In this document: positions 1 to 47,261 of the stretch, piece after piece | Layout of the letters: each line of letters begins with the position of its first letter | Numbering within the stretch: position 1 is the stretch's first letter | NCBI RefSeq assembly: GCF_005217525.1 | Contig: NZ_PNXQ01000012.1 | Location: 499,936 to 547,196, forward strand | Length of the DNA: 47,261 bases | From: Paenibacillus terrae | GTDB taxonomy: Bacteria > Bacillota > Bacilli > Paenibacillales > Paenibacillaceae | Reading direction: 5' to 3' | Notes under the pieces: model-generated | What the model was told of the DNA's origin: nothing | Database searches by the model: none | The model's input: only the letters and a program-made list of their open reading frames with translations | Position numbers and translations under genes: made by a program

Positions 1-1
1 C

Positions 2-574
2 GAGGAGTTGCAAATCGACTTTATAATAAGCAGTTCAAATAAATGCATTCAGGGCGTTCCAGGCTTTAGCTTTATTCTATGTAAAAGGGATGAGCTCATA
101 AAATGCAAAGGAAGAGCGCGGTCGTTATCGCTTGATTTGTATGACCAGTGGGAGACGATGGAGAAGGATACTGGCAAATGGCGCTTTACTTCGCCAACGC
201 ATGTCGTGCACGCGTTTGCGCAGGCGCTAAAGGAGCTAGATGAAGAGGGCGGCGTGGAAGCCCGTCATACGCGATATCGGACCAACCAGCAAATCGTCTT
301 GGAAGGGTTGACTCAAGCTGGCTTTACGGCCTACTTGCCAAGGGAGCTACAGTCTCCCATTATTACAACCTTCTTGTATCCAACACATATCCCTTTTGCA
401 TTTGAACATTTTTATAACTTCTTGAAGTCGGCTGGTTTTGTCATTTACCCTGGCAAATTAACAGATGCTAATGTATTTCGAATCGGGAATATAGGGGATG
501 TGCATGCCAAGGATATGGAGCGATTAAGTGAGCAAATATTACGTTATGTTGGAGTGACCAAATATGAAAATTGA
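2..574 (+). CDS. phnW: 2-aminoethylphosphonate--pyruvate transaminase, 5'-truncated by window edge
   Basis: PLP-dependent aminotransferase that moves the amino group of 2-aminoethylphosphonate to pyruvate, giving phosphonoacetaldehyde and alanine. The frame is open to the window edge (codons GAG GAG TTG...), so only the C-terminal half is seen. The visible part begins just before the PLP-lysine segment ([18 protein letters not shown] is the Schiff-base lysine) and carries the family C-terminal pattern, including FVIYPGKL and [12 protein letters not shown] at base 8 is not a real start because the protein clearly continues upstream. The 3' end overlaps phnX by 11 bases, which suggests translational coupling. 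The next gene makes the enzyme that uses the phosphonoacetaldehyde product. Identity is strong; the N-terminal half lies outside the window. Confidence 0.93.
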
Positions 575-1385
575 AGGCATTATTTTAGATTGGGCAGGGA
601 CGACAGTTGATTATGGCTGCTTTGCACCAGTGCAGGTATTTATGGATATTTTCAAGGAAATGGGCATCCCATTAACAATGGAAGAGGTTCGGGTTCCAAT
701 GGGGCAACTGAAGCGGGAACATATTCGATCGTTGCTACAAATGCCAAGAATAAAAGCTTCTTTTCAGGTGAAATTTGGCCGTAGTTATACGGAGGCGGAT
801 ATTGACGAGCTGCATGATCGATTTGAACCTAGACTGCTGTCTATTCTCCCGCAATATGGAAAGCCAAATCCACATGTTGTAGAGACTGTACATCAATTGA
901 GACAGCAAGGCTTAAAAATTGGAGCAACGACAGGCTATACTTCGACTATGCTTTCCATAGTGGTGAAAGCAGCGAAGAAATATGGCTATGAACCCGATCA
1001 TTGGGTAACTCCTGACCAAGTTATGGATAAAGGCAGACCTTATCCGTATATGATCTATGAGAATATGAAACAGCTTGGCCTGTGTCATCATGCTCAAGTG
1101 GTTAAGGTCGGAGATACGATTTCTGACATTCAAGAGGCGAATAGTGCTGGTGTATGGGCGATTGGCATTGTGAAAGGCAGCTCTATGCTTGGTCTTACGG
1201 AAGCTGAGGTAGAGCATTTGTCTCCAGAGGAAGAACGTCAGATTATTGCTGGTGTGCGTAAGAACTATATGGAAGCAGGAGCGCATGGCGTTATTGATGA
1301 CATATCCCAATTGCCTCTAATGATTGAGCAAATCAATGAACGATTGATGAATAAGGAGCTGCCTTATGCCAATCCGCATCAATAG
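564..1385 (+). CDS. phnX: phosphonoacetaldehyde hydrolase (phosphonatase)
   Basis: Cytosolic HAD-superfamily enzyme that cleaves the C-P bond of phosphonoacetaldehyde to acetaldehyde and phosphate. At 273 residues it has normal length. The HAD nucleophile motif [11 protein letters not shown] (Asp9) has the Trp-Ala-Gly typical of phosphonatases. Lys50 in the [11 protein letters not shown] segment matches the Schiff-base lysine of the family. [10 protein letters not shown] is HAD motif II and [10 protein letters not shown] carries the motif IV aspartates. The ATG lies inside the end of phnW. The phnX stop in turn overlaps the pbfA start, so phnW-phnX-pbfA read as a tightly coupled unit. Confidence 0.95.
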
Positions 1386-2745
1386 TCGTATAGAAGGAGA
1401 TATCAATGGAACGGATGAACGTCAAGCTTGGCAAGATGAGCATCTAAGTGAAGAGACGCTTGCTGTCTTGGACCAGGATAGCAAGCTCTTTCTTCATCAG
1501 TCGATGTCCACGCCATGTTTAAATGCCATTGTAAGTGCAGAGGGAATATACATTGAGGATGTGGATGGACGCAGAGTAATGGACTTTCATGGAAATAGCG
1601 TTCATCAGGTGGGTTACAAAAATGAGCATGTAATGAATGCCATCATTAAACAGATGCAGCAGCTGCCATTTCTGCCCCGCCGTTATACGAGCCAGGTTGC
1701 GATTGATCTTGCACAGAAGCTGACCGAGCTTGCACCGGGAGATTTGAACAAGGTGCTCTTTGCACCCGGAGGTACAAGTGCTATTGGAATAGCACTAAAG
1801 CTTGCACGCAGAGCAACTGGTAAGCACAAAACCATTTCGACGTGGGATTCCTTTCATGGCGCAAGCCTGGATGCAATATCGGTTGGTGGCGAAGCTGTAT
1901 TCAGGAGTGGGATTGGACCGTTGATGACTGGAACAGAGCATATGATGCCTTATAACAGCTATCGTTCAATCTTTGGTGAAGGAGAAACGGCTGCTGCCAA
2001 AAATCTGGACTACCTATCCTATATGTTGGAACGAGAAGTTGATGTGTGCGCTGTCATGCTTGAGCCTATTCGAAGCACGGATGTACAGATTCCTAGCGTT
2101 GCCTATATGCAACGGCTTCGTCAAATCTGCGATGATTATGGCGTGTTGCTCATATTGGATGAAATACCGACGGCATTAGGTCGTACAGGCAAAATGTTCG
2201 TTCACGAGCATTATGATATTGTTCCAGATATCGTTGTCATTGGTAAAGGTTTTGGAGGCGGGATTTTTCCGATGGCGGGCATCGTGGCGAGAGAGCATTT
2301 GGATATTGCGGGCGATATTTCACTTGGACATTATACCCATGAGAAAAGCGCTGTAGGCTGTGCGGCAGCTTTGGCTACCATTGAATACATCGAAAAGGAA
2401 AACCTGCTTGACCATGCGCAAAGTATGGAGCAATGGCTGCTTTTTCATCTTGGGGAGTTGCAGAAGAAGTATGCCGTAATAGGTGATGTTCGGGTTAAAG
2501 GCATGCTTGCGGCAATAGAACTCGTATCTGATCGCGAGACAAAAGAGAAGGAAGTGACAGGCGCTGAGAAAGTTCTCTATGAATGCTTGTCCCGAGGACT
2601 AAGCTTCAAGGTATCCAGCGGAAATGTCATTACGCTTGTCCCCCCACTAATTACCAGTATTACACAAATGGAGGAAGCTATTTTGATTTTGGATCAATCG
2701 CTGGAGCAAGTGTTCACAAAAGGAAAACAGATTAATAACTCTTAA
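1366..2745 (+). CDS. pbfA: class III PLP enzyme, likely (R)-1-hydroxy-2-aminoethylphosphonate ammonia-lyase
   Basis: A 459-residue fold-type I PLP enzyme of the class III aminotransferase family. The PLP lysine is predicted at about residue 294 (VVIGKGFGGG), preceded by LILDEIPTALGRTG with the cofactor-binding Asp. PbfA enzymes in phnW-phnX clusters are known to convert (R)-1-hydroxy-2-aminoethylphosphonate to phosphonoacetaldehyde, feeding phnX. I infer this activity from position and the overall look of the sequence; a true transaminase acting on AEP is the alternative. The ATG at 1366 has AAGGAG seven bases upstream and overlaps the phnX end by 20 bases. A second strong ribosome site at 1393-1399 drives an out-of-frame ATG at 1406 that opens only 13 codons. 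Confidence 0.8.
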   Translation: MPIRINSRIEGDINGTDERQAWQDEHLSEETLAVLDQDSKLFLHQSMSTPCLNAIVSAEGIYIEDVDGRRVMDFHGNSVHQVGYKNEHVMNAIIKQMQQLPFLPRRYTSQVAIDLAQKLTELAPGDLNKVLFAPGGTSAIGIALKLARRATGKHKTISTWDSFHGASLDAISVGGEAVFRSGIGPLMTGTEHMMPYNSYRSIFGEGETAAAKNLDYLSYMLEREVDVCAVMLEPIRSTDVQIPSVAYMQRLRQICDDYGVLLILDEIPTALGRTGKMFVHEHYDIVPDIVVIGKGFGGGIFPMAGIVAREHLDIAGDISLGHYTHEKSAVGCAAALATIEYIEKENLLDHAQSMEQWLLFHLGELQKKYAVIGDVRVKGMLAAIELVSDRETKEKEVTGAEKVLYECLSRGLSFKVSSGNVITLVPPLITSITQMEEAILILDQSLEQVFTKGKQINNS

Positions 2746-2796
2746 AACAACATAAATACAATTAAAAATAAAATAAAACAAATAATTGATGTGTAA

Positions 2797-2828
2797 TTGA
2801 TACGGTTTTTACAATTCTCCGTTATAGT
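2797..2828 (+). promoter_or_regulatory. possible sigma-A promoter for the phosphonate ABC importer
   Basis: TTGATA at 2797-2802 and TATAGT at 2823-2828 lie in a very A/T-rich stretch after pbfA. The 20-base spacer is too long for a good promoter (19 if TTATAG is used), so this is a weak call. It would give the importer its own transcript start in addition to read-through from phnWX-pbfA. Confidence 0.25.
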
Positions 2829-2873
2829 TTAGTTATGCCAGTGATAGCTGGAAAACGAGGAGGGTTTAGAAGC

Positions 2874-4241
2874 ATGAAGAGGCTTGCACTTGGATTAGTT
2901 AGTATAATTACAAGTATTACATTGTTAGCGGGATGTAGTACAGGCTCAAATTCTGGTTCGGTTACAGAGTCTTCTAGCAATGATGGGAATATGAAAGAGG
3001 TCGTGATCTCCGTTCGCGAGAACACATGGGGAGCGCGTAAGGACAATTTTATAGAAGCAGAAAAGCGTTTGAACGAAGAATTGAAGTCGAAAAATGTGCA
3101 GATCAAAATAGACTGGTGGCCTGGCGTTGGCGATGATGAGCTGATTTTGCAAGCGCAAGCCAAAAAAGTAGCAGATGTGTTTATTAACTCCAGCGTAGAT
3201 ATTGGGTGGCAGTTGAACGCCGGTCTAATCCGCGATGTGGATTGGGTTGGGACATCAGATGTGTTCAAAAACATGCCAAAATCCTACGATAACATTATGA
3301 AGTACCAAAACCACTATTATGGCGTTATTCAGGATATGGACGCTTCTCCCGTATTCATTAGTCGAAAGGCACTGGAAGGCTTGGGCTGGACAGACGCGCA
3401 AATCGATGAGCTGAAGGCTCGCGTTGATGCCGGCAGTTTTACATTCGGTGAGCTTGTTGATCTTGCAGATGCGGCTGTTAAGCAAAAGCGTGTTAAGGTA
3501 GGCTTTGGAGTTGAGGATACCCGATTTGAGGGCTGGAATTATACATTCGGCAACTTCAATTATAATGCGGAACAGAACAAGATGGTGCTGTCGCCAAATA
3601 CGCAGAAGGTCTATGAGTTTTGGTATGACGCACTTCAGCGCGGCGTAGTCACGGAGGGGATTGCTGATATTGATACGGACAAGGCTGCGGAGTTGTTCAT
3701 TAAAGGCCAGTTATTCGCTGAATTTGCCCGTACTGAATTTTATCAAGTCATGCGTAAGCAACTTGGCATGGATGATGACTTGGCTGGCTATGAAAAATGG
3801 TTTAAGGAAAATGCCATCTGGATTCCGGTACCGTCAGTTCAGCAGGGAGGAAAGCCTGTATCCTATAGCAATCCCGCGATGATCTATGTAGGAGCTAATG
3901 TGGATGATGAAAAGATGCCTTATGTTCAAAGGCTGATTGAGCATGTGCTGGATGCAGATTTGCAGATTAATCATACGCTTAAGAGCGGCAAGCTGCCTGT
4001 AACGGCGGCAGCACAGGAGGATCCGCGCTTCCAAAAAATGAGCTTCTACAAAGATCATGCTTATTTAATCAATTTTACGAAAACTCGCCCGGCTCAAATG
4101 GATTATGCGGTCTATATGAAATCTTTTACGCTTGGAATTGATGCTATTCTGACAAAAGGTCAAACAGCATCTCAAGCCTATGAGCTATTCAAAAAGGATG
4201 TACAACAAAATGTACCAGCGGACAGTCTCATTGTAGAATAA
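2874..4241 (+). CDS. ABC importer solute-binding lipoprotein, probably for aminoethylphosphonate
   Basis: A 455-residue extracellular binding protein of the family 1 (sugar-type, COG1653-like) group. It has a lipoprotein signal: Lys/Arg near the N-terminus, a hydrophobic stretch and lipobox LLAGC at about residues 18-22. The mature chain has the usual two-lobe pattern, with WWPGVGDDELILQAQAK near the N-terminus and VYEFWYDALQRG centrally. I chose ATG 2874 because AGGAGGG (2857-2863) precedes it; an upstream in-frame ATG at 2835 lacks a site and would spoil the signal peptide. Its place between pbfA and the permeases suggests binding of AEP or hydroxy-AEP. That is inference, since the family mostly binds sugars and phosphodiesters. 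It does not resemble the PhnD binding proteins I know. Confidence 0.85.
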   Translation: MKRLALGLVSIITSITLLAGCSTGSNSGSVTESSSNDGNMKEVVISVRENTWGARKDNFIEAEKRLNEELKSKNVQIKIDWWPGVGDDELILQAQAKKVADVFINSSVDIGWQLNAGLIRDVDWVGTSDVFKNMPKSYDNIMKYQNHYYGVIQDMDASPVFISRKALEGLGWTDAQIDELKARVDAGSFTFGELVDLADAAVKQKRVKVGFGVEDTRFEGWNYTFGNFNYNAEQNKMVLSPNTQKVYEFWYDALQRGVVTEGIADIDTDKAAELFIKGQLFAEFARTEFYQVMRKQLGMDDDLAGYEKWFKENAIWIPVPSVQQGGKPVSYSNPAMIYVGANVDDEKMPYVQRLIEHVLDADLQINHTLKSGKLPVTAAAQEDPRFQKMSFYKDHAYLINFTKTRPAQMDYAVYMKSFTLGIDAILTKGQTASQAYELFKKDVQQNVPADSLIVE

Positions 4242-4246
4242 CGATG

Positions 4247-4289
4247 ATACAGAAAAGGTGCTCTGCTTGCATGAGCACCTTTTCTGTAT
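4247..4289 (+). terminator. perfect 17-bp hairpin between binding protein and permease genes
   Basis: Arms 4247-4263 and 4273-4289 are a perfect inverted repeat of 17 bp with a 9-base loop, starting five bases after the binding-protein stop codon. The tract after it is U-rich but interrupted (ATTTTCTTTAT). It may be a partial terminator or an mRNA 3'-end stabiliser that keeps the binding protein more abundant than the permeases, as is common in ABC importer operons. Confidence 0.75.
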
Positions 4290-4322
4290 ATTTTCTTTAT
4301 AGGAAGCAGGTGCAGATTCATT

Positions 4323-5261
4323 ATGGAGATCCCAGTGGCTTTGGCCAAGACGGCTTACAAGAAGCCTTTTACCAAGAAAGTGTACCCATATTTATTCATT
4401 ATGCCCTTTGCTCTTCTGGTGCTAGTCTTTTTTATTCTTCCGGCTATTGCGACCATTATCATGTCCTTCACGGATTTGAATGCATCAATGAAAATCAACT
4501 TTGTTGGTTTGGACAATTTCAAGCGAATATTTTCCGATTACAGCATGCCTCAAATTTTATGGAACACCTTCATATTTGCAGTTATTACGCTCGTGTTCTC
4601 TTTGTTCTTTGGTTTATTTATATCGATTGCGACCCAGTACTTCTTAAAAGGTAAATTTACGGCAGTCATTTATCGTGTCCTATGGTTAATTCCGAGCATC
4701 ATTCCTGCTGTTGTATATGTTACGTTCTGGAAATATTTATTTGATCCTACGGATGAGGGGTTTATCAATAAGGTTCTGCTCTTATTCCAGCCAGATGGCG
4801 ATCCCATTTCGTGGTTTACGAAAATCGCTATGGCTGTCGTGATCATTGCTACCATTGTATCTACAACTTCAGGCGGCATGATTCTGTTATCGGCTGCAAT
4901 TAGCTCCATACCTGAAGATTTGTATAAGGCTGCCAAAGTAGATGGAGCAAGTGAAAAATCGGTCATCACTAAAATTATCCTTCCTTCATTAAAATGGCCG
5001 CTAATGTATATTACGATATCCGACCTTATCGGTTTTGTGTCCTCCTATTTCTTCATCTTACTACTGACCAATGGCGGGCCTATGCGAGATACGACAACGT
5101 TATCTTTATATGCGTATCAGCAGGCCTTTAATTTAAAATATTATGGCTACGGTGCCGCTCTTTCTCTTGTGGTAGTTCTGATCTCGCTTATTTTGACACT
5201 ATGGCTGCTGAGGCTGTTTGATTTCGATGAAATGATCAAGCCATCACGCATTGAAGATTAG
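4323..5261 (+). CDS. ABC importer permease, MalF-type
   Basis: A 312-residue inner-membrane permease with about six hydrophobic segments, the first at residues 25-50 after a basic N-terminus. The cytoplasmic EAA loop that docks on the ATPase is present as DLYKAAKVDGASEKSVITKIILPSL. The family is the CUT1-like MalF/UgpA group. It follows the binding-protein gene after the hairpin and precedes a MalG-type partner by ten bases, so the pair should form a heterodimeric channel. The ribosome site AGGAAGCAGGTG is imperfect. Substrate (AEP or a relative) is inferred from the operon. Confidence 0.87.
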   Translation: MEIPVALAKTAYKKPFTKKVYPYLFIMPFALLVLVFFILPAIATIIMSFTDLNASMKINFVGLDNFKRIFSDYSMPQILWNTFIFAVITLVFSLFFGLFISIATQYFLKGKFTAVIYRVLWLIPSIIPAVVYVTFWKYLFDPTDEGFINKVLLLFQPDGDPISWFTKIAMAVVIIATIVSTTSGGMILLSAAISSIPEDLYKAAKVDGASEKSVITKIILPSLKWPLMYITISDLIGFVSSYFFILLLTNGGPMRDTTTLSLYAYQQAFNLKYYGYGAALSLVVVLISLILTLWLLRLFDFDEMIKPSRIED

Positions 5262-5271
5262 GAGGGCCAAG

Positions 5272-6102
5272 ATGTCGACAACTACTGTAAAAAAGCTGCT
5301 CGTGCACACATATCTGCTGTTATTCACCATGCCTATCGTTGGAATGATTATATGGTATTTTCTCTCGGCAACCTTTAATAGCACGACGGGCCAATTCTCA
5401 CTGGAGAACTTCAATTTTGTCAAAGAACCTGTCGAGTATGCGGGGGTAAACCTACCGGCGATTTGGCCTATTGTTCTAAATACATTAGTCTATTCGTTTC
5501 TTATTGTGGTGATTGAAATTTTTATTGCCGTACCTGCCGCATATGCATTCTCCAGGCTTGATTTCAAAGGAAAGCTGGGCGCAATGAAGTTCCTGTTCCT
5601 GATGCGCTCATTTCCAGGCATTACGCTCATTATCGCTACCTTTTTCATCCTTGTTCAAATGAATCTGGTGAACACGTACTTAGGCGTTATTCTTGTTGCG
5701 ATATCAGGATCATTGCCAGGCAGAGTGTATATTATGAAAGGTTTCTTCGACGAGGTACCGTGGGATTTGGAATGGGCGGCTATGGTCGATGGATGTACGA
5801 GATTTAGAGCCCTCATGAAGGTGCTCGTTCCGTATGTATTGCCAGGCATCGGGGCGATTGCAGTGTTCGCCTTCTTAGGCGCCTACGGCGAATGGTTTCT
5901 ATTCAAGCTTTTCATATTTGATGACAATATGCTGACGCTGGCTGGCTATCTGTCTCGTCTGGTAACGAAGGAAAATGTCATTATGAACTATGGATTGATC
6001 ACGGCGATTGGTTTGTTTTACACGATTCCGCTAGTTGTGTTCTATATCTTTACTCAAAAAGTATTCCTGAAGGTCAATTTGGGAGGAGCAAAGCAGGTAT
6101 GA
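5272..6102 (+). CDS. ABC importer permease, MalG-type
   Basis: A 276-residue permease with about six membrane segments. Its EAA loop reads DLEWAAMVDGCTRFRALMKVLVPYVLPG. The ATG at 5272 is preferred over an in-frame TTG at 5251 because AGGAGGG (5259-5265) sits at correct spacing and the TTG would lie inside the previous gene. The stop codon overlaps the ATPase start in an ATGA arrangement, so permease and ATPase are translationally coupled. It should form the second half of the channel with the upstream MalF-type protein. Confidence 0.87.
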   Translation: MSTTTVKKLLVHTYLLLFTMPIVGMIIWYFLSATFNSTTGQFSLENFNFVKEPVEYAGVNLPAIWPIVLNTLVYSFLIVVIEIFIAVPAAYAFSRLDFKGKLGAMKFLFLMRSFPGITLIIATFFILVQMNLVNTYLGVILVAISGSLPGRVYIMKGFFDEVPWDLEWAAMVDGCTRFRALMKVLVPYVLPGIGAIAVFAFLGAYGEWFLFKLFIFDDNMLTLAGYLSRLVTKENVIMNYGLITAIGLFYTIPLVVFYIFTQKVFLKVNLGGAKQV

Positions 6103-7214
6103 TTTCTCTTGTAAATATCGTAAAAAACTATGATGGTAAGCAAAACGAAAGCCGTGCAGTTGACGGGTTGAATCTTGAAATTGAAAAAGGTGAATTTGTT
6201 GCGCTGCTAGGTCCTTCAGGCTGCGGGAAAACGACTACACTTATGATGCTGGCTGGGTTACTGAAGCCAACTTCCGGGGAAATTTATTTTAAGGATAAGC
6301 TTGTCAATCATGTGGATCCGAAGGATCGCAATATTGGTATGGTGTTCCAGTCCTATGCGCTTTATCCTCATTTGACGGTTCGTGACAACATCGCGTTTCC
6401 GCTTCGCGAGCGGAAAATGTCTAAGAAGGATGCGTACGAGCGTGCTCTGCAAACGAGTAAAATTTTGCAAATCGATCATCTGCTCGATCGCAAGCCTTCG
6501 CAGCTATCAGGCGGCCAGCAGCAGCGTGTCGCCATGGCGCGAGCATTGTCCAAGGACCCGGAAATTTTACTACTGGATGAGCCGATGTCCAATTTGGATG
6601 CGCGATTAAAATTGGATGTACGAGATGAAATTCGGAAAATCCAACGCAAATTAGGAGTAACGACGATTATTGTCACGCATGACCAAGAGGAAGCTTTAGC
6701 CATCTCTGATCGGGTAGCTATTCTGAACGGCGGAAAAATTCAGCAATACGCACCCCCGAATGAACTATTCCATCATCCGTCTAACCTGTTCGTCGCAAGC
6801 TTTCTAGGCAATCCGCCTATGAATTTGATTGACGGAACAGTGGAGCTGAGAGAGAACCGGCAGTGGGTGAAGACGAAACTGTTCGAATTGGAGATCCCTC
6901 CGGCGCGCAGGATTGAGGAGCAGCACATAGGGAAAGCGGTTAAGCTGGGCGTACGTCCTCATGATTTGTTCATTCCGGAGCAGCCCCATGAAGCATCTAT
7001 TATGCTAGAAATTGATCTTATTGAGCATTTAGGTAATGGGCAATTGGTTAAAATGACGGATCCAGCTGGACAGTCCGATATTATGATTCGTTTACTGACC
7101 GATAACGAGAAACTGCTAAAGGAGCGCGAGACGGTCTGGATCGGCATTAGGCCAAATAAATTCCATCTTTTCGATATGACAGACGAAGGGCGTAATCTTT
7201 TGCAGTTTCAATAG
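6099..7214 (+). CDS. ABC importer ATPase, MalK/UgpC type
   Basis: A 371-residue ATPase. In order it shows Walker A GPSGCGKTT (about residues 38-46), Q-loop VFQSYALYPHLTV, signature LSGGQQQRVAMARAL, Walker B ILLLDEPMSNLDA and H-switch VTHDQEEA. A C-terminal half of about 130 residues has the OB-fold (TOBE-like) look of MalK proteins, with KLGVRPHDLF. The ATG overlaps the permease stop. It powers the importer encoded just upstream. Because ATPases of this type can serve several CUT1 importers, it might also energise the ugp-like importer at 13.6-16.9 kb, which has none; that is a guess. Confidence 0.9.
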   Translation: MISLVNIVKNYDGKQNESRAVDGLNLEIEKGEFVALLGPSGCGKTTTLMMLAGLLKPTSGEIYFKDKLVNHVDPKDRNIGMVFQSYALYPHLTVRDNIAFPLRERKMSKKDAYERALQTSKILQIDHLLDRKPSQLSGGQQQRVAMARALSKDPEILLLDEPMSNLDARLKLDVRDEIRKIQRKLGVTTIIVTHDQEEALAISDRVAILNGGKIQQYAPPNELFHHPSNLFVASFLGNPPMNLIDGTVELRENRQWVKTKLFELEIPPARRIEEQHIGKAVKLGVRPHDLFIPEQPHEASIMLEIDLIEHLGNGQLVKMTDPAGQSDIMIRLLTDNEKLLKERETVWIGIRPNKFHLFDMTDEGRNLLQFQ

Positions 7215-7238
7215 AAATAGAAATAGAAGGAGTAAAGG

Positions 7239-8042
7239 ATGACAATACCCAATCTCTTAATCGATCAGCATGTGCATTCCTCCTATTCGCCTGACTCCAA
7301 CTCAACGCTGGAGGAGCTTGTGCGATATGCGCTCGCACTGGGGAAGCCTGCTATCGTTACGACAGACCATTTAGAGTATGATTGCAAATATTTCAAGCAG
7401 GATGTTCATATTGATTGGAAGAGCTACCATAGAGAAGTGGAAGAGCTATTACTGTGTTATCCTATAGAGATTCGCAAAGGCATCGAGGTTGGCTTTCGAA
7501 GCGACTATAAAGACGTCATAAACGAATATTTGGCTCAGCGCGAGTTTGACGTCATTTTGCTTTCTGCGCATAATGATGGTTACCTTGATTTTTCCGAAAA
7601 GGCTTATCATGATCTGCCTATGCAGAAAAGGCTTAAACACTATTTTATGCAGGTAAGAGAGGCTGTCGACCAGATGGATAATTATGATATCGTTGCCCAT
7701 TTGGATTATGTTACGAGATATACGACTTATCCAGTTGATGAAGAAGATATTGTGGCTTGCAAACCTGTTTTGTATGATATTTTGAAGCTAATCATCGAGA
7801 AGGGAAAGGTGCTTGAGCTGAATACGACAGGACTATATCGACAAGGCTGGATTCACCCTCATACGTATATTCTCGACATGTATGTGAATTTAGGCGGCAG
7901 AGCGGTATCCATTGGTTCGGATGCACATCAAGTAGGGGATGTTGAGCAAGGCTTTGTGGAAGCGATAGAGCTGCTGCATGGCCTAGGCATTCAAGAGGTT
8001 GTGCAATTTAAGAGAAGAGCGCCGTATTTGGTGTCCATATAG
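7239..8042 (+). CDS. PHP-domain phosphoesterase in the phosphonate operon
   Basis: A 267-residue PHP-superfamily metal-dependent phosphoesterase related to histidinol-phosphatase (HisK/HisJ type). Metal-ligand motifs are all visible: DQHVHSSYSPDS near the N-terminus, TTDHLEYD, a central GIEVGF, LSAHNDG, AHLDYVTRY and GSDAHQ near the end. It starts 24 bases after the ATPase with AGAAGGAG upstream and is followed by a terminator, so it is the last operon gene. No his gene is nearby, which argues against a histidine-biosynthesis role. A likely job is removing phosphate from, or opening, a phosphorylated or esterified phosphonate taken up by the importer. No PHP step in AEP breakdown is known to me, so the substrate is open. 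Confidence 0.8.
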   Translation: MTIPNLLIDQHVHSSYSPDSNSTLEELVRYALALGKPAIVTTDHLEYDCKYFKQDVHIDWKSYHREVEELLLCYPIEIRKGIEVGFRSDYKDVINEYLAQREFDVILLSAHNDGYLDFSEKAYHDLPMQKRLKHYFMQVREAVDQMDNYDIVAHLDYVTRYTTYPVDEEDIVACKPVLYDILKLIIEKGKVLELNTTGLYRQGWIHPHTYILDMYVNLGGRAVSIGSDAHQVGDVEQGFVEAIELLHGLGIQEVVQFKRRAPYLVSI

Positions 8043-8047
8043 TAATG

Positions 8048-8080
8048 ACAACCACTGTCAATGTTAATGGCAGTGGTTGT
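8048..8080 (+). terminator. hairpin ending the phosphonate operon
   Basis: Arms 8048-8060 and 8068-8080 form a 13-bp stem with one G-U pair and a 7-base loop, six bases after the PHP gene stop. The tail is only mildly T-rich (TGTTAGG), so termination may be partial. It separates the + strand operon from the - strand envelope block. Confidence 0.6.
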
Positions 8081-8215
8081 TGTTAGGATGGACAGAAGAA
8101 AGAGCATAAACCGAATTTAATTGATGGCCTGAAAGAAGTGAAGGTGTGCAAGTGTAAAGGATTCAAAAATCCTGTAATTGGGTTACTGTGGAAAGGGGCT
8201 AAGGGGAGGCCTTCC

Positions 8216-9718
8216 CTACTCTTCGAAAACACTCTTTAATCGTACTTTCAAGTACAGAGTACACCAGAAGCAGTAATGTAATACCTCCACAATCATATGA
8301 ACTGTTTCTGGCAAACCCAATGAGGATAACGCTTTGGAACACAGCGTACCAACGATAAGAATGGCTTCAAAAACGAAAATGTCCACCAACAGCACCAAGG
8401 CTGTACGGGATTTGGCTCGTTGGAAGAGCTTTAGCGTTTTGAAATTCCAGCCTGTAGCGATCAGCTCCAGTGTTATGATTCCCAGGGACATGCCGGTATA
8501 CCCGAGCTCGGGAATAGCAAGTATGGAGTAAAGAAGGATGAAATTAGAAAGTACACCTGCGCAAAGACCAATAAAGGGAGTTTTCTTTCGATTTTGTGCC
8601 CATAACACGCTGGTTGTGATTTCCCGCAATCCGACGAGTAGGGGTAACATAGCCAACGATTTAATGGGGATTTCGGCATTTTGTATACCAAAAACAAACA
8701 GGGAGATTTCTGAGGCATATTCAAAAATGAAAAAACCTGAGGCTAATCCCCAGACCCATGCTACCTGAATGGCGGTATGGCTTTTTTTGTAGAATGAGTT
8801 ATATTTCTTATTTTGCCAGTCTGCGGTTATTTTCATCGTGAGCGTATGTGTTAATGCACCTGTAATCAAAGTAGGCATATAAGCGACGACCAGGGCGATA
8901 CCCGTGACAATACCGAACATCTCCGCTGCTTCTTTGGAAGAAACCCCGGCAACCTGTAATCGTTGGGGGATAATGATCGCATCCATAAAGTCGGAAGCAG
9001 GGATAAGCAAGCGTGTAAGCGCAATAGCAAAGGAAGCTTGTACCACTAAAGGTAAATCTGCTCGACTTGATGGGGGGGATAAAGCTACAGAGGGACGGTT
9101 GTACATGAAAAAAGCAGTAAGCACAGCAAAGGCTAACAACGCGCCTGTAAAAGTTCCCAGTACCGCTCCGCCTACAGCAAACTCGATGCCGGATTGAATA
9201 AATAGTGGCACTAGCCACATTAAAGTACCGATCCTGGCGGTTTGTTCTATGATTTCCGAAAGGGCAATTGTGGTGTATCTTTCAAGCCCTTGCAAATATC
9301 CGCGCAGCAAACTTAGCAAGGGAACGGCCAATATAGCAGGGGAGAGGCAGCGAATTACAAAATCGAGCTGTGGATAGCCGAGCAAATTAGCGATCGGCTT
9401 TGATAGCCAAAAGGTTAAGATACTGCATGCCAATCCTGTGAGAATCAGGAATACAGAAAAAATTTTGAACAACCGCCAGCCTCTTGCTGTATGCTTAGCT
9501 GTAAACATACCCAAAGCTGTTGGCAATCCCCCTGAAATAATCATCAGTATTAGGCTATAGAAGGAATAGGCTAGCTGATACAGGCCCATTCCTTCAGCTC
9601 CAACAAGTCGCGTCATAAATACTTTTCCAACCAAACCGATGGCTTTTACGACAATCATCGCATTAGCCCTCACCATGGTCTGTTTTAATATAAGAGGTAA
9701 TTTCAAATCATTTTCCAC
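8216..9718 (-). CDS. SpoVB/MurJ-like polysaccharide flippase (MOP superfamily)
   Basis: A 500-residue membrane protein with about 14 hydrophobic segments and the polysaccharide-biosynthesis/SpoVB family layout. The N-terminal part reads FMTRLVGAEGMGLYQLAYSFYSL, typical of stage V sporulation protein B. SpoVB-type proteins export lipid-linked wall or cortex precursors across the membrane. The GTG at 9718 is the longest start, but no good ribosome site is visible; an ATG at 9676 is the alternative. It is the last gene of a - strand run with an amidase, a sortase and a small LPKTG protein, so it may act in spore or cell wall assembly. It is not next to other known spoVB neighbours, so it may be a paralogue. 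Confidence 0.8.
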   Translation of the reverse strand: MENDLKLPLILKQTMVRANAMIVVKAIGLVGKVFMTRLVGAEGMGLYQLAYSFYSLILMIISGGLPTALGMFTAKHTARGWRLFKIFSVFLILTGLACSILTFWLSKPIANLLGYPQLDFVIRCLSPAILAVPLLSLLRGYLQGLERYTTIALSEIIEQTARIGTLMWLVPLFIQSGIEFAVGGAVLGTFTGALLAFAVLTAFFMYNRPSVALSPPSSRADLPLVVQASFAIALTRLLIPASDFMDAIIIPQRLQVAGVSSKEAAEMFGIVTGIALVVAYMPTLITGALTHTLTMKITADWQNKKYNSFYKKSHTAIQVAWVWGLASGFFIFEYASEISLFVFGIQNAEIPIKSLAMLPLLVGLREITTSVLWAQNRKKTPFIGLCAGVLSNFILLYSILAIPELGYTGMSLGIITLELIATGWNFKTLKLFQRAKSRTALVLLVDIFVFEAILIVGTLCSKALSSLGLPETVHMIVEVLHYCFWCTLYLKVRLKSVFEE

Positions 9719-9794
9719 CCCAATTAGAAGCTGTCCATTTTATTCCTATGACAGCAACCTCCGGGATATGAACAAGTCTTAAGGGTCATGATGC

Positions 9795-10919
9795 TTAATC
9801 TTGTATATGAATCAACAAATATTTGGTATTTTTATCCCACCCCAAGTCGAAGGGGACTCTAAAACGGTCTGCGGTGTGGGAGTTGACTAAGGGATAGCCA
9901 CTCTGATCAAATCCGACTACAACCGAGAAGTGGTCTACGTCTCCTTGTAATACGTAAGCAATTAAATCACCTGGAAGCAACTGGGGCTTGTTAAGATGCT
10001 GCTGTCGTTTATTGACCGATTGGACAATATCGGAGAAGCTTCCTTGTTCTATAATCCTTCCATAGCCGGAGCGTATCAGAAAATTTTTAAATGCGTCCGT
10101 TTGAACCCAGGCTTGGCTTCCACCGTTGCGATACAAGTAATGCCACCCTGATCTCATAGGCAGGCCTCCGCCTTCCTCCTTGTCTCCGATAACTTGGGAG
10201 GAGAAGTTGGTGCAATCGCCGCCTTTGGAGTTATAATCCAGGTATTTTTGATTATATCGCTGACCATTACCTGCTCCCCATGTCGTCCCTGCATATTTGT
10301 TCGCATAGTCAACGGCGCGGGCCCTGTTGTATTTATGATTAACCCTTTCTGGTGTTACCGGATCTTTATGGGGAGTAAAAAATAAGTCGGATTGTTCAAT
10401 CTTCTTTGAATTTTCTTCCAGAGGATCTGAATACCATTCACGTTCCACGTACCAACGATTATCTTTTTTTCTCAGTGTAATGCCATGACGTGTTCCAATT
10501 CCAAAATCATGCCGACCGGGATAGCTATCGATATACTCATAACTCAATTTCAAGGATTGAACAAGTGACACCTTTGCCGTATCACCCAACACCTCGGCAC
10601 GGGCTATCCGAATGGAGCTTTCCGCATTCACGAATTTCATTTTACGATGCTTGGCCCATTCTTGAATATATTCCGCTCTGTTCATTTCATGAAGGTACGC
10701 GTAGTTGCTTCGTTTATCTGTTAACAAGTAATGGTCCTCGATATGCGTTTTATCCTGATCCATCAACAACCGGGTACGGTCATCAAACAGTTCTTGAAGA
10801 AAGGGGATAACGTTATCTTGTTTAGCTGGTTCGGCTTGTGCACGAAATAAAGAAAAGCTGTAAGCGGGGATCAATATTAAGATCATGCACAGCAGTTGCA
10901 ATTTTGCCATCCTAAGCAC
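9795..10919 (-). CDS. secreted amidase-domain (Amidase_6) protein
   Basis: A 374-residue exported protein. The N-terminus has a signal peptide with a long hydrophobic core and a likely cleavage after FRAQA. A middle region has a nuclear-transport-factor-like look (about residues 35-170). The C-terminal part is the putative amidase domain (Amidase_6), with VDYANKYAGTTWG, the presumed catalytic cysteine in GGDCTNFSSQ and histidine in VDHFSVVVG. Such NlpC/P60-like proteins are thought to cut peptide bonds in the cell wall. GTG 10919 follows the sortase stop by two bases and uses AAGGAG inside the sortase end, so the two genes are coupled. The wall substrate is unknown. Confidence 0.83.
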   Translation of the reverse strand: MLRMAKLQLLCMILILIPAYSFSLFRAQAEPAKQDNVIPFLQELFDDRTRLLMDQDKTHIEDHYLLTDKRSNYAYLHEMNRAEYIQEWAKHRKMKFVNAESSIRIARAEVLGDTAKVSLVQSLKLSYEYIDSYPGRHDFGIGTRHGITLRKKDNRWYVEREWYSDPLEENSKKIEQSDLFFTPHKDPVTPERVNHKYNRARAVDYANKYAGTTWGAGNGQRYNQKYLDYNSKGGDCTNFSSQVIGDKEEGGGLPMRSGWHYLYRNGGSQAWVQTDAFKNFLIRSGYGRIIEQGSFSDIVQSVNKRQQHLNKPQLLPGDLIAYVLQGDVDHFSVVVGFDQSGYPLVNSHTADRFRVPFDLGWDKNTKYLLIHIQD

Positions 10920-10921
10920 AT

Positions 10922-11629
10922 TTATTCATTCTCCTTGAAAATGGTTGAATTGATTTTGGAAGCGTCCTTGTCTTGAACGGTAAGATTCTCACATGCTGAA
11001 TTCATGTGTGCCAATTTGGTGTAAACTACCAACCTTCCCTCGTGTTCTTTCCTGCTTCGGCTATAGCGCCCTGCACAGGTAATCAAGTTCAAACGGTGCT
11101 CTTCTGTCGAGCCAAAAATGGTCTGAATCGGTGCTTCGGAGGTTAAGTAAAATTTTACGGACTCGACAACAAACTGAATCTTACAGCCGTCAGCGCCAGT
11201 CACATACACAAAATCCCCTTTTTTCAGTTTTTTAAGAGGATAAAAAACCGCCGGTCCCGTGTATGTATCAACATGTCCGTCCATAATTGCATTACCTGCC
11301 GCTCCTGGCAGTACACCGGTAGATAAATAGCCTACTCGATCCGTGTTACCCGGAACGCCCATTTGACCATTTTCTAAATAGGTTACCGGTTCTATAATCG
11401 AATGAATTCGAACCGCAGGAATATCGATTTTATGTGGAACAATCCCTGGAAAAGGTTTATTTTTAACTTGTAAGGGCTTCGTCGTTTTAATTTGTTGAAT
11501 TTCAGGCTTAGCCGGGGTGTGGCTGGAGTTAGCATGGGAGCTACCTTGAGGTTCAGCCGAAGATGAACAGCTCGTACTACCCAGCAAAATCAATAGCACA
11601 ATAATACGAATAATCCACTTATTGTTCAT
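10922..11629 (-). CDS. sortase, class F-like, with lipoprotein-like N-terminus
   Basis: A 235-residue membrane-linked transpeptidase. After a hydrophobic N-terminus (LLILLGSTSC, possibly a poor lipobox with Cys21) and a Ser/Thr/Pro/Lys linker, the sortase barrel runs from about residue 62. The catalytic triad is visible: His119 in MDGHVDT, Cys185 in LITCAG and Arg199 in EGRLVVYTKL. The GHVDT and LITCAG contexts resemble class F sortases more than class A or B. The gene immediately upstream encodes a small protein ending in LPKTG, the obvious candidate substrate. The start ATG 11629 lacks a strong ribosome site and sits just after a hairpin, so it may be expressed at a lower level than its substrate. 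Confidence 0.88.
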   Translation of the reverse strand: MNNKWIIRIIVLLILLGSTSCSSSAEPQGSSHANSSHTPAKPEIQQIKTTKPLQVKNKPFPGIVPHKIDIPAVRIHSIIEPVTYLENGQMGVPGNTDRVGYLSTGVLPGAAGNAIMDGHVDTYTGPAVFYPLKKLKKGDFVYVTGADGCKIQFVVESVKFYLTSEAPIQTIFGSTEEHRLNLITCAGRYSRSRKEHEGRLVVYTKLAHMNSACENLTVQDKDASKINSTIFKENE

Positions 11630-11640
11630 ATGAAGAAAGA

Positions 11641-11666
11641 GAGAGGGCCTACAAGCTAACCCTCTC
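11641..11666 (-). terminator. attenuator-like hairpin between LPKTG gene and sortase
   Basis: On the - strand GAGAGGG (11666-11660) pairs with CCCTCTC (11647-11641), followed by TCTTTCTTC. The weak U-tract suggests partial termination after the small LPKTG gene, letting some transcripts continue into the sortase. This would keep substrate abundant and enzyme scarce. Confidence 0.5.
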
Positions 11667-11679
11667 CTTTTAACCCTCC

Positions 11680-11988
11680 CTAATTCATTTGCTCGCTTGC
11701 GCCACCAAATCCGGTTTTTGGTAATTTAGTAGCCTTTGCTTTCATACTTTTCGCATGAATGCTTTTTCCTCCGATCATTTTGGCAGGAGCAGCCTCACGT
11801 GCATGCAGCTTGTGAACTTTCTCATGTTTGCTCTTGGCATGCAGCTTGTGTTCATGTTTTGCATGAGCCTTAACCTTATGCTGGTGCATTTTGTGTTCAT
11901 GCTTTTCCGTTGCGGGTGCTGCAGATACCATCGATCCTACTGACAGAAGTACAGCCAGGGATGCTACAGTCAATATTGCTTTTTTCAT
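11680..11988 (-). CDS. small secreted His/Lys-rich protein with C-terminal LPKTG motif and no membrane anchor
   Basis: A 102-residue predicted exported protein. ATG 11988 has AAAGGAGG upstream and gives a clean signal peptide (MKKAILTVASLAVLLSVGSMVSAA). The mature part is very basic and rich in histidine: eleven His between residues 30 and 62, in a loosely repeated KHEH/KLHA pattern, plus His78. It ends in LPKTG at residues 89-93 followed by only nine residues (FGGASEQMN). The hydrophobic helix and basic tail of classical sortase substrates are absent. The sortase gene lies 50 bases downstream on the same strand. The His pattern suggests metal or acid-wall binding. I do not recognise the family. 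A likely role is a wall-linked peptide attached by the neighbouring sortase. Confidence 0.8.
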   Translation of the reverse strand: MKKAILTVASLAVLLSVGSMVSAAPATEKHEHKMHQHKVKAHAKHEHKLHAKSKHEKVHKLHAREAAPAKMIGGKSIHAKSMKAKATKLPKTGFGGASEQMN

Positions 11989-12101
11989 TGTATTGCCTCC
12001 TTTGGATAATTGGTAATTCATCAATATAGTTTCCGTACGAAGAAGGTTTTATGTAGCCAATGATTTCAAAGGAAAGGATTGGCTTGGAATTTTTCGACTC
12101 T

Positions 12102-12893
12102 TCACTTATTGACCTCAATCAGTCCTTCGGGAGTCCTACGATTGGCGAGCAGTTCGGATACGGTGACAAAGGTAAACCCTCTTTTTTTCAGCTCAGGTAA
12201 AATGATTTTGAGGGCTTCAACGGTTTGTGTACTTTTATATACATAATCGTGCATGAGGACGATGTCGCCGTTGCGGGCATTACGAAGCACCTTATTGACG
12301 ATTCGGTGTACACCGGGCTTTCGCCAATCCAGGGTGTCCTGATGCCAGGACCATAAAATCATTTTCTGTCCTTTTTCTTTGGATAGATTCACGAGTGTGT
12401 CGGTGTATGAACCGCCGGGTGGACGAAAAAGATGGGTTCCTGAGCCGGTGGCTTGAACGATGCTCGCCTGGCCCTGGTCTATCTCGGAAAGAGCCTTTTT
12501 ACGGGAAATATGCTGAAAGGATGGATGATGGAACGTATGGTTTCCAATCTCATGGCCTTCTCTCCGTTCCCGCTTCACAATGTCAGGGAGTTTTACTACG
12601 CGGCTGCCAACGACAAAAAAAGTCGCCTTGGCGTCATATTGCTTGAGCAAATCCAGAATGGCGGGTGTTTTGCTTTCATCCGGTCCGTCGTCGAATGTGA
12701 GGGCAATCACCTTGCGATGAGTAGGAACCTCCCAAATAATGTCCCCTCGTTCTTCATAGTAGGCTCTTCCCTTTGTAGGAGCAGGGGAGACGTACGATGC
12801 GGCTTGTGCAGTATTGGTATAGGGTGTGGGGCATAGGGTGGCACAGAACAAGGAAACAGCGATACTTGCAGACAGTACTCGGTTATATTTCAT
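12102..12893 (-). CDS. secreted polysaccharide deacetylase (NodB domain)
   Basis: A 263-residue exported carbohydrate esterase family 4 protein. The signal peptide covers about residues 1-31 (cut near AQAA). The NodB domain has the catalytic/metal motif TFDDGPD (Asp68, Asp69), the zinc histidines in GNHTFHHPSF (His119 and His123), RPPGGS, a WSWHQDTLDW segment and the late VLMHD motif. Such enzymes remove N-acetyl groups from peptidoglycan or cortex sugars (PdaA/PdaB group). It is followed 113 bases later by the LPKTG gene, so it may be the first gene of the envelope cluster or an independent neighbour. A bidirectional terminator lies upstream of it. Confidence 0.9.
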   Translation of the reverse strand: MKYNRVLSASIAVSLFCATLCPTPYTNTAQAASYVSPAPTKGRAYYEERGDIIWEVPTHRKVIALTFDDGPDESKTPAILDLLKQYDAKATFFVVGSRVVKLPDIVKRERREGHEIGNHTFHHPSFQHISRKKALSEIDQGQASIVQATGSGTHLFRPPGGSYTDTLVNLSKEKGQKMILWSWHQDTLDWRKPGVHRIVNKVLRNARNGDIVLMHDYVYKSTQTVEALKIILPELKKRGFTFVTVSELLANRRTPEGLIEVNK

Positions 12894-13030
12894 CAGGCTT
12901 CTTCTCCGTTCTGACGTTTTCTCACATTAGCTTGCCAAGATGGAACGTATACCATTCCTCGTCTCCGAAAATTACCTTCTACAAATAAATTCACTCCTGT
13001 TCCTGTCCAAAATGTAAAATAAAAACGTAA

Positions 13031-13089
13031 AACCTCCAGCTTCGTAATATGCCGAAGGTTCGGCTGTTCACGAAGCTGGAGGTTTTTTT
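13031..13089 (-). terminator. bidirectional two-tier terminator hairpin
   Basis: Arms 13031-13045 and 13070-13084 are a perfect 15-bp inverted repeat, and an inner hairpin pairs 13051-13055 with 13060-13064. On the - strand it follows the stop of the small gene at 13115 and is trailed by TTTTACGTTTTTATTTT. On the + strand it is followed by seven T. It isolates the deacetylase from the upstream small gene. Confidence 0.8.
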
Positions 13090-13114
13090 GTTTAGAGACG
13101 AAATGGATCGTGCA

Positions 13115-13435
13115 TTAGCTCAGCAGTGTTACCACCAGCAGATTGTACAGCACCAGCGGCAGAATGACGTCTCTGTAGGCGTAGGAACGATAGGGGGTGG
13201 GGGTGCCTGGGGAGGGCGTGTGGTGCGGCTGAGGAACGCTCAAATACAAGTGATCCGCGTCGATGTGGACAATCCTACCTTCATACACATGATGATCCAT
13301 GGTTTGAATCCGGACGGTGTGATTGACGTAAGGATCCAACTGGTGATGCAGATGATCGCGGACTCTTTTGAGTTCTGTCTGAAATTCCGGTCTGGCCTGA
13401 TATAAGGTTTGCGGATTGACAGTGTTGTACGGCAT
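13115..13435 (-). CDS. small protein with Sm-like strand pattern and hydrophobic C-terminus
   Basis: A 106-residue protein I do not recognise by name. The middle part (about residues 38-67) reads like one small beta-barrel repeat, with VRIQTMDHHVYEGRIVHID then LYLSV, as in Sm-like or spore-coat-associated small proteins. A His/Pro-rich linker follows, then a hydrophobic end (VILPLVLYNLLVVTLL) that could insert in a membrane. A good ribosome site (GGAGGT) precedes the ATG, and the terminator just downstream supports this strand over an overlapping + strand reading frame. Expression timing is unknown. Confidence 0.65.
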   Translation of the reverse strand: MPYNTVNPQTLYQARPEFQTELKRVRDHLHHQLDPYVNHTVRIQTMDHHVYEGRIVHIDADHLYLSVPQPHHTPSPGTPTPYRSYAYRDVILPLVLYNLLVVTLLS

Positions 13436-13556
13436 TCGCCTCTGACCTCCATACTCATAGAATGATGTATCGTATGCAGAAGCCTATGCCATTGTGCGGG
13501 TACCCTGAGACAGGTTTTACAAAGGGTTGAAACATTAACATTCTGCTCCAGCCCGC

Positions 13557-13586
13557 TTGATGTTCCCATTACATCAAAACGATACA
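13557..13586 (+). promoter_or_regulatory. possible promoter of the ugp-like operon
   Basis: TTGATG at 13557-13562 and GATACA at 13581-13586 are separated by 18 bases. If real, transcription starts near 13592, which would exclude the earliest in-frame start of the first permease and favour ATG 13647. The -10 box is poor. Confidence 0.3.
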
Positions 13587-13646
13587 CTTACTGAGGTTGG
13601 TTTGAAAAGAAAGGGGCGCTCCGTTTTGGGTGAGCTTAACAAATCT

Positions 13647-14591
13647 ATGGGACTCGGAACGAGGAGCCAGCAACAGACTTCGTCTAAGGCCCGCGTACGT
13701 ACGGGTTCGCTAAAAATTCAGAGACTGCGCGAAAACGCGCTGGCGTATACGTTTTTGGCTCCATCGCTCATTTTGTTTGCTGTATTTATGTTTTACCCGA
13801 TGATCAAGTCGGTTTATCTCAGCTTGCACTCCACAGATCCCGCAGGAAATGTTGCAGCTTATGTTGGGTTAGACAACTTTGCTACGCTTTTCAGCTCGGG
13901 TCAATTCCTGCAAGGAATCAAGGTTACGCTCCTGTTTGCACTGCTGACGGTGCCTGTAGGCATTTTACTGGCGCTGGTGCTGGCTGCACTCACACATAGC
14001 AAGCTGCGGGGGATGCGTATCTTCCAGTTCGCTTTTTCGCTGCCGATGGTGCTGTCGGTCGGCTCATCTGCGGTCATTTGGAAATTTCTTTTTCATCCGA
14101 CGCTGGGGATGTTTAACTACGTGCTTTCCCTACTACATATCAATCCGGTTCCGTGGCTGACCAGCCCGGATTGGGCATTGTTCTCCGTAGCGATCATGAC
14201 CATCTGGATGAATCTAGGTTTTAATTACATTATTTTATCAAGCGGACTTCAAGGGATTCCAGATGACATGTATGAGAGTGCCAAAATGGACGGGGCAGGC
14301 CCGCTGGTGACGTTCTGGCGTATTTCCATGCCGCTGCTGTCGCCAACGATCTTCTTTGTAACTGTAGTATCCATCATTGGAGCTTTCCAGTCTTTTGCTC
14401 AAATTAACATTTTGACCAAGGGCGGTCCGGTGAACAGTACGAATGTGTTCGTGTATTCCATTTATCAGGAAGCCTTCGTTAATTTCCGATTCGGAACGGG
14501 CAGCGCACAGGCGATTGTACTGTTTATCGTTATCCTGCTGCTTACGATGATCCAGTTCAAATGGGTGGAAAGAAAGGTGCATTACCAATGA
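13647..14591 (+). CDS. ugpA: ABC importer permease, UgpA-like
   Basis: A 314-residue (from 13647) MalF/UgpA-type permease with about six membrane segments, the first being LAYTFLAPSLILFAVFMFYPMI. The EAA loop reads DMYESAKMDGAGPLVTFWRISMPLLSP. The start is uncertain: the frame is open upstream to ATG 13560 or TTG 13557, but neither has a ribosome site and the extra 30 residues are polar. With the downstream UgpE-like and UgpB-like genes this should import glycerol-3-phosphate or glycerophosphodiesters. That is inferred from the UgpB likeness. No ATPase gene is present in the cluster. Confidence 0.82.
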   Translation: MGLGTRSQQQTSSKARVRTGSLKIQRLRENALAYTFLAPSLILFAVFMFYPMIKSVYLSLHSTDPAGNVAAYVGLDNFATLFSSGQFLQGIKVTLLFALLTVPVGILLALVLAALTHSKLRGMRIFQFAFSLPMVLSVGSSAVIWKFLFHPTLGMFNYVLSLLHINPVPWLTSPDWALFSVAIMTIWMNLGFNYIILSSGLQGIPDDMYESAKMDGAGPLVTFWRISMPLLSPTIFFVTVVSIIGAFQSFAQINILTKGGPVNSTNVFVYSIYQEAFVNFRFGTGSAQAIVLFIVILLLTMIQFKWVERKVHYQ

Positions 14592-15409
14592 AACGACATC
14601 TTAATTCAACACTCGTGTATGTGTTGCTTACGATTGCGGCTGCTTTGATTTTATATCCGGTCATTTATACGTTTTTTATGGCTGTCATGTCGCCGGAGGA
14701 AGCGAGCGCCTATCCGCCGAGCTTTTTCCCGCATTCCTTTCATATGGCCAATTTTACCGACGTATTTGAAATCGTTCCGATTGCAGCGTTCATCGGCAAC
14801 ACCTTTCTCATTTCAGGCTTAACCATGATCGGTCAGTTGATTACAGCCAGCTTGGCGGCCTATGCCTTTGCCAAAATGGAATTCAAGGGGAAGAACTTCA
14901 TTTTCAGCATGTTTGTCGCAACGATGATGATTCCTTGGGAAGTGACCATTATTCCAAACTACCTGACCGTACGTAGCTGGAATTGGCTTGATACTTATCA
15001 AGGGCTGACGGTTCCGTTTCTGGCAACGGCATTCGGAACGTTCCTGCTGCGACAATTTTTTCTCCAGCTTCCCAAGGAATTGTTCGAGGCGGCTCGTATG
15101 GACGGGTGTGGACATGTTCGTTACTTCCTGTTCCATGTGCTTCCGCTATCGCGTCCGGCGCTCGGAACACTGGCTGTATATTCGTTCCTGAACATGTACA
15201 ATTCGTACCTGTGGCCGTTGTTGATCACGAATAGCGAGAATATGCGTACGGTACAGATCGGAATTTCCATGCTCGAATTTCAGGAATCCACCTCATGGAA
15301 CCTCGTGTTCGCGGGTACAGCAATGGTCATTTTACCGTCTCTGCTTCTGCTGATCTTTGGCCTGAAGCAGTTGGTACGCGGAATGGCAGCGGGTGCACTT
15401 AAAGGTTGA
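14588..15409 (+). CDS. ugpE: ABC importer permease, UgpE-like
   Basis: A 273-residue MalG/UgpE-type permease. The first hydrophobic segment is LVYVLLTIAAALILYPVIYTFF. The EAA loop reads ELFEAARMDGCGHVRYFLFHVLPLSRPALG. ATG 14588 overlaps the stop of the first permease (ATGA) and follows AAAGGTG, so coupling is clear; an upstream in-frame start at 14561 would cut deep into the previous gene. It pairs with the UgpA-like protein to form the channel. Confidence 0.86.
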   Translation: MKRHLNSTLVYVLLTIAAALILYPVIYTFFMAVMSPEEASAYPPSFFPHSFHMANFTDVFEIVPIAAFIGNTFLISGLTMIGQLITASLAAYAFAKMEFKGKNFIFSMFVATMMIPWEVTIIPNYLTVRSWNWLDTYQGLTVPFLATAFGTFLLRQFFLQLPKELFEAARMDGCGHVRYFLFHVLPLSRPALGTLAVYSFLNMYNSYLWPLLITNSENMRTVQIGISMLEFQESTSWNLVFAGTAMVILPSLLLLIFGLKQLVRGMAAGALKG

Positions 15410-15517
15410 TGCTGGAATAAATTTCCTTTCGGCAAGTAGCAACATCTGCGCAAGCAGCCTATATAAAGCTTGATCAATATTCATGAATCATTTAACCAAA
15501 GGGAGAGAAGAGAGATT

Positions 15518-16885
15518 ATGAGATTTTTTCGTCTGAAAAGTGCTTTGACCTTGCTCATTCTGACTGCAATGGTTGTTGCAGCAGGTTGTAGCAATAACAC
15601 GGCGGATGAGAAGCCAAGCAACGGTAGCGATGCGGGAGCAGCAGCAGGTTCTCCAGTGAAGCTGACGTGGTGGCATTCTATGTCCGGTAACGGCGAAAAA
15701 GCGATCAAGCAAATCGCCGCTGATTTTAACGCCAGCCACAAGGACATTCAGGTAGAGCCAGTATACCAAGGCAAATATGATGACAGCTTGAACAAGCTGA
15801 AAGCGTCGCTTGGCTCCAACAGCGGCCCGGACATCATTCAGGTGTATGAAATCGGAAGCAAATTCATGATCGACTCCAAGATGATCACTCCTGTACAACA
15901 ATTTATTGATGCAGACAAGTTCGATCTGTCGCAGCTTGAGCCGAATATTACACGGTATTACACCATTGACGGTAAACTGAATGCAATGCCATTCAATACG
16001 TCGAATCCGATCTTGTACTATAACAAGGATGCCTTTAAGGCGGCGGGACTTGATCCGGCTAATCCTCCGAAAACCTATGATGAATTCGAGAAGGCTGCCA
16101 AAGCCTTGAGCAAGGACGGAAAATCCGGTGCATCCATCGCCATCTATGGCTGGTTTATGGAGCAGTTGTTTGCTAATCAGAATGCGGATTATGTGAATAA
16201 TGGCAACGGACGCAATCAGGCGGCAACGGAATCGCTGCTGAATTCGGATGCAGGTGTGAAAACCCTGACTTGGTGGAAGAAAATGATCGACGAAAAGGTT
16301 GTATCCAATCTGGGACGTAACTCCGATGATACTGCCAAAGCTTTTTCCGCAGGGCAAATTGCCATGACACTGGATTCCACCGCTTCACTGCGTAATATTG
16401 TGGAGCAGGTTGGCGATAAATTCGAGGTAGGCACTGGCTTTCTGCCAAGAGCGAACGAAGCGAAAGAAGGCGGCGTGGTTGTAGGCGGCGCGAGCTTGTA
16501 CATCATGAACAACAAGCCTGAAGCCCAGCAAAAGGCAGCATGGGAGTTCATTAAATTCGTAGCTTCCCCGGCTGTACAGGCACAATGGAGTGTGAATACG
16601 GGGTACTTCCCGATCACCAAAGCAGCTTATGACGAGCAGGTTCTCAAGGACAATATGGTGAAATACCCGCAATTCCAAACCGCTGTTGACCAATTGCACG
16701 CATCGGCGCAATCGATGGCTACACAAGGCGCAGTGATGGGCGTATTCCCGGAAGCGCGTCAAATCGTAGAGGGCGCAATTGAGGCCGTCTTGAGCGGACA
16801 GCAGCAGCCAAAACAGGCATTGGATCAAGCCGCACAAGAGATTACAGGCAAAATTGCGCAATACAATCAAACGGTAAAAAAATAA
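15518..16885 (+). CDS. ugpB: ABC importer solute-binding lipoprotein, UgpB-like
   Basis: A 455-residue lipoprotein. The signal ends in lipobox VAAGC. The mature N-terminus LTWWHSMSGNGEKAIKQI and the PVYQGKYDDSLNKL and PDIIQVYEIGSKFMIDS segments follow the glycerol-3-phosphate binding protein UgpB pattern closely. ATG 15518 is preceded by GGGAGAG; an upstream in-frame ATG at 15470 lacks a site. Unusually for this group, the binding protein is the last gene (A-E-B order). Likely ligands are sn-glycerol-3-phosphate or glycerophosphodiesters, so the system may provide phosphorus or carbon. A phosphate-starvation control is plausible, but I saw no Pho box. Confidence 0.85.
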   Translation: MRFFRLKSALTLLILTAMVVAAGCSNNTADEKPSNGSDAGAAAGSPVKLTWWHSMSGNGEKAIKQIAADFNASHKDIQVEPVYQGKYDDSLNKLKASLGSNSGPDIIQVYEIGSKFMIDSKMITPVQQFIDADKFDLSQLEPNITRYYTIDGKLNAMPFNTSNPILYYNKDAFKAAGLDPANPPKTYDEFEKAAKALSKDGKSGASIAIYGWFMEQLFANQNADYVNNGNGRNQAATESLLNSDAGVKTLTWWKKMIDEKVVSNLGRNSDDTAKAFSAGQIAMTLDSTASLRNIVEQVGDKFEVGTGFLPRANEAKEGGVVVGGASLYIMNNKPEAQQKAAWEFIKFVASPAVQAQWSVNTGYFPITKAAYDEQVLKDNMVKYPQFQTAVDQLHASAQSMATQGAVMGVFPEARQIVEGAIEAVLSGQQQPKQALDQAAQEITGKIAQYNQTVKK

Positions 16886-16900
16886 TCGTCCTTCCCTTAA

Positions 16901-16948
16901 AACCGCCTGGTAAACTTAATACGCGCCCCCTTTACCAGCCGGTTTTAT
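16901..16948 (+). terminator. first terminator-like hairpin after the ugp genes
   Basis: Arms 16901-16914 and 16931-16944 form a 14-bp stem with one mismatch and a 16-base loop, followed by TTATAA. A second, stronger hairpin follows at once. Confidence 0.55.
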
Positions 16949-16953
16949 AAAAT

Positions 16954-16998
16954 AACAGACCGAATAAGTGACCCCCTCACTTGTTCGGTCTGTTTTTT
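16954..16998 (+). terminator. strong Rho-independent terminator after the ugp genes
   Basis: Arms 16954-16971 and 16977-16994 form an 18-bp stem with one G-U pair and a CCCCC loop, ending in six T (16993-16998). It separates the ugp genes from the TetR operon. Confidence 0.85.
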
Positions 16999-17032
16999 GT
17001 ATGTCCGCATCCTCCTGTTTTTAGAACGTCCG

Positions 17033-17051
17033 TTTAGACGGACTGTCTAAA
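17033..17051 (+). promoter_or_regulatory. palindromic operator candidate 1 for the TetR regulator
   Basis: TTTAGAC (17033-17039), a 5-base spacer, and GTCTAAA (17045-17051) form a perfect 7-bp inverted repeat upstream of the promoter of the tetR gene. Length and symmetry suit a TetR dimer. Confidence 0.5.
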
Positions 17052-17075
17052 ATTGTTTATTTTGTACATTTCCTA

Positions 17076-17105
17076 TTGCTGGATAACTAAAAGTGGGCTT
17101 ATAAT
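17076..17105 (+). promoter_or_regulatory. sigma-A promoter of the tetR-hlyD-permease operon
   Basis: TTGCTG (17076-17081), an 18-base spacer and TATAAT (17100-17105). Transcription would start near 17112, inside or next to the second palindrome. Confidence 0.65.
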
Positions 17106-17116
17106 GAATACATAAT

Positions 17117-17142
17117 TTTTGTACTGGACGGTCAGTTCAAAA
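17117..17142 (+). promoter_or_regulatory. palindromic operator candidate 2 overlapping the transcription start
   Basis: TTTTGTACTG (17117-17126), spacer GACGGT, and CAGTTCAAAA (17133-17142) form 10-bp arms with one mismatch. It lies between the -10 box and the ribosome site, a classical autorepression position. Confidence 0.55.
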
Positions 17143-17154
17143 AAAGGAGGAAAC

Positions 17155-17739
17155 ATGAAAAACCAGACGAAGGAAATTATTTTTAATGGTGCGCTCAAGG
17201 CTTTTTCCGAGCGTGGCTTCAATGAAACCAATATGGAGGAAATCGCCAAGGTATGCGGTATTGCTAAAGGGACTCTGTATTACAACTTCAAAAATAAACA
17301 AGATCTGTACATTTATATTTTGAAGATGGGGATGGAGCGCTTTGTTCAGGATATCCGTGAAGCGATGGCTCAGGTTCCTATGGATCAGGTAGAACTTAGG
17401 GTTCTTAAGCTGATCCAAGTACATATTGATTTTATTGGGAGAGAGCCAGACTTTTGCCGTCTATTGGTTAGTAAGGGATGGGTTTCGCAGGAACAGCATT
17501 TTAATATCAGGCAGGTATTGGCTGACTATTTTGATTTTATGGAAGCGGAGATTGATTCCGGTAAGCTTTACGGGAAAATTTCGAGTAAGCTGGATGCGAA
17601 AACGACGGCAAACTGCTTATTTGGTATTTACATTTTTGCACCGATGCGGTCGATGGTTTGGGGCGAAACCATGAATCTGCAGGAGGTTCGCGAAAGTATT
17701 GAAGTATTTGTATGTAACGCGCTGGGTATGCAACATTAA
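17155..17739 (+). CDS. TetR/AcrR-family transcriptional regulator
   Basis: A 194-residue DNA-binding protein. The N-terminal helix-turn-helix is typical, with NMEEIAKVCGIAKGTLYYNF and then KNKQDLY. The C-terminal ligand domain is family-specific and not recognisable. ATG 17155 has AAAAAGGAGG just upstream. It is first in an operon with an HlyD-type adaptor and an ABC-2 permease, and two palindromes flank its own promoter, so it probably represses its own export operon until a toxic ligand binds. The ligand is unknown. Confidence 0.9.
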   Translation: MKNQTKEIIFNGALKAFSERGFNETNMEEIAKVCGIAKGTLYYNFKNKQDLYIYILKMGMERFVQDIREAMAQVPMDQVELRVLKLIQVHIDFIGREPDFCRLLVSKGWVSQEQHFNIRQVLADYFDFMEAEIDSGKLYGKISSKLDAKTTANCLFGIYIFAPMRSMVWGETMNLQEVRESIEVFVCNALGMQH

Positions 17740-17762
17740 TAGACAGATGGAGTGATGAGAAC

Positions 17763-19127
17763 ATGAAAGCTAAAAAATATACGATCTATGCCGTACTTAT
17801 CGTTTTAATTGCTGTAGGAATTTATGCTTTGACTGCTTTTCAAAAGGGTGGCAGCAGCTTGTCTGCGGATGAGTCTTCTTCCATTCCGACAGCTTATGTA
17901 GAATCAGACACGCTCAATGCCAGCTTTAAGTTGGCGGGACGTATTGATCAGATGCTTGTGAATGAGGGCGACAAGGTGAAAAAAGGACAGGTGTTAGCAC
18001 ATCTGGAAAGTCGTGAGCTGGAGGACAAGGTGAAACAGGCACAGGCGGCATTGCTGGCAGCCCAGAGTAATGTGTCCAAAGCGAAGGCTGGCGTATTGCA
18101 GGCCCAAGCGGGGGTGGGGCAGGCACAGGCTACCGTGAGTGCAGCTCAGGCCAAAAAGAGCCAGGGCACCGCAGCAGTCGGCGTGACTGCACAGTCTTCA
18201 TCCAGCCAGATCGAACAGGCACAAGCGGCTTCGGCTGCCGCAAAAGCGAAGCTGGATGCCCTCAAGAGCGGCGCAAGACCGCAAGAGCTGGAGCAAGCAC
18301 AAGTGAGTGTGAAGGCTGCCAAGGAAACGCTGGATTTGACCACTAAAAATCTGGAGCGTGCCAAAAAGCTTCAAGAAGCCGGGGCAGCAACCCAAGCCTC
18401 ACTGGATCAAGCGACGCTAGACCATCAACAGGCGGAAGCCAAGTACAATTCAGCATCTCAGCAACTGAATATGGTACGCGAGGGAAGCCGCAAGGAAGAA
18501 ATTACGGCGGCTGAAGCACAATACCGTCAGGCATTGGCTGCGGTGAAGGAAGCACAGGCAGGAGCGGGCAAGGTTACTTTACAGCAGGAGGATGTCAAAG
18601 CCGCACAGGCTTCGGTAGAACAGGCGCAATCCGCTGTGAAGGCGGCGCAATCCACGGTAGAGCAGGCACAGTCGGCGGTTGCAGGTGCCAACGCACAAGT
18701 AGCTCAGGCGGAAGCTGCCCTTCAGGAAGCTCAGACCTACTTGAGCTACACCACGCTACGTGCATCTGAGGATGGCATTGTAAAATCCAAATCGCTCAGC
18801 TTGGGCGAAATGGCCAGTGCAGGCTTCCCGGTCTATACGATTGAAACTTCGACGCAGCGTTGGGCTAAATTCTATGTGCCGGAAACGTCCTTGAATGGTC
18901 TCCAGGCAGGGGACACTGTGCAAGTTAAACTGCTGTCGGGCGGCAAGGAGCTGAAAGGTAAAGTTATTTTGCTGGAATCGGCTGCCGACTTTGCTATTCA
19001 AAAACCGAGTCAAAGCTCCGGTGATAAGGATGTACGTTCCTTTGGCGTTAAAGTAGCATTGCCCGATCTTGCGGCTTCGGTTCCGACAGGCTCCACGGTT
19101 CTGTTTACAGGCAAAGGGGCGCAGTAA
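17763..19127 (+). CDS. HlyD-family membrane fusion/adaptor protein
   Basis: A 454-residue protein with one N-terminal membrane anchor (about residues 7-25). A first half-lipoyl segment (LAGRIDQMLVNEGDKVKKGQ) is followed by a very long coiled coil of about 220 residues that is extremely rich in Ala and Gln (AQA, AQS repeats). The second lipoyl half and a beta-barrel end follow (LRASEDGIVKSK, VPETSLNGLQAG). This is the YbhG/HlyD layout of adaptors for ABC exporters. It starts 23 bases after tetR and its stop is one base before the permease ATG. In a Gram-positive it would extend the exporter into the wall. Confidence 0.88.
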   Translation: MKAKKYTIYAVLIVLIAVGIYALTAFQKGGSSLSADESSSIPTAYVESDTLNASFKLAGRIDQMLVNEGDKVKKGQVLAHLESRELEDKVKQAQAALLAAQSNVSKAKAGVLQAQAGVGQAQATVSAAQAKKSQGTAAVGVTAQSSSSQIEQAQAASAAAKAKLDALKSGARPQELEQAQVSVKAAKETLDLTTKNLERAKKLQEAGAATQASLDQATLDHQQAEAKYNSASQQLNMVREGSRKEEITAAEAQYRQALAAVKEAQAGAGKVTLQQEDVKAAQASVEQAQSAVKAAQSTVEQAQSAVAGANAQVAQAEAALQEAQTYLSYTTLRASEDGIVKSKSLSLGEMASAGFPVYTIETSTQRWAKFYVPETSLNGLQAGDTVQVKLLSGGKELKGKVILLESAADFAIQKPSQSSGDKDVRSFGVKVALPDLAASVPTGSTVLFTGKGAQ

Positions 19128-19128
19128 T

Positions 19129-20352
19129 ATGCAGGATCAACAGGAAAGACTTCGTATCCGCGATGTGTTTCGTGAAGAATGGCTGAGCATCTTCCGGGAT
19201 CGACGCTTTATGGCTATTCTGCTGATTACGCCGATTGTGTATACCATCTTGTTCGGCTTCCTGTATTCTCATCAGCGGATTACCGAGATGCCTGTCACGG
19301 TGTATGACGGAGACAATTCGCAGCTCAGTCGTCAGATCATTCAGGCATTCGATGCGACAGATTCATTTGCCGTTACACGGCAGGCCTCCAATCAGGAGGA
19401 TGTTGTCCGTCAGGTAGAAACCGGGGAAGCCAAGGTAGGCATCGTCATTCCGGACAATTTTACCACCCGGCTTAAGCATGGGGAGAACCCGCCTGTGCTG
19501 ACCCTGATAGACGGCAGTAACATGATGTATTCCAACAGCGCAAGCCGGATCGCAAATCAGGTCATCAGTAGCGTGAGCGCCGGGGTTTCGGTCAATTCCA
19601 TGAAGCAAAAGGGAATGAACGCTGATCAGGCGGCGTCAACGCTGAGTACCATCCCGTTCCGGTCCAGAGTGCTGTTCAACCCGGTATATGATTACAAGCT
19701 ATTCATGCCTCTCGGGGTCATTTCTGCGGCTCTCCAGCAGTGTTTGCTGCTCGGTATTGCTTTGTCCTGTACGCGGGATAAGGAGGCAGGGACTTGGGGG
19801 AGATTTGCCGCATGGAAAAATACCCCTTGGCGACTCGCTATTGCCAAGCTGACACCGTATTATGTGGCGGGAGCTTTCAATGTGCTGACTGTATTCAGTA
19901 TTAGCGCCCTAAGCTTTGATATTCCGTTCAGGGGGCAGGTGCTGCCGCTGATTCTGGTGTCGCTGGCCTTTAACTTTGCCTTGTGCGGTTTAGGGTTCCT
20001 GTTCAGTCTCTTTTCCAAGACCAGAGTGGATGCGACCCAGACCCTCATGCTGATTGCCGTTCCTTCCTTTATGCTGTCAGGCTACACGTGGCCGCTGGAA
20101 GCGATGCCCGGCTTCTTGCGGGGGGTTGCCGAAATATTGCCACTGACGTATTTTCTGGATGCTGTACGGAATATCACCCTCAAAGGACTGGATATCACGT
20201 TCGTCTTCAAGGATACGATTGCTTTGGGCGTAATAGGCTGTGTGAGTCTGCTGGTGTCCTTCGCAATCTATCCGCTATTCTTTAGACAGCGTCAGACGGC
20301 AGACCAACATAATGATGTATCTTCTCAAGAGGGAGTTACACTAAAAGGATAA
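19129..20352 (+). CDS. ABC-2 type exporter permease (YbhS/YbhR-like)
   Basis: A 407-residue membrane protein. It has an N-terminal membrane segment (FMAILLITPIVYTILFGFLYS), a large extracytoplasmic domain (about residues 50-180) and about five C-terminal membrane segments, as in ABC2_membrane_3 permeases. ATG 19129 follows AAAGGGG and lies one base after the adaptor stop. It should export a drug or lipid with the HlyD protein. Related systems have a dedicated ATPase and often two permeases; none is found here, so the energy source must be encoded elsewhere or the set is incomplete. Confidence 0.87.
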   Translation: MQDQQERLRIRDVFREEWLSIFRDRRFMAILLITPIVYTILFGFLYSHQRITEMPVTVYDGDNSQLSRQIIQAFDATDSFAVTRQASNQEDVVRQVETGEAKVGIVIPDNFTTRLKHGENPPVLTLIDGSNMMYSNSASRIANQVISSVSAGVSVNSMKQKGMNADQAASTLSTIPFRSRVLFNPVYDYKLFMPLGVISAALQQCLLLGIALSCTRDKEAGTWGRFAAWKNTPWRLAIAKLTPYYVAGAFNVLTVFSISALSFDIPFRGQVLPLILVSLAFNFALCGLGFLFSLFSKTRVDATQTLMLIAVPSFMLSGYTWPLEAMPGFLRGVAEILPLTYFLDAVRNITLKGLDITFVFKDTIALGVIGCVSLLVSFAIYPLFFRQRQTADQHNDVSSQEGVTLKG

Positions 20353-20381
20353 AAGGCTAAGAGTAACTTAATACGCATATT

Positions 20382-20425
20382 AAAAAGCAGATCAGGTTTT
20401 TTACTCCTGATCTGCTTTTTGTTTT
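20382..20425 (+). terminator. terminator after the ABC-2 permease
   Basis: Arms 20382-20396 and 20406-20420 make a perfect 15-bp stem with a 9-base loop, followed by T-runs. The A/T-rich base makes it bidirectional, so it may also end the - strand glycine betaine operon. Confidence 0.85.
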
Positions 20426-20434
20426 TAAGTGCTA

Positions 20435-20588
20435 TATCGTATTAGCCTAATTTGTGTTTCAATACATATTTCAATACATTCGTACTGGCAGGCGCATCCT
20501 GTTTCAAGCCTTTGCGGGCAATCGTATGAATTTCTTTCTTATCACCAAGCAGCCCCTGAGCTTTTAGCAGCCTCCAGTCAGACAAGTC
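20435..20588 (-). pseudogene. decayed remnant of a second glycine betaine-binding domain
   Basis: Reading on the - strand straight through the TAA stop at 20589, the same frame stays open for 48 codons up to a TAA. It spells three pieces that match the intact domain upstream: DLSDWRL (intact: NLSDWKL), [15 protein letters not shown] (intact: [15 protein letters not shown]) and ASTNVLKYVLKHKLG (intact: [15 protein letters not shown]). Sequence between the pieces is missing. This is a tandem OpuAC-like domain reduced by internal deletions and cut from the gene by a stop codon. Confidence 0.8.
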
Positions 20589-23667
<3,079 letters not shown>

Positions 23668-23777
23668 ACATACACCTCTTCTTTCTATACTTTGCTTGGT
23701 ATTAACCCCATATTGCATTAAGGATCGAGTATAAAAATCAATATTTTGAACATCCTGAACGGTTAATGACAAAATTA

Positions 23778-23807
23778 ATTGTAACAGAAGCATTGCTTAC
23801 ATTTCAA
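23778..23807 (-). promoter_or_regulatory. opuAA: sigma-A promoter of the opuA operon
   Basis: On the - strand TTGAAA (23807-23802), an 18-base spacer and TACAAT (23783-23778). It leaves a leader of about 100 bases before opuAA. Confidence 0.6.
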
Positions 23808-23810
23808 ACA

Positions 23811-23847
23811 AAAAAACTGTTCGTAAAGTACGTACGGAAAAAACTGT
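23811..23847. promoter_or_regulatory. direct repeats flanking a GTACGTAC palindrome, possible GbsR-type operator
   Basis: AAAAAACTGT occurs at 23811-23820 and again at 23838-23847, 27 bases apart, with the palindrome GTACGTAC at 23828-23835 between them. This lies just upstream of the opuA -35 box in the region shared with the divergent gbsR-like gene, where an operator is expected. Confidence 0.4.
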
Positions 23848-24183
23848 ACATACTTTCCTTTCATATGCTCCTTCGTTCTTTAGAATGCTCAAACAACCGA
23901 AACTTTACAACCGATAGCTCTTTTTTTAAAATAGACAATGAAATATAACCATAAGCAAAAGATTTATGTATATCCATAATTTTAAAAGTTTACTATCATT
24001 AGCAATTTTGCGAATTATGATTTTGAACGACCCATGCTGTTGTAATATAGACAGAAGCATTGTTCTTGAAACATTTCATTTTCAATTGAAAGATTTCATG
24101 CGTTGCGTCAAAGCCAACGGTTACGGGTAAAAGTCGTTCATACATTTTTAGGAGAATTGCTCTAAAATTAGGGGGTTGCAAGC
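23848..24183. other. rest of the divergent opuA/gbsR intergenic region
   Basis: A/T-rich noncoding DNA upstream of the gbsR-like gene. I see no convincing -35/-10 pair for the + strand, no RNA gene and no reading frame with a ribosome site. AGGGGG near 24170 serves the gbsR-like start. Confidence 0.5.
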
Positions 24184-24747
24184 ATGAGCTTGTACCAGTT
24201 AGGTGATGAGCAGCAGGCTTCGCTGCAAAAAATTCGCAAACGTGTCATAGAAGCTATAGGTAAAAATATGGACTTGTATGGGATCACCTTGTCAGCGGGG
24301 CATTTGTACGGTTTGCTTTTTTTTGCGGATAAACCGATGACGCTGGACGAAATGGGCCGTGAAATGGAAATGAGCAAAACGAGCATGAGTACCGGTGTCC
24401 GAACGTTGTTGGATCTGAAAATGGTCAACAAGGTGTGGGGCAAAGGCTCGCGTAAGGATTTGTATGAAGTGGAATATGACTGGCATCAAACGTTCACAGA
24501 TTTCTTTGCTATTAAATGGAGAAAAGCGGTTGAAACGAATTTGCTGGTGCTGCGCAAGGCCATTGAGGAGCTGGACAGATTGCTGGAGCAGGGCGGGGAA
24601 TATGAGGAGTTTAAGGCTGTTCTCCAGCAGGATCGTTTGAAAATGAAGCAGGCTGTTGCCTATTACAAGTGGCTGGACCGACTGATTGATTCGATGGAAA
24701 ACGAAGAAATATATAAGCTGATCCCGAAGGAAGAGGTTCGTGATTAA
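24184..24747 (+). CDS. GbsR/OpuAR-type MarR-family repressor
   Basis: A 187-residue winged-helix regulator of the GbsR group. The N-terminal helix LQKIRKRVIEAIGKNMDLYG and the DNA-binding stretch MTLDEMGREMEMSKTSMSTGVRTLL are characteristic, and the aromatic residues of the linker region are present. GbsR-type proteins repress choline or betaine uptake and synthesis genes and respond to choline. Divergence from opuAA points to control of opuA. The ATG has AGGGGG upstream and a terminator follows the gene. Confidence 0.85.
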   Translation: MSLYQLGDEQQASLQKIRKRVIEAIGKNMDLYGITLSAGHLYGLLFFADKPMTLDEMGREMEMSKTSMSTGVRTLLDLKMVNKVWGKGSRKDLYEVEYDWHQTFTDFFAIKWRKAVETNLLVLRKAIEELDRLLEQGGEYEEFKAVLQQDRLKMKQAVAYYKWLDRLIDSMENEEIYKLIPKEEVRD

Positions 24748-24771
24748 TCGCTTATCCTCTTTTCTTTCCAT

Positions 24772-24811
24772 AAAAATGCCGGAGCGTAAAAAGCGTTCCC
24801 GGCGTTTTTTT
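24772..24811 (+). terminator. terminator after the gbsR-like gene
   Basis: Arms 24772-24782 and 24799-24809 form an 11-bp stem with one G-U pair, and a T-run covers 24805-24811. Confidence 0.75.
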
Positions 24812-24851
24812 GTGTTTGGCTTTGTAAACTTTGGATCTGTTTTGTTCGATT

Positions 24852-24880
24852 TTGGTTTGGCCCTGCACAAAGGGTATAAT
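24852..24880 (+). promoter_or_regulatory. sigma-A promoter of the carboxylesterase gene
   Basis: TTGGTT (24852-24857), a 17-base spacer and a perfect TATAAT (24875-24880). It is followed closely by AAAGGAGG at 24887-24894 and the ATG at 24903, so the leader is short. Confidence 0.65.
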
Positions 24881-24902
24881 AGAGTAAAAGGAGGCTACAT
24901 AT

Positions 24903-26390
24903 ATGGAGAGGGAGAGTATTACAGTACATACCCGCCTGGGTCAGCTTCGTGGAGAAACGGTGAATGGATATCATGTATGGAAAGGCATCCCATATGCACA
25001 GCCTCCTGTGGGAAAACTGCGTTTTCACGCGCCTCAGCCTTTGAGGCCTTGGGAAGAGGTACGGGATGCGACAAGCTTTGGGCCGATCTGTCCGCAGCCT
25101 AAGCCATCTGCTGAGAGTATGACCGGGAATCTGGTTGAACCGCCTGAGCAGTCGGAGGATTGCTTGTACCTGAACGTCTGGACGCCTGCTTCGGAGGCAC
25201 CTGCAAAGGGACGACCCGTGATGGTGTGGATTCACGGCGGAGCCTTTGTAACCGGGTCGGGAATTATTCCATTATATGATGGGGCACGGATGGCGGAAAA
25301 TGGCGATGTTGTCGTCGTTACGCTCAATTATCGACTCGGGCCGTTGGGCTTTTTGCACCTGACTCCACGGGGAGGCGGACTGACCTCTAATGCGGGGCTG
25401 CTGGATCAGATTGCTGCTTTGGAATGGGTCAGGGACCATATCGCCGCATTTGGCGGTAACCCGAACGAGGTGACGGTGTTCGGTGAATCAGCGGGAGCTA
25501 TGAGCATTGCTGCGTTATTGGCTATGCCGGCCGCAGAGGGCCTGTTCCAGCGTGCTATTTTACAGAGCGGAGCATCGCAGGTGCTGCCGACTTCACAGGC
25601 GGAGCAAGTCACGGCTGCATATCTCCAGCAGTTGGGGGTGGACACCCTGCATCCGGAACGATTGTTTACACTGCCGACGGAGGCGCTCATGCTTGCCATG
25701 GCCAAGACGCATGAAATGATCGGCCCGGGACTGGCAATGCTCTATCAACCTGTTGTGGACGGGGTGACCTTGCCTGACGTACCTTTATCTGCGATTGCCA
25801 AAGGATCAGCTAAGCAGGTATCCGTTCTGATCGGAACCAATTTGCACGAGGGTGCCTACTTTATTCGCAAGGAATCCCATCTGATGAACAAGTCAATGGC
25901 GAGTCAGGCATTGGAAATGATGACGGGCATGCCAGATGTTGGCGAGTTGATGGAACCTTTTCCTGTTACGATTGAGGGGCAAGCGCAGATGCTGACCGAT
26001 CTGTTTTTCTGGCGGCCTGCGCTGGCCCTGGCGGTTGCACAAGCCGTGTATGCCCCGGTGTGGATGTACCGTTTTGACTGGACGCTGCCGGGGCATTCTG
26101 TATTCGGACAAGCGGTTCATGGCGCGGAAATTGCATTTGTTTTTGATAATCTGGAGCTGCTGGGCAAGCTCGGATTAGACGTTCATTCGCCTATGCGGAC
26201 ACTGGCTCACAATATGCAGCAGGCATGGGTTGCTTTTGCACGGGATGGAAAGCCTGTGCTGCCGGAAGAGGAGTGGCCCATGTACGACAGGGAAACGCGG
26301 GCTACGGCCATTTTTTATCAGGACATCTCGGTGCAGCATGACCCGAAAGGGGAAAGACGCCGTCGGTTGACCGGACAAATGAGCATCTGA
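24903..26390 (+). CDS. pnbA: type B carboxylesterase (para-nitrobenzyl esterase-like)
   Basis: A 495-residue alpha/beta-hydrolase, close to the 489 residues of B. subtilis PnbA. It has the N-terminal YAQPPVGKLRF block, the oxyanion segment WIHGGAFVTGS and the nucleophile elbow FGESAGAMS with Ser196. Glu316 (NLHEGAYF) and His406 (HGAEIAFVF) complete the triad. No signal peptide is seen, so it should be cytosolic. It hydrolyses small carboxylic esters; the natural substrate is unknown. It has its own promoter and a shared terminator downstream. Confidence 0.9.
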   Translation: MERESITVHTRLGQLRGETVNGYHVWKGIPYAQPPVGKLRFHAPQPLRPWEEVRDATSFGPICPQPKPSAESMTGNLVEPPEQSEDCLYLNVWTPASEAPAKGRPVMVWIHGGAFVTGSGIIPLYDGARMAENGDVVVVTLNYRLGPLGFLHLTPRGGGLTSNAGLLDQIAALEWVRDHIAAFGGNPNEVTVFGESAGAMSIAALLAMPAAEGLFQRAILQSGASQVLPTSQAEQVTAAYLQQLGVDTLHPERLFTLPTEALMLAMAKTHEMIGPGLAMLYQPVVDGVTLPDVPLSAIAKGSAKQVSVLIGTNLHEGAYFIRKESHLMNKSMASQALEMMTGMPDVGELMEPFPVTIEGQAQMLTDLFFWRPALALAVAQAVYAPVWMYRFDWTLPGHSVFGQAVHGAEIAFVFDNLELLGKLGLDVHSPMRTLAHNMQQAWVAFARDGKPVLPEEEWPMYDRETRATAIFYQDISVQHDPKGERRRRLTGQMSI

Positions 26391-26433
26391 GCCAAGGACA
26401 AGGATTGGGATACCACCCAACAGCTAACATACT

Positions 26434-26476
26434 AAAAGCCTTCGCCCGTATTTTTGTATACGGACGAAGGCCTTTT
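26434..26476. terminator. bidirectional terminator between pnbA and the chemotaxis receptor
   Basis: A long hairpin (AAAAGCCTTCG...CGAAGGCCTTTTT, with one bulge) lies between the convergent genes, with T-rich tails in both directions. Confidence 0.75.
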
Positions 26477-26508
26477 TAGACTGAACAGATACAGATGTAT
26501 CGCAGGAA

Positions 26509-28551
26509 CTAAATCTTGAAACGCTTCACCAGCTCTTGCAAATCCTGCGCCATATTGGACAGCTCCTGAGAGGAAGAAGCGATTTCTTCCATCGCCGCCA
26601 TTTGCTCCTGTACGGCTGCGGAAGTCGTCTGTGAGCTATCCGCCGAATTGCGGGACAGGCTTGCCAGATGGGTAACAGTTGCCGAAACTTCCTCTGTACT
26701 GGCCGAAATTTGTTCAGCGGCTGCGGACACGCTTTGGATCTGTTCCACAATATGAGATGTGGAGCGTTCAATATTCGTGAAGGCACCTTCTGCATCTTGG
26801 CTAATACGCAGCCCCTCACCCACCTGGTTACGGACATTACCGTTCATCGTAGCCGTGGAGCGCTGGATCAAATCCAGCATCTGTGTAATGATCTGGCTGA
26901 TGGAATCTGCGCTTTCCTTGGATTGCTCCGACAGCTTACGGACCTCCACGGCTACCACAGCGAATCCACGCCCGGCTTCGCCTGCTCTGGAGGCTTCAAT
27001 CGACGCGTTCAGCGACAGCAGGTTGGTCTGCTTGGCAATGGCAGCAATCGCGCTATTCATCTGCTTCGCATCGTCAGAGAGCTGTGACAGCTCATCCATC
27101 AGGCTGGCGGTTTGGGTCACAGCTTCCAGAATACGGTCCATCTGTGTGCGTACGCTGCCGATCATTTGGCTGCCTTTGGCTACGTCATGCTCAGTCTGTC
27201 CTGCCGAATCTACAATGGAGCTTGCCGATTCCGCAATGGTGCTGACACCCTTGGCCATTTCCTCAACGGCATTGGCTGTTTGTTCGGATGCCTCTGCACT
27301 GGTGGTCGCATTTTCTGCGGATTCCATAACTGTTTCCGCTACATGCTGCACGGATTCCGTCGTTTGCTCTGTACTTTCCTTAATCATCAGAGAAGAGGAT
27401 GCGAGTCGTGATGACGTCTGGTTGACCTCGGAAACCATCGTATGCAGTGCATGTGTCATCTGGTCAAAATTTTGCGCCAGCTCACTGAATTCATCCTTGC
27501 CGGACAGATTGACCCGTGCGGTGAGGTTACCGTCACGGACGATACGTGTTCCTGCTTGGAGCTTTCGCAGCGGGATCAGGAAAGAGCGAATCATCAGGAT
27601 AATAACAACAGCAGCAGCCAGCACGGATATAGCGATAACGATCAGGCTTTGTTTCAAAATGGGAGCTACCGAATCGCTAAAATCCTCCTGATCTGCCAAG
27701 GCGATAATGTTCCATCCCGTGAGAGGATCAACAAGTGTAAATGCTTGCATATCTCTGTTCATAAATCGAATTTCTTTCGTTGCGGATGCTAATTGAACTT
27801 CCCCTTCTTTTAGCTTGTTAATAACGGGGAGTCCCTCAATGGAGTCTCCCGGTTTTTTTCCCGTATTCTTAAAAGCTACTCCTGCACCCGTTACAACTGT
27901 ACTGTTCTCATCAACCACAAACAGTCCGCCACGATTGCCGATCGTAATATTTTTTAAGCTTTGGCTTAGTCTTTCCAGACTCAAGTTCATTGCTATAGCT
28001 CCTTGACCATCTGGTAAGGTTCTGGACAGCATGACCACTAAATTACCTGAGGAAACACTGACTGCCGGATTGTTAATGTAAGTTTCCCCTTTTAACTTCA
28101 TCGCATTTGTATACCATTGTTGATCACGGGGATCATAATCCGTTGATTCTTTCTTTGGTGAACGGACATATTCCCCTTTGGTATTACCGAGAATTACCGT
28201 ATCCAGCTCAGGATGAGCTTTCAGGATCACATCAAATTTAGCCTGAATTTCTTCATTCTTGGAGATCAGGGTATTGGATTGAACTTCAGTAGTTAATACT
28301 TCTAAATCTTTTATTAAAGGTGTTACATATTGATTAATGTTGCTGCGAAATAAAAACAGGTTAAAATCAATTGAACTTGCCATTTGCTGGCGAAGCTGTG
28401 TTTCGGCACTCTGATACGAAAAGTACCCAATTAGAATACTTGGAATCAATAGGACTGCCAAAAAAGATACAATCAATTTTGTCCGCATTAAATAAAACTG
28501 TTCGAGAAGCCTGCTCCACCATGGAACTGTTTGTTTTGCTTTATTAGTCAT
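26509..28551 (-). CDS. methyl-accepting chemotaxis protein
   Basis: A 680-residue transducer. The first membrane helix ([21 protein letters not shown]) is followed by an extracytoplasmic dCache-like sensor domain of about 250 residues, with a Cache-like [12 protein letters not shown] segment. The second helix ([19 protein letters not shown]), a HAMP domain and the long coiled-coil signalling domain follow. The signalling hairpin [18 protein letters not shown] is intact. ATG 28551 has GAGGAG upstream; the ORF start 30 bases earlier lacks a site. The ligand is unknown; dCache receptors often sense amino acids or organic acids. It stands alone, with a possible motility sigma promoter. Confidence 0.92.
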
Positions 28552-28591
28552 AGTTGTTACTCCTCTGTGTCTAATGATCACTACATTGTTT

Positions 28592-28617
28592 TATTCGACA
28601 AAAAACGATAAATTTTA
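28592..28617 (-). promoter_or_regulatory. possible sigma-D (motility) promoter of the chemotaxis receptor
   Basis: On the - strand TAAA (28617-28614), 14 bases, then GTCGAATA (28599-28592), compared with the known TAAA-N15-GCCGATAT pattern. About half of the second box matches. The location about 40 bases before the ATG fits. Confidence 0.35.
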
Positions 28618-28716
28618 TAGATGTAATCTCTGGGAAACGAGGAATAGTTGCATGTTTAGGACGTTTTTATCTAAAAATAGTTCTAAAGTAGTATATTGAA
28701 TATTAATACTTATACA

Positions 28717-28762
28717 TAAAAAGCCAAATCGGAGATGCAAAAGCATCTTCTCGATTTGGCTT
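28717..28762 (-). terminator. terminator of the EamA transporter gene
   Basis: AAGCCAAATCG (28721-28731) pairs with the CGATTTGGCTT near 28752-28762, with an inner GATGC/GCATC stem. On the - strand it ends in TTTTTATG. Confidence 0.75.
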
Positions 28763-28789
28763 GGGTGAGGGATAAAATGGACATTGAAC

Positions 28790-29740
28790 CTATTCGTTTT
28801 TTTGCTGACGAGAAATCATAAAGAGTGTAATCCAGATAAGCATAAAGCCAGTCAATTGCGCTACCGTAACGATCTGCTGGAAAGCGATCCAGTTAATTAC
28901 AACGCCGACCATCGGGAAGCTTAGTTCTGCCATCGTGGCATAAGACGCCTTGGTCGTACTGAGGCCCTTGTAATACAGTAACAGGCTGAGAAGACCGGGG
29001 AGCAGCGCCTGCAGCAACAGGTTGATAATCACGGCTGCGCCCGCCCATGTGCCAGCAGGCATATTCCAAGGTGCATGCTCCACAGAGGTGAGAACGATCA
29101 GCAGAGGTAGAGCCATCATGAAGCGCAGGGAGGTCACCGTCTCATATTTCATCGAACGAAGCAAGTAGCTTCCCATCACTGTCGAACCGCCCCACAGGAC
29201 CGCAGCTCCAAGTGCAAGCAGGCTGCCGACGTGGACGAAATCATGAACATGTCCAAAAGGGAGCGACCAGCCGAAGGTAAGAAGATACGTCCCAAACAGA
29301 GCCACGACAATTAATATTCCAAAATTACGCGGCAGCATTTCCTTCAATATAATGCGGGCCAGAATAATAGCGACCAACGGTTGAAGCTTTTGGAGCAGTA
29401 GCACAGCGTTAAGATCACCGTTGCTGAGTGCCATTGTGAAAATCACGCTGGCTAGAGCCGAGCCGCCCCACGAGACGAACAAAATAGCCAAAATCTGACG
29501 AAGCCGTACCGCTTTAAGCTCCTCGCGATGCTTCCACAGCACTGGTGCCAGGGCGATAAAGAGCAGCACATGCTCCATCAGCACAATTTGTGTAGAGGTA
29601 AATGATTTGAGCAAAATAATACGAAACAGCGGGTCCGCGCCCCACAAGGCCGCTCCAATCGCGACTAGCCAAAAACCGCTTTTCATGTGGGAGCTACGAT
29701 CAAAACCTTTGGATGTTAGTACAGTTGATGATTGACTCAT
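28790..29740 (-). CDS. EamA/DMT-family transporter under FMN riboswitch control, probable riboflavin importer
   Basis: A 316-residue membrane protein with ten predicted helices in two EamA repeats; helix one is GFWLVAIGAALWGADPLFRI. ATG 29740 has AAGGAG ten bases upstream; the TTG six bases earlier would sit too close to it. DMT proteins move many small molecules. Here an FMN riboswitch and terminator precede the gene, which points to flavin uptake, as predicted for the riboswitch-linked DMT transporter called ImpX and shown for RibN in proteobacteria. I cannot tell whether it is orthologous to either, so no symbol is given. Confidence 0.85.
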   Translation of the reverse strand: MSQSSTVLTSKGFDRSSHMKSGFWLVAIGAALWGADPLFRIILLKSFTSTQIVLMEHVLLFIALAPVLWKHREELKAVRLRQILAILFVSWGGSALASVIFTMALSNGDLNAVLLLQKLQPLVAIILARIILKEMLPRNFGILIVVALFGTYLLTFGWSLPFGHVHDFVHVGSLLALGAAVLWGGSTVMGSYLLRSMKYETVTSLRFMMALPLLIVLTSVEHAPWNMPAGTWAGAAVIINLLLQALLPGLLSLLLYYKGLSTTKASYATMAELSFPMVGVVINWIAFQQIVTVAQLTGFMLIWITLFMISRQQKNE

Positions 29741-29777
29741 ACTCAATTAGCTCCTTGCGAATACAGGACCGGTGGCA

Positions 29778-29820
29778 CAAAAACCCCCGTCCATGGCGAT
29801 AGGCCATGCAAGACGGGGGC
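29778..29820 (-). terminator. expression-platform terminator of the FMN riboswitch
   Basis: CCCCCGTC (29784-29791) pairs with GACGGGGG (29812-29819) and CATGGC (29792-29797) with GCCATG (29803-29808). On the - strand the hairpin is followed by GTTTTTGTG. When FMN is bound this should end transcription before the transporter gene. Confidence 0.88.
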
Positions 29821-29913
29821 TGATCAAATAAACTTGCCGCTTTATGCAAGTTAAGAAGTTGCTGCAAAACCAAGAATGCAGCATTCATCCACTTGACGGC
29901 ATGTTCATGCTTC

Positions 29914-30052
29914 GATCTTCTTCCATCCGGACTTTACCGTCGGCTTTGGCATCTCACCAAATCAGTCCGTATCTTGTTGCCAGATACAGAGTCGCGGGCT
30001 TAGCTCCATGAGCCATACCGCCGGTTGGGAATCACACCCTACCCCGAAGATC
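29914..30052 (-). ncRNA. FMN riboswitch (RFN element) aptamer
   Basis: On the - strand the region shows conserved RFN blocks in order: GATCTTCGGGG, GGGTGTGATTCCC, ACCGGCGGT, AGCCCGCGA, GGTGAGATGCC, AGCCGACGGT, AGTCCGGATGG and GAAGATC. P1 pairs 30052-30046 with 29920-29914 perfectly. It lies upstream of a terminator and the EamA transporter gene. No ribDEAH gene is nearby. The aptamer binds FMN and should turn the gene off when flavin is plentiful. Confidence 0.97.
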
Positions 30053-30177
30053 CTTATTCCGTTTTTTAATTTCTCCTATAGGATATACCTGTTTTAGAAT
30101 GAAGTCCAGTGAAAAATATGTGTACATCGAGCAAGGTTTTTCATATATTTCTTGAAAGCGTTTTACAAAATTACATA
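30053..30177. other. A/T-rich gap between exporter permease and FMN riboswitch
   Basis: Contains the presumed - strand riboswitch promoter (weak TGGACT and TATCCT, 17 bases apart). I see no hairpin terminator for the upstream exporter genes and no other gene. Confidence 0.4.
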
Positions 30178-30873
30178 TTACGAGGTAATATCCTTATATT
30201 CGATGCGGTGGATGGCCGCATAAGCTACAAGCATTCCCAGCACGGCAAAGCCGATCTGCACAAGCGCAAAGGAGCCGAGTGTAGCACCATTATTATTCGA
30301 GAAAAGCAGGGCTACGATCAGGATCGAGGTCACAATTGTGGTGGGTACTGAGTATTTTCGCATTCCCATGTACAGCGGAACCAGCCCCATAAAGCTTGCT
30401 GCAACCGCATTGATCAGTGTCCGCACTGATTGTTGTCCTAGTATGGCGAGGCTAAGCTTATCCGGTACAATAACGACGAACTGATTTAATAGATGAATGG
30501 CTGCCGTAATGATGATTTCCGATAAAATAATGGACAGGAACGTAAACAGCAACACGACCAAGAGTTTGGCGACCATCAGCTTTTTGCGGTCAATCGGGTA
30601 CATGAACAAGATATTAATCGACTTGGACTTAAATTCGCTCACAATAAAGCGGCACAGCAGGACGGAGGCAAAAATAATAAATGTGGCTCTGACCATATAG
30701 TCCAGGAGGTCCAAAAGCTCAGCGTACCGTGTAAATTCGGGCACCCCTTCACTTTGGCTGTCCAGCGCAATAATGATGAATAGGCCCAAAATACATGCGT
30801 TGGCGATCAACGCCGAACGGATATATCCCCCCAAATTAAACTTTTTCAGCTCCAATTGCATCAGTTTAAGCAT
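30178..30873 (-). CDS. ABC-2 exporter permease, lantibiotic-immunity/bacitracin-resistance type
   Basis: A 231-residue membrane protein with six hydrophobic segments, beginning with YIRSALIANACILGLFIII. The cytoplasmic stretch FKSKSINILFMYPIDRKKLMVAKL is typical of small permeases paired with LanF/BcrA-like ATPases. ATG 30873 has GGAGGTG upstream and overlaps the end of the ATPase gene by eight bases. With the two-component system upstream it probably forms a peptide-antibiotic defence module. It could instead export another hydrophobic compound. Confidence 0.82.
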   Translation of the reverse strand: MLKLMQLELKKFNLGGYIRSALIANACILGLFIIIALDSQSEGVPEFTRYAELLDLLDYMVRATFIIFASVLLCRFIVSEFKSKSINILFMYPIDRKKLMVAKLLVVLLFTFLSIILSEIIITAAIHLLNQFVVIVPDKLSLAILGQQSVRTLINAVAASFMGLVPLYMGMRKYSVPTTIVTSILIVALLFSNNNGATLGSFALVQIGFAVLGMLVAYAAIHRIEYKDITS

Positions 30874-31789
30874 GGCGTTCACCTCCATGTAACAGCCGCA
30901 CAAAGTAGTCTTCCAGCGTACTGTTTTTTTGGTGGATGGAATCCACCTCTACCTCATTTAAAATGAGCGTTCTCGTAATTTGCTTCTGCGGTACACTGGT
31001 ATCGTAAATGCGTATATGTTGATCATTCAGCACCCGGATATTTGTCAGATTCAGGTGATGGGAGAGGACGTAGGCCGCTTTTTTGCAGTCATTGGTCGTA
31101 AATTCGATGTATTCTGTATTGGTTTCCCGCACCTGTTCCATCGACACTTCCTCAATCAGTCGACCGTGATTAATCACACCCACCGTATCGGCAATTTGCT
31201 CAATTTCCACTAAAATGTGGCTGGATACAAGGATCGTCATACCATATTCCTTGCATAGCATGTGGAACAATTGGCGGATTTCCTTGATCCCCACTGGGTC
31301 CAGCCCATTAATGGGTTCGTCCAAAATCAGCAGCTCCGGCTTGGTCGCAATCGCTCGGGCGATCCCGAGACGCTGCTTCATCCCCAGTGAAAAATCCTTT
31401 ACCGGCTTGTCATCTGCGTTTCGCAGGTTGACCAGCTCCAGTGCATCCCGAACAGCCTGCTTGTTATAATAGCCCATGTATTCACAATGAAGTTCGAGAT
31501 TTTGTCGGGCGGTCAGCCTGTCATAAAAAATCGGATATTCAATAATCGAGCCCATCCGTCCGAGCAGGTGGTATGACTTTGGCGTTAATTTTTCACCGAA
31601 CAATTCAATCTCACCTGAGGTGGGCTTGAGCAGGTTCGTAATCATTTTCATAATCGTCGTCTTCCCCGCCCCATTAGGACCGAGAAAGCCATAAGTTTCC
31701 CCCTGACGCACATTCATGCTGACCCCCGTTACAATTTCGTTGCCCTTCAGTGCTTTGGTCAGTTGATGCGTCCTTAATATGTAAGTCAT
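30866..31789 (-). CDS. ABC exporter ATPase, BcrA/LanF type
   Basis: A 307-residue ATPase with Walker A GPNGAGKTTIM, signature SLGMKQRLGIARAI, Walker B LLILDEPINGLDP and an H-switch SSHILVEI. A C-terminal extension of about 80 residues is typical of the BcrA/DrrA group. ATG 31789 follows AAGGGAG; the longer frame lacks a site. It energises the small permease downstream. The pair resembles bacitracin or lantibiotic resistance exporters. It lies 117 bases after the histidine kinase gene, probably in one operon. Confidence 0.88.
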   Translation of the reverse strand: MTYILRTHQLTKALKGNEIVTGVSMNVRQGETYGFLGPNGAGKTTIMKMITNLLKPTSGEIELFGEKLTPKSYHLLGRMGSIIEYPIFYDRLTARQNLELHCEYMGYYNKQAVRDALELVNLRNADDKPVKDFSLGMKQRLGIARAIATKPELLILDEPINGLDPVGIKEIRQLFHMLCKEYGMTILVSSHILVEIEQIADTVGVINHGRLIEEVSMEQVRETNTEYIEFTTNDCKKAAYVLSHHLNLTNIRVLNDQHIRIYDTSVPQKQITRTLILNEVEVDSIHQKNSTLEDYFVRLLHGGERHA

Positions 31790-31906
31790 GGGTGTTCTCC
31801 CTTCGTATACTGTTGATAATTCAAGCATAAAGGGCGAAATGTTCATTTTTCTTTCCCGATTCTTACAAATTTATTAAGTTGAGCATTTTGCATAATGCTG
31901 AGTTCA

Positions 31907-32851
31907 TTAATAGTTGATTTTTTTCAATGTAAAAGAGAAGACTGTCCGCTCATAAGGTATGCTGCTCAAATGAATCTCTCCGTTCATCGTCTCAACCAGA
32001 CGTTTGGCAATCGTAAGACCCAGTCCGCTACCCTGTATCGCCTTATTGCGGGAATCCTCAAGCGTGTACATACGTTCAAAAACCTTGTCCTGCTCAGGCT
32101 CCTGTATGCCTTGCCCCCGGTCCCATACCTCTATACGCACCGTGTCCTGCTGTTCCGTTAGAGTCAGTCCCAGTGTCCGACCATCGGCACCGTAGCGAAT
32201 CGCATTCGAGATCAGATTGTTCAGCACCCGCCCAATCGCTCCTTCGTTCCCCAAGGCATGAATGGGGTGCTCCGGGATATCAATATGCACAGCAAACCCC
32301 TGCGCGGTCAGCAGATCATAAAACTCCAAAATGCTGCGTCTGCACAGCTCTCCCACCTCCAGCCGGGTCAACGGAATGTCCGTATCATTAGCCTCCAGCT
32401 TCGCCAAGCTAAAAAAGCCTCCGATCAGCTCAATTGCTTCGCTCGTCTTCTGATGAATCCTGGATAGCAGCTTTGCACGTTCTTCCGGCAAAATATGCGG
32501 ATCGGCATCCAGCATCTCGGCATACCCGAGCACCACCGTCAGCGGGGTCTTGAGATCGTGGGAAATGTTTGAAATCATTTTGCGCATGGCGATTTGGCTT
32601 CGGTTGTAATCCACAGACACTCTCAAATTCAAGTCCAGCAAACGGTTAATTTCCGTCATGAGACGTTGCAACTCAGTGTCACCCGTGACATATAGCAGCT
32701 TTTCCGCATGATTAACAGTTACAATTCGTTCCAGTGCGTTTCGGATAGCCTTTATTTTGCGCTTTTGGGCCACACGCTCCCGCCAGAGCCATACAATAAC
32801 GACGGACAGGATGAGGACGACGATCCATTCAGAAATGCTCTCGATGTTCAT
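31907..32851 (-). CDS. sensor histidine kinase with one membrane helix
   Basis: A 314-residue kinase. A single N-terminal hydrophobic segment (about residues 9-23, IVVLILSVVIVWLW) has no sizeable external domain, so it is an intramembrane-sensing type or depends on its transporter. The H-box SNISHDLKTPLTV carries phospho-acceptor His98, followed by N-box NAIRYG and the GLGLTIAKRL ATP-binding motifs. ATG 32851 starts right after the response-regulator stop (TGAT-ATG). The linked exporter suggests control by peptide antibiotics. Confidence 0.9.
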   Translation of the reverse strand: MNIESISEWIVVLILSVVIVWLWRERVAQKRKIKAIRNALERIVTVNHAEKLLYVTGDTELQRLMTEINRLLDLNLRVSVDYNRSQIAMRKMISNISHDLKTPLTVVLGYAEMLDADPHILPEERAKLLSRIHQKTSEAIELIGGFFSLAKLEANDTDIPLTRLEVGELCRRSILEFYDLLTAQGFAVHIDIPEHPIHALGNEGAIGRVLNNLISNAIRYGADGRTLGLTLTEQQDTVRIEVWDRGQGIQEPEQDKVFERMYTLEDSRNKAIQGSGLGLTIAKRLVETMNGEIHLSSIPYERTVFSFTLKKINY

Positions 32852-32852
32852 A

Positions 32853-33560
32853 TCACCCGTTCTCCCATTTGTAGCCAATGCCCCATAAGGTCTTAATATG
32901 AACAGGGTGGGAGGGGTCTTCTTCGATTTTCTCACGCAAGCGGCGAATATGGACGTTAATCACGTTTTCGTCACCCATATAATCCTCTTTCCAGATAAAC
33001 CCGTATAATTGCGCTTTAGTAAATACACGGTTCGGATGAGTTACAAATAGCTTTAGAATATCAGATTCCTTGGCTGTTAACTGAATTTGGATTCCGTTGC
33101 GGGTGACCATAAAATGATCAAAATCAATGCGCAGATTTCCGTAGGTCAGGACTTGTGCTTTCGGCTGTTCCTCCTGTTGTTGCTGGCGTGCATAGGTAGT
33201 GGCTCTGCGGATTGCTGACTGTATACGTGCCGTCATTTCCAGCATCGAAAAAGGCTTGGCGACATAATCATCTGCCCCGAAACCTAGTCCAAGCGCTTTA
33301 TCCACATCGCTATCCTTGGCAGACATAATCAGAATCGGCACAGCGCTATGGGTACGAATTCGGCGGATGACCTCCATACCATCCAGCTTGGGCATCATCA
33401 GATCCACCAGCACGAGATCGTAGGTATGACGTTCAAAGGCAAGAAGCCCTTCTTCCCCATCGTAGGCGGTGGTTAATGTGTAGCCTTCTTTGGTAAGCGC
33501 TTTGTGCAGCATTTCGGCGATGGCTGTATCGTCTTCAATGAGAAGTATGCGTGGGTTCAT
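32853..33560 (-). CDS. OmpR-family response regulator
   Basis: A 235-residue regulator. The receiver domain has acidic residues E9, D10 and D11, phospho-acceptor Asp53 (LVLVDLMMPKLDG) and Lys102 (DDYVAKPFS). The C-terminal winged helix has FTKAQLYGFIW and VHIRRLREKIEEDP. Its stop is just before the kinase start. It should control this operon and the downstream exporter. A Gln/Glu-rich linker (RQQQQEEQPK) joins the domains. Confidence 0.93.
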   Translation of the reverse strand: MNPRILLIEDDTAIAEMLHKALTKEGYTLTTAYDGEEGLLAFERHTYDLVLVDLMMPKLDGMEVIRRIRTHSAVPILIMSAKDSDVDKALGLGFGADDYVAKPFSMLEMTARIQSAIRRATTYARQQQQEEQPKAQVLTYGNLRIDFDHFMVTRNGIQIQLTAKESDILKLFVTHPNRVFTKAQLYGFIWKEDYMGDENVINVHIRRLREKIEEDPSHPVHIKTLWGIGYKWENG

Positions 33561-33615
33561 AGGTGTGGAACACCCCTAATTTTTAGATTAAGCTCGTGTG
33601 ACGAACTGTACCTGA

Positions 33616-33644
33616 ATTATATAGAGCAGTGGAGAGGATTTCCA
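33616..33644 (-). promoter_or_regulatory. probable promoter of the two-component operon
   Basis: On the - strand TGGAAA (33644-33639), a 17-base spacer and TATAAT (33621-33616). It precedes the response-regulator ATG by about 55 bases. Confidence 0.5.
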
Positions 33645-33898
33645 TGAAAAATATCAAACGAATTTAAACGGGCAAATATTCTCAACTTAAATGCACTGAA
33701 GTAGATTTTTTTCTCCATCCCCAGCATAAGATGTAATCAAATTACTGGAAATTCACCGTCTTCCTATATTATACTGAAAGAGTTTACAATCTGATGTTTG
33801 GTATACGATGTTATGATTATCGGGACTTGCCTTATCCGAGATTTGGACATGATCGAAACATGAGCTACGGCACAGGACCGTCATAAAGGAGAGCAACG
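33645..33898. other. intergenic region before the DUF6933-like gene
   Basis: Noncoding. A possible + strand promoter is TGGAAA (33746-33751) with TATACT (33770-33775), 18 bases apart, which would leave a leader of about 118 bases. AAAGGAG is at 33886-33892. No RNA element is recognised. Confidence 0.35.
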
Positions 33899-34411
33899 AT
33901 GTTTGTCATACGGGGAACACAAAAGCTGCTGAAGGAATGGGAAGTAGAACCAATTCAAGTTGATATTTATCCGCCTTTGAATAGTTGGCATGCTAATTTG
34001 TTTTTGCTGAATCGGAAAAAAAATATTGTGTTTATGCATGATGCATCCCGCTTGAGTGTTACACTGTTCGGAATCAAAAAGGCGCAGTACAAAAACCTGC
34101 CAACTCTTTTTGTCCAAGCCCTGAAGGAACTCATGATCAGTGAGGGGTTTGATGAGCAAATTGTAGAGGCATACACACAGGAAGGCTCGCAGATGCTGCC
34201 TGCTACAACCAATAATCGCAGTGTTGTGGGGACGCTGAATGAGATTATTTTCGTCATGAAGGAACTGGATATGGAGCATGGAATCGATCTGGAGAAAAAC
34301 CAATGGAATAACCGAATTGTCCTCAAATCGATACAATACCAGTATCCTATTGATGCTTTTAAAGAGGCCTTGGAGAAGCATTATAAACAAGAAAATGTTC
34401 GAGAGTCTTGA
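33899..34411 (+). CDS. hypothetical protein, DUF6933-like
   Basis: A 170-residue soluble protein. The stretch NSWHANLFLLNRKKNIVFMHDASRLSVTLFGI resembles what I recall of the DUF6933 family (family call tentative). It has no signal peptide, membrane segment or known catalytic motif. AAAGGAG precedes ATG 33899. It is not in an obvious operon. Function is unknown. Confidence 0.7.
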   Translation: MFVIRGTQKLLKEWEVEPIQVDIYPPLNSWHANLFLLNRKKNIVFMHDASRLSVTLFGIKKAQYKNLPTLFVQALKELMISEGFDEQIVEAYTQEGSQMLPATTNNRSVVGTLNEIIFVMKELDMEHGIDLEKNQWNNRIVLKSIQYQYPIDAFKEALEKHYKQENVRES

Positions 34412-34834
34412 GATCCTTAAAGATTAAATTAAGAAACAAAAGCGGAATGATCCAGGTTTAGAGGGATTGGAAATCCAGCTTTGTATTTTGCTTCATTTAT
34501 AATCGCTTACATATTAATGATCTGCTGTCCCAAGGCTATGGTCCTGCGACGAAGAAATCCCAGGCTGTCTTGATTTCTACAGAATTTATTGCTGAAAATT
34601 ATGCTGCCAACTTTGTCGGTTAGTTTCTGAACTGGTCGTTAAACAGGACGTGCCAAAAGGGTATCTACCAAAGTCCATATGGGCGGGGGATGCTCTTTTT
34701 TTACAACTCACAGAACAGAAATGCTTGCGATGAAATGGATCACAGCGCAAAAAGCGCCACACTTTGGTAAAATAAAACGATACAGTGTTTGACACCATCG
34801 GTCAGACTTAAAAACAGGAGGTACATAACGAAGG
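34412..34834. other. 423-base gap with a possible coding remnant before fhs
   Basis: A + strand frame at about 34459-34623 stays open for 54 codons and includes HINDLLSQGYGPATKKSQA and ISTEFIAENYAANFVG. It has no start codon with a ribosome site and ends in TAG. It may be a gene remnant or chance. TTGACA at 34789-34794 has no good -10 partner. AGGAGG at 34817-34822 serves fhs. No tetrahydrofolate riboswitch is recognised. Confidence 0.35.
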
Positions 34835-36466
34835 ATGAAGCGGATTATTGAAGTAGCCAAAGAAGCAGGAATCGAAGAAGAGCATCTGGAGACGTATGGA
34901 AAATTTAAAGCGAAGCTGAATCCGTCCCTATGGGAGCAGGTGAAGGACCGTCCGAACGGAAAGCTGGTGCTGGTCACAGCAATGAATCCGACTCCTGCGG
35001 GGGAAGGAAAAACGCTAACCACCATTGGACTGTCGCAGGCGCTGAATGCGTTGGGGCACAAGACCATAGCTGCGCTGCGTGAGCCGTCACTTGGCCCCTG
35101 CTTTGGCATGAAAGGGGGAGCAACCGGGGGAGGAAAGGCCCAGATTGTTCCGGCCGAGGATATTAACCTGCATTTTACGGGCGATATTCACGCGATTTCG
35201 GCTGCGCATAATTTGCTGGCAGCGATGATTGACAATCATTTGTTTCATGGCAATGCTTTGCGCTTGAAGCCGGAACGAATCATGTGGAAACGGGCTGTAG
35301 ATATGAATGACCGGAGTTTGCGAAGTATAGTAACCGGCTTGGGAACAGGTAATGGAGCAGTGAGAGAGAGCGGATTTCTGATTACCTCGGCCTCGGAAGT
35401 GATGGCGGTATTGTGCCTGAGCGAGAATATTGACGACCTTAAAGTACGATTGGGCCGGATGGTCATCGGATATAATGAAGCGGGCGAAACGGTAACGGCG
35501 GAGGATTTGCAAGCAGTGGAAGGTATGGCTGTGCTGCTTCGGGATGCGTTAAAGCCGAATCTGGTGCAAACGCTGGAGGGAACACCCGTCATTGTGCATG
35601 GTGGTCCTTTTGCTAATATTGCGCACGGATGCAGCAGTCTGATCGGTACGAAGCTGGCATTGAAGCTAGGGGAGGTTGTCGTGACGGAGGCCGGATTCGG
35701 GGCTGAGCTGGGGGCGGAAAAGTTTTTTGATATCAAATGCCGTCAGTCCGGTTTGGAGCCGGATGCGGCTGTGTTGGTTGTAACCGCCAAAGCGCTGAAA
35801 TATAACGGTGGTGTAGCTAAAAATGAGCTGGACGCGGAAAATCTGGAGCAATTACAGCTTGGATTAGCCAATATGAATCGGCATGTACGGAATTTGCAAA
35901 AATTTGGCGTGCCTGTACTGGTAGCGATCAACCATTTTGTAACAGACAGCGAAGCCGAATTGGAACTGATTTTCGCGGAGTGTGGCAAGCTGGGTGTACC
36001 CGCAGAGCTATCGCAGGTGTGGGCACAGGGAAGCCAAGGGGGAGAAAAGCTGGCCCAAAGTCTGCTACATCTGCTTCAAGAGGACAAAGCTCATTTTGCA
36101 CCATTGTATGATCATACGCTTGATTTGCAAGAGAAAATTAGTGTCATTGCGAAGGAGCTTTATGGTGCGGCAGAGGTAGTATATACTCCAGCAGCTAAAC
36201 GGGCCTTGTCCGGCATGGAGCAGCTTGGCTTCGGGCAACTGCCTGTATGCATGGCCAAAACGCCGTATTCTTTTTCAGATCAGCCGTCTCTGCTAGGGGC
36301 ACCGGAGGGCTTCACGATCCACGTGTCCAGAGTGTCATTGTCCGCAGGAGCAGGCTTTGTGGTCGTGGAAACGGGCAATACAATGACCATGCCCGGTCTA
36401 CCCAAATCTCCGGCAGCCGAGCATATGTCGTTGGAGCCGGATGGGAGTATTCAGGGCTTGATGTAG
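34835..36466 (+). CDS. fhs: formate--tetrahydrofolate ligase
   Basis: A 543-residue cytosolic enzyme that makes 10-formyl-tetrahydrofolate from formate, tetrahydrofolate and ATP. The P-loop TPAGEGKTLT lies near residues 53-62. The family blocks REPSLGPCFGMKGGATGGG, PAEDINLHFTGDIHA, VHGGPFANIAHG and the C-terminal PGLPKSPAAE are intact. Length is slightly below the usual 555-560. AGGAGG is 12 bases upstream of the ATG, a little far, and an in-frame stop lies just before it. It feeds one-carbon units to purine and methionyl-tRNA formylation. Confidence 0.97.
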   Translation: MKRIIEVAKEAGIEEEHLETYGKFKAKLNPSLWEQVKDRPNGKLVLVTAMNPTPAGEGKTLTTIGLSQALNALGHKTIAALREPSLGPCFGMKGGATGGGKAQIVPAEDINLHFTGDIHAISAAHNLLAAMIDNHLFHGNALRLKPERIMWKRAVDMNDRSLRSIVTGLGTGNGAVRESGFLITSASEVMAVLCLSENIDDLKVRLGRMVIGYNEAGETVTAEDLQAVEGMAVLLRDALKPNLVQTLEGTPVIVHGGPFANIAHGCSSLIGTKLALKLGEVVVTEAGFGAELGAEKFFDIKCRQSGLEPDAAVLVVTAKALKYNGGVAKNELDAENLEQLQLGLANMNRHVRNLQKFGVPVLVAINHFVTDSEAELELIFAECGKLGVPAELSQVWAQGSQGGEKLAQSLLHLLQEDKAHFAPLYDHTLDLQEKISVIAKELYGAAEVVYTPAAKRALSGMEQLGFGQLPVCMAKTPYSFSDQPSLLGAPEGFTIHVSRVSLSAGAGFVVVETGNTMTMPGLPKSPAAEHMSLEPDGSIQGLM

Positions 36467-36486
36467 GTATTATAGCATCACAACAT

Positions 36487-36520
36487 AAAGGACTGGCGGA
36501 AGACCGTCAGTCCTTTATTC
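36487..36520. terminator. hairpin terminator between fhs and the Crp/Fnr remnant
   Basis: AAAGGACTGGCGG (36487-36499) pairs with CCGTCAGTCCTTT (36504-36516) with one G-U pair, followed by ATTCAT. It lies between convergent genes. Confidence 0.65.
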
Positions 36521-36935
36521 ATATCGCAGTCCATTTGACAGCTCGTCCAAACGCTCCCAATCCAAAACCGTGATTTTTTTCTGTTCTTTACGCAGGATGT
36601 TGTCGTCAGATAGCTTTTGAATGACACGGTTGACATGTCGGGCAGTTGTGCCAATCAGCGAAGCTATTTCAGGTATATGCGGTGTATGAATTTCTTTTCC
36701 AAACTCATTCTGAAGTTGTGTTGTTAATAGATAGCTGGCCAAACGCTCTTCTACAGAAGCTAATAGATTTATTCGTGAAGCGGTTGTACAGGTCAGGAGC
36801 TTATAAGAGAGATGCCTTAATAGCTCATTATTAAATCTGTGATTCTGCATTAGATTGGTTTCAATGAAACGTTTGTTGATAAACAGAAAAGAGGCTTGTT
36901 GAACAGCTTCTACCTGCGATTGTATGACAATGTTT
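36515..36935 (-). pseudogene. truncated Crp/Fnr-family regulator, C-terminal part only (YeiL-like)
   Basis: The - strand frame 36850-36515 gives 111 residues with the Crp-type helix-turn-helix (IPEIASLIGTTARHVNRVIQKL). Before its ATG the same frame continues with family-like sequence (QVEAVQQASFLFINKRFIETN), showing that the ATG is internal and the coding part reaches to about 36935. Further upstream the reading loses all family likeness and the N-terminal cyclic-nucleotide-like domain (about 110 residues) is missing. The join lies next to the HAD gene. It resembles the YeiL group of Crp/Fnr proteins. It may be inactive, or may make a short DNA-binding protein. Confidence 0.7.
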
Positions 36936-36967
36936 TGAATAAGGGAAAAAGGAGGAGGCTGATCACA

Positions 36968-37720
36968 GTGAAATTTGTTTTTGATTTAGATGGAACCATT
37001 TGTTTTCACGGCAAGCCTTTGAGTGAAGCGATAGTGCAGGCTCTGGACGCGCTTGTAAAAAAAGGCCATGAAATCATCTTTGCATCCGCTAGACCGATCC
37101 GTGATTTGTTGCCTGTGTTGCCGCTTCATATGCAGTATTTTCCAATGGTTGGCGGGAATGGCGCGTTTGTTTCCAAGGATGGGAAAATCATTTCAACCAT
37201 TCATTTTGACCCACACACAGCTGACAATATCATAAAGTTAATCAGGGAATTCGAGGCAGATTACTTAATCGATGGCGTTTGGGACTATGCTTATTCAGGA
37301 GATAGCGAGCATCCTATTCGGCGAAATGTGGACCCTGAGCAGCGAGCCCAAAATATACATTTAGATGAGCTGAATGAGATTGTAAAAGTGGTCATATTGC
37401 GTAGCCTTCATACGCAGCAAATCTTAGAAGAGCTTCAGCAGCTACCCGTCATTACGTATAGACATGGGCAAGAAGATATTATAGATATCAGTCCTAAAGG
37501 CGTGAATAAATGGACAGGCCTGCAAAAGTTAGGTATAGAACCGCAGCAATTTATTGCATTTGGCAATGATGCCAACGATGTGGAAATGTTCAAGCATGCC
37601 CGCCATTCCGTATGTGTGGGAGAGCATGCAGACCTTTCACAGTTGGCCACAGAAAAGGTTAGTCACGAAGAAGAGCTAATCATTACAAAAGTAATCGAGT
37701 TGATGGAGGAAATGCAATAG
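36968..37720 (+). CDS. HAD-superfamily (Cof-type) phosphatase
   Basis: A 250-residue cytosolic hydrolase. Motif I VFDLDGTICFHG holds both aspartates near the N-terminus. FASARPIRDLLPV carries motif II, a Cof-type cap follows, and FGNDANDVEMF carries the motif III/IV acidic residues. GTG 36968 with AGGAGGAGG upstream is preferred over a longer frame from 36896 that would overlap the Crp/Fnr remnant and lacks a site. Such enzymes act on sugar phosphates or FMN; the substrate is unknown. Confidence 0.85.
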   Translation: MKFVFDLDGTICFHGKPLSEAIVQALDALVKKGHEIIFASARPIRDLLPVLPLHMQYFPMVGGNGAFVSKDGKIISTIHFDPHTADNIIKLIREFEADYLIDGVWDYAYSGDSEHPIRRNVDPEQRAQNIHLDELNEIVKVVILRSLHTQQILEELQQLPVITYRHGQEDIIDISPKGVNKWTGLQKLGIEPQQFIAFGNDANDVEMFKHARHSVCVGEHADLSQLATEKVSHEEELIITKVIELMEEMQ

Positions 37721-37818
37721 ATACGTTTAAGCTTGTCATGCCAGTCTGCATAAATCGAACAAGTCCTTCATAGACATGTACTAATTCATTTAAAACATGT
37801 GCTGAAGGGGTTGATGAT

Positions 37819-39141
37819 ATGCGCCGGATTTCATGGATGCTTGCCATGGTCATGTGTGTAACGCTGCTGCTGGCCGGGTGCGGCAAGAAGAGCGCGGACG
37901 ATGTGGTTAAAGATTTGAGTGACGTGGTGAGTGACCTGAACAGCTACCACGGTACAGCTTTGATGACGCTGCATACCGGCGACACGCCGCAGGAGTACAA
38001 GGTGGACATTTCCTACCGCAAGCCCTCCTATTACCGAATTGCCATGACGAACGAGAAAAAGGATGTTACTCAGATCGTGTTGCGAAATGATGAGGGTGTA
38101 TTCGTATTGACGCCCAGTCTGAATAAGAGCTTCCGCTTTAAAAGCGATTGGCCGAACAACCAGGGCCAGGTATATTTGTATGAAACGCTGGTTCGCAGTA
38201 TTATCGGGGATGCTTCACGTCAACTGGCTTCGGATGATAAATCTTATGTATTCGATGTAGCGGCAAACTACAACAGCCACGCGCTGGTAAGGCAAAAAAT
38301 ATGGCTGTCCAAAAATAACTATGCACCCACTCAGGTACAGGTATCTGATGCGAACGCCAAGGTAGTTGTGGATCTTAAATTCGATCAATTTGCGTTTGAT
38401 ACGAAGTTCGACAAGGACTCTTTTGATATGGAACGCAATATGGCTTCTGGAAAAACAGGCAAGGGAAATGAAGGAACGCCTTCAGCCGGAGCAGTGGATT
38501 CCAGCGGTCAGCTTGATCCTACAGGTACGATTGATGGCACGACTGGCGTAATCTCGGGCGAGCAAGGACAAGTGCAGGGAACAGCAGGAGAGAAGGCACA
38601 GCAGCCGTCAGGAGAAGCGTCCATGGATGGAGCTGCCGCAGGCGGTACGTTAAAACCGGATAGCGCGGACGCGACGGGCAGCACGGATACGGAGGCCAAG
38701 CCGGATACAGCGGGCAACACAGAGGCGCAACAGCAAACTCCGGGCGCATCTGATGCAGCAACAGGGACATCGGCAGGCACGGATGCTGCTGAAGCTGTGA
38801 TGGGTGAGTTCGGCTTGATTGAACCGTCCTATACGCCGGCCGGGGTACAGATCAAGGATACGCCGGAACTGGAGGATAATGGTACACATGCGGTGATGCT
38901 CCGGTATAGTGGAACGTATAACTATACGATTGTGGAGGCGCGTCCGAAAGATCGGGCGGTATCGCTGGCCGCGGGTGAACTGGTCGATATTGGAGGAAGC
39001 TTCGCCGTTCTGACAGGTAGCGAGCAGCAGACGATGACCTGGATGAATGACGGTATAGAGTTCCGAATTACCAGTGCTGACCTGCCTGTGAGCGAAATGA
39101 TACAAATTGCCGCTTCTATACAGGATCAATCGGGTAAATAA
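37819..39141 (+). CDS. ydcC: lipoprotein of the YdcC/LolA-like sporulation family with a long low-complexity linker
   Basis: A 440-residue lipoprotein: hydrophobic signal and lipobox LLAGC at residues 17-21. Residues 22-210 resemble LolA/YdcC (KVDISYRKPSYYRIAMTN, QKIWLSKNNYAPTQVQV). Residues about 210-325 are a Gly/Ala/Thr/Asp/Gln-rich linker. The end is a DUF4367-like domain (VMLRYSGTYNYTIVEARP). B. subtilis YdcC is about 350 residues, so the linker is the main extra part. It sits directly before alr, as in B. subtilis. It is predicted to act at the outer face of the membrane, possibly in sporulation. Confidence 0.88.
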   Translation: MRRISWMLAMVMCVTLLLAGCGKKSADDVVKDLSDVVSDLNSYHGTALMTLHTGDTPQEYKVDISYRKPSYYRIAMTNEKKDVTQIVLRNDEGVFVLTPSLNKSFRFKSDWPNNQGQVYLYETLVRSIIGDASRQLASDDKSYVFDVAANYNSHALVRQKIWLSKNNYAPTQVQVSDANAKVVVDLKFDQFAFDTKFDKDSFDMERNMASGKTGKGNEGTPSAGAVDSSGQLDPTGTIDGTTGVISGEQGQVQGTAGEKAQQPSGEASMDGAAAGGTLKPDSADATGSTDTEAKPDTAGNTEAQQQTPGASDAATGTSAGTDAAEAVMGEFGLIEPSYTPAGVQIKDTPELEDNGTHAVMLRYSGTYNYTIVEARPKDRAVSLAAGELVDIGGSFAVLTGSEQQTMTWMNDGIEFRITSADLPVSEMIQIAASIQDQSGK

Positions 39142-39149
39142 AGCTTTAT

Positions 39150-39208
39150 AGACGGATGCAGACGATTTAGAGTGTATTTTGCTCTGCTTCCGTCCGTATC
39201 CGTCTTTT
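39150..39208 (+). terminator. hairpin terminator after ydcC
   Basis: AGACGGAT (39150-39157) pairs with ATCCGTCT (39198-39205), with an inner GCAGA (39158-39162) and TCTGC (39183-39187), followed by TTTTATTC. Confidence 0.6.
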
Positions 39209-39402
39209 ATTCATTCGAGGTCTGGGGGGTGCACCTCTCGCTTGGGAGCCATATTCTTTGCGGAGGATGCTGGCAAACGCCATCTGCCATTGACAGCCAC
39301 GTTTCAGAACATTACCATTAATCTTTGGAAGTAAGGACTTTGTCCATTCCGAATGGTAAAAGGTTATGTTACAGGCTAACAATTGAAGAAGGTGACTGGA
39401 TT

Positions 39403-40599
39403 TTGCAAGCACAATACAGATCGACCCGGGCCGAAATCAACCTGGATCACCTTGGCGCCAACTATAAGGCTTTTCGTAAGGCACTACCAGTGGATAAGCT
39501 GCTGCTGGCTTGTGTCAAGGCTAATGCCTACGGACACGGTGCCGTGGAAATATCCAAGGAATTGGAATGCCTTGGTGCGGATTACTTGAGCGTCGCTTTT
39601 CTGGACGAGGCTCTGGAGCTTCGGCAGGCGGGGATCAGACTGCCTATCCTTGTACTCGGCTATACCCTGCCCGAAGCTGTGCAGACGGCTTGGGAGCATG
39701 ATATTACACTGACCGTGTTCAGTGAAGAAGTGCTGGAGAGTATTCGCAGACTGGACCGTAAAGGAAGCGAACGCAAGCTGAAGGTGCACATCAAAATAGA
39801 CAGCGGCATGGGAAGATTGGGCCTGCTGCCTGGAGAAGAGGCGGTTGCTTTTGTCCGGCAGACTCACCAGTTGGAGCAAGTGCTGTTGGAAGGCATGTAC
39901 ACCCATTTTGCCCGCGCGGATGAAGAAGACAAAAGCTATACACTGCAACAGTATAATCGGTTTCAGGGCGTGGCGGAGGCGCTAAGGGAACAAGGCATCA
40001 CCATTCCCATTATACATACGGGCAACAGCGCGACCACCATTGATACCCCTGCGCTTTCTCCCAATATGGTGCGGATTGGCATCAGTATCTACGGCCTGTA
40101 TCCATCCGATGAGGTTAACCGCCAAGCCATTGAGCTACTGCCTGTATTGTCATTGAAGACGGCAGTGGTTTATACCAAGACGCTCCCTCCCGGCTGGGGG
40201 GTTAGCTATGGCACCCGTTACGTGACCTCCGACGAAGAGCGGATTGGCACACTGCCGATTGGCTACGCGGATGGATACTCCCGTATGCTGAGTGGGAACA
40301 TCGAAGTGTTGATACGCGGCCGCCGCGTCCCGGTGCTCGGCACCATTTGCATGGACCAGTGTATGGTATCCTTACAATCTTTCGCAGAGGATGCGGAAGA
40401 AATTCAAATCGGCGAAGAGGTTGTTCTCATCGGCCAGCAGTCCGGCGAAACGATTGCGGCGGATGAGCTGGCATCCAAGCTGGGTACCATCCACTATGAG
40501 GTGATCTGCATGATCGCACACAGGGTGCCGCGTGTATATACACGGGGAGATATCCCTGTCGTTCGAGTGAATTCGCTTCTTCCAACCCGCTGGGATTAA
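39403..40599 (+). CDS. alr: alanine racemase
   Basis: A 398-residue PLP enzyme that interconverts L- and D-alanine for peptidoglycan. Starting at TTG 39403, the PLP lysine falls at Lys39 (CVKANAYGHG), exactly as in characterised alanine racemases, which settles the start; GAAGGTG lies eight bases upstream. The family blocks IKIDSGMGRLG, HTGNSATT, RIGISIYGLYP and GTICMDQCMV are intact. It lies between ydcC and ndoAI, as in B. subtilis. Confidence 0.96.
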   Translation: MQAQYRSTRAEINLDHLGANYKAFRKALPVDKLLLACVKANAYGHGAVEISKELECLGADYLSVAFLDEALELRQAGIRLPILVLGYTLPEAVQTAWEHDITLTVFSEEVLESIRRLDRKGSERKLKVHIKIDSGMGRLGLLPGEEAVAFVRQTHQLEQVLLEGMYTHFARADEEDKSYTLQQYNRFQGVAEALREQGITIPIIHTGNSATTIDTPALSPNMVRIGISIYGLYPSDEVNRQAIELLPVLSLKTAVVYTKTLPPGWGVSYGTRYVTSDEERIGTLPIGYADGYSRMLSGNIEVLIRGRRVPVLGTICMDQCMVSLQSFAEDAEEIQIGEEVVLIGQQSGETIAADELASKLGTIHYEVICMIAHRVPRVYTRGDIPVVRVNSLLPTRWD

Positions 40600-40893
40600 T
40601 TTCATAACGCAAATTACCGGATATAAGCAGGAGTTTTCGCAGAACGTCCCGAAATATGTACAAAGGAAAGAAAAGAGCGCTGTAACTGTCAAAACGACGC
40701 ATCAGGCTCCGCTGACACTTGTATTTCGGGGATCAAACGCCTGTACGAAAACGAACTGCGTAGTTTATAATGGAATACAGCATAGATGATATACGAATAT
40801 CATATACATTCTCTTGTATTCCGTTTGAATAAATTACCGGGAATAACGTTATAATGGTACAATGGCGACAAGGTTTTGGGGGTGGAAGAGAAG
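40600..40893. other. alr-ndoAI intergenic region with promoter
   Basis: Noncoding apart from the promoter near 40825-40855. GGGGGTGG at 40878-40885 precedes the ndoAI start. No other gene or RNA is recognised. Confidence 0.5.
40825..40855 (+). promoter_or_regulatory. ndoAI: sigma-A-like promoter of the ndoAI-ndoA operon
   Basis: TTGAAT (40825-40830), a 19-base spacer and a perfect TATAAT (40850-40855). The long spacer weakens the -35 assignment. Confidence 0.5.
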
Positions 40894-41175
40894 TTGGCCA
40901 ATTTGCAGAACACCAAAAGAATAATGATCAGTTTGCCGGATCATCTCTTGCAGGAAGTGGACGGGATCGTAGCTATGGAAAATTCCAACCGCAGTGAATT
41001 TATCAGGCAGGCCATGAAGCTGTATGTGGGCGAACGTAAGAAACGTTACATTCGTGAAGCCATGCAGCGTGGTTATATGGAGATGGCTAAAATTAACTTG
41101 ACCATGGCCTCCGAAGCCTTTCATGCGGAGGAAGATGCAAACAGCACCTTGGGCCGTACAGTTAGCGGGGTGTAA
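40894..41175 (+). CDS. ndoAI: antitoxin EndoAI (MazE-like, ribbon-helix-helix)
   Basis: A 93-residue antitoxin, the same length as I recall for B. subtilis EndoAI when read from TTG 40894, which follows GGGGGTGG. The N-terminal ribbon-helix-helix part (KRIMISLPDHLLQEVDGIV, NRSEFIRQAM) binds DNA. The C-terminal part (RGYMEMAKINLTMASEAFHAEE) binds and blocks the toxin encoded next. Upstream in-frame GTG 40882 and TTG 40876 are alternatives. Its stop is six bases before ndoA, typical of a coupled toxin-antitoxin pair. Confidence 0.93.
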   Translation: MANLQNTKRIMISLPDHLLQEVDGIVAMENSNRSEFIRQAMKLYVGERKKRYIREAMQRGYMEMAKINLTMASEAFHAEEDANSTLGRTVSGV

Positions 41176-41181
41176 TCCATA

Positions 41182-41532
41182 TTGATCGTAAAGCGCGGCG
41201 ACGTTTTTTTTGCAGACCTTTCACCCGTAGTCGGTTCCGAGCAAGGTGGCGTCAGACCTGTGCTGATCATTCAAAATGATATCGGCAACCGGTTCAGTCC
41301 CACCGTGATCGTGGCAGCCATCACCGCCCAGATTCAAAAGGCGAAGCTGCCCACACACGTGGAAATCGACGCGGCAACGCATGGCTTTGATCGCGATTCT
41401 GTCGTTCTTCTGGAGCAAATTCGGACGATCGACAAGCAAAGGCTTACCGACAAAATCACCCATTTGGATGAAGAAACCATGCGCAAAGTGAGCGATTCGC
41501 TACAAATCAGTCTTGGCTTGATTGATTTTTAG
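41182..41532 (+). CDS. ndoA: endoribonuclease toxin EndoA (MazF)
   Basis: A 116-residue sequence-specific RNase nearly identical in layout to B. subtilis EndoA, which cuts RNA at UACAU. Landmarks are [47 protein letters not shown] and [12 protein letters not shown]. The start TTG at 41182 with GGGGTG upstream matches the conserved N-terminus. It forms a complex with EndoAI. The set sits between alr and tex. Confidence 0.97.
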
Positions 41533-41558
41533 CATTTTGGAACGACGAGTGAAACGGG

Positions 41559-41590
41559 AAAAGGGCAGCGCGTGGGCGCTGTCCTTTTGC
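41559..41590 (+). terminator. terminator after ndoA
   Basis: AAAAGGGCAGCG (41559-41570) pairs with CGCTGTCCTTTT (41577-41588) with one G-U pair and a six-base loop. Confidence 0.7.
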
Positions 41591-41712
41591 GTGTCCGATG
41601 AAAAATGCAGGCTGGGCCTGGCTTCATCGTTACGTGCTGGCGCTTTGATTCTTTTTTTGTGATAATGAAAGATATGATGTAAGACAAGAGTTGCAAGGAA
41701 GAAGGGATAGCT

Positions 41713-43935
41713 TTGTCTAACGAGGAAACGAAGACGGAAATCCGGCAGGAGCCGAACGAAGCAGAACGCCAGGAGCGGATTGTCAAACAAGTGGCGAGAG
41801 AGCTGTCGCTGGCACTCAAGCAAATCCGTACGACGATCAGTTTGCTGGATGAAGGGAATACGATTCCTTTTATCGCACGATACCGTAAGGAAATGACTGG
41901 GGAACTGGATGAAAATCAGCTGCGTGAAATTGAAGATCGTGTGCTGTATTTACGTAATTTGGAGGACCGCAAGGTAGAGGTCATTCGCATTATTGATGAG
42001 CAGGGCAAGCTGACAGAAGACCTTCAAGCTGCCATCACTGCCGCGGTTAAGCTTCAGGAAGTGGAGGACCTGTACCGTCCATATCGGCAAAAGCGCAAAA
42101 CTCGCGCGAGTGTGGCGAAGGAACGGGGACTGGAGCCGCTGTCCATCTGGATCTGGAATCAGCCGAAGCAGGGCGATGCTCTGAAAGAAGCTGAGTCCTA
42201 TGTGAATGCAGAACTGGGAGTGGACAGCGCTGAGGCGGCAATACAAGGAGCCTTGGACATTTTAGCGGAAAATATAGCCGACGACGCGGCTATTCGCCAA
42301 TGGGTACGTCGATATACGCTAGACCATGGCATGTTGACCTCCGAAGCGAAGGATGCAGAGCAAGAGTCTGTCTACGAGAACTACTACAGCTATCGTGAGC
42401 TGGCTAAGAAAATGCCGCCTCATCGTATTTTGGCGATTAATCGCGGAGAGCGTGAAGGCATTCTCAAGGTCGGACTGGAGGTAGCGTCCGATCCGATTCA
42501 CAATTACGTCGCAGGTCAAGTGATTAAAGGCTCATCCGCCGTGGAAGAGCTGCTGCGCAACGTCATTGAGGATGCATATAAAAGGCTCATCGCACCCTCT
42601 ATTGAGCGTGAGGTGCGCGCTGAAATGACAGAGAAGGGTGAGCAGCAGGCCATCTCTATCTTTGCTGGCAATTTGCGCAGCCTGCTGTTACAGGCTCCGA
42701 TCAAGGGCCGCCGTGTACTTGGTGTCGATCCGGCGTACCGGACAGGCTGCAAGCTGGCGGTTGTAGATGATACGGGCAAGCTGCTGGAAGTGGCGGTGAC
42801 GTACCCGACACCGCCGAACAACAAGAAGCGTGAGGCTGCCGAGAAGTTCAAGCAGCTTATCGCCCAATACAGCATTGAGCTGATCGTCATCGGTAACGGA
42901 ACGGCTTCGCGTGAAACAGAGCAATTCGTGGCAGAAGTTATTGCTGACATTGGTGACAGTAGCTTGGCGTACCTGATCGTCAATGAGGCAGGCGCAAGTG
43001 TTTATTCCGCCTCCAAGCTGGCGCAGGAGGAGTTCCCGGATCTGGACGTGGCTGAGCGCAGCGCGGCATCCATTGCACGTCGTGTGCAGGACCCGCTGGC
43101 TGAGTTGGTCAAGATTGAGCCGAAGGCCATTGGTGTAGGCCAGTACCAGCATGATGTGTCACAGAAGCATTTGGATGAAAGCTTGAAGGATGTTGTAGAA
43201 TCGGCAGTTAACCATGTCGGTGTGGATGTGAATACCGCTTCCTCGGCATTGCTGTCCTATGTAGCGGGCATTAACGCGACGATTGCCAAAAATATCGTGA
43301 AATACCGTGAGGAAAACGGCAAATTCAACAACCGTCGTCAGTTGCAAAAGGTACCGCGTCTTGGCGCGAAAACCTACGAGCAATCGGTTGGCTTTATCCG
43401 TATACCGGGTGGAGAAAATCCGCTGGACCGCACACCGATTCACCCTGAATCGTACGCTGTCGTAGACCGCCTGTTGGCTGAACTGGGCATCAGCGCCCAC
43501 GATCTGGGCACCAAGGCTGCGACGGAAGCGCTGAACGTGTCTAACATTGACGAACTGGCCACGAAGCTGGAAGTTGGCGTGCCGACATTGAAGGATATTC
43601 TGGACAGCCTCCAGCGTCCGGGCCGCGACCCGCGTGACGAGTTGCCGTTGCCTGTATTCCGCAAGGATGTGCTCAAGATCGAGGATCTGGCACCGGGCAT
43701 GGAGCTTCAGGGAACCGTCCGCAATGTGATTGATTTCGGTGCGTTCGTCGATATTGGCATCAAGAGTGACGGATTGGTTCATATTTCGCAGCTACGCAGC
43801 GGCTTCGTCAAGCATCCGATGGATGTCGTATCCGTTGGTGATAACGTAACCGTGTGGGTGTTGAATGTAGACTTGAAAAAAGGCAGAGTTGGTCTGACGA
43901 TGAAAGCTCCGGCAGAAGCGCAATCGCAGGCATAA
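41713..43935 (+). CDS. tex: Tex family RNA-binding transcription accessory protein
   Basis: A 740-residue protein with the Tex layout: N-terminal helical region (TIPFIARYRKEMTGELDE), a YqgF/RNase H-like domain (LGVDPAYRTGCKLAVVD, VIGNGTASRETE), helix-hairpin-helix motifs (INATIAKNIVKYREENGKF) and a C-terminal S1 domain (GMELQGTVRNVIDFGAFVDIG). It binds RNA and affects transcription; the exact role is unclear in Gram-positives. TTG 41713 follows GAAGGG. It is the B. subtilis ydcI counterpart by position. Confidence 0.95.
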   Translation: MSNEETKTEIRQEPNEAERQERIVKQVARELSLALKQIRTTISLLDEGNTIPFIARYRKEMTGELDENQLREIEDRVLYLRNLEDRKVEVIRIIDEQGKLTEDLQAAITAAVKLQEVEDLYRPYRQKRKTRASVAKERGLEPLSIWIWNQPKQGDALKEAESYVNAELGVDSAEAAIQGALDILAENIADDAAIRQWVRRYTLDHGMLTSEAKDAEQESVYENYYSYRELAKKMPPHRILAINRGEREGILKVGLEVASDPIHNYVAGQVIKGSSAVEELLRNVIEDAYKRLIAPSIEREVRAEMTEKGEQQAISIFAGNLRSLLLQAPIKGRRVLGVDPAYRTGCKLAVVDDTGKLLEVAVTYPTPPNNKKREAAEKFKQLIAQYSIELIVIGNGTASRETEQFVAEVIADIGDSSLAYLIVNEAGASVYSASKLAQEEFPDLDVAERSAASIARRVQDPLAELVKIEPKAIGVGQYQHDVSQKHLDESLKDVVESAVNHVGVDVNTASSALLSYVAGINATIAKNIVKYREENGKFNNRRQLQKVPRLGAKTYEQSVGFIRIPGGENPLDRTPIHPESYAVVDRLLAELGISAHDLGTKAATEALNVSNIDELATKLEVGVPTLKDILDSLQRPGRDPRDELPLPVFRKDVLKIEDLAPGMELQGTVRNVIDFGAFVDIGIKSDGLVHISQLRSGFVKHPMDVVSVGDNVTVWVLNVDLKKGRVGLTMKAPAEAQSQA

Positions 43936-43975
43936 TACTCTACAAATCCGTATAACCGCCTTATTAGGGTATAAC

Positions 43976-44024
43976 AAAAGCCGGAATTTCCGAACCACTT
44001 CGGAGACTCCGGCTTTCATTTTTT
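43976..44024. terminator. bidirectional terminator between tex and cmpA
   Basis: AAAGCCGGA (43977-43985) pairs with TCCGGCTTT (44008-44016), with an inner TTCCGAA/TTCGGA stem, then CATTTTTT on the + strand and T-rich sequence on the - strand. Confidence 0.8.
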
Positions 44025-44038
44025 ACTGCCCTGAACTT

Positions 44039-44173
44039 CTACCCATTGTTGGCATCAAACTCTACACCCGGTGCTTTATGATAAAAAAACCAACAGTCAT
44101 TCAACAGTTTGATCTGGCGCCGGTCCTTTTTGTAAAAGGCCCGCATAAGCTGGTTGCTGAGCCATTGAGGCAA
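44039..44173 (-). CDS. cmpA: cortex morphogenetic protein CmpA
   Basis: A 44-residue gene on the - strand between tex and sprT. It starts at TTG 44173 with AGGAGGAG upstream. The protein reads PQWLSNQLMRAFYKKD, then RRQIKLLNDCWFFYHKA and a tail VEFDANNG. B. subtilis CmpA (37 residues, as I recall PNWL...QMQKAF...QIKLLNQCWYFYRKK) matches closely, and sits at the same place next to ydcI and ydcK. CmpA delays cortex assembly until the spore coat is properly made, so it acts in the mother cell. This gene is easy to miss because of its size and start codon. Confidence 0.9.
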   Translation of the reverse strand: MPQWLSNQLMRAFYKKDRRQIKLLNDCWFFYHKAPGVEFDANNG

Positions 44174-44334
44174 GCCAATCTCCTCCTCTGCGTTACATCT
44201 GTATGTTTAGCATATGGGGGGGGGGCCTAAAGTGTGCTTATCAATTGGATGGCTTATGAATTGAGGGTTAGACTTTGGACGCTATTTTGTAATATGCTTG
44301 GCAGGATGGGAGCAAAGGAGGGGATTGGGTAAGG

Positions 44335-44847
44335 ATGGAGTTCAAGTCCATAAGCAATTCCATGAACCATTCCATGAGCGATGAAGAGCTTCAGGAATGG
44401 GTGGAGCACATTTCAATGGAGAGTTTTGGCGTACCGTTCCGCCATCGTGCCAGCTTTAATTCGCGTCTGTCTTCCACAGGCGGTCGATATTTTATGAAAA
44501 GCCATCATATTGAGATTAATCCGCATCAGCTTGCAGCCTACGGGCGGTCCGAGGTGGAAAAAATTATTAAGCATGAGCTGTGCCATTATCATTTGCATTT
44601 GCGCGGGATGGGCTACCAGCACCGAGATGCGGATTTCAAAGCATGGTTGGCCCGTGTAGGAGGGAGCAGGCATTGCCAAACTCTTCCGGGGAGAGCGGAA
44701 CGGAAGCCGTTGCCTTATCGCTACAAGCTGGTGTGCGCCTCCTGTAGTCAGGAATACTTGCGGAAGCGTAAAATGAACCCCCAGCGTTACCGCTGCGGCA
44801 AATGTGGAGGTAAACTTCGTCTGCTGGCACTTGACGGCACCCCCTGA
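44335..44847 (+). CDS. sprT: SprT-family zinc-binding protein
   Basis: A 170-residue protein. The zinc metalloprotease-like motif HELCHYHLHLRG begins at His80, with Glu81 and His84. A C-terminal zinc ribbon follows (CASC...CGKC). This is the YdcK counterpart of B. subtilis. The SprT domain in eukaryotic Spartan removes DNA-protein crosslinks; the bacterial role is unclear. AGGAGGGG precedes ATG 44335 at slightly long spacing; ATG 44362 is possible. tRNA genes follow, again as in B. subtilis. Confidence 0.88.
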   Translation: MEFKSISNSMNHSMSDEELQEWVEHISMESFGVPFRHRASFNSRLSSTGGRYFMKSHHIEINPHQLAAYGRSEVEKIIKHELCHYHLHLRGMGYQHRDADFKAWLARVGGSRHCQTLPGRAERKPLPYRYKLVCASCSQEYLRKRKMNPQRYRCGKCGGKLRLLALDGTP

Positions 44848-44860
44848 ATCATGGTAAATT
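44831..44860 (+). promoter_or_regulatory. probable promoter of the tRNA-Asn/tRNA-Ser pair
   Basis: TTGACG (44831-44836), 18 bases, then TAAATT (44855-44860). It overlaps the sprT end and lies about 31 bases before the first tRNA. Confidence 0.45.
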
Positions 44861-44891
44861 AAATGTACTGTATGATCATTTACAGCAATGT

Positions 44892-44967
44892 TCCCTGATA
44901 GCTCAGTTGGTAGAGCACTCGACTGTTAATCGAGTTGTCACAGGTTCGAGTCCTGTTCGGGGAGCCA
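44892..44967 (+). tRNA. tRNA-Asn (anticodon GTT)
   Basis: A 76-base cloverleaf. The acceptor TCCCTGA pairs with TCGGGGA, the D-loop contains AGCTCAGTTGGTAGAGC, the anticodon stem is CTCGACTGTTAATCGAG and the T-arm has GGTTCGAGTCC. CCA is encoded at the 3' end. Confidence 0.98.
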
Positions 44968-44968
44968 T

Positions 44969-45057
44969 GGAGAGGTACCCAAGTGGCTATAAGGGGACCC
45001 TCTGCTAAGGGGTTAGGCTGCGAAAGCGGTGCGAGGGTTCGAATCCCTCTCTCTCCG
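44969..45057 (+). tRNA. tRNA-Ser (anticodon GCT)
   Basis: An 89-base class II tRNA with a long variable arm. The acceptor GGAGAGG pairs with the end TCTCTCC plus discriminator G. The anticodon loop reads CTGCTAA and the T-arm has GGTTCGAATCC. No CCA is encoded. It follows tRNA-Asn after one base. Confidence 0.97.
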
Positions 45058-45074
45058 TTGGTTTTTCAAGTCAG

Positions 45075-45123
45075 AAAAAGGACGCTTGTATGCATCGGAT
45101 GATGCTTGCGAGCGTCTTTTTTT
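45075..45123. terminator. bidirectional terminator after the tRNA pair
   Basis: AAAAAGGACGCT pairs with AGCGTCTTTTTTT (one bulge), with an inner TGCATC/GATGC stem. On the - strand it also ends in T-runs, serving the HAD gene. Confidence 0.75.
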
Positions 45124-45187
45124 GTCTATATTCGATTCTGAAAATAACGATGATCTGAAAAGTGGCACAGCATGTGAATTTTTTTGT

Positions 45188-46060
45188 TTACAAGGTCGGC
45201 TTTGGAAGTTGATCTAGTATATTTAGAAGAGTATGAGCTACGCCATTCTCTACATTGGTCAGGGTAACTTCAGAGCAGACGGCCTTAATGTCGTCATGTG
45301 CATTGCCCATAGCGATGCCTTTACCTACCATCGTTAACATGGAAATATCGTTATAGCTATCTCCTACCGCTGCGGCTTCCTTCATGGGAATACTCAGATA
45401 ATCTGCCAGATAACGCAGTGCGTTTCCTTTGGAAGCATCCTTATGCTCGACTTCGAAGTTACGGTCTGAGGAAATGACCATGTTCAGGCCGGGGAAATCC
45501 CGGTAACGCTCACGACCTCGGTTTAGCTTGTCTTGATCAAAGGAGAAGCACAGCACGTTATAAATCTCTACATCCAGCGGAATGTCTTCATACGAGGGGA
45601 TACGGGTATGCCCGGTCTGTTCATATTGTTTTTCGGCTGCATGTAACAAAGTATTCAGTGAAATATCTGGATTGGCACTTAACAGGCGATCCATTTCAAC
45701 AGCCAGCAGCTGATGTCCGTTTTGTGGAGAATAAATGGCGCGGTCTGTCATGACCTCATAATAAAAATCGTTCTGGCGCAGCCAGCTCAGCACTTCAAAC
45801 GTTTCACTCCGATCCATAGGCGTAGAGGTTAGCTGGCGACGCTGTGCATCGTGTACGGTTGCGCCGTTTGCCCCGATGACGGGAGCCACAAGTCCTGCTT
45901 CCTCCAGCTTGATCCAGGCATCATAAGCGGCTCTGCCCGTGGCAATGGTCACCTGAATGCCTTGCAGCTGTGCCTTGCGGATCGCGTCTGCGTTCACCTT
46001 GCTTATTTTTGCTTCCTCGTTTAGCAGCGTTCCATCCAAATCAATCGCAAATAGTTTCAT
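45188..46060 (-). CDS. Cof-type HAD-superfamily phosphatase
   Basis: A 290-residue cytosolic phosphatase. Motif I FAIDLDGTLLN is at the N-terminus, followed by TIATGRAAYD (motif II), a Cof-type cap domain, HKDASKGNALRYLA (motif III lysine) and AVGDSYNDISML (motif IV). It starts with a good ATG after GGAGATGGAG. It lies 47 bases after the DeoR-type regulator gene in the same direction, so it may be regulated by it. Known relatives act on sugar phosphates, pyridoxal phosphate or FMN; the substrate is unknown. Confidence 0.9.
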   Translation of the reverse strand: MKLFAIDLDGTLLNEEAKISKVNADAIRKAQLQGIQVTIATGRAAYDAWIKLEEAGLVAPVIGANGATVHDAQRRQLTSTPMDRSETFEVLSWLRQNDFYYEVMTDRAIYSPQNGHQLLAVEMDRLLSANPDISLNTLLHAAEKQYEQTGHTRIPSYEDIPLDVEIYNVLCFSFDQDKLNRGRERYRDFPGLNMVISSDRNFEVEHKDASKGNALRYLADYLSIPMKEAAAVGDSYNDISMLTMVGKGIAMGNAHDDIKAVCSEVTLTNVENGVAHTLLNILDQLPKPTL

Positions 46061-46107
46061 TTCTCCATCTCCTATCTTATTCTCTATGTCTCATGTAACT
46101 TCTTCCT

Positions 46108-46866
46108 TTACGGAACAATAACTTCGACATCATGACGGCGAAAAACATCCAGCATGGCCGGGTCTGGTAAGCGGTCGGTGATAACGACATCAACCTCGTA
46201 TAAATCGGCAAAGCGGTAAGGAAGGTTTTTACCAAATTTGGAATGATCCGCAAGAATGATCACCTGGTCGGCCTGTTTCATCATTTGGTGCTTGAGCATA
46301 CCGTCCTCTTCATGATTAATGCTCAGCCCATGGACAGAAATGCCCCCGATCCCAACAAAAGCTTTGTCTACAAAATAGCGGGACAGGGCTGCGATGGCGG
46401 AAGAGCCGTAGACAAAACGGTGCTCCTTTTGCAAGCGTCCGCCGAGCAAATGAATGGAAACGCCGTCCTTTTCGGAAAGAACATCAGCCTGATTGATCGA
46501 ATTGGTAATGACCGAGCATTCTTGTACTTGGAGTCTTTCGGCACATGCCTGCACAGTGGTGGAGGAGTCGAGAATGATGCGATTCCCGTCCCGAACCATA
46601 TTGGCAGCTATTTGACCGATAATTTGCTTTTCTGCGGATACAGTGAGCAGTCTCTCTTTATAGTTTCTGGTTAATTCATGATCCAGTGTGGGCAGAAGTG
46701 CACCGCCACGAGTTCGAATAATCTTCTGGTGCTCCTCTAGCTTTACTAAATCCCGGCGGGCCGTATCTCGTGATACATTAAAAAATTCGCAAATATTATC
46801 CACCGAAATACGCTTGTGAAGCTGTAGGTAATCCACAATTTTTAGCATCCGCTCTTCTTGATACAT
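46108..46866 (-). CDS. DeoR-family transcriptional regulator (GlpR/FruR type)
   Basis: A 252-residue repressor. The N-terminal helix-turn-helix has ISVDNICEFFNVSRDTARRDLVKLEE, and the C-terminal sugar-phosphate sensor domain has IILDSSTTV, VITNSINQ, HLLGGRLQ and ILADHSKFG. ATG 46866 has GAGGAG upstream. It probably responds to a phosphorylated sugar. The phosphatase gene behind it is a likely co-transcribed partner. Confidence 0.92.
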   Translation of the reverse strand: MYQEERMLKIVDYLQLHKRISVDNICEFFNVSRDTARRDLVKLEEHQKIIRTRGGALLPTLDHELTRNYKERLLTVSAEKQIIGQIAANMVRDGNRIILDSSTTVQACAERLQVQECSVITNSINQADVLSEKDGVSIHLLGGRLQKEHRFVYGSSAIAALSRYFVDKAFVGIGGISVHGLSINHEEDGMLKHQMMKQADQVIILADHSKFGKNLPYRFADLYEVDVVITDRLPDPAMLDVFRRHDVEVIVP

Positions 46867-47110
46867 ACAATGCTCCTCGTGTTCAAAATGATTTCGGTAT
46901 TATGTAAGTGATTATAAGTAAAATTAAGTTATTTTGCAATGTAATCTCTTTTTATGCTTCTAATAACGTGAAATAAGTGAATTTTCGTAAGTGGAAATGC
47001 GTTTTATTTTTCGGTAAACAACTTGTTTTGAATTTTTTTAAAATAAGTATTGTCAATCATTCTGCTATTTGATATACTCTTTCTTGTCGCCAAGTTGGTG
47101 TATAAAATGC
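46867..47110. other. A/T-rich region between deoR-type gene and tRNA-Glu
   Basis: Noncoding. It holds the tRNA-Glu promoter at 47050-47078 and presumably the - strand promoter of the regulator. Repeats of AAGTG and TTATAAGT occur, but no clear operator is seen. Confidence 0.4.
47050..47078 (+). promoter_or_regulatory. sigma-A promoter of tRNA-Glu
   Basis: TTGTCA (47050-47055), a 17-base spacer and TATACT (47073-47078). The tRNA starts 33 bases after the -10 box. Confidence 0.7.
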
Positions 47111-47182
47111 GGCCCGTTGGTCAAGCGGTTAAGACACCTCCCTTTCACGGAGGTAACAGGGGTTCGATTCCCCTACGGGTCA
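47111..47182 (+). tRNA. tRNA-Glu (anticodon TTC)
   Basis: A 72-base cloverleaf. The acceptor GGCCCGT pairs with ACGGGTC plus discriminator A. The anticodon stem is CCTCC/GGAGG with loop CTTTCAC, and the T-arm has GGTTCGATTCC. No CCA is encoded. Nothing further is seen up to the window end. Confidence 0.97.
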
Positions 47183-47261
47183 TTGTTGTCTTTATGGACT
47201 ACATGTTACATGCTTAAGAGAAATTCCTGAAGTCTGATGGCGGACATCTTGGATGAACAGC

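Follow-up and report, generated by a model that had tools for sequence, protein, structure and literature searches.

The class F-like sortase encoded in the window (the whole stretch of 47,261 nucleotides of Paenibacillus terrae DNA analysed here) likely recognises the tail LPKTGFGGASEQMN at the C-terminus of the small protein encoded next to it. The enzyme would cleave this tail between Thr and Gly, and would attach the protein, once it has been secreted in free form, to the cell wall. On the grounds of comparative sequence analysis, we give this reading a probability of roughly 0.7. Wall sorting is usually described as a matter of three parts, namely a motif, a membrane helix and a basic tail. 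The tail found here is most likely an anchor-free sorting signal: a conserved tag devoid of anchor, with a sortase gene adjoining, suggests that the enzyme takes freely secreted proteins. The sequence-only reading of the window had left two options, either a sortase that takes free secreted substrates or a motif with a different role. The former is favoured by the linkage and co-occurrence of tail and sortase, by the conservation of the motif and by its portability.

The window protein and the adjacent sortase

The relevant features of the window are the following:

8216..9718, minus strand: SpoVB-like membrane protein of the polysaccharide-transport family (score under the SpoVB equivalog cut-off), frequently the next gene of the cluster
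9795..10919, minus strand: Amidase_6 domain protein (domain match); its frame opens 2 bases past the sortase stop
10922..11629, minus strand: class F-like sortase, 235 aa, with catalytic residues His119, Cys185 and Arg199 by alignment (domain models, alignment, predicted structure)
11632..11678, minus strand: hairpin between the substrate and sortase genes (z -2.3 at the window locus, L001)
11680..11988, minus strand: His/Lys-rich secreted-type protein, 102 aa, candidate sortase substrate (open reading frame and sequence)
11683..11724, minus strand: conserved tail LPKTGFGGASEQMN at the C-terminus (residues 89-102), a proposed sorting signal without anchor (conservation)
11725..11916, minus strand: His/Lys-rich body, residues 25-88 (sequence composition)
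11917..11988, minus strand: signal peptide, residues 1-24 (by eye and hydropathy)
11996..12003, minus strand: ribosome-binding site AAAGGAGG of the substrate gene (sequence)
12102..12893, minus strand: polysaccharide deacetylase (domain match), often alongside in relatives

The window protein starts at an ATG with the AAAGGAGG site upstream, and is 102 aa long (frame 11680-11988, minus strand); the same frame is listed among the open reading frames as 114 aa from an upstream TTG. Its C-terminus reads ...KATKLPKTGFGGASEQMN, and the stretch that covers the tail is KLPKTGFGGASEQMN. The traits that had first drawn attention to the gene were borne out. LPKTG begins at residue 89 with exactly nine residues after it, eleven histidines lie in the 33-residue stretch from residue 30, no hydrophobic segment is found beyond the signal peptide, and the sortase frame begins 50 bases past the substrate stop codon. 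Like proteins with a classical LPXTG signal, the protein has a signal peptide, an LPXTG near the C-terminus (residues 89-93 of 102) and a sortase with His, Cys and Arg; unlike them, it lacks the hydrophobic helix and the basic tail after the motif. None of the 47 distinct tail proteins, a set chosen by tail pattern, has a membrane helix after the motif, and their peak 17-residue Kyte-Doolittle mean past residue 25 is 0.23. The window protein found no family match in Pfam or NCBIfam.

The sortase belongs to the Sortase domain family PF04203 (E 5.1e-19, 68.7 bits against a cut-off of 26.6), and the NCBIfam class F model NF033748 is the best class model for it (E 6e-36 versus 7e-7 for the next). 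Because its score of 123.4 bits lies under the curated class F cut-off of 166, we call it class F-like; that cut-off was exceeded in none of the 296 genomes of the order and none of the 398 genomes of the class that were searched. Database relatives bear the name class F sortase. The predicted model has a sortase fold (mean pLDDT 80.5), and all 50 PDB matches listed for it are sortases, of other classes. The catalytic residues H119, C185 and R199 are retained in 58 of 58 sortases with a short-tail partner and in 60 of 60 with a helix-type partner, in loci that had been picked by a pattern including Cys and Arg.

The only other sortase of the genome (L208, G000:C10:32846-33214) adjoins a large protein ending LPQTGENSPAPFYLTGLAMIICGVYLKYRRMGKK, that is, an ordinary LPQTG followed by a helix and a basic tail. 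Within this genome the absence of the helix is therefore special to the window pair.

The order tail gene, sortase, Amidase_6 protein and SpoVB-like protein is found in 13 of 24 wider Paenibacillales loci, with the polysaccharide deacetylase alongside in some of them. Of 57 loci, 46 have a hairpin with z below -2 between the tail gene and the sortase, and its sequence changes from locus to locus. It may keep the sortase scarce relative to its substrate, and may act as an attenuator or mask the sortase ribosome-binding site. As for the type of upstream promoter, none of 11 consensus patterns stood clearly above shuffles in 34 non-redundant upstream stretches.

Linkage, conservation and portability of the tail

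The sequence-only reading had proposed a search of Paenibacillus genomes for short tails next to class F-like sortases. When loci were selected by the sortase only, 75 genomes yielded 21 loci, and a short-tail neighbour ending LPK[TS]G[FY]GG[AV]S... was found in 20 of them. The remaining locus (L008, genome G028) has a frameshift inside the tail motif.

A DNA pattern for the tail found matches in 30 of the 296 genomes of the order. One match is spurious (G253, a 19-codon frame); the other 29 are real tail genes, and every one encodes a secreted-type protein with a sortase directly downstream on the same strand. A chance match was rejected on these grounds, as the control pattern, the tail read backwards, gave 6 matches, spread over 6 genomes. 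With the class F model, a sortase is found in 40 of the 296 genomes, including all 29 tail genomes, and no real tail gene was found in the 256 genomes of the order without the sortase. Tail-pattern matches thus occur in 29 of 40 sortase genomes versus 1 of 256 others (Fisher p 5e-30, kinship ignored), a result that depends on a threshold of E 1e-20 and a single DNA pattern. Variant short tails exist in six further sortase genomes: they end MPKTGHGGASEQTE in G118, G214 and G272, MPQTGGGGASEWTD in G166 and MPRTGEGGASEWTD in G305, and the variant of G100 is MPQTGMGGTSK. A helix-type protein adjoins the sortase in G196 and G250; in G076 such a protein lies on the opposite strand, and the locus of G212 is truncated by the contig end.

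Two genomes deserve separate mention. G197 carries, besides the usual pair of tail gene and sortase, a second tail gene (L100:5513-5827, plus strand) that ends LPKSGFGGASEQTE and has no sortase within about 5 kb; its product could be a sortase substrate in trans. In G010 (L021/L046), both partners look as though they had decayed together: the sortase carries an internal deletion, and the tail gene no longer encodes a signal peptide.

Comparison of the motif with its flanks, another check put forward at the outset, shows much stronger conservation in the tail than in the body. When 31 proteins were aligned, 7 of 157 columns were invariant (P, K, G, G, G, S, E) and all of them lie in the tail; loss of LPKTG among relatives, which the sequence-only reading had named as a refutation, is not what we see. 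The conserved unit extends beyond LPKTG to GxGGxS, a continuation that could not be read from the window alone, any more than the use of this core with a membrane helix elsewhere in the class. Codons differ where residues stay (Pro is written with 4 codons and the first Gly with 4 in 42 distinct genes), and Ser stands in place of Thr in 9 of the 42 tails. Two protein database searches gave 60 distinct proteins, 58 of them with an intact C-terminal tail; this proportion leans towards intact tails because candidates were gathered by shared words, tail words included. Likewise, the 31 alignment rows, the 42 genes used for codons and the 47 proteins used for hydropathy were partly or wholly selected by tail patterns. 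Of the two exceptions, P0019 looks frameshifted, and P0171 (197 aa, a metagenome protein) is a tail protein joined without a break to a sortase catalytic domain; it looks like the fusion of two genes by a deletion, but may be an assembly artefact.

These relatives bear on the idea that a sequencing or frame error hides a membrane helix. An alternative frame through the tail does meet a hydrophobic segment in 14 of 57 loci, and in the window this segment is the sortase's own N-terminus. However, no alternative frame encodes a helix in 43 of the 57 loci, and 58 of the 60 proteins end in the tail. A longer gene with a helix, the finding that would have undone the original observation, was not found in the examined relatives of the sortase branch; they keep the same short ending, which refutes a hidden helix and makes an error of this kind exceedingly improbable. 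A frameshift fusion into the sortase was also considered and rejected: in the window the sortase frame is open back into the tail, and such a hydrophobic frame is missing from the same 43 loci.

Conservation is as high after the predicted cleavage site as before it. This might be expected if the sortase served to release a signalling peptide (approximately GFGGASEQMN) by proteolytic processing. Such a role seems very improbable, as no receptor or regulator was found in the conserved neighbourhood, the end of the peptide varies (EQMN, EQTE, E, N, D, K, EWTD), and the conserved GG and Ser are explained more simply by sortase recognition.

The same tail is found on unrelated bodies. Most are His/Lys repeats; L200 and L201 have Gly/Gln-rich bodies, L085 a poly-Gly body, and the large proteins L102 and L103 combine a CBM9-like domain with Gly-rich repeats. 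The tail thus behaves as a portable signal, and a tag that is kept while the body is swapped is what one would expect of a sorting signal. We weighed the possibility that the tail is a binding motif for something else and that the neighbouring sortase serves other proteins, an idea to which the second sortase of the genome lends some room. We hold it to be quite improbable given the tight linkage and co-occurrence of tail and class F-like sortase, and because the same core precedes an ordinary helix and basic tail in the partners of related sortases. Furthermore, of the 12 PxTGxGG matches in the window's genome, only the window gene encodes a protein of secreted type that carries the motif at the C-terminal end.

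Partners with and without a helix in one sortase class

The class F model matched 95 of the 398 genomes of the class, and 60 loci were hand-picked for spread among the matches listed. Short tails were found in 17 loci, helix-type partners in 38, and no partner in 5. The division follows families: all 17 loci of families f21 and f32 are short-tailed (MPKTGMGGASN and similar), and among the 43 loci of other families there are no short tails, 38 proteins with an MPxTGxG-type motif and a membrane helix, and 5 loci with no partner. Family f32 includes a sortase (L189) 88% identical to the Brevibacillus-named P0089. Several helix-type motifs are MPxTGLGT or MPxTGLGA and not GG. The 38 include L183, where the partner is a downstream protein, L182, with no match to the sortase pattern, L204, with a non-GG motif and no match to the class F pattern, and L167, present in one of two partner tables only. 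A wider tally of 121 distinct sortases (58 short, 60 helix, 3 none) overstates pairing because loci shorter than 5 kb (before L098) were passed over when they had no partner; the cleaner counts are the 20 of 21 genus loci, the 40 order genomes and the 60 class loci.

In a maximum-likelihood tree of the 121 sortases, 56 short-tail sortases fall on one supported branch (98/86) that spans at least three families of the class. The other two, L068 and L069, are placed among helix-type ones and may represent a second origin of the short-tail type; a single clade of all 58 short-tail sortases was not rejected (p-AU 0.19). The main branch is marked by Y123, V158 and E195 (54, 53 and 53 of 58 sortases), residues that may reflect ancestry only, as L068 and L069 have others there.

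The helix-type partners, found with class F-like sortases of other Bacilli families, resemble the window protein in the MPxTGxGG core that they share with the short tails and in the position of their genes next to a related sortase. They differ from it in having a membrane helix, a basic tail and larger bodies. Some carry DUF4397, and the NCBIfam sorting domain NF058571 scored over its cut-off in one of three tested. A single class of sortases thus has partners of both types, which carry almost the same core whether or not a helix follows. These sortases therefore amount to a natural experiment on the role of the helix, one that is directly testable by tail swaps.

A side observation concerns the sortases themselves. 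Many class F-like sortases of Bacilli (e.g. L066, L068, L140 and L163) have a lipobox-like N-terminus, and look as if they were anchored by lipid instead of a helix. A crude lipobox pattern is matched by 57 of the 118 sortases whose partner was typed, namely by 38 of the 58 with a short-tail partner and 19 of the 60 with a helix-type one.

Known systems and a proposed mechanism

The known system that comes closest is AbpA/SrtB of oral streptococci (PMC4974636). AbpA is a secreted protein that ends in LPKTS-AVK without helix or basic tail, and its gene is directly followed by that of a dedicated sortase, SrtB. The tail is required for wall anchoring, and SrtB cuts between Thr and Ser, anchors AbpA and makes a ladder of it; a Thr-to-Ser change abolished anchoring. 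AbpA is also present in the medium, which the authors connect to the short tail, and they regard the AbpA/SrtB type as restricted to oral streptococci.

The window pair shares with AbpA/SrtB a secreted protein with a helix-free short tail and an adjacent dedicated sortase gene. However, the window sortase is class F-like by model whereas SrtB is set apart by name, the amylase-binding body of AbpA is unrelated, and its LPKTS has no GxGGxS where PKTG plus GxGGxS stands here. Short-tail sorting is not new in itself. What would be new is a second and wider case, in which a class F-like branch appears to use an extended, portable, helix-free signal whose core is common to helix-type substrates. A literature search that had most subscription papers outside its scope found no described substrate of class F-like sortases of Bacilli, no account of this wider case, no paper pairing "class F sortase" with Paenibacillus and, judged by title, no sortase paper with "MPKTG". 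The window pair supplies a candidate substrate and recognition sequence for these enzymes. Furthermore, protein ligation and the display of secreted proteins would benefit from a small, portable tag that needs no helix and comes with a dedicated enzyme.

A tentative sequence of events is as follows. The signal peptide would export the protein, whose positive charge may hold it near the membrane. The membrane-tethered sortase would read the extended signal [LM]Px[TS]GxGG[AVTIM]S, which would replace the usual membrane hold. A Thr-Cys acyl-enzyme would form with release of a peptide of about ten residues beginning with Gly, and the protein would be passed to an amine of peptidoglycan, or to one of another copy. 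The outcome would be a wall with a covalently bound, polycationic and possibly metal-binding polypeptide.

Several points weigh against anchoring of free substrates by the window sortase. In G028, which has the sortase, the tail is frameshifted, and the second tail gene of G197 (L100) stands without a nearby sortase. The window's genome has another sortase, and the class F match is below cut-off. Ser occurs naturally in place of Thr in 9 of the 42 tails, whereas the change from Thr to Ser abolished anchoring in AbpA. Lastly, part of any free substrate would be lost to the medium.

The transfer to another copy raises a different possibility, namely that the sortase reads the tail and that its main product is a covalent polymer of copies cross-linked through lysine attack on the acyl-enzyme. 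The bodies contain 23-35% Lys (47 distinct proteins), and AbpA, the nearest precedent, is also built into a ladder by its sortase (PMC4974636). However, no conserved lysine motif is apparent, and poly-Gly and Gly/Gln bodies with few lysines carry the same tail; hence, we regard polymer as the main product as unlikely. Somewhat less unlikely, although still doubtful, is a broader proposal built on sequence traits: an entire class F-like branch that has dispensed with the membrane hold would read the eleven-residue C-terminal signal (approximately [LM]PK[TS]GxGG[AV]S[EN]) and weld polycationic His/Lys proteins that diffuse freely both to the wall and, via lysines, to each other, thus making a covalent metal-binding matrix.

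In databases, four tail proteins (P0002, P0014, P0142 and P0175) bear names such as "Ni/Co efflux regulator RcnB" or "acid shock protein". These names are probably misnaming driven by composition.
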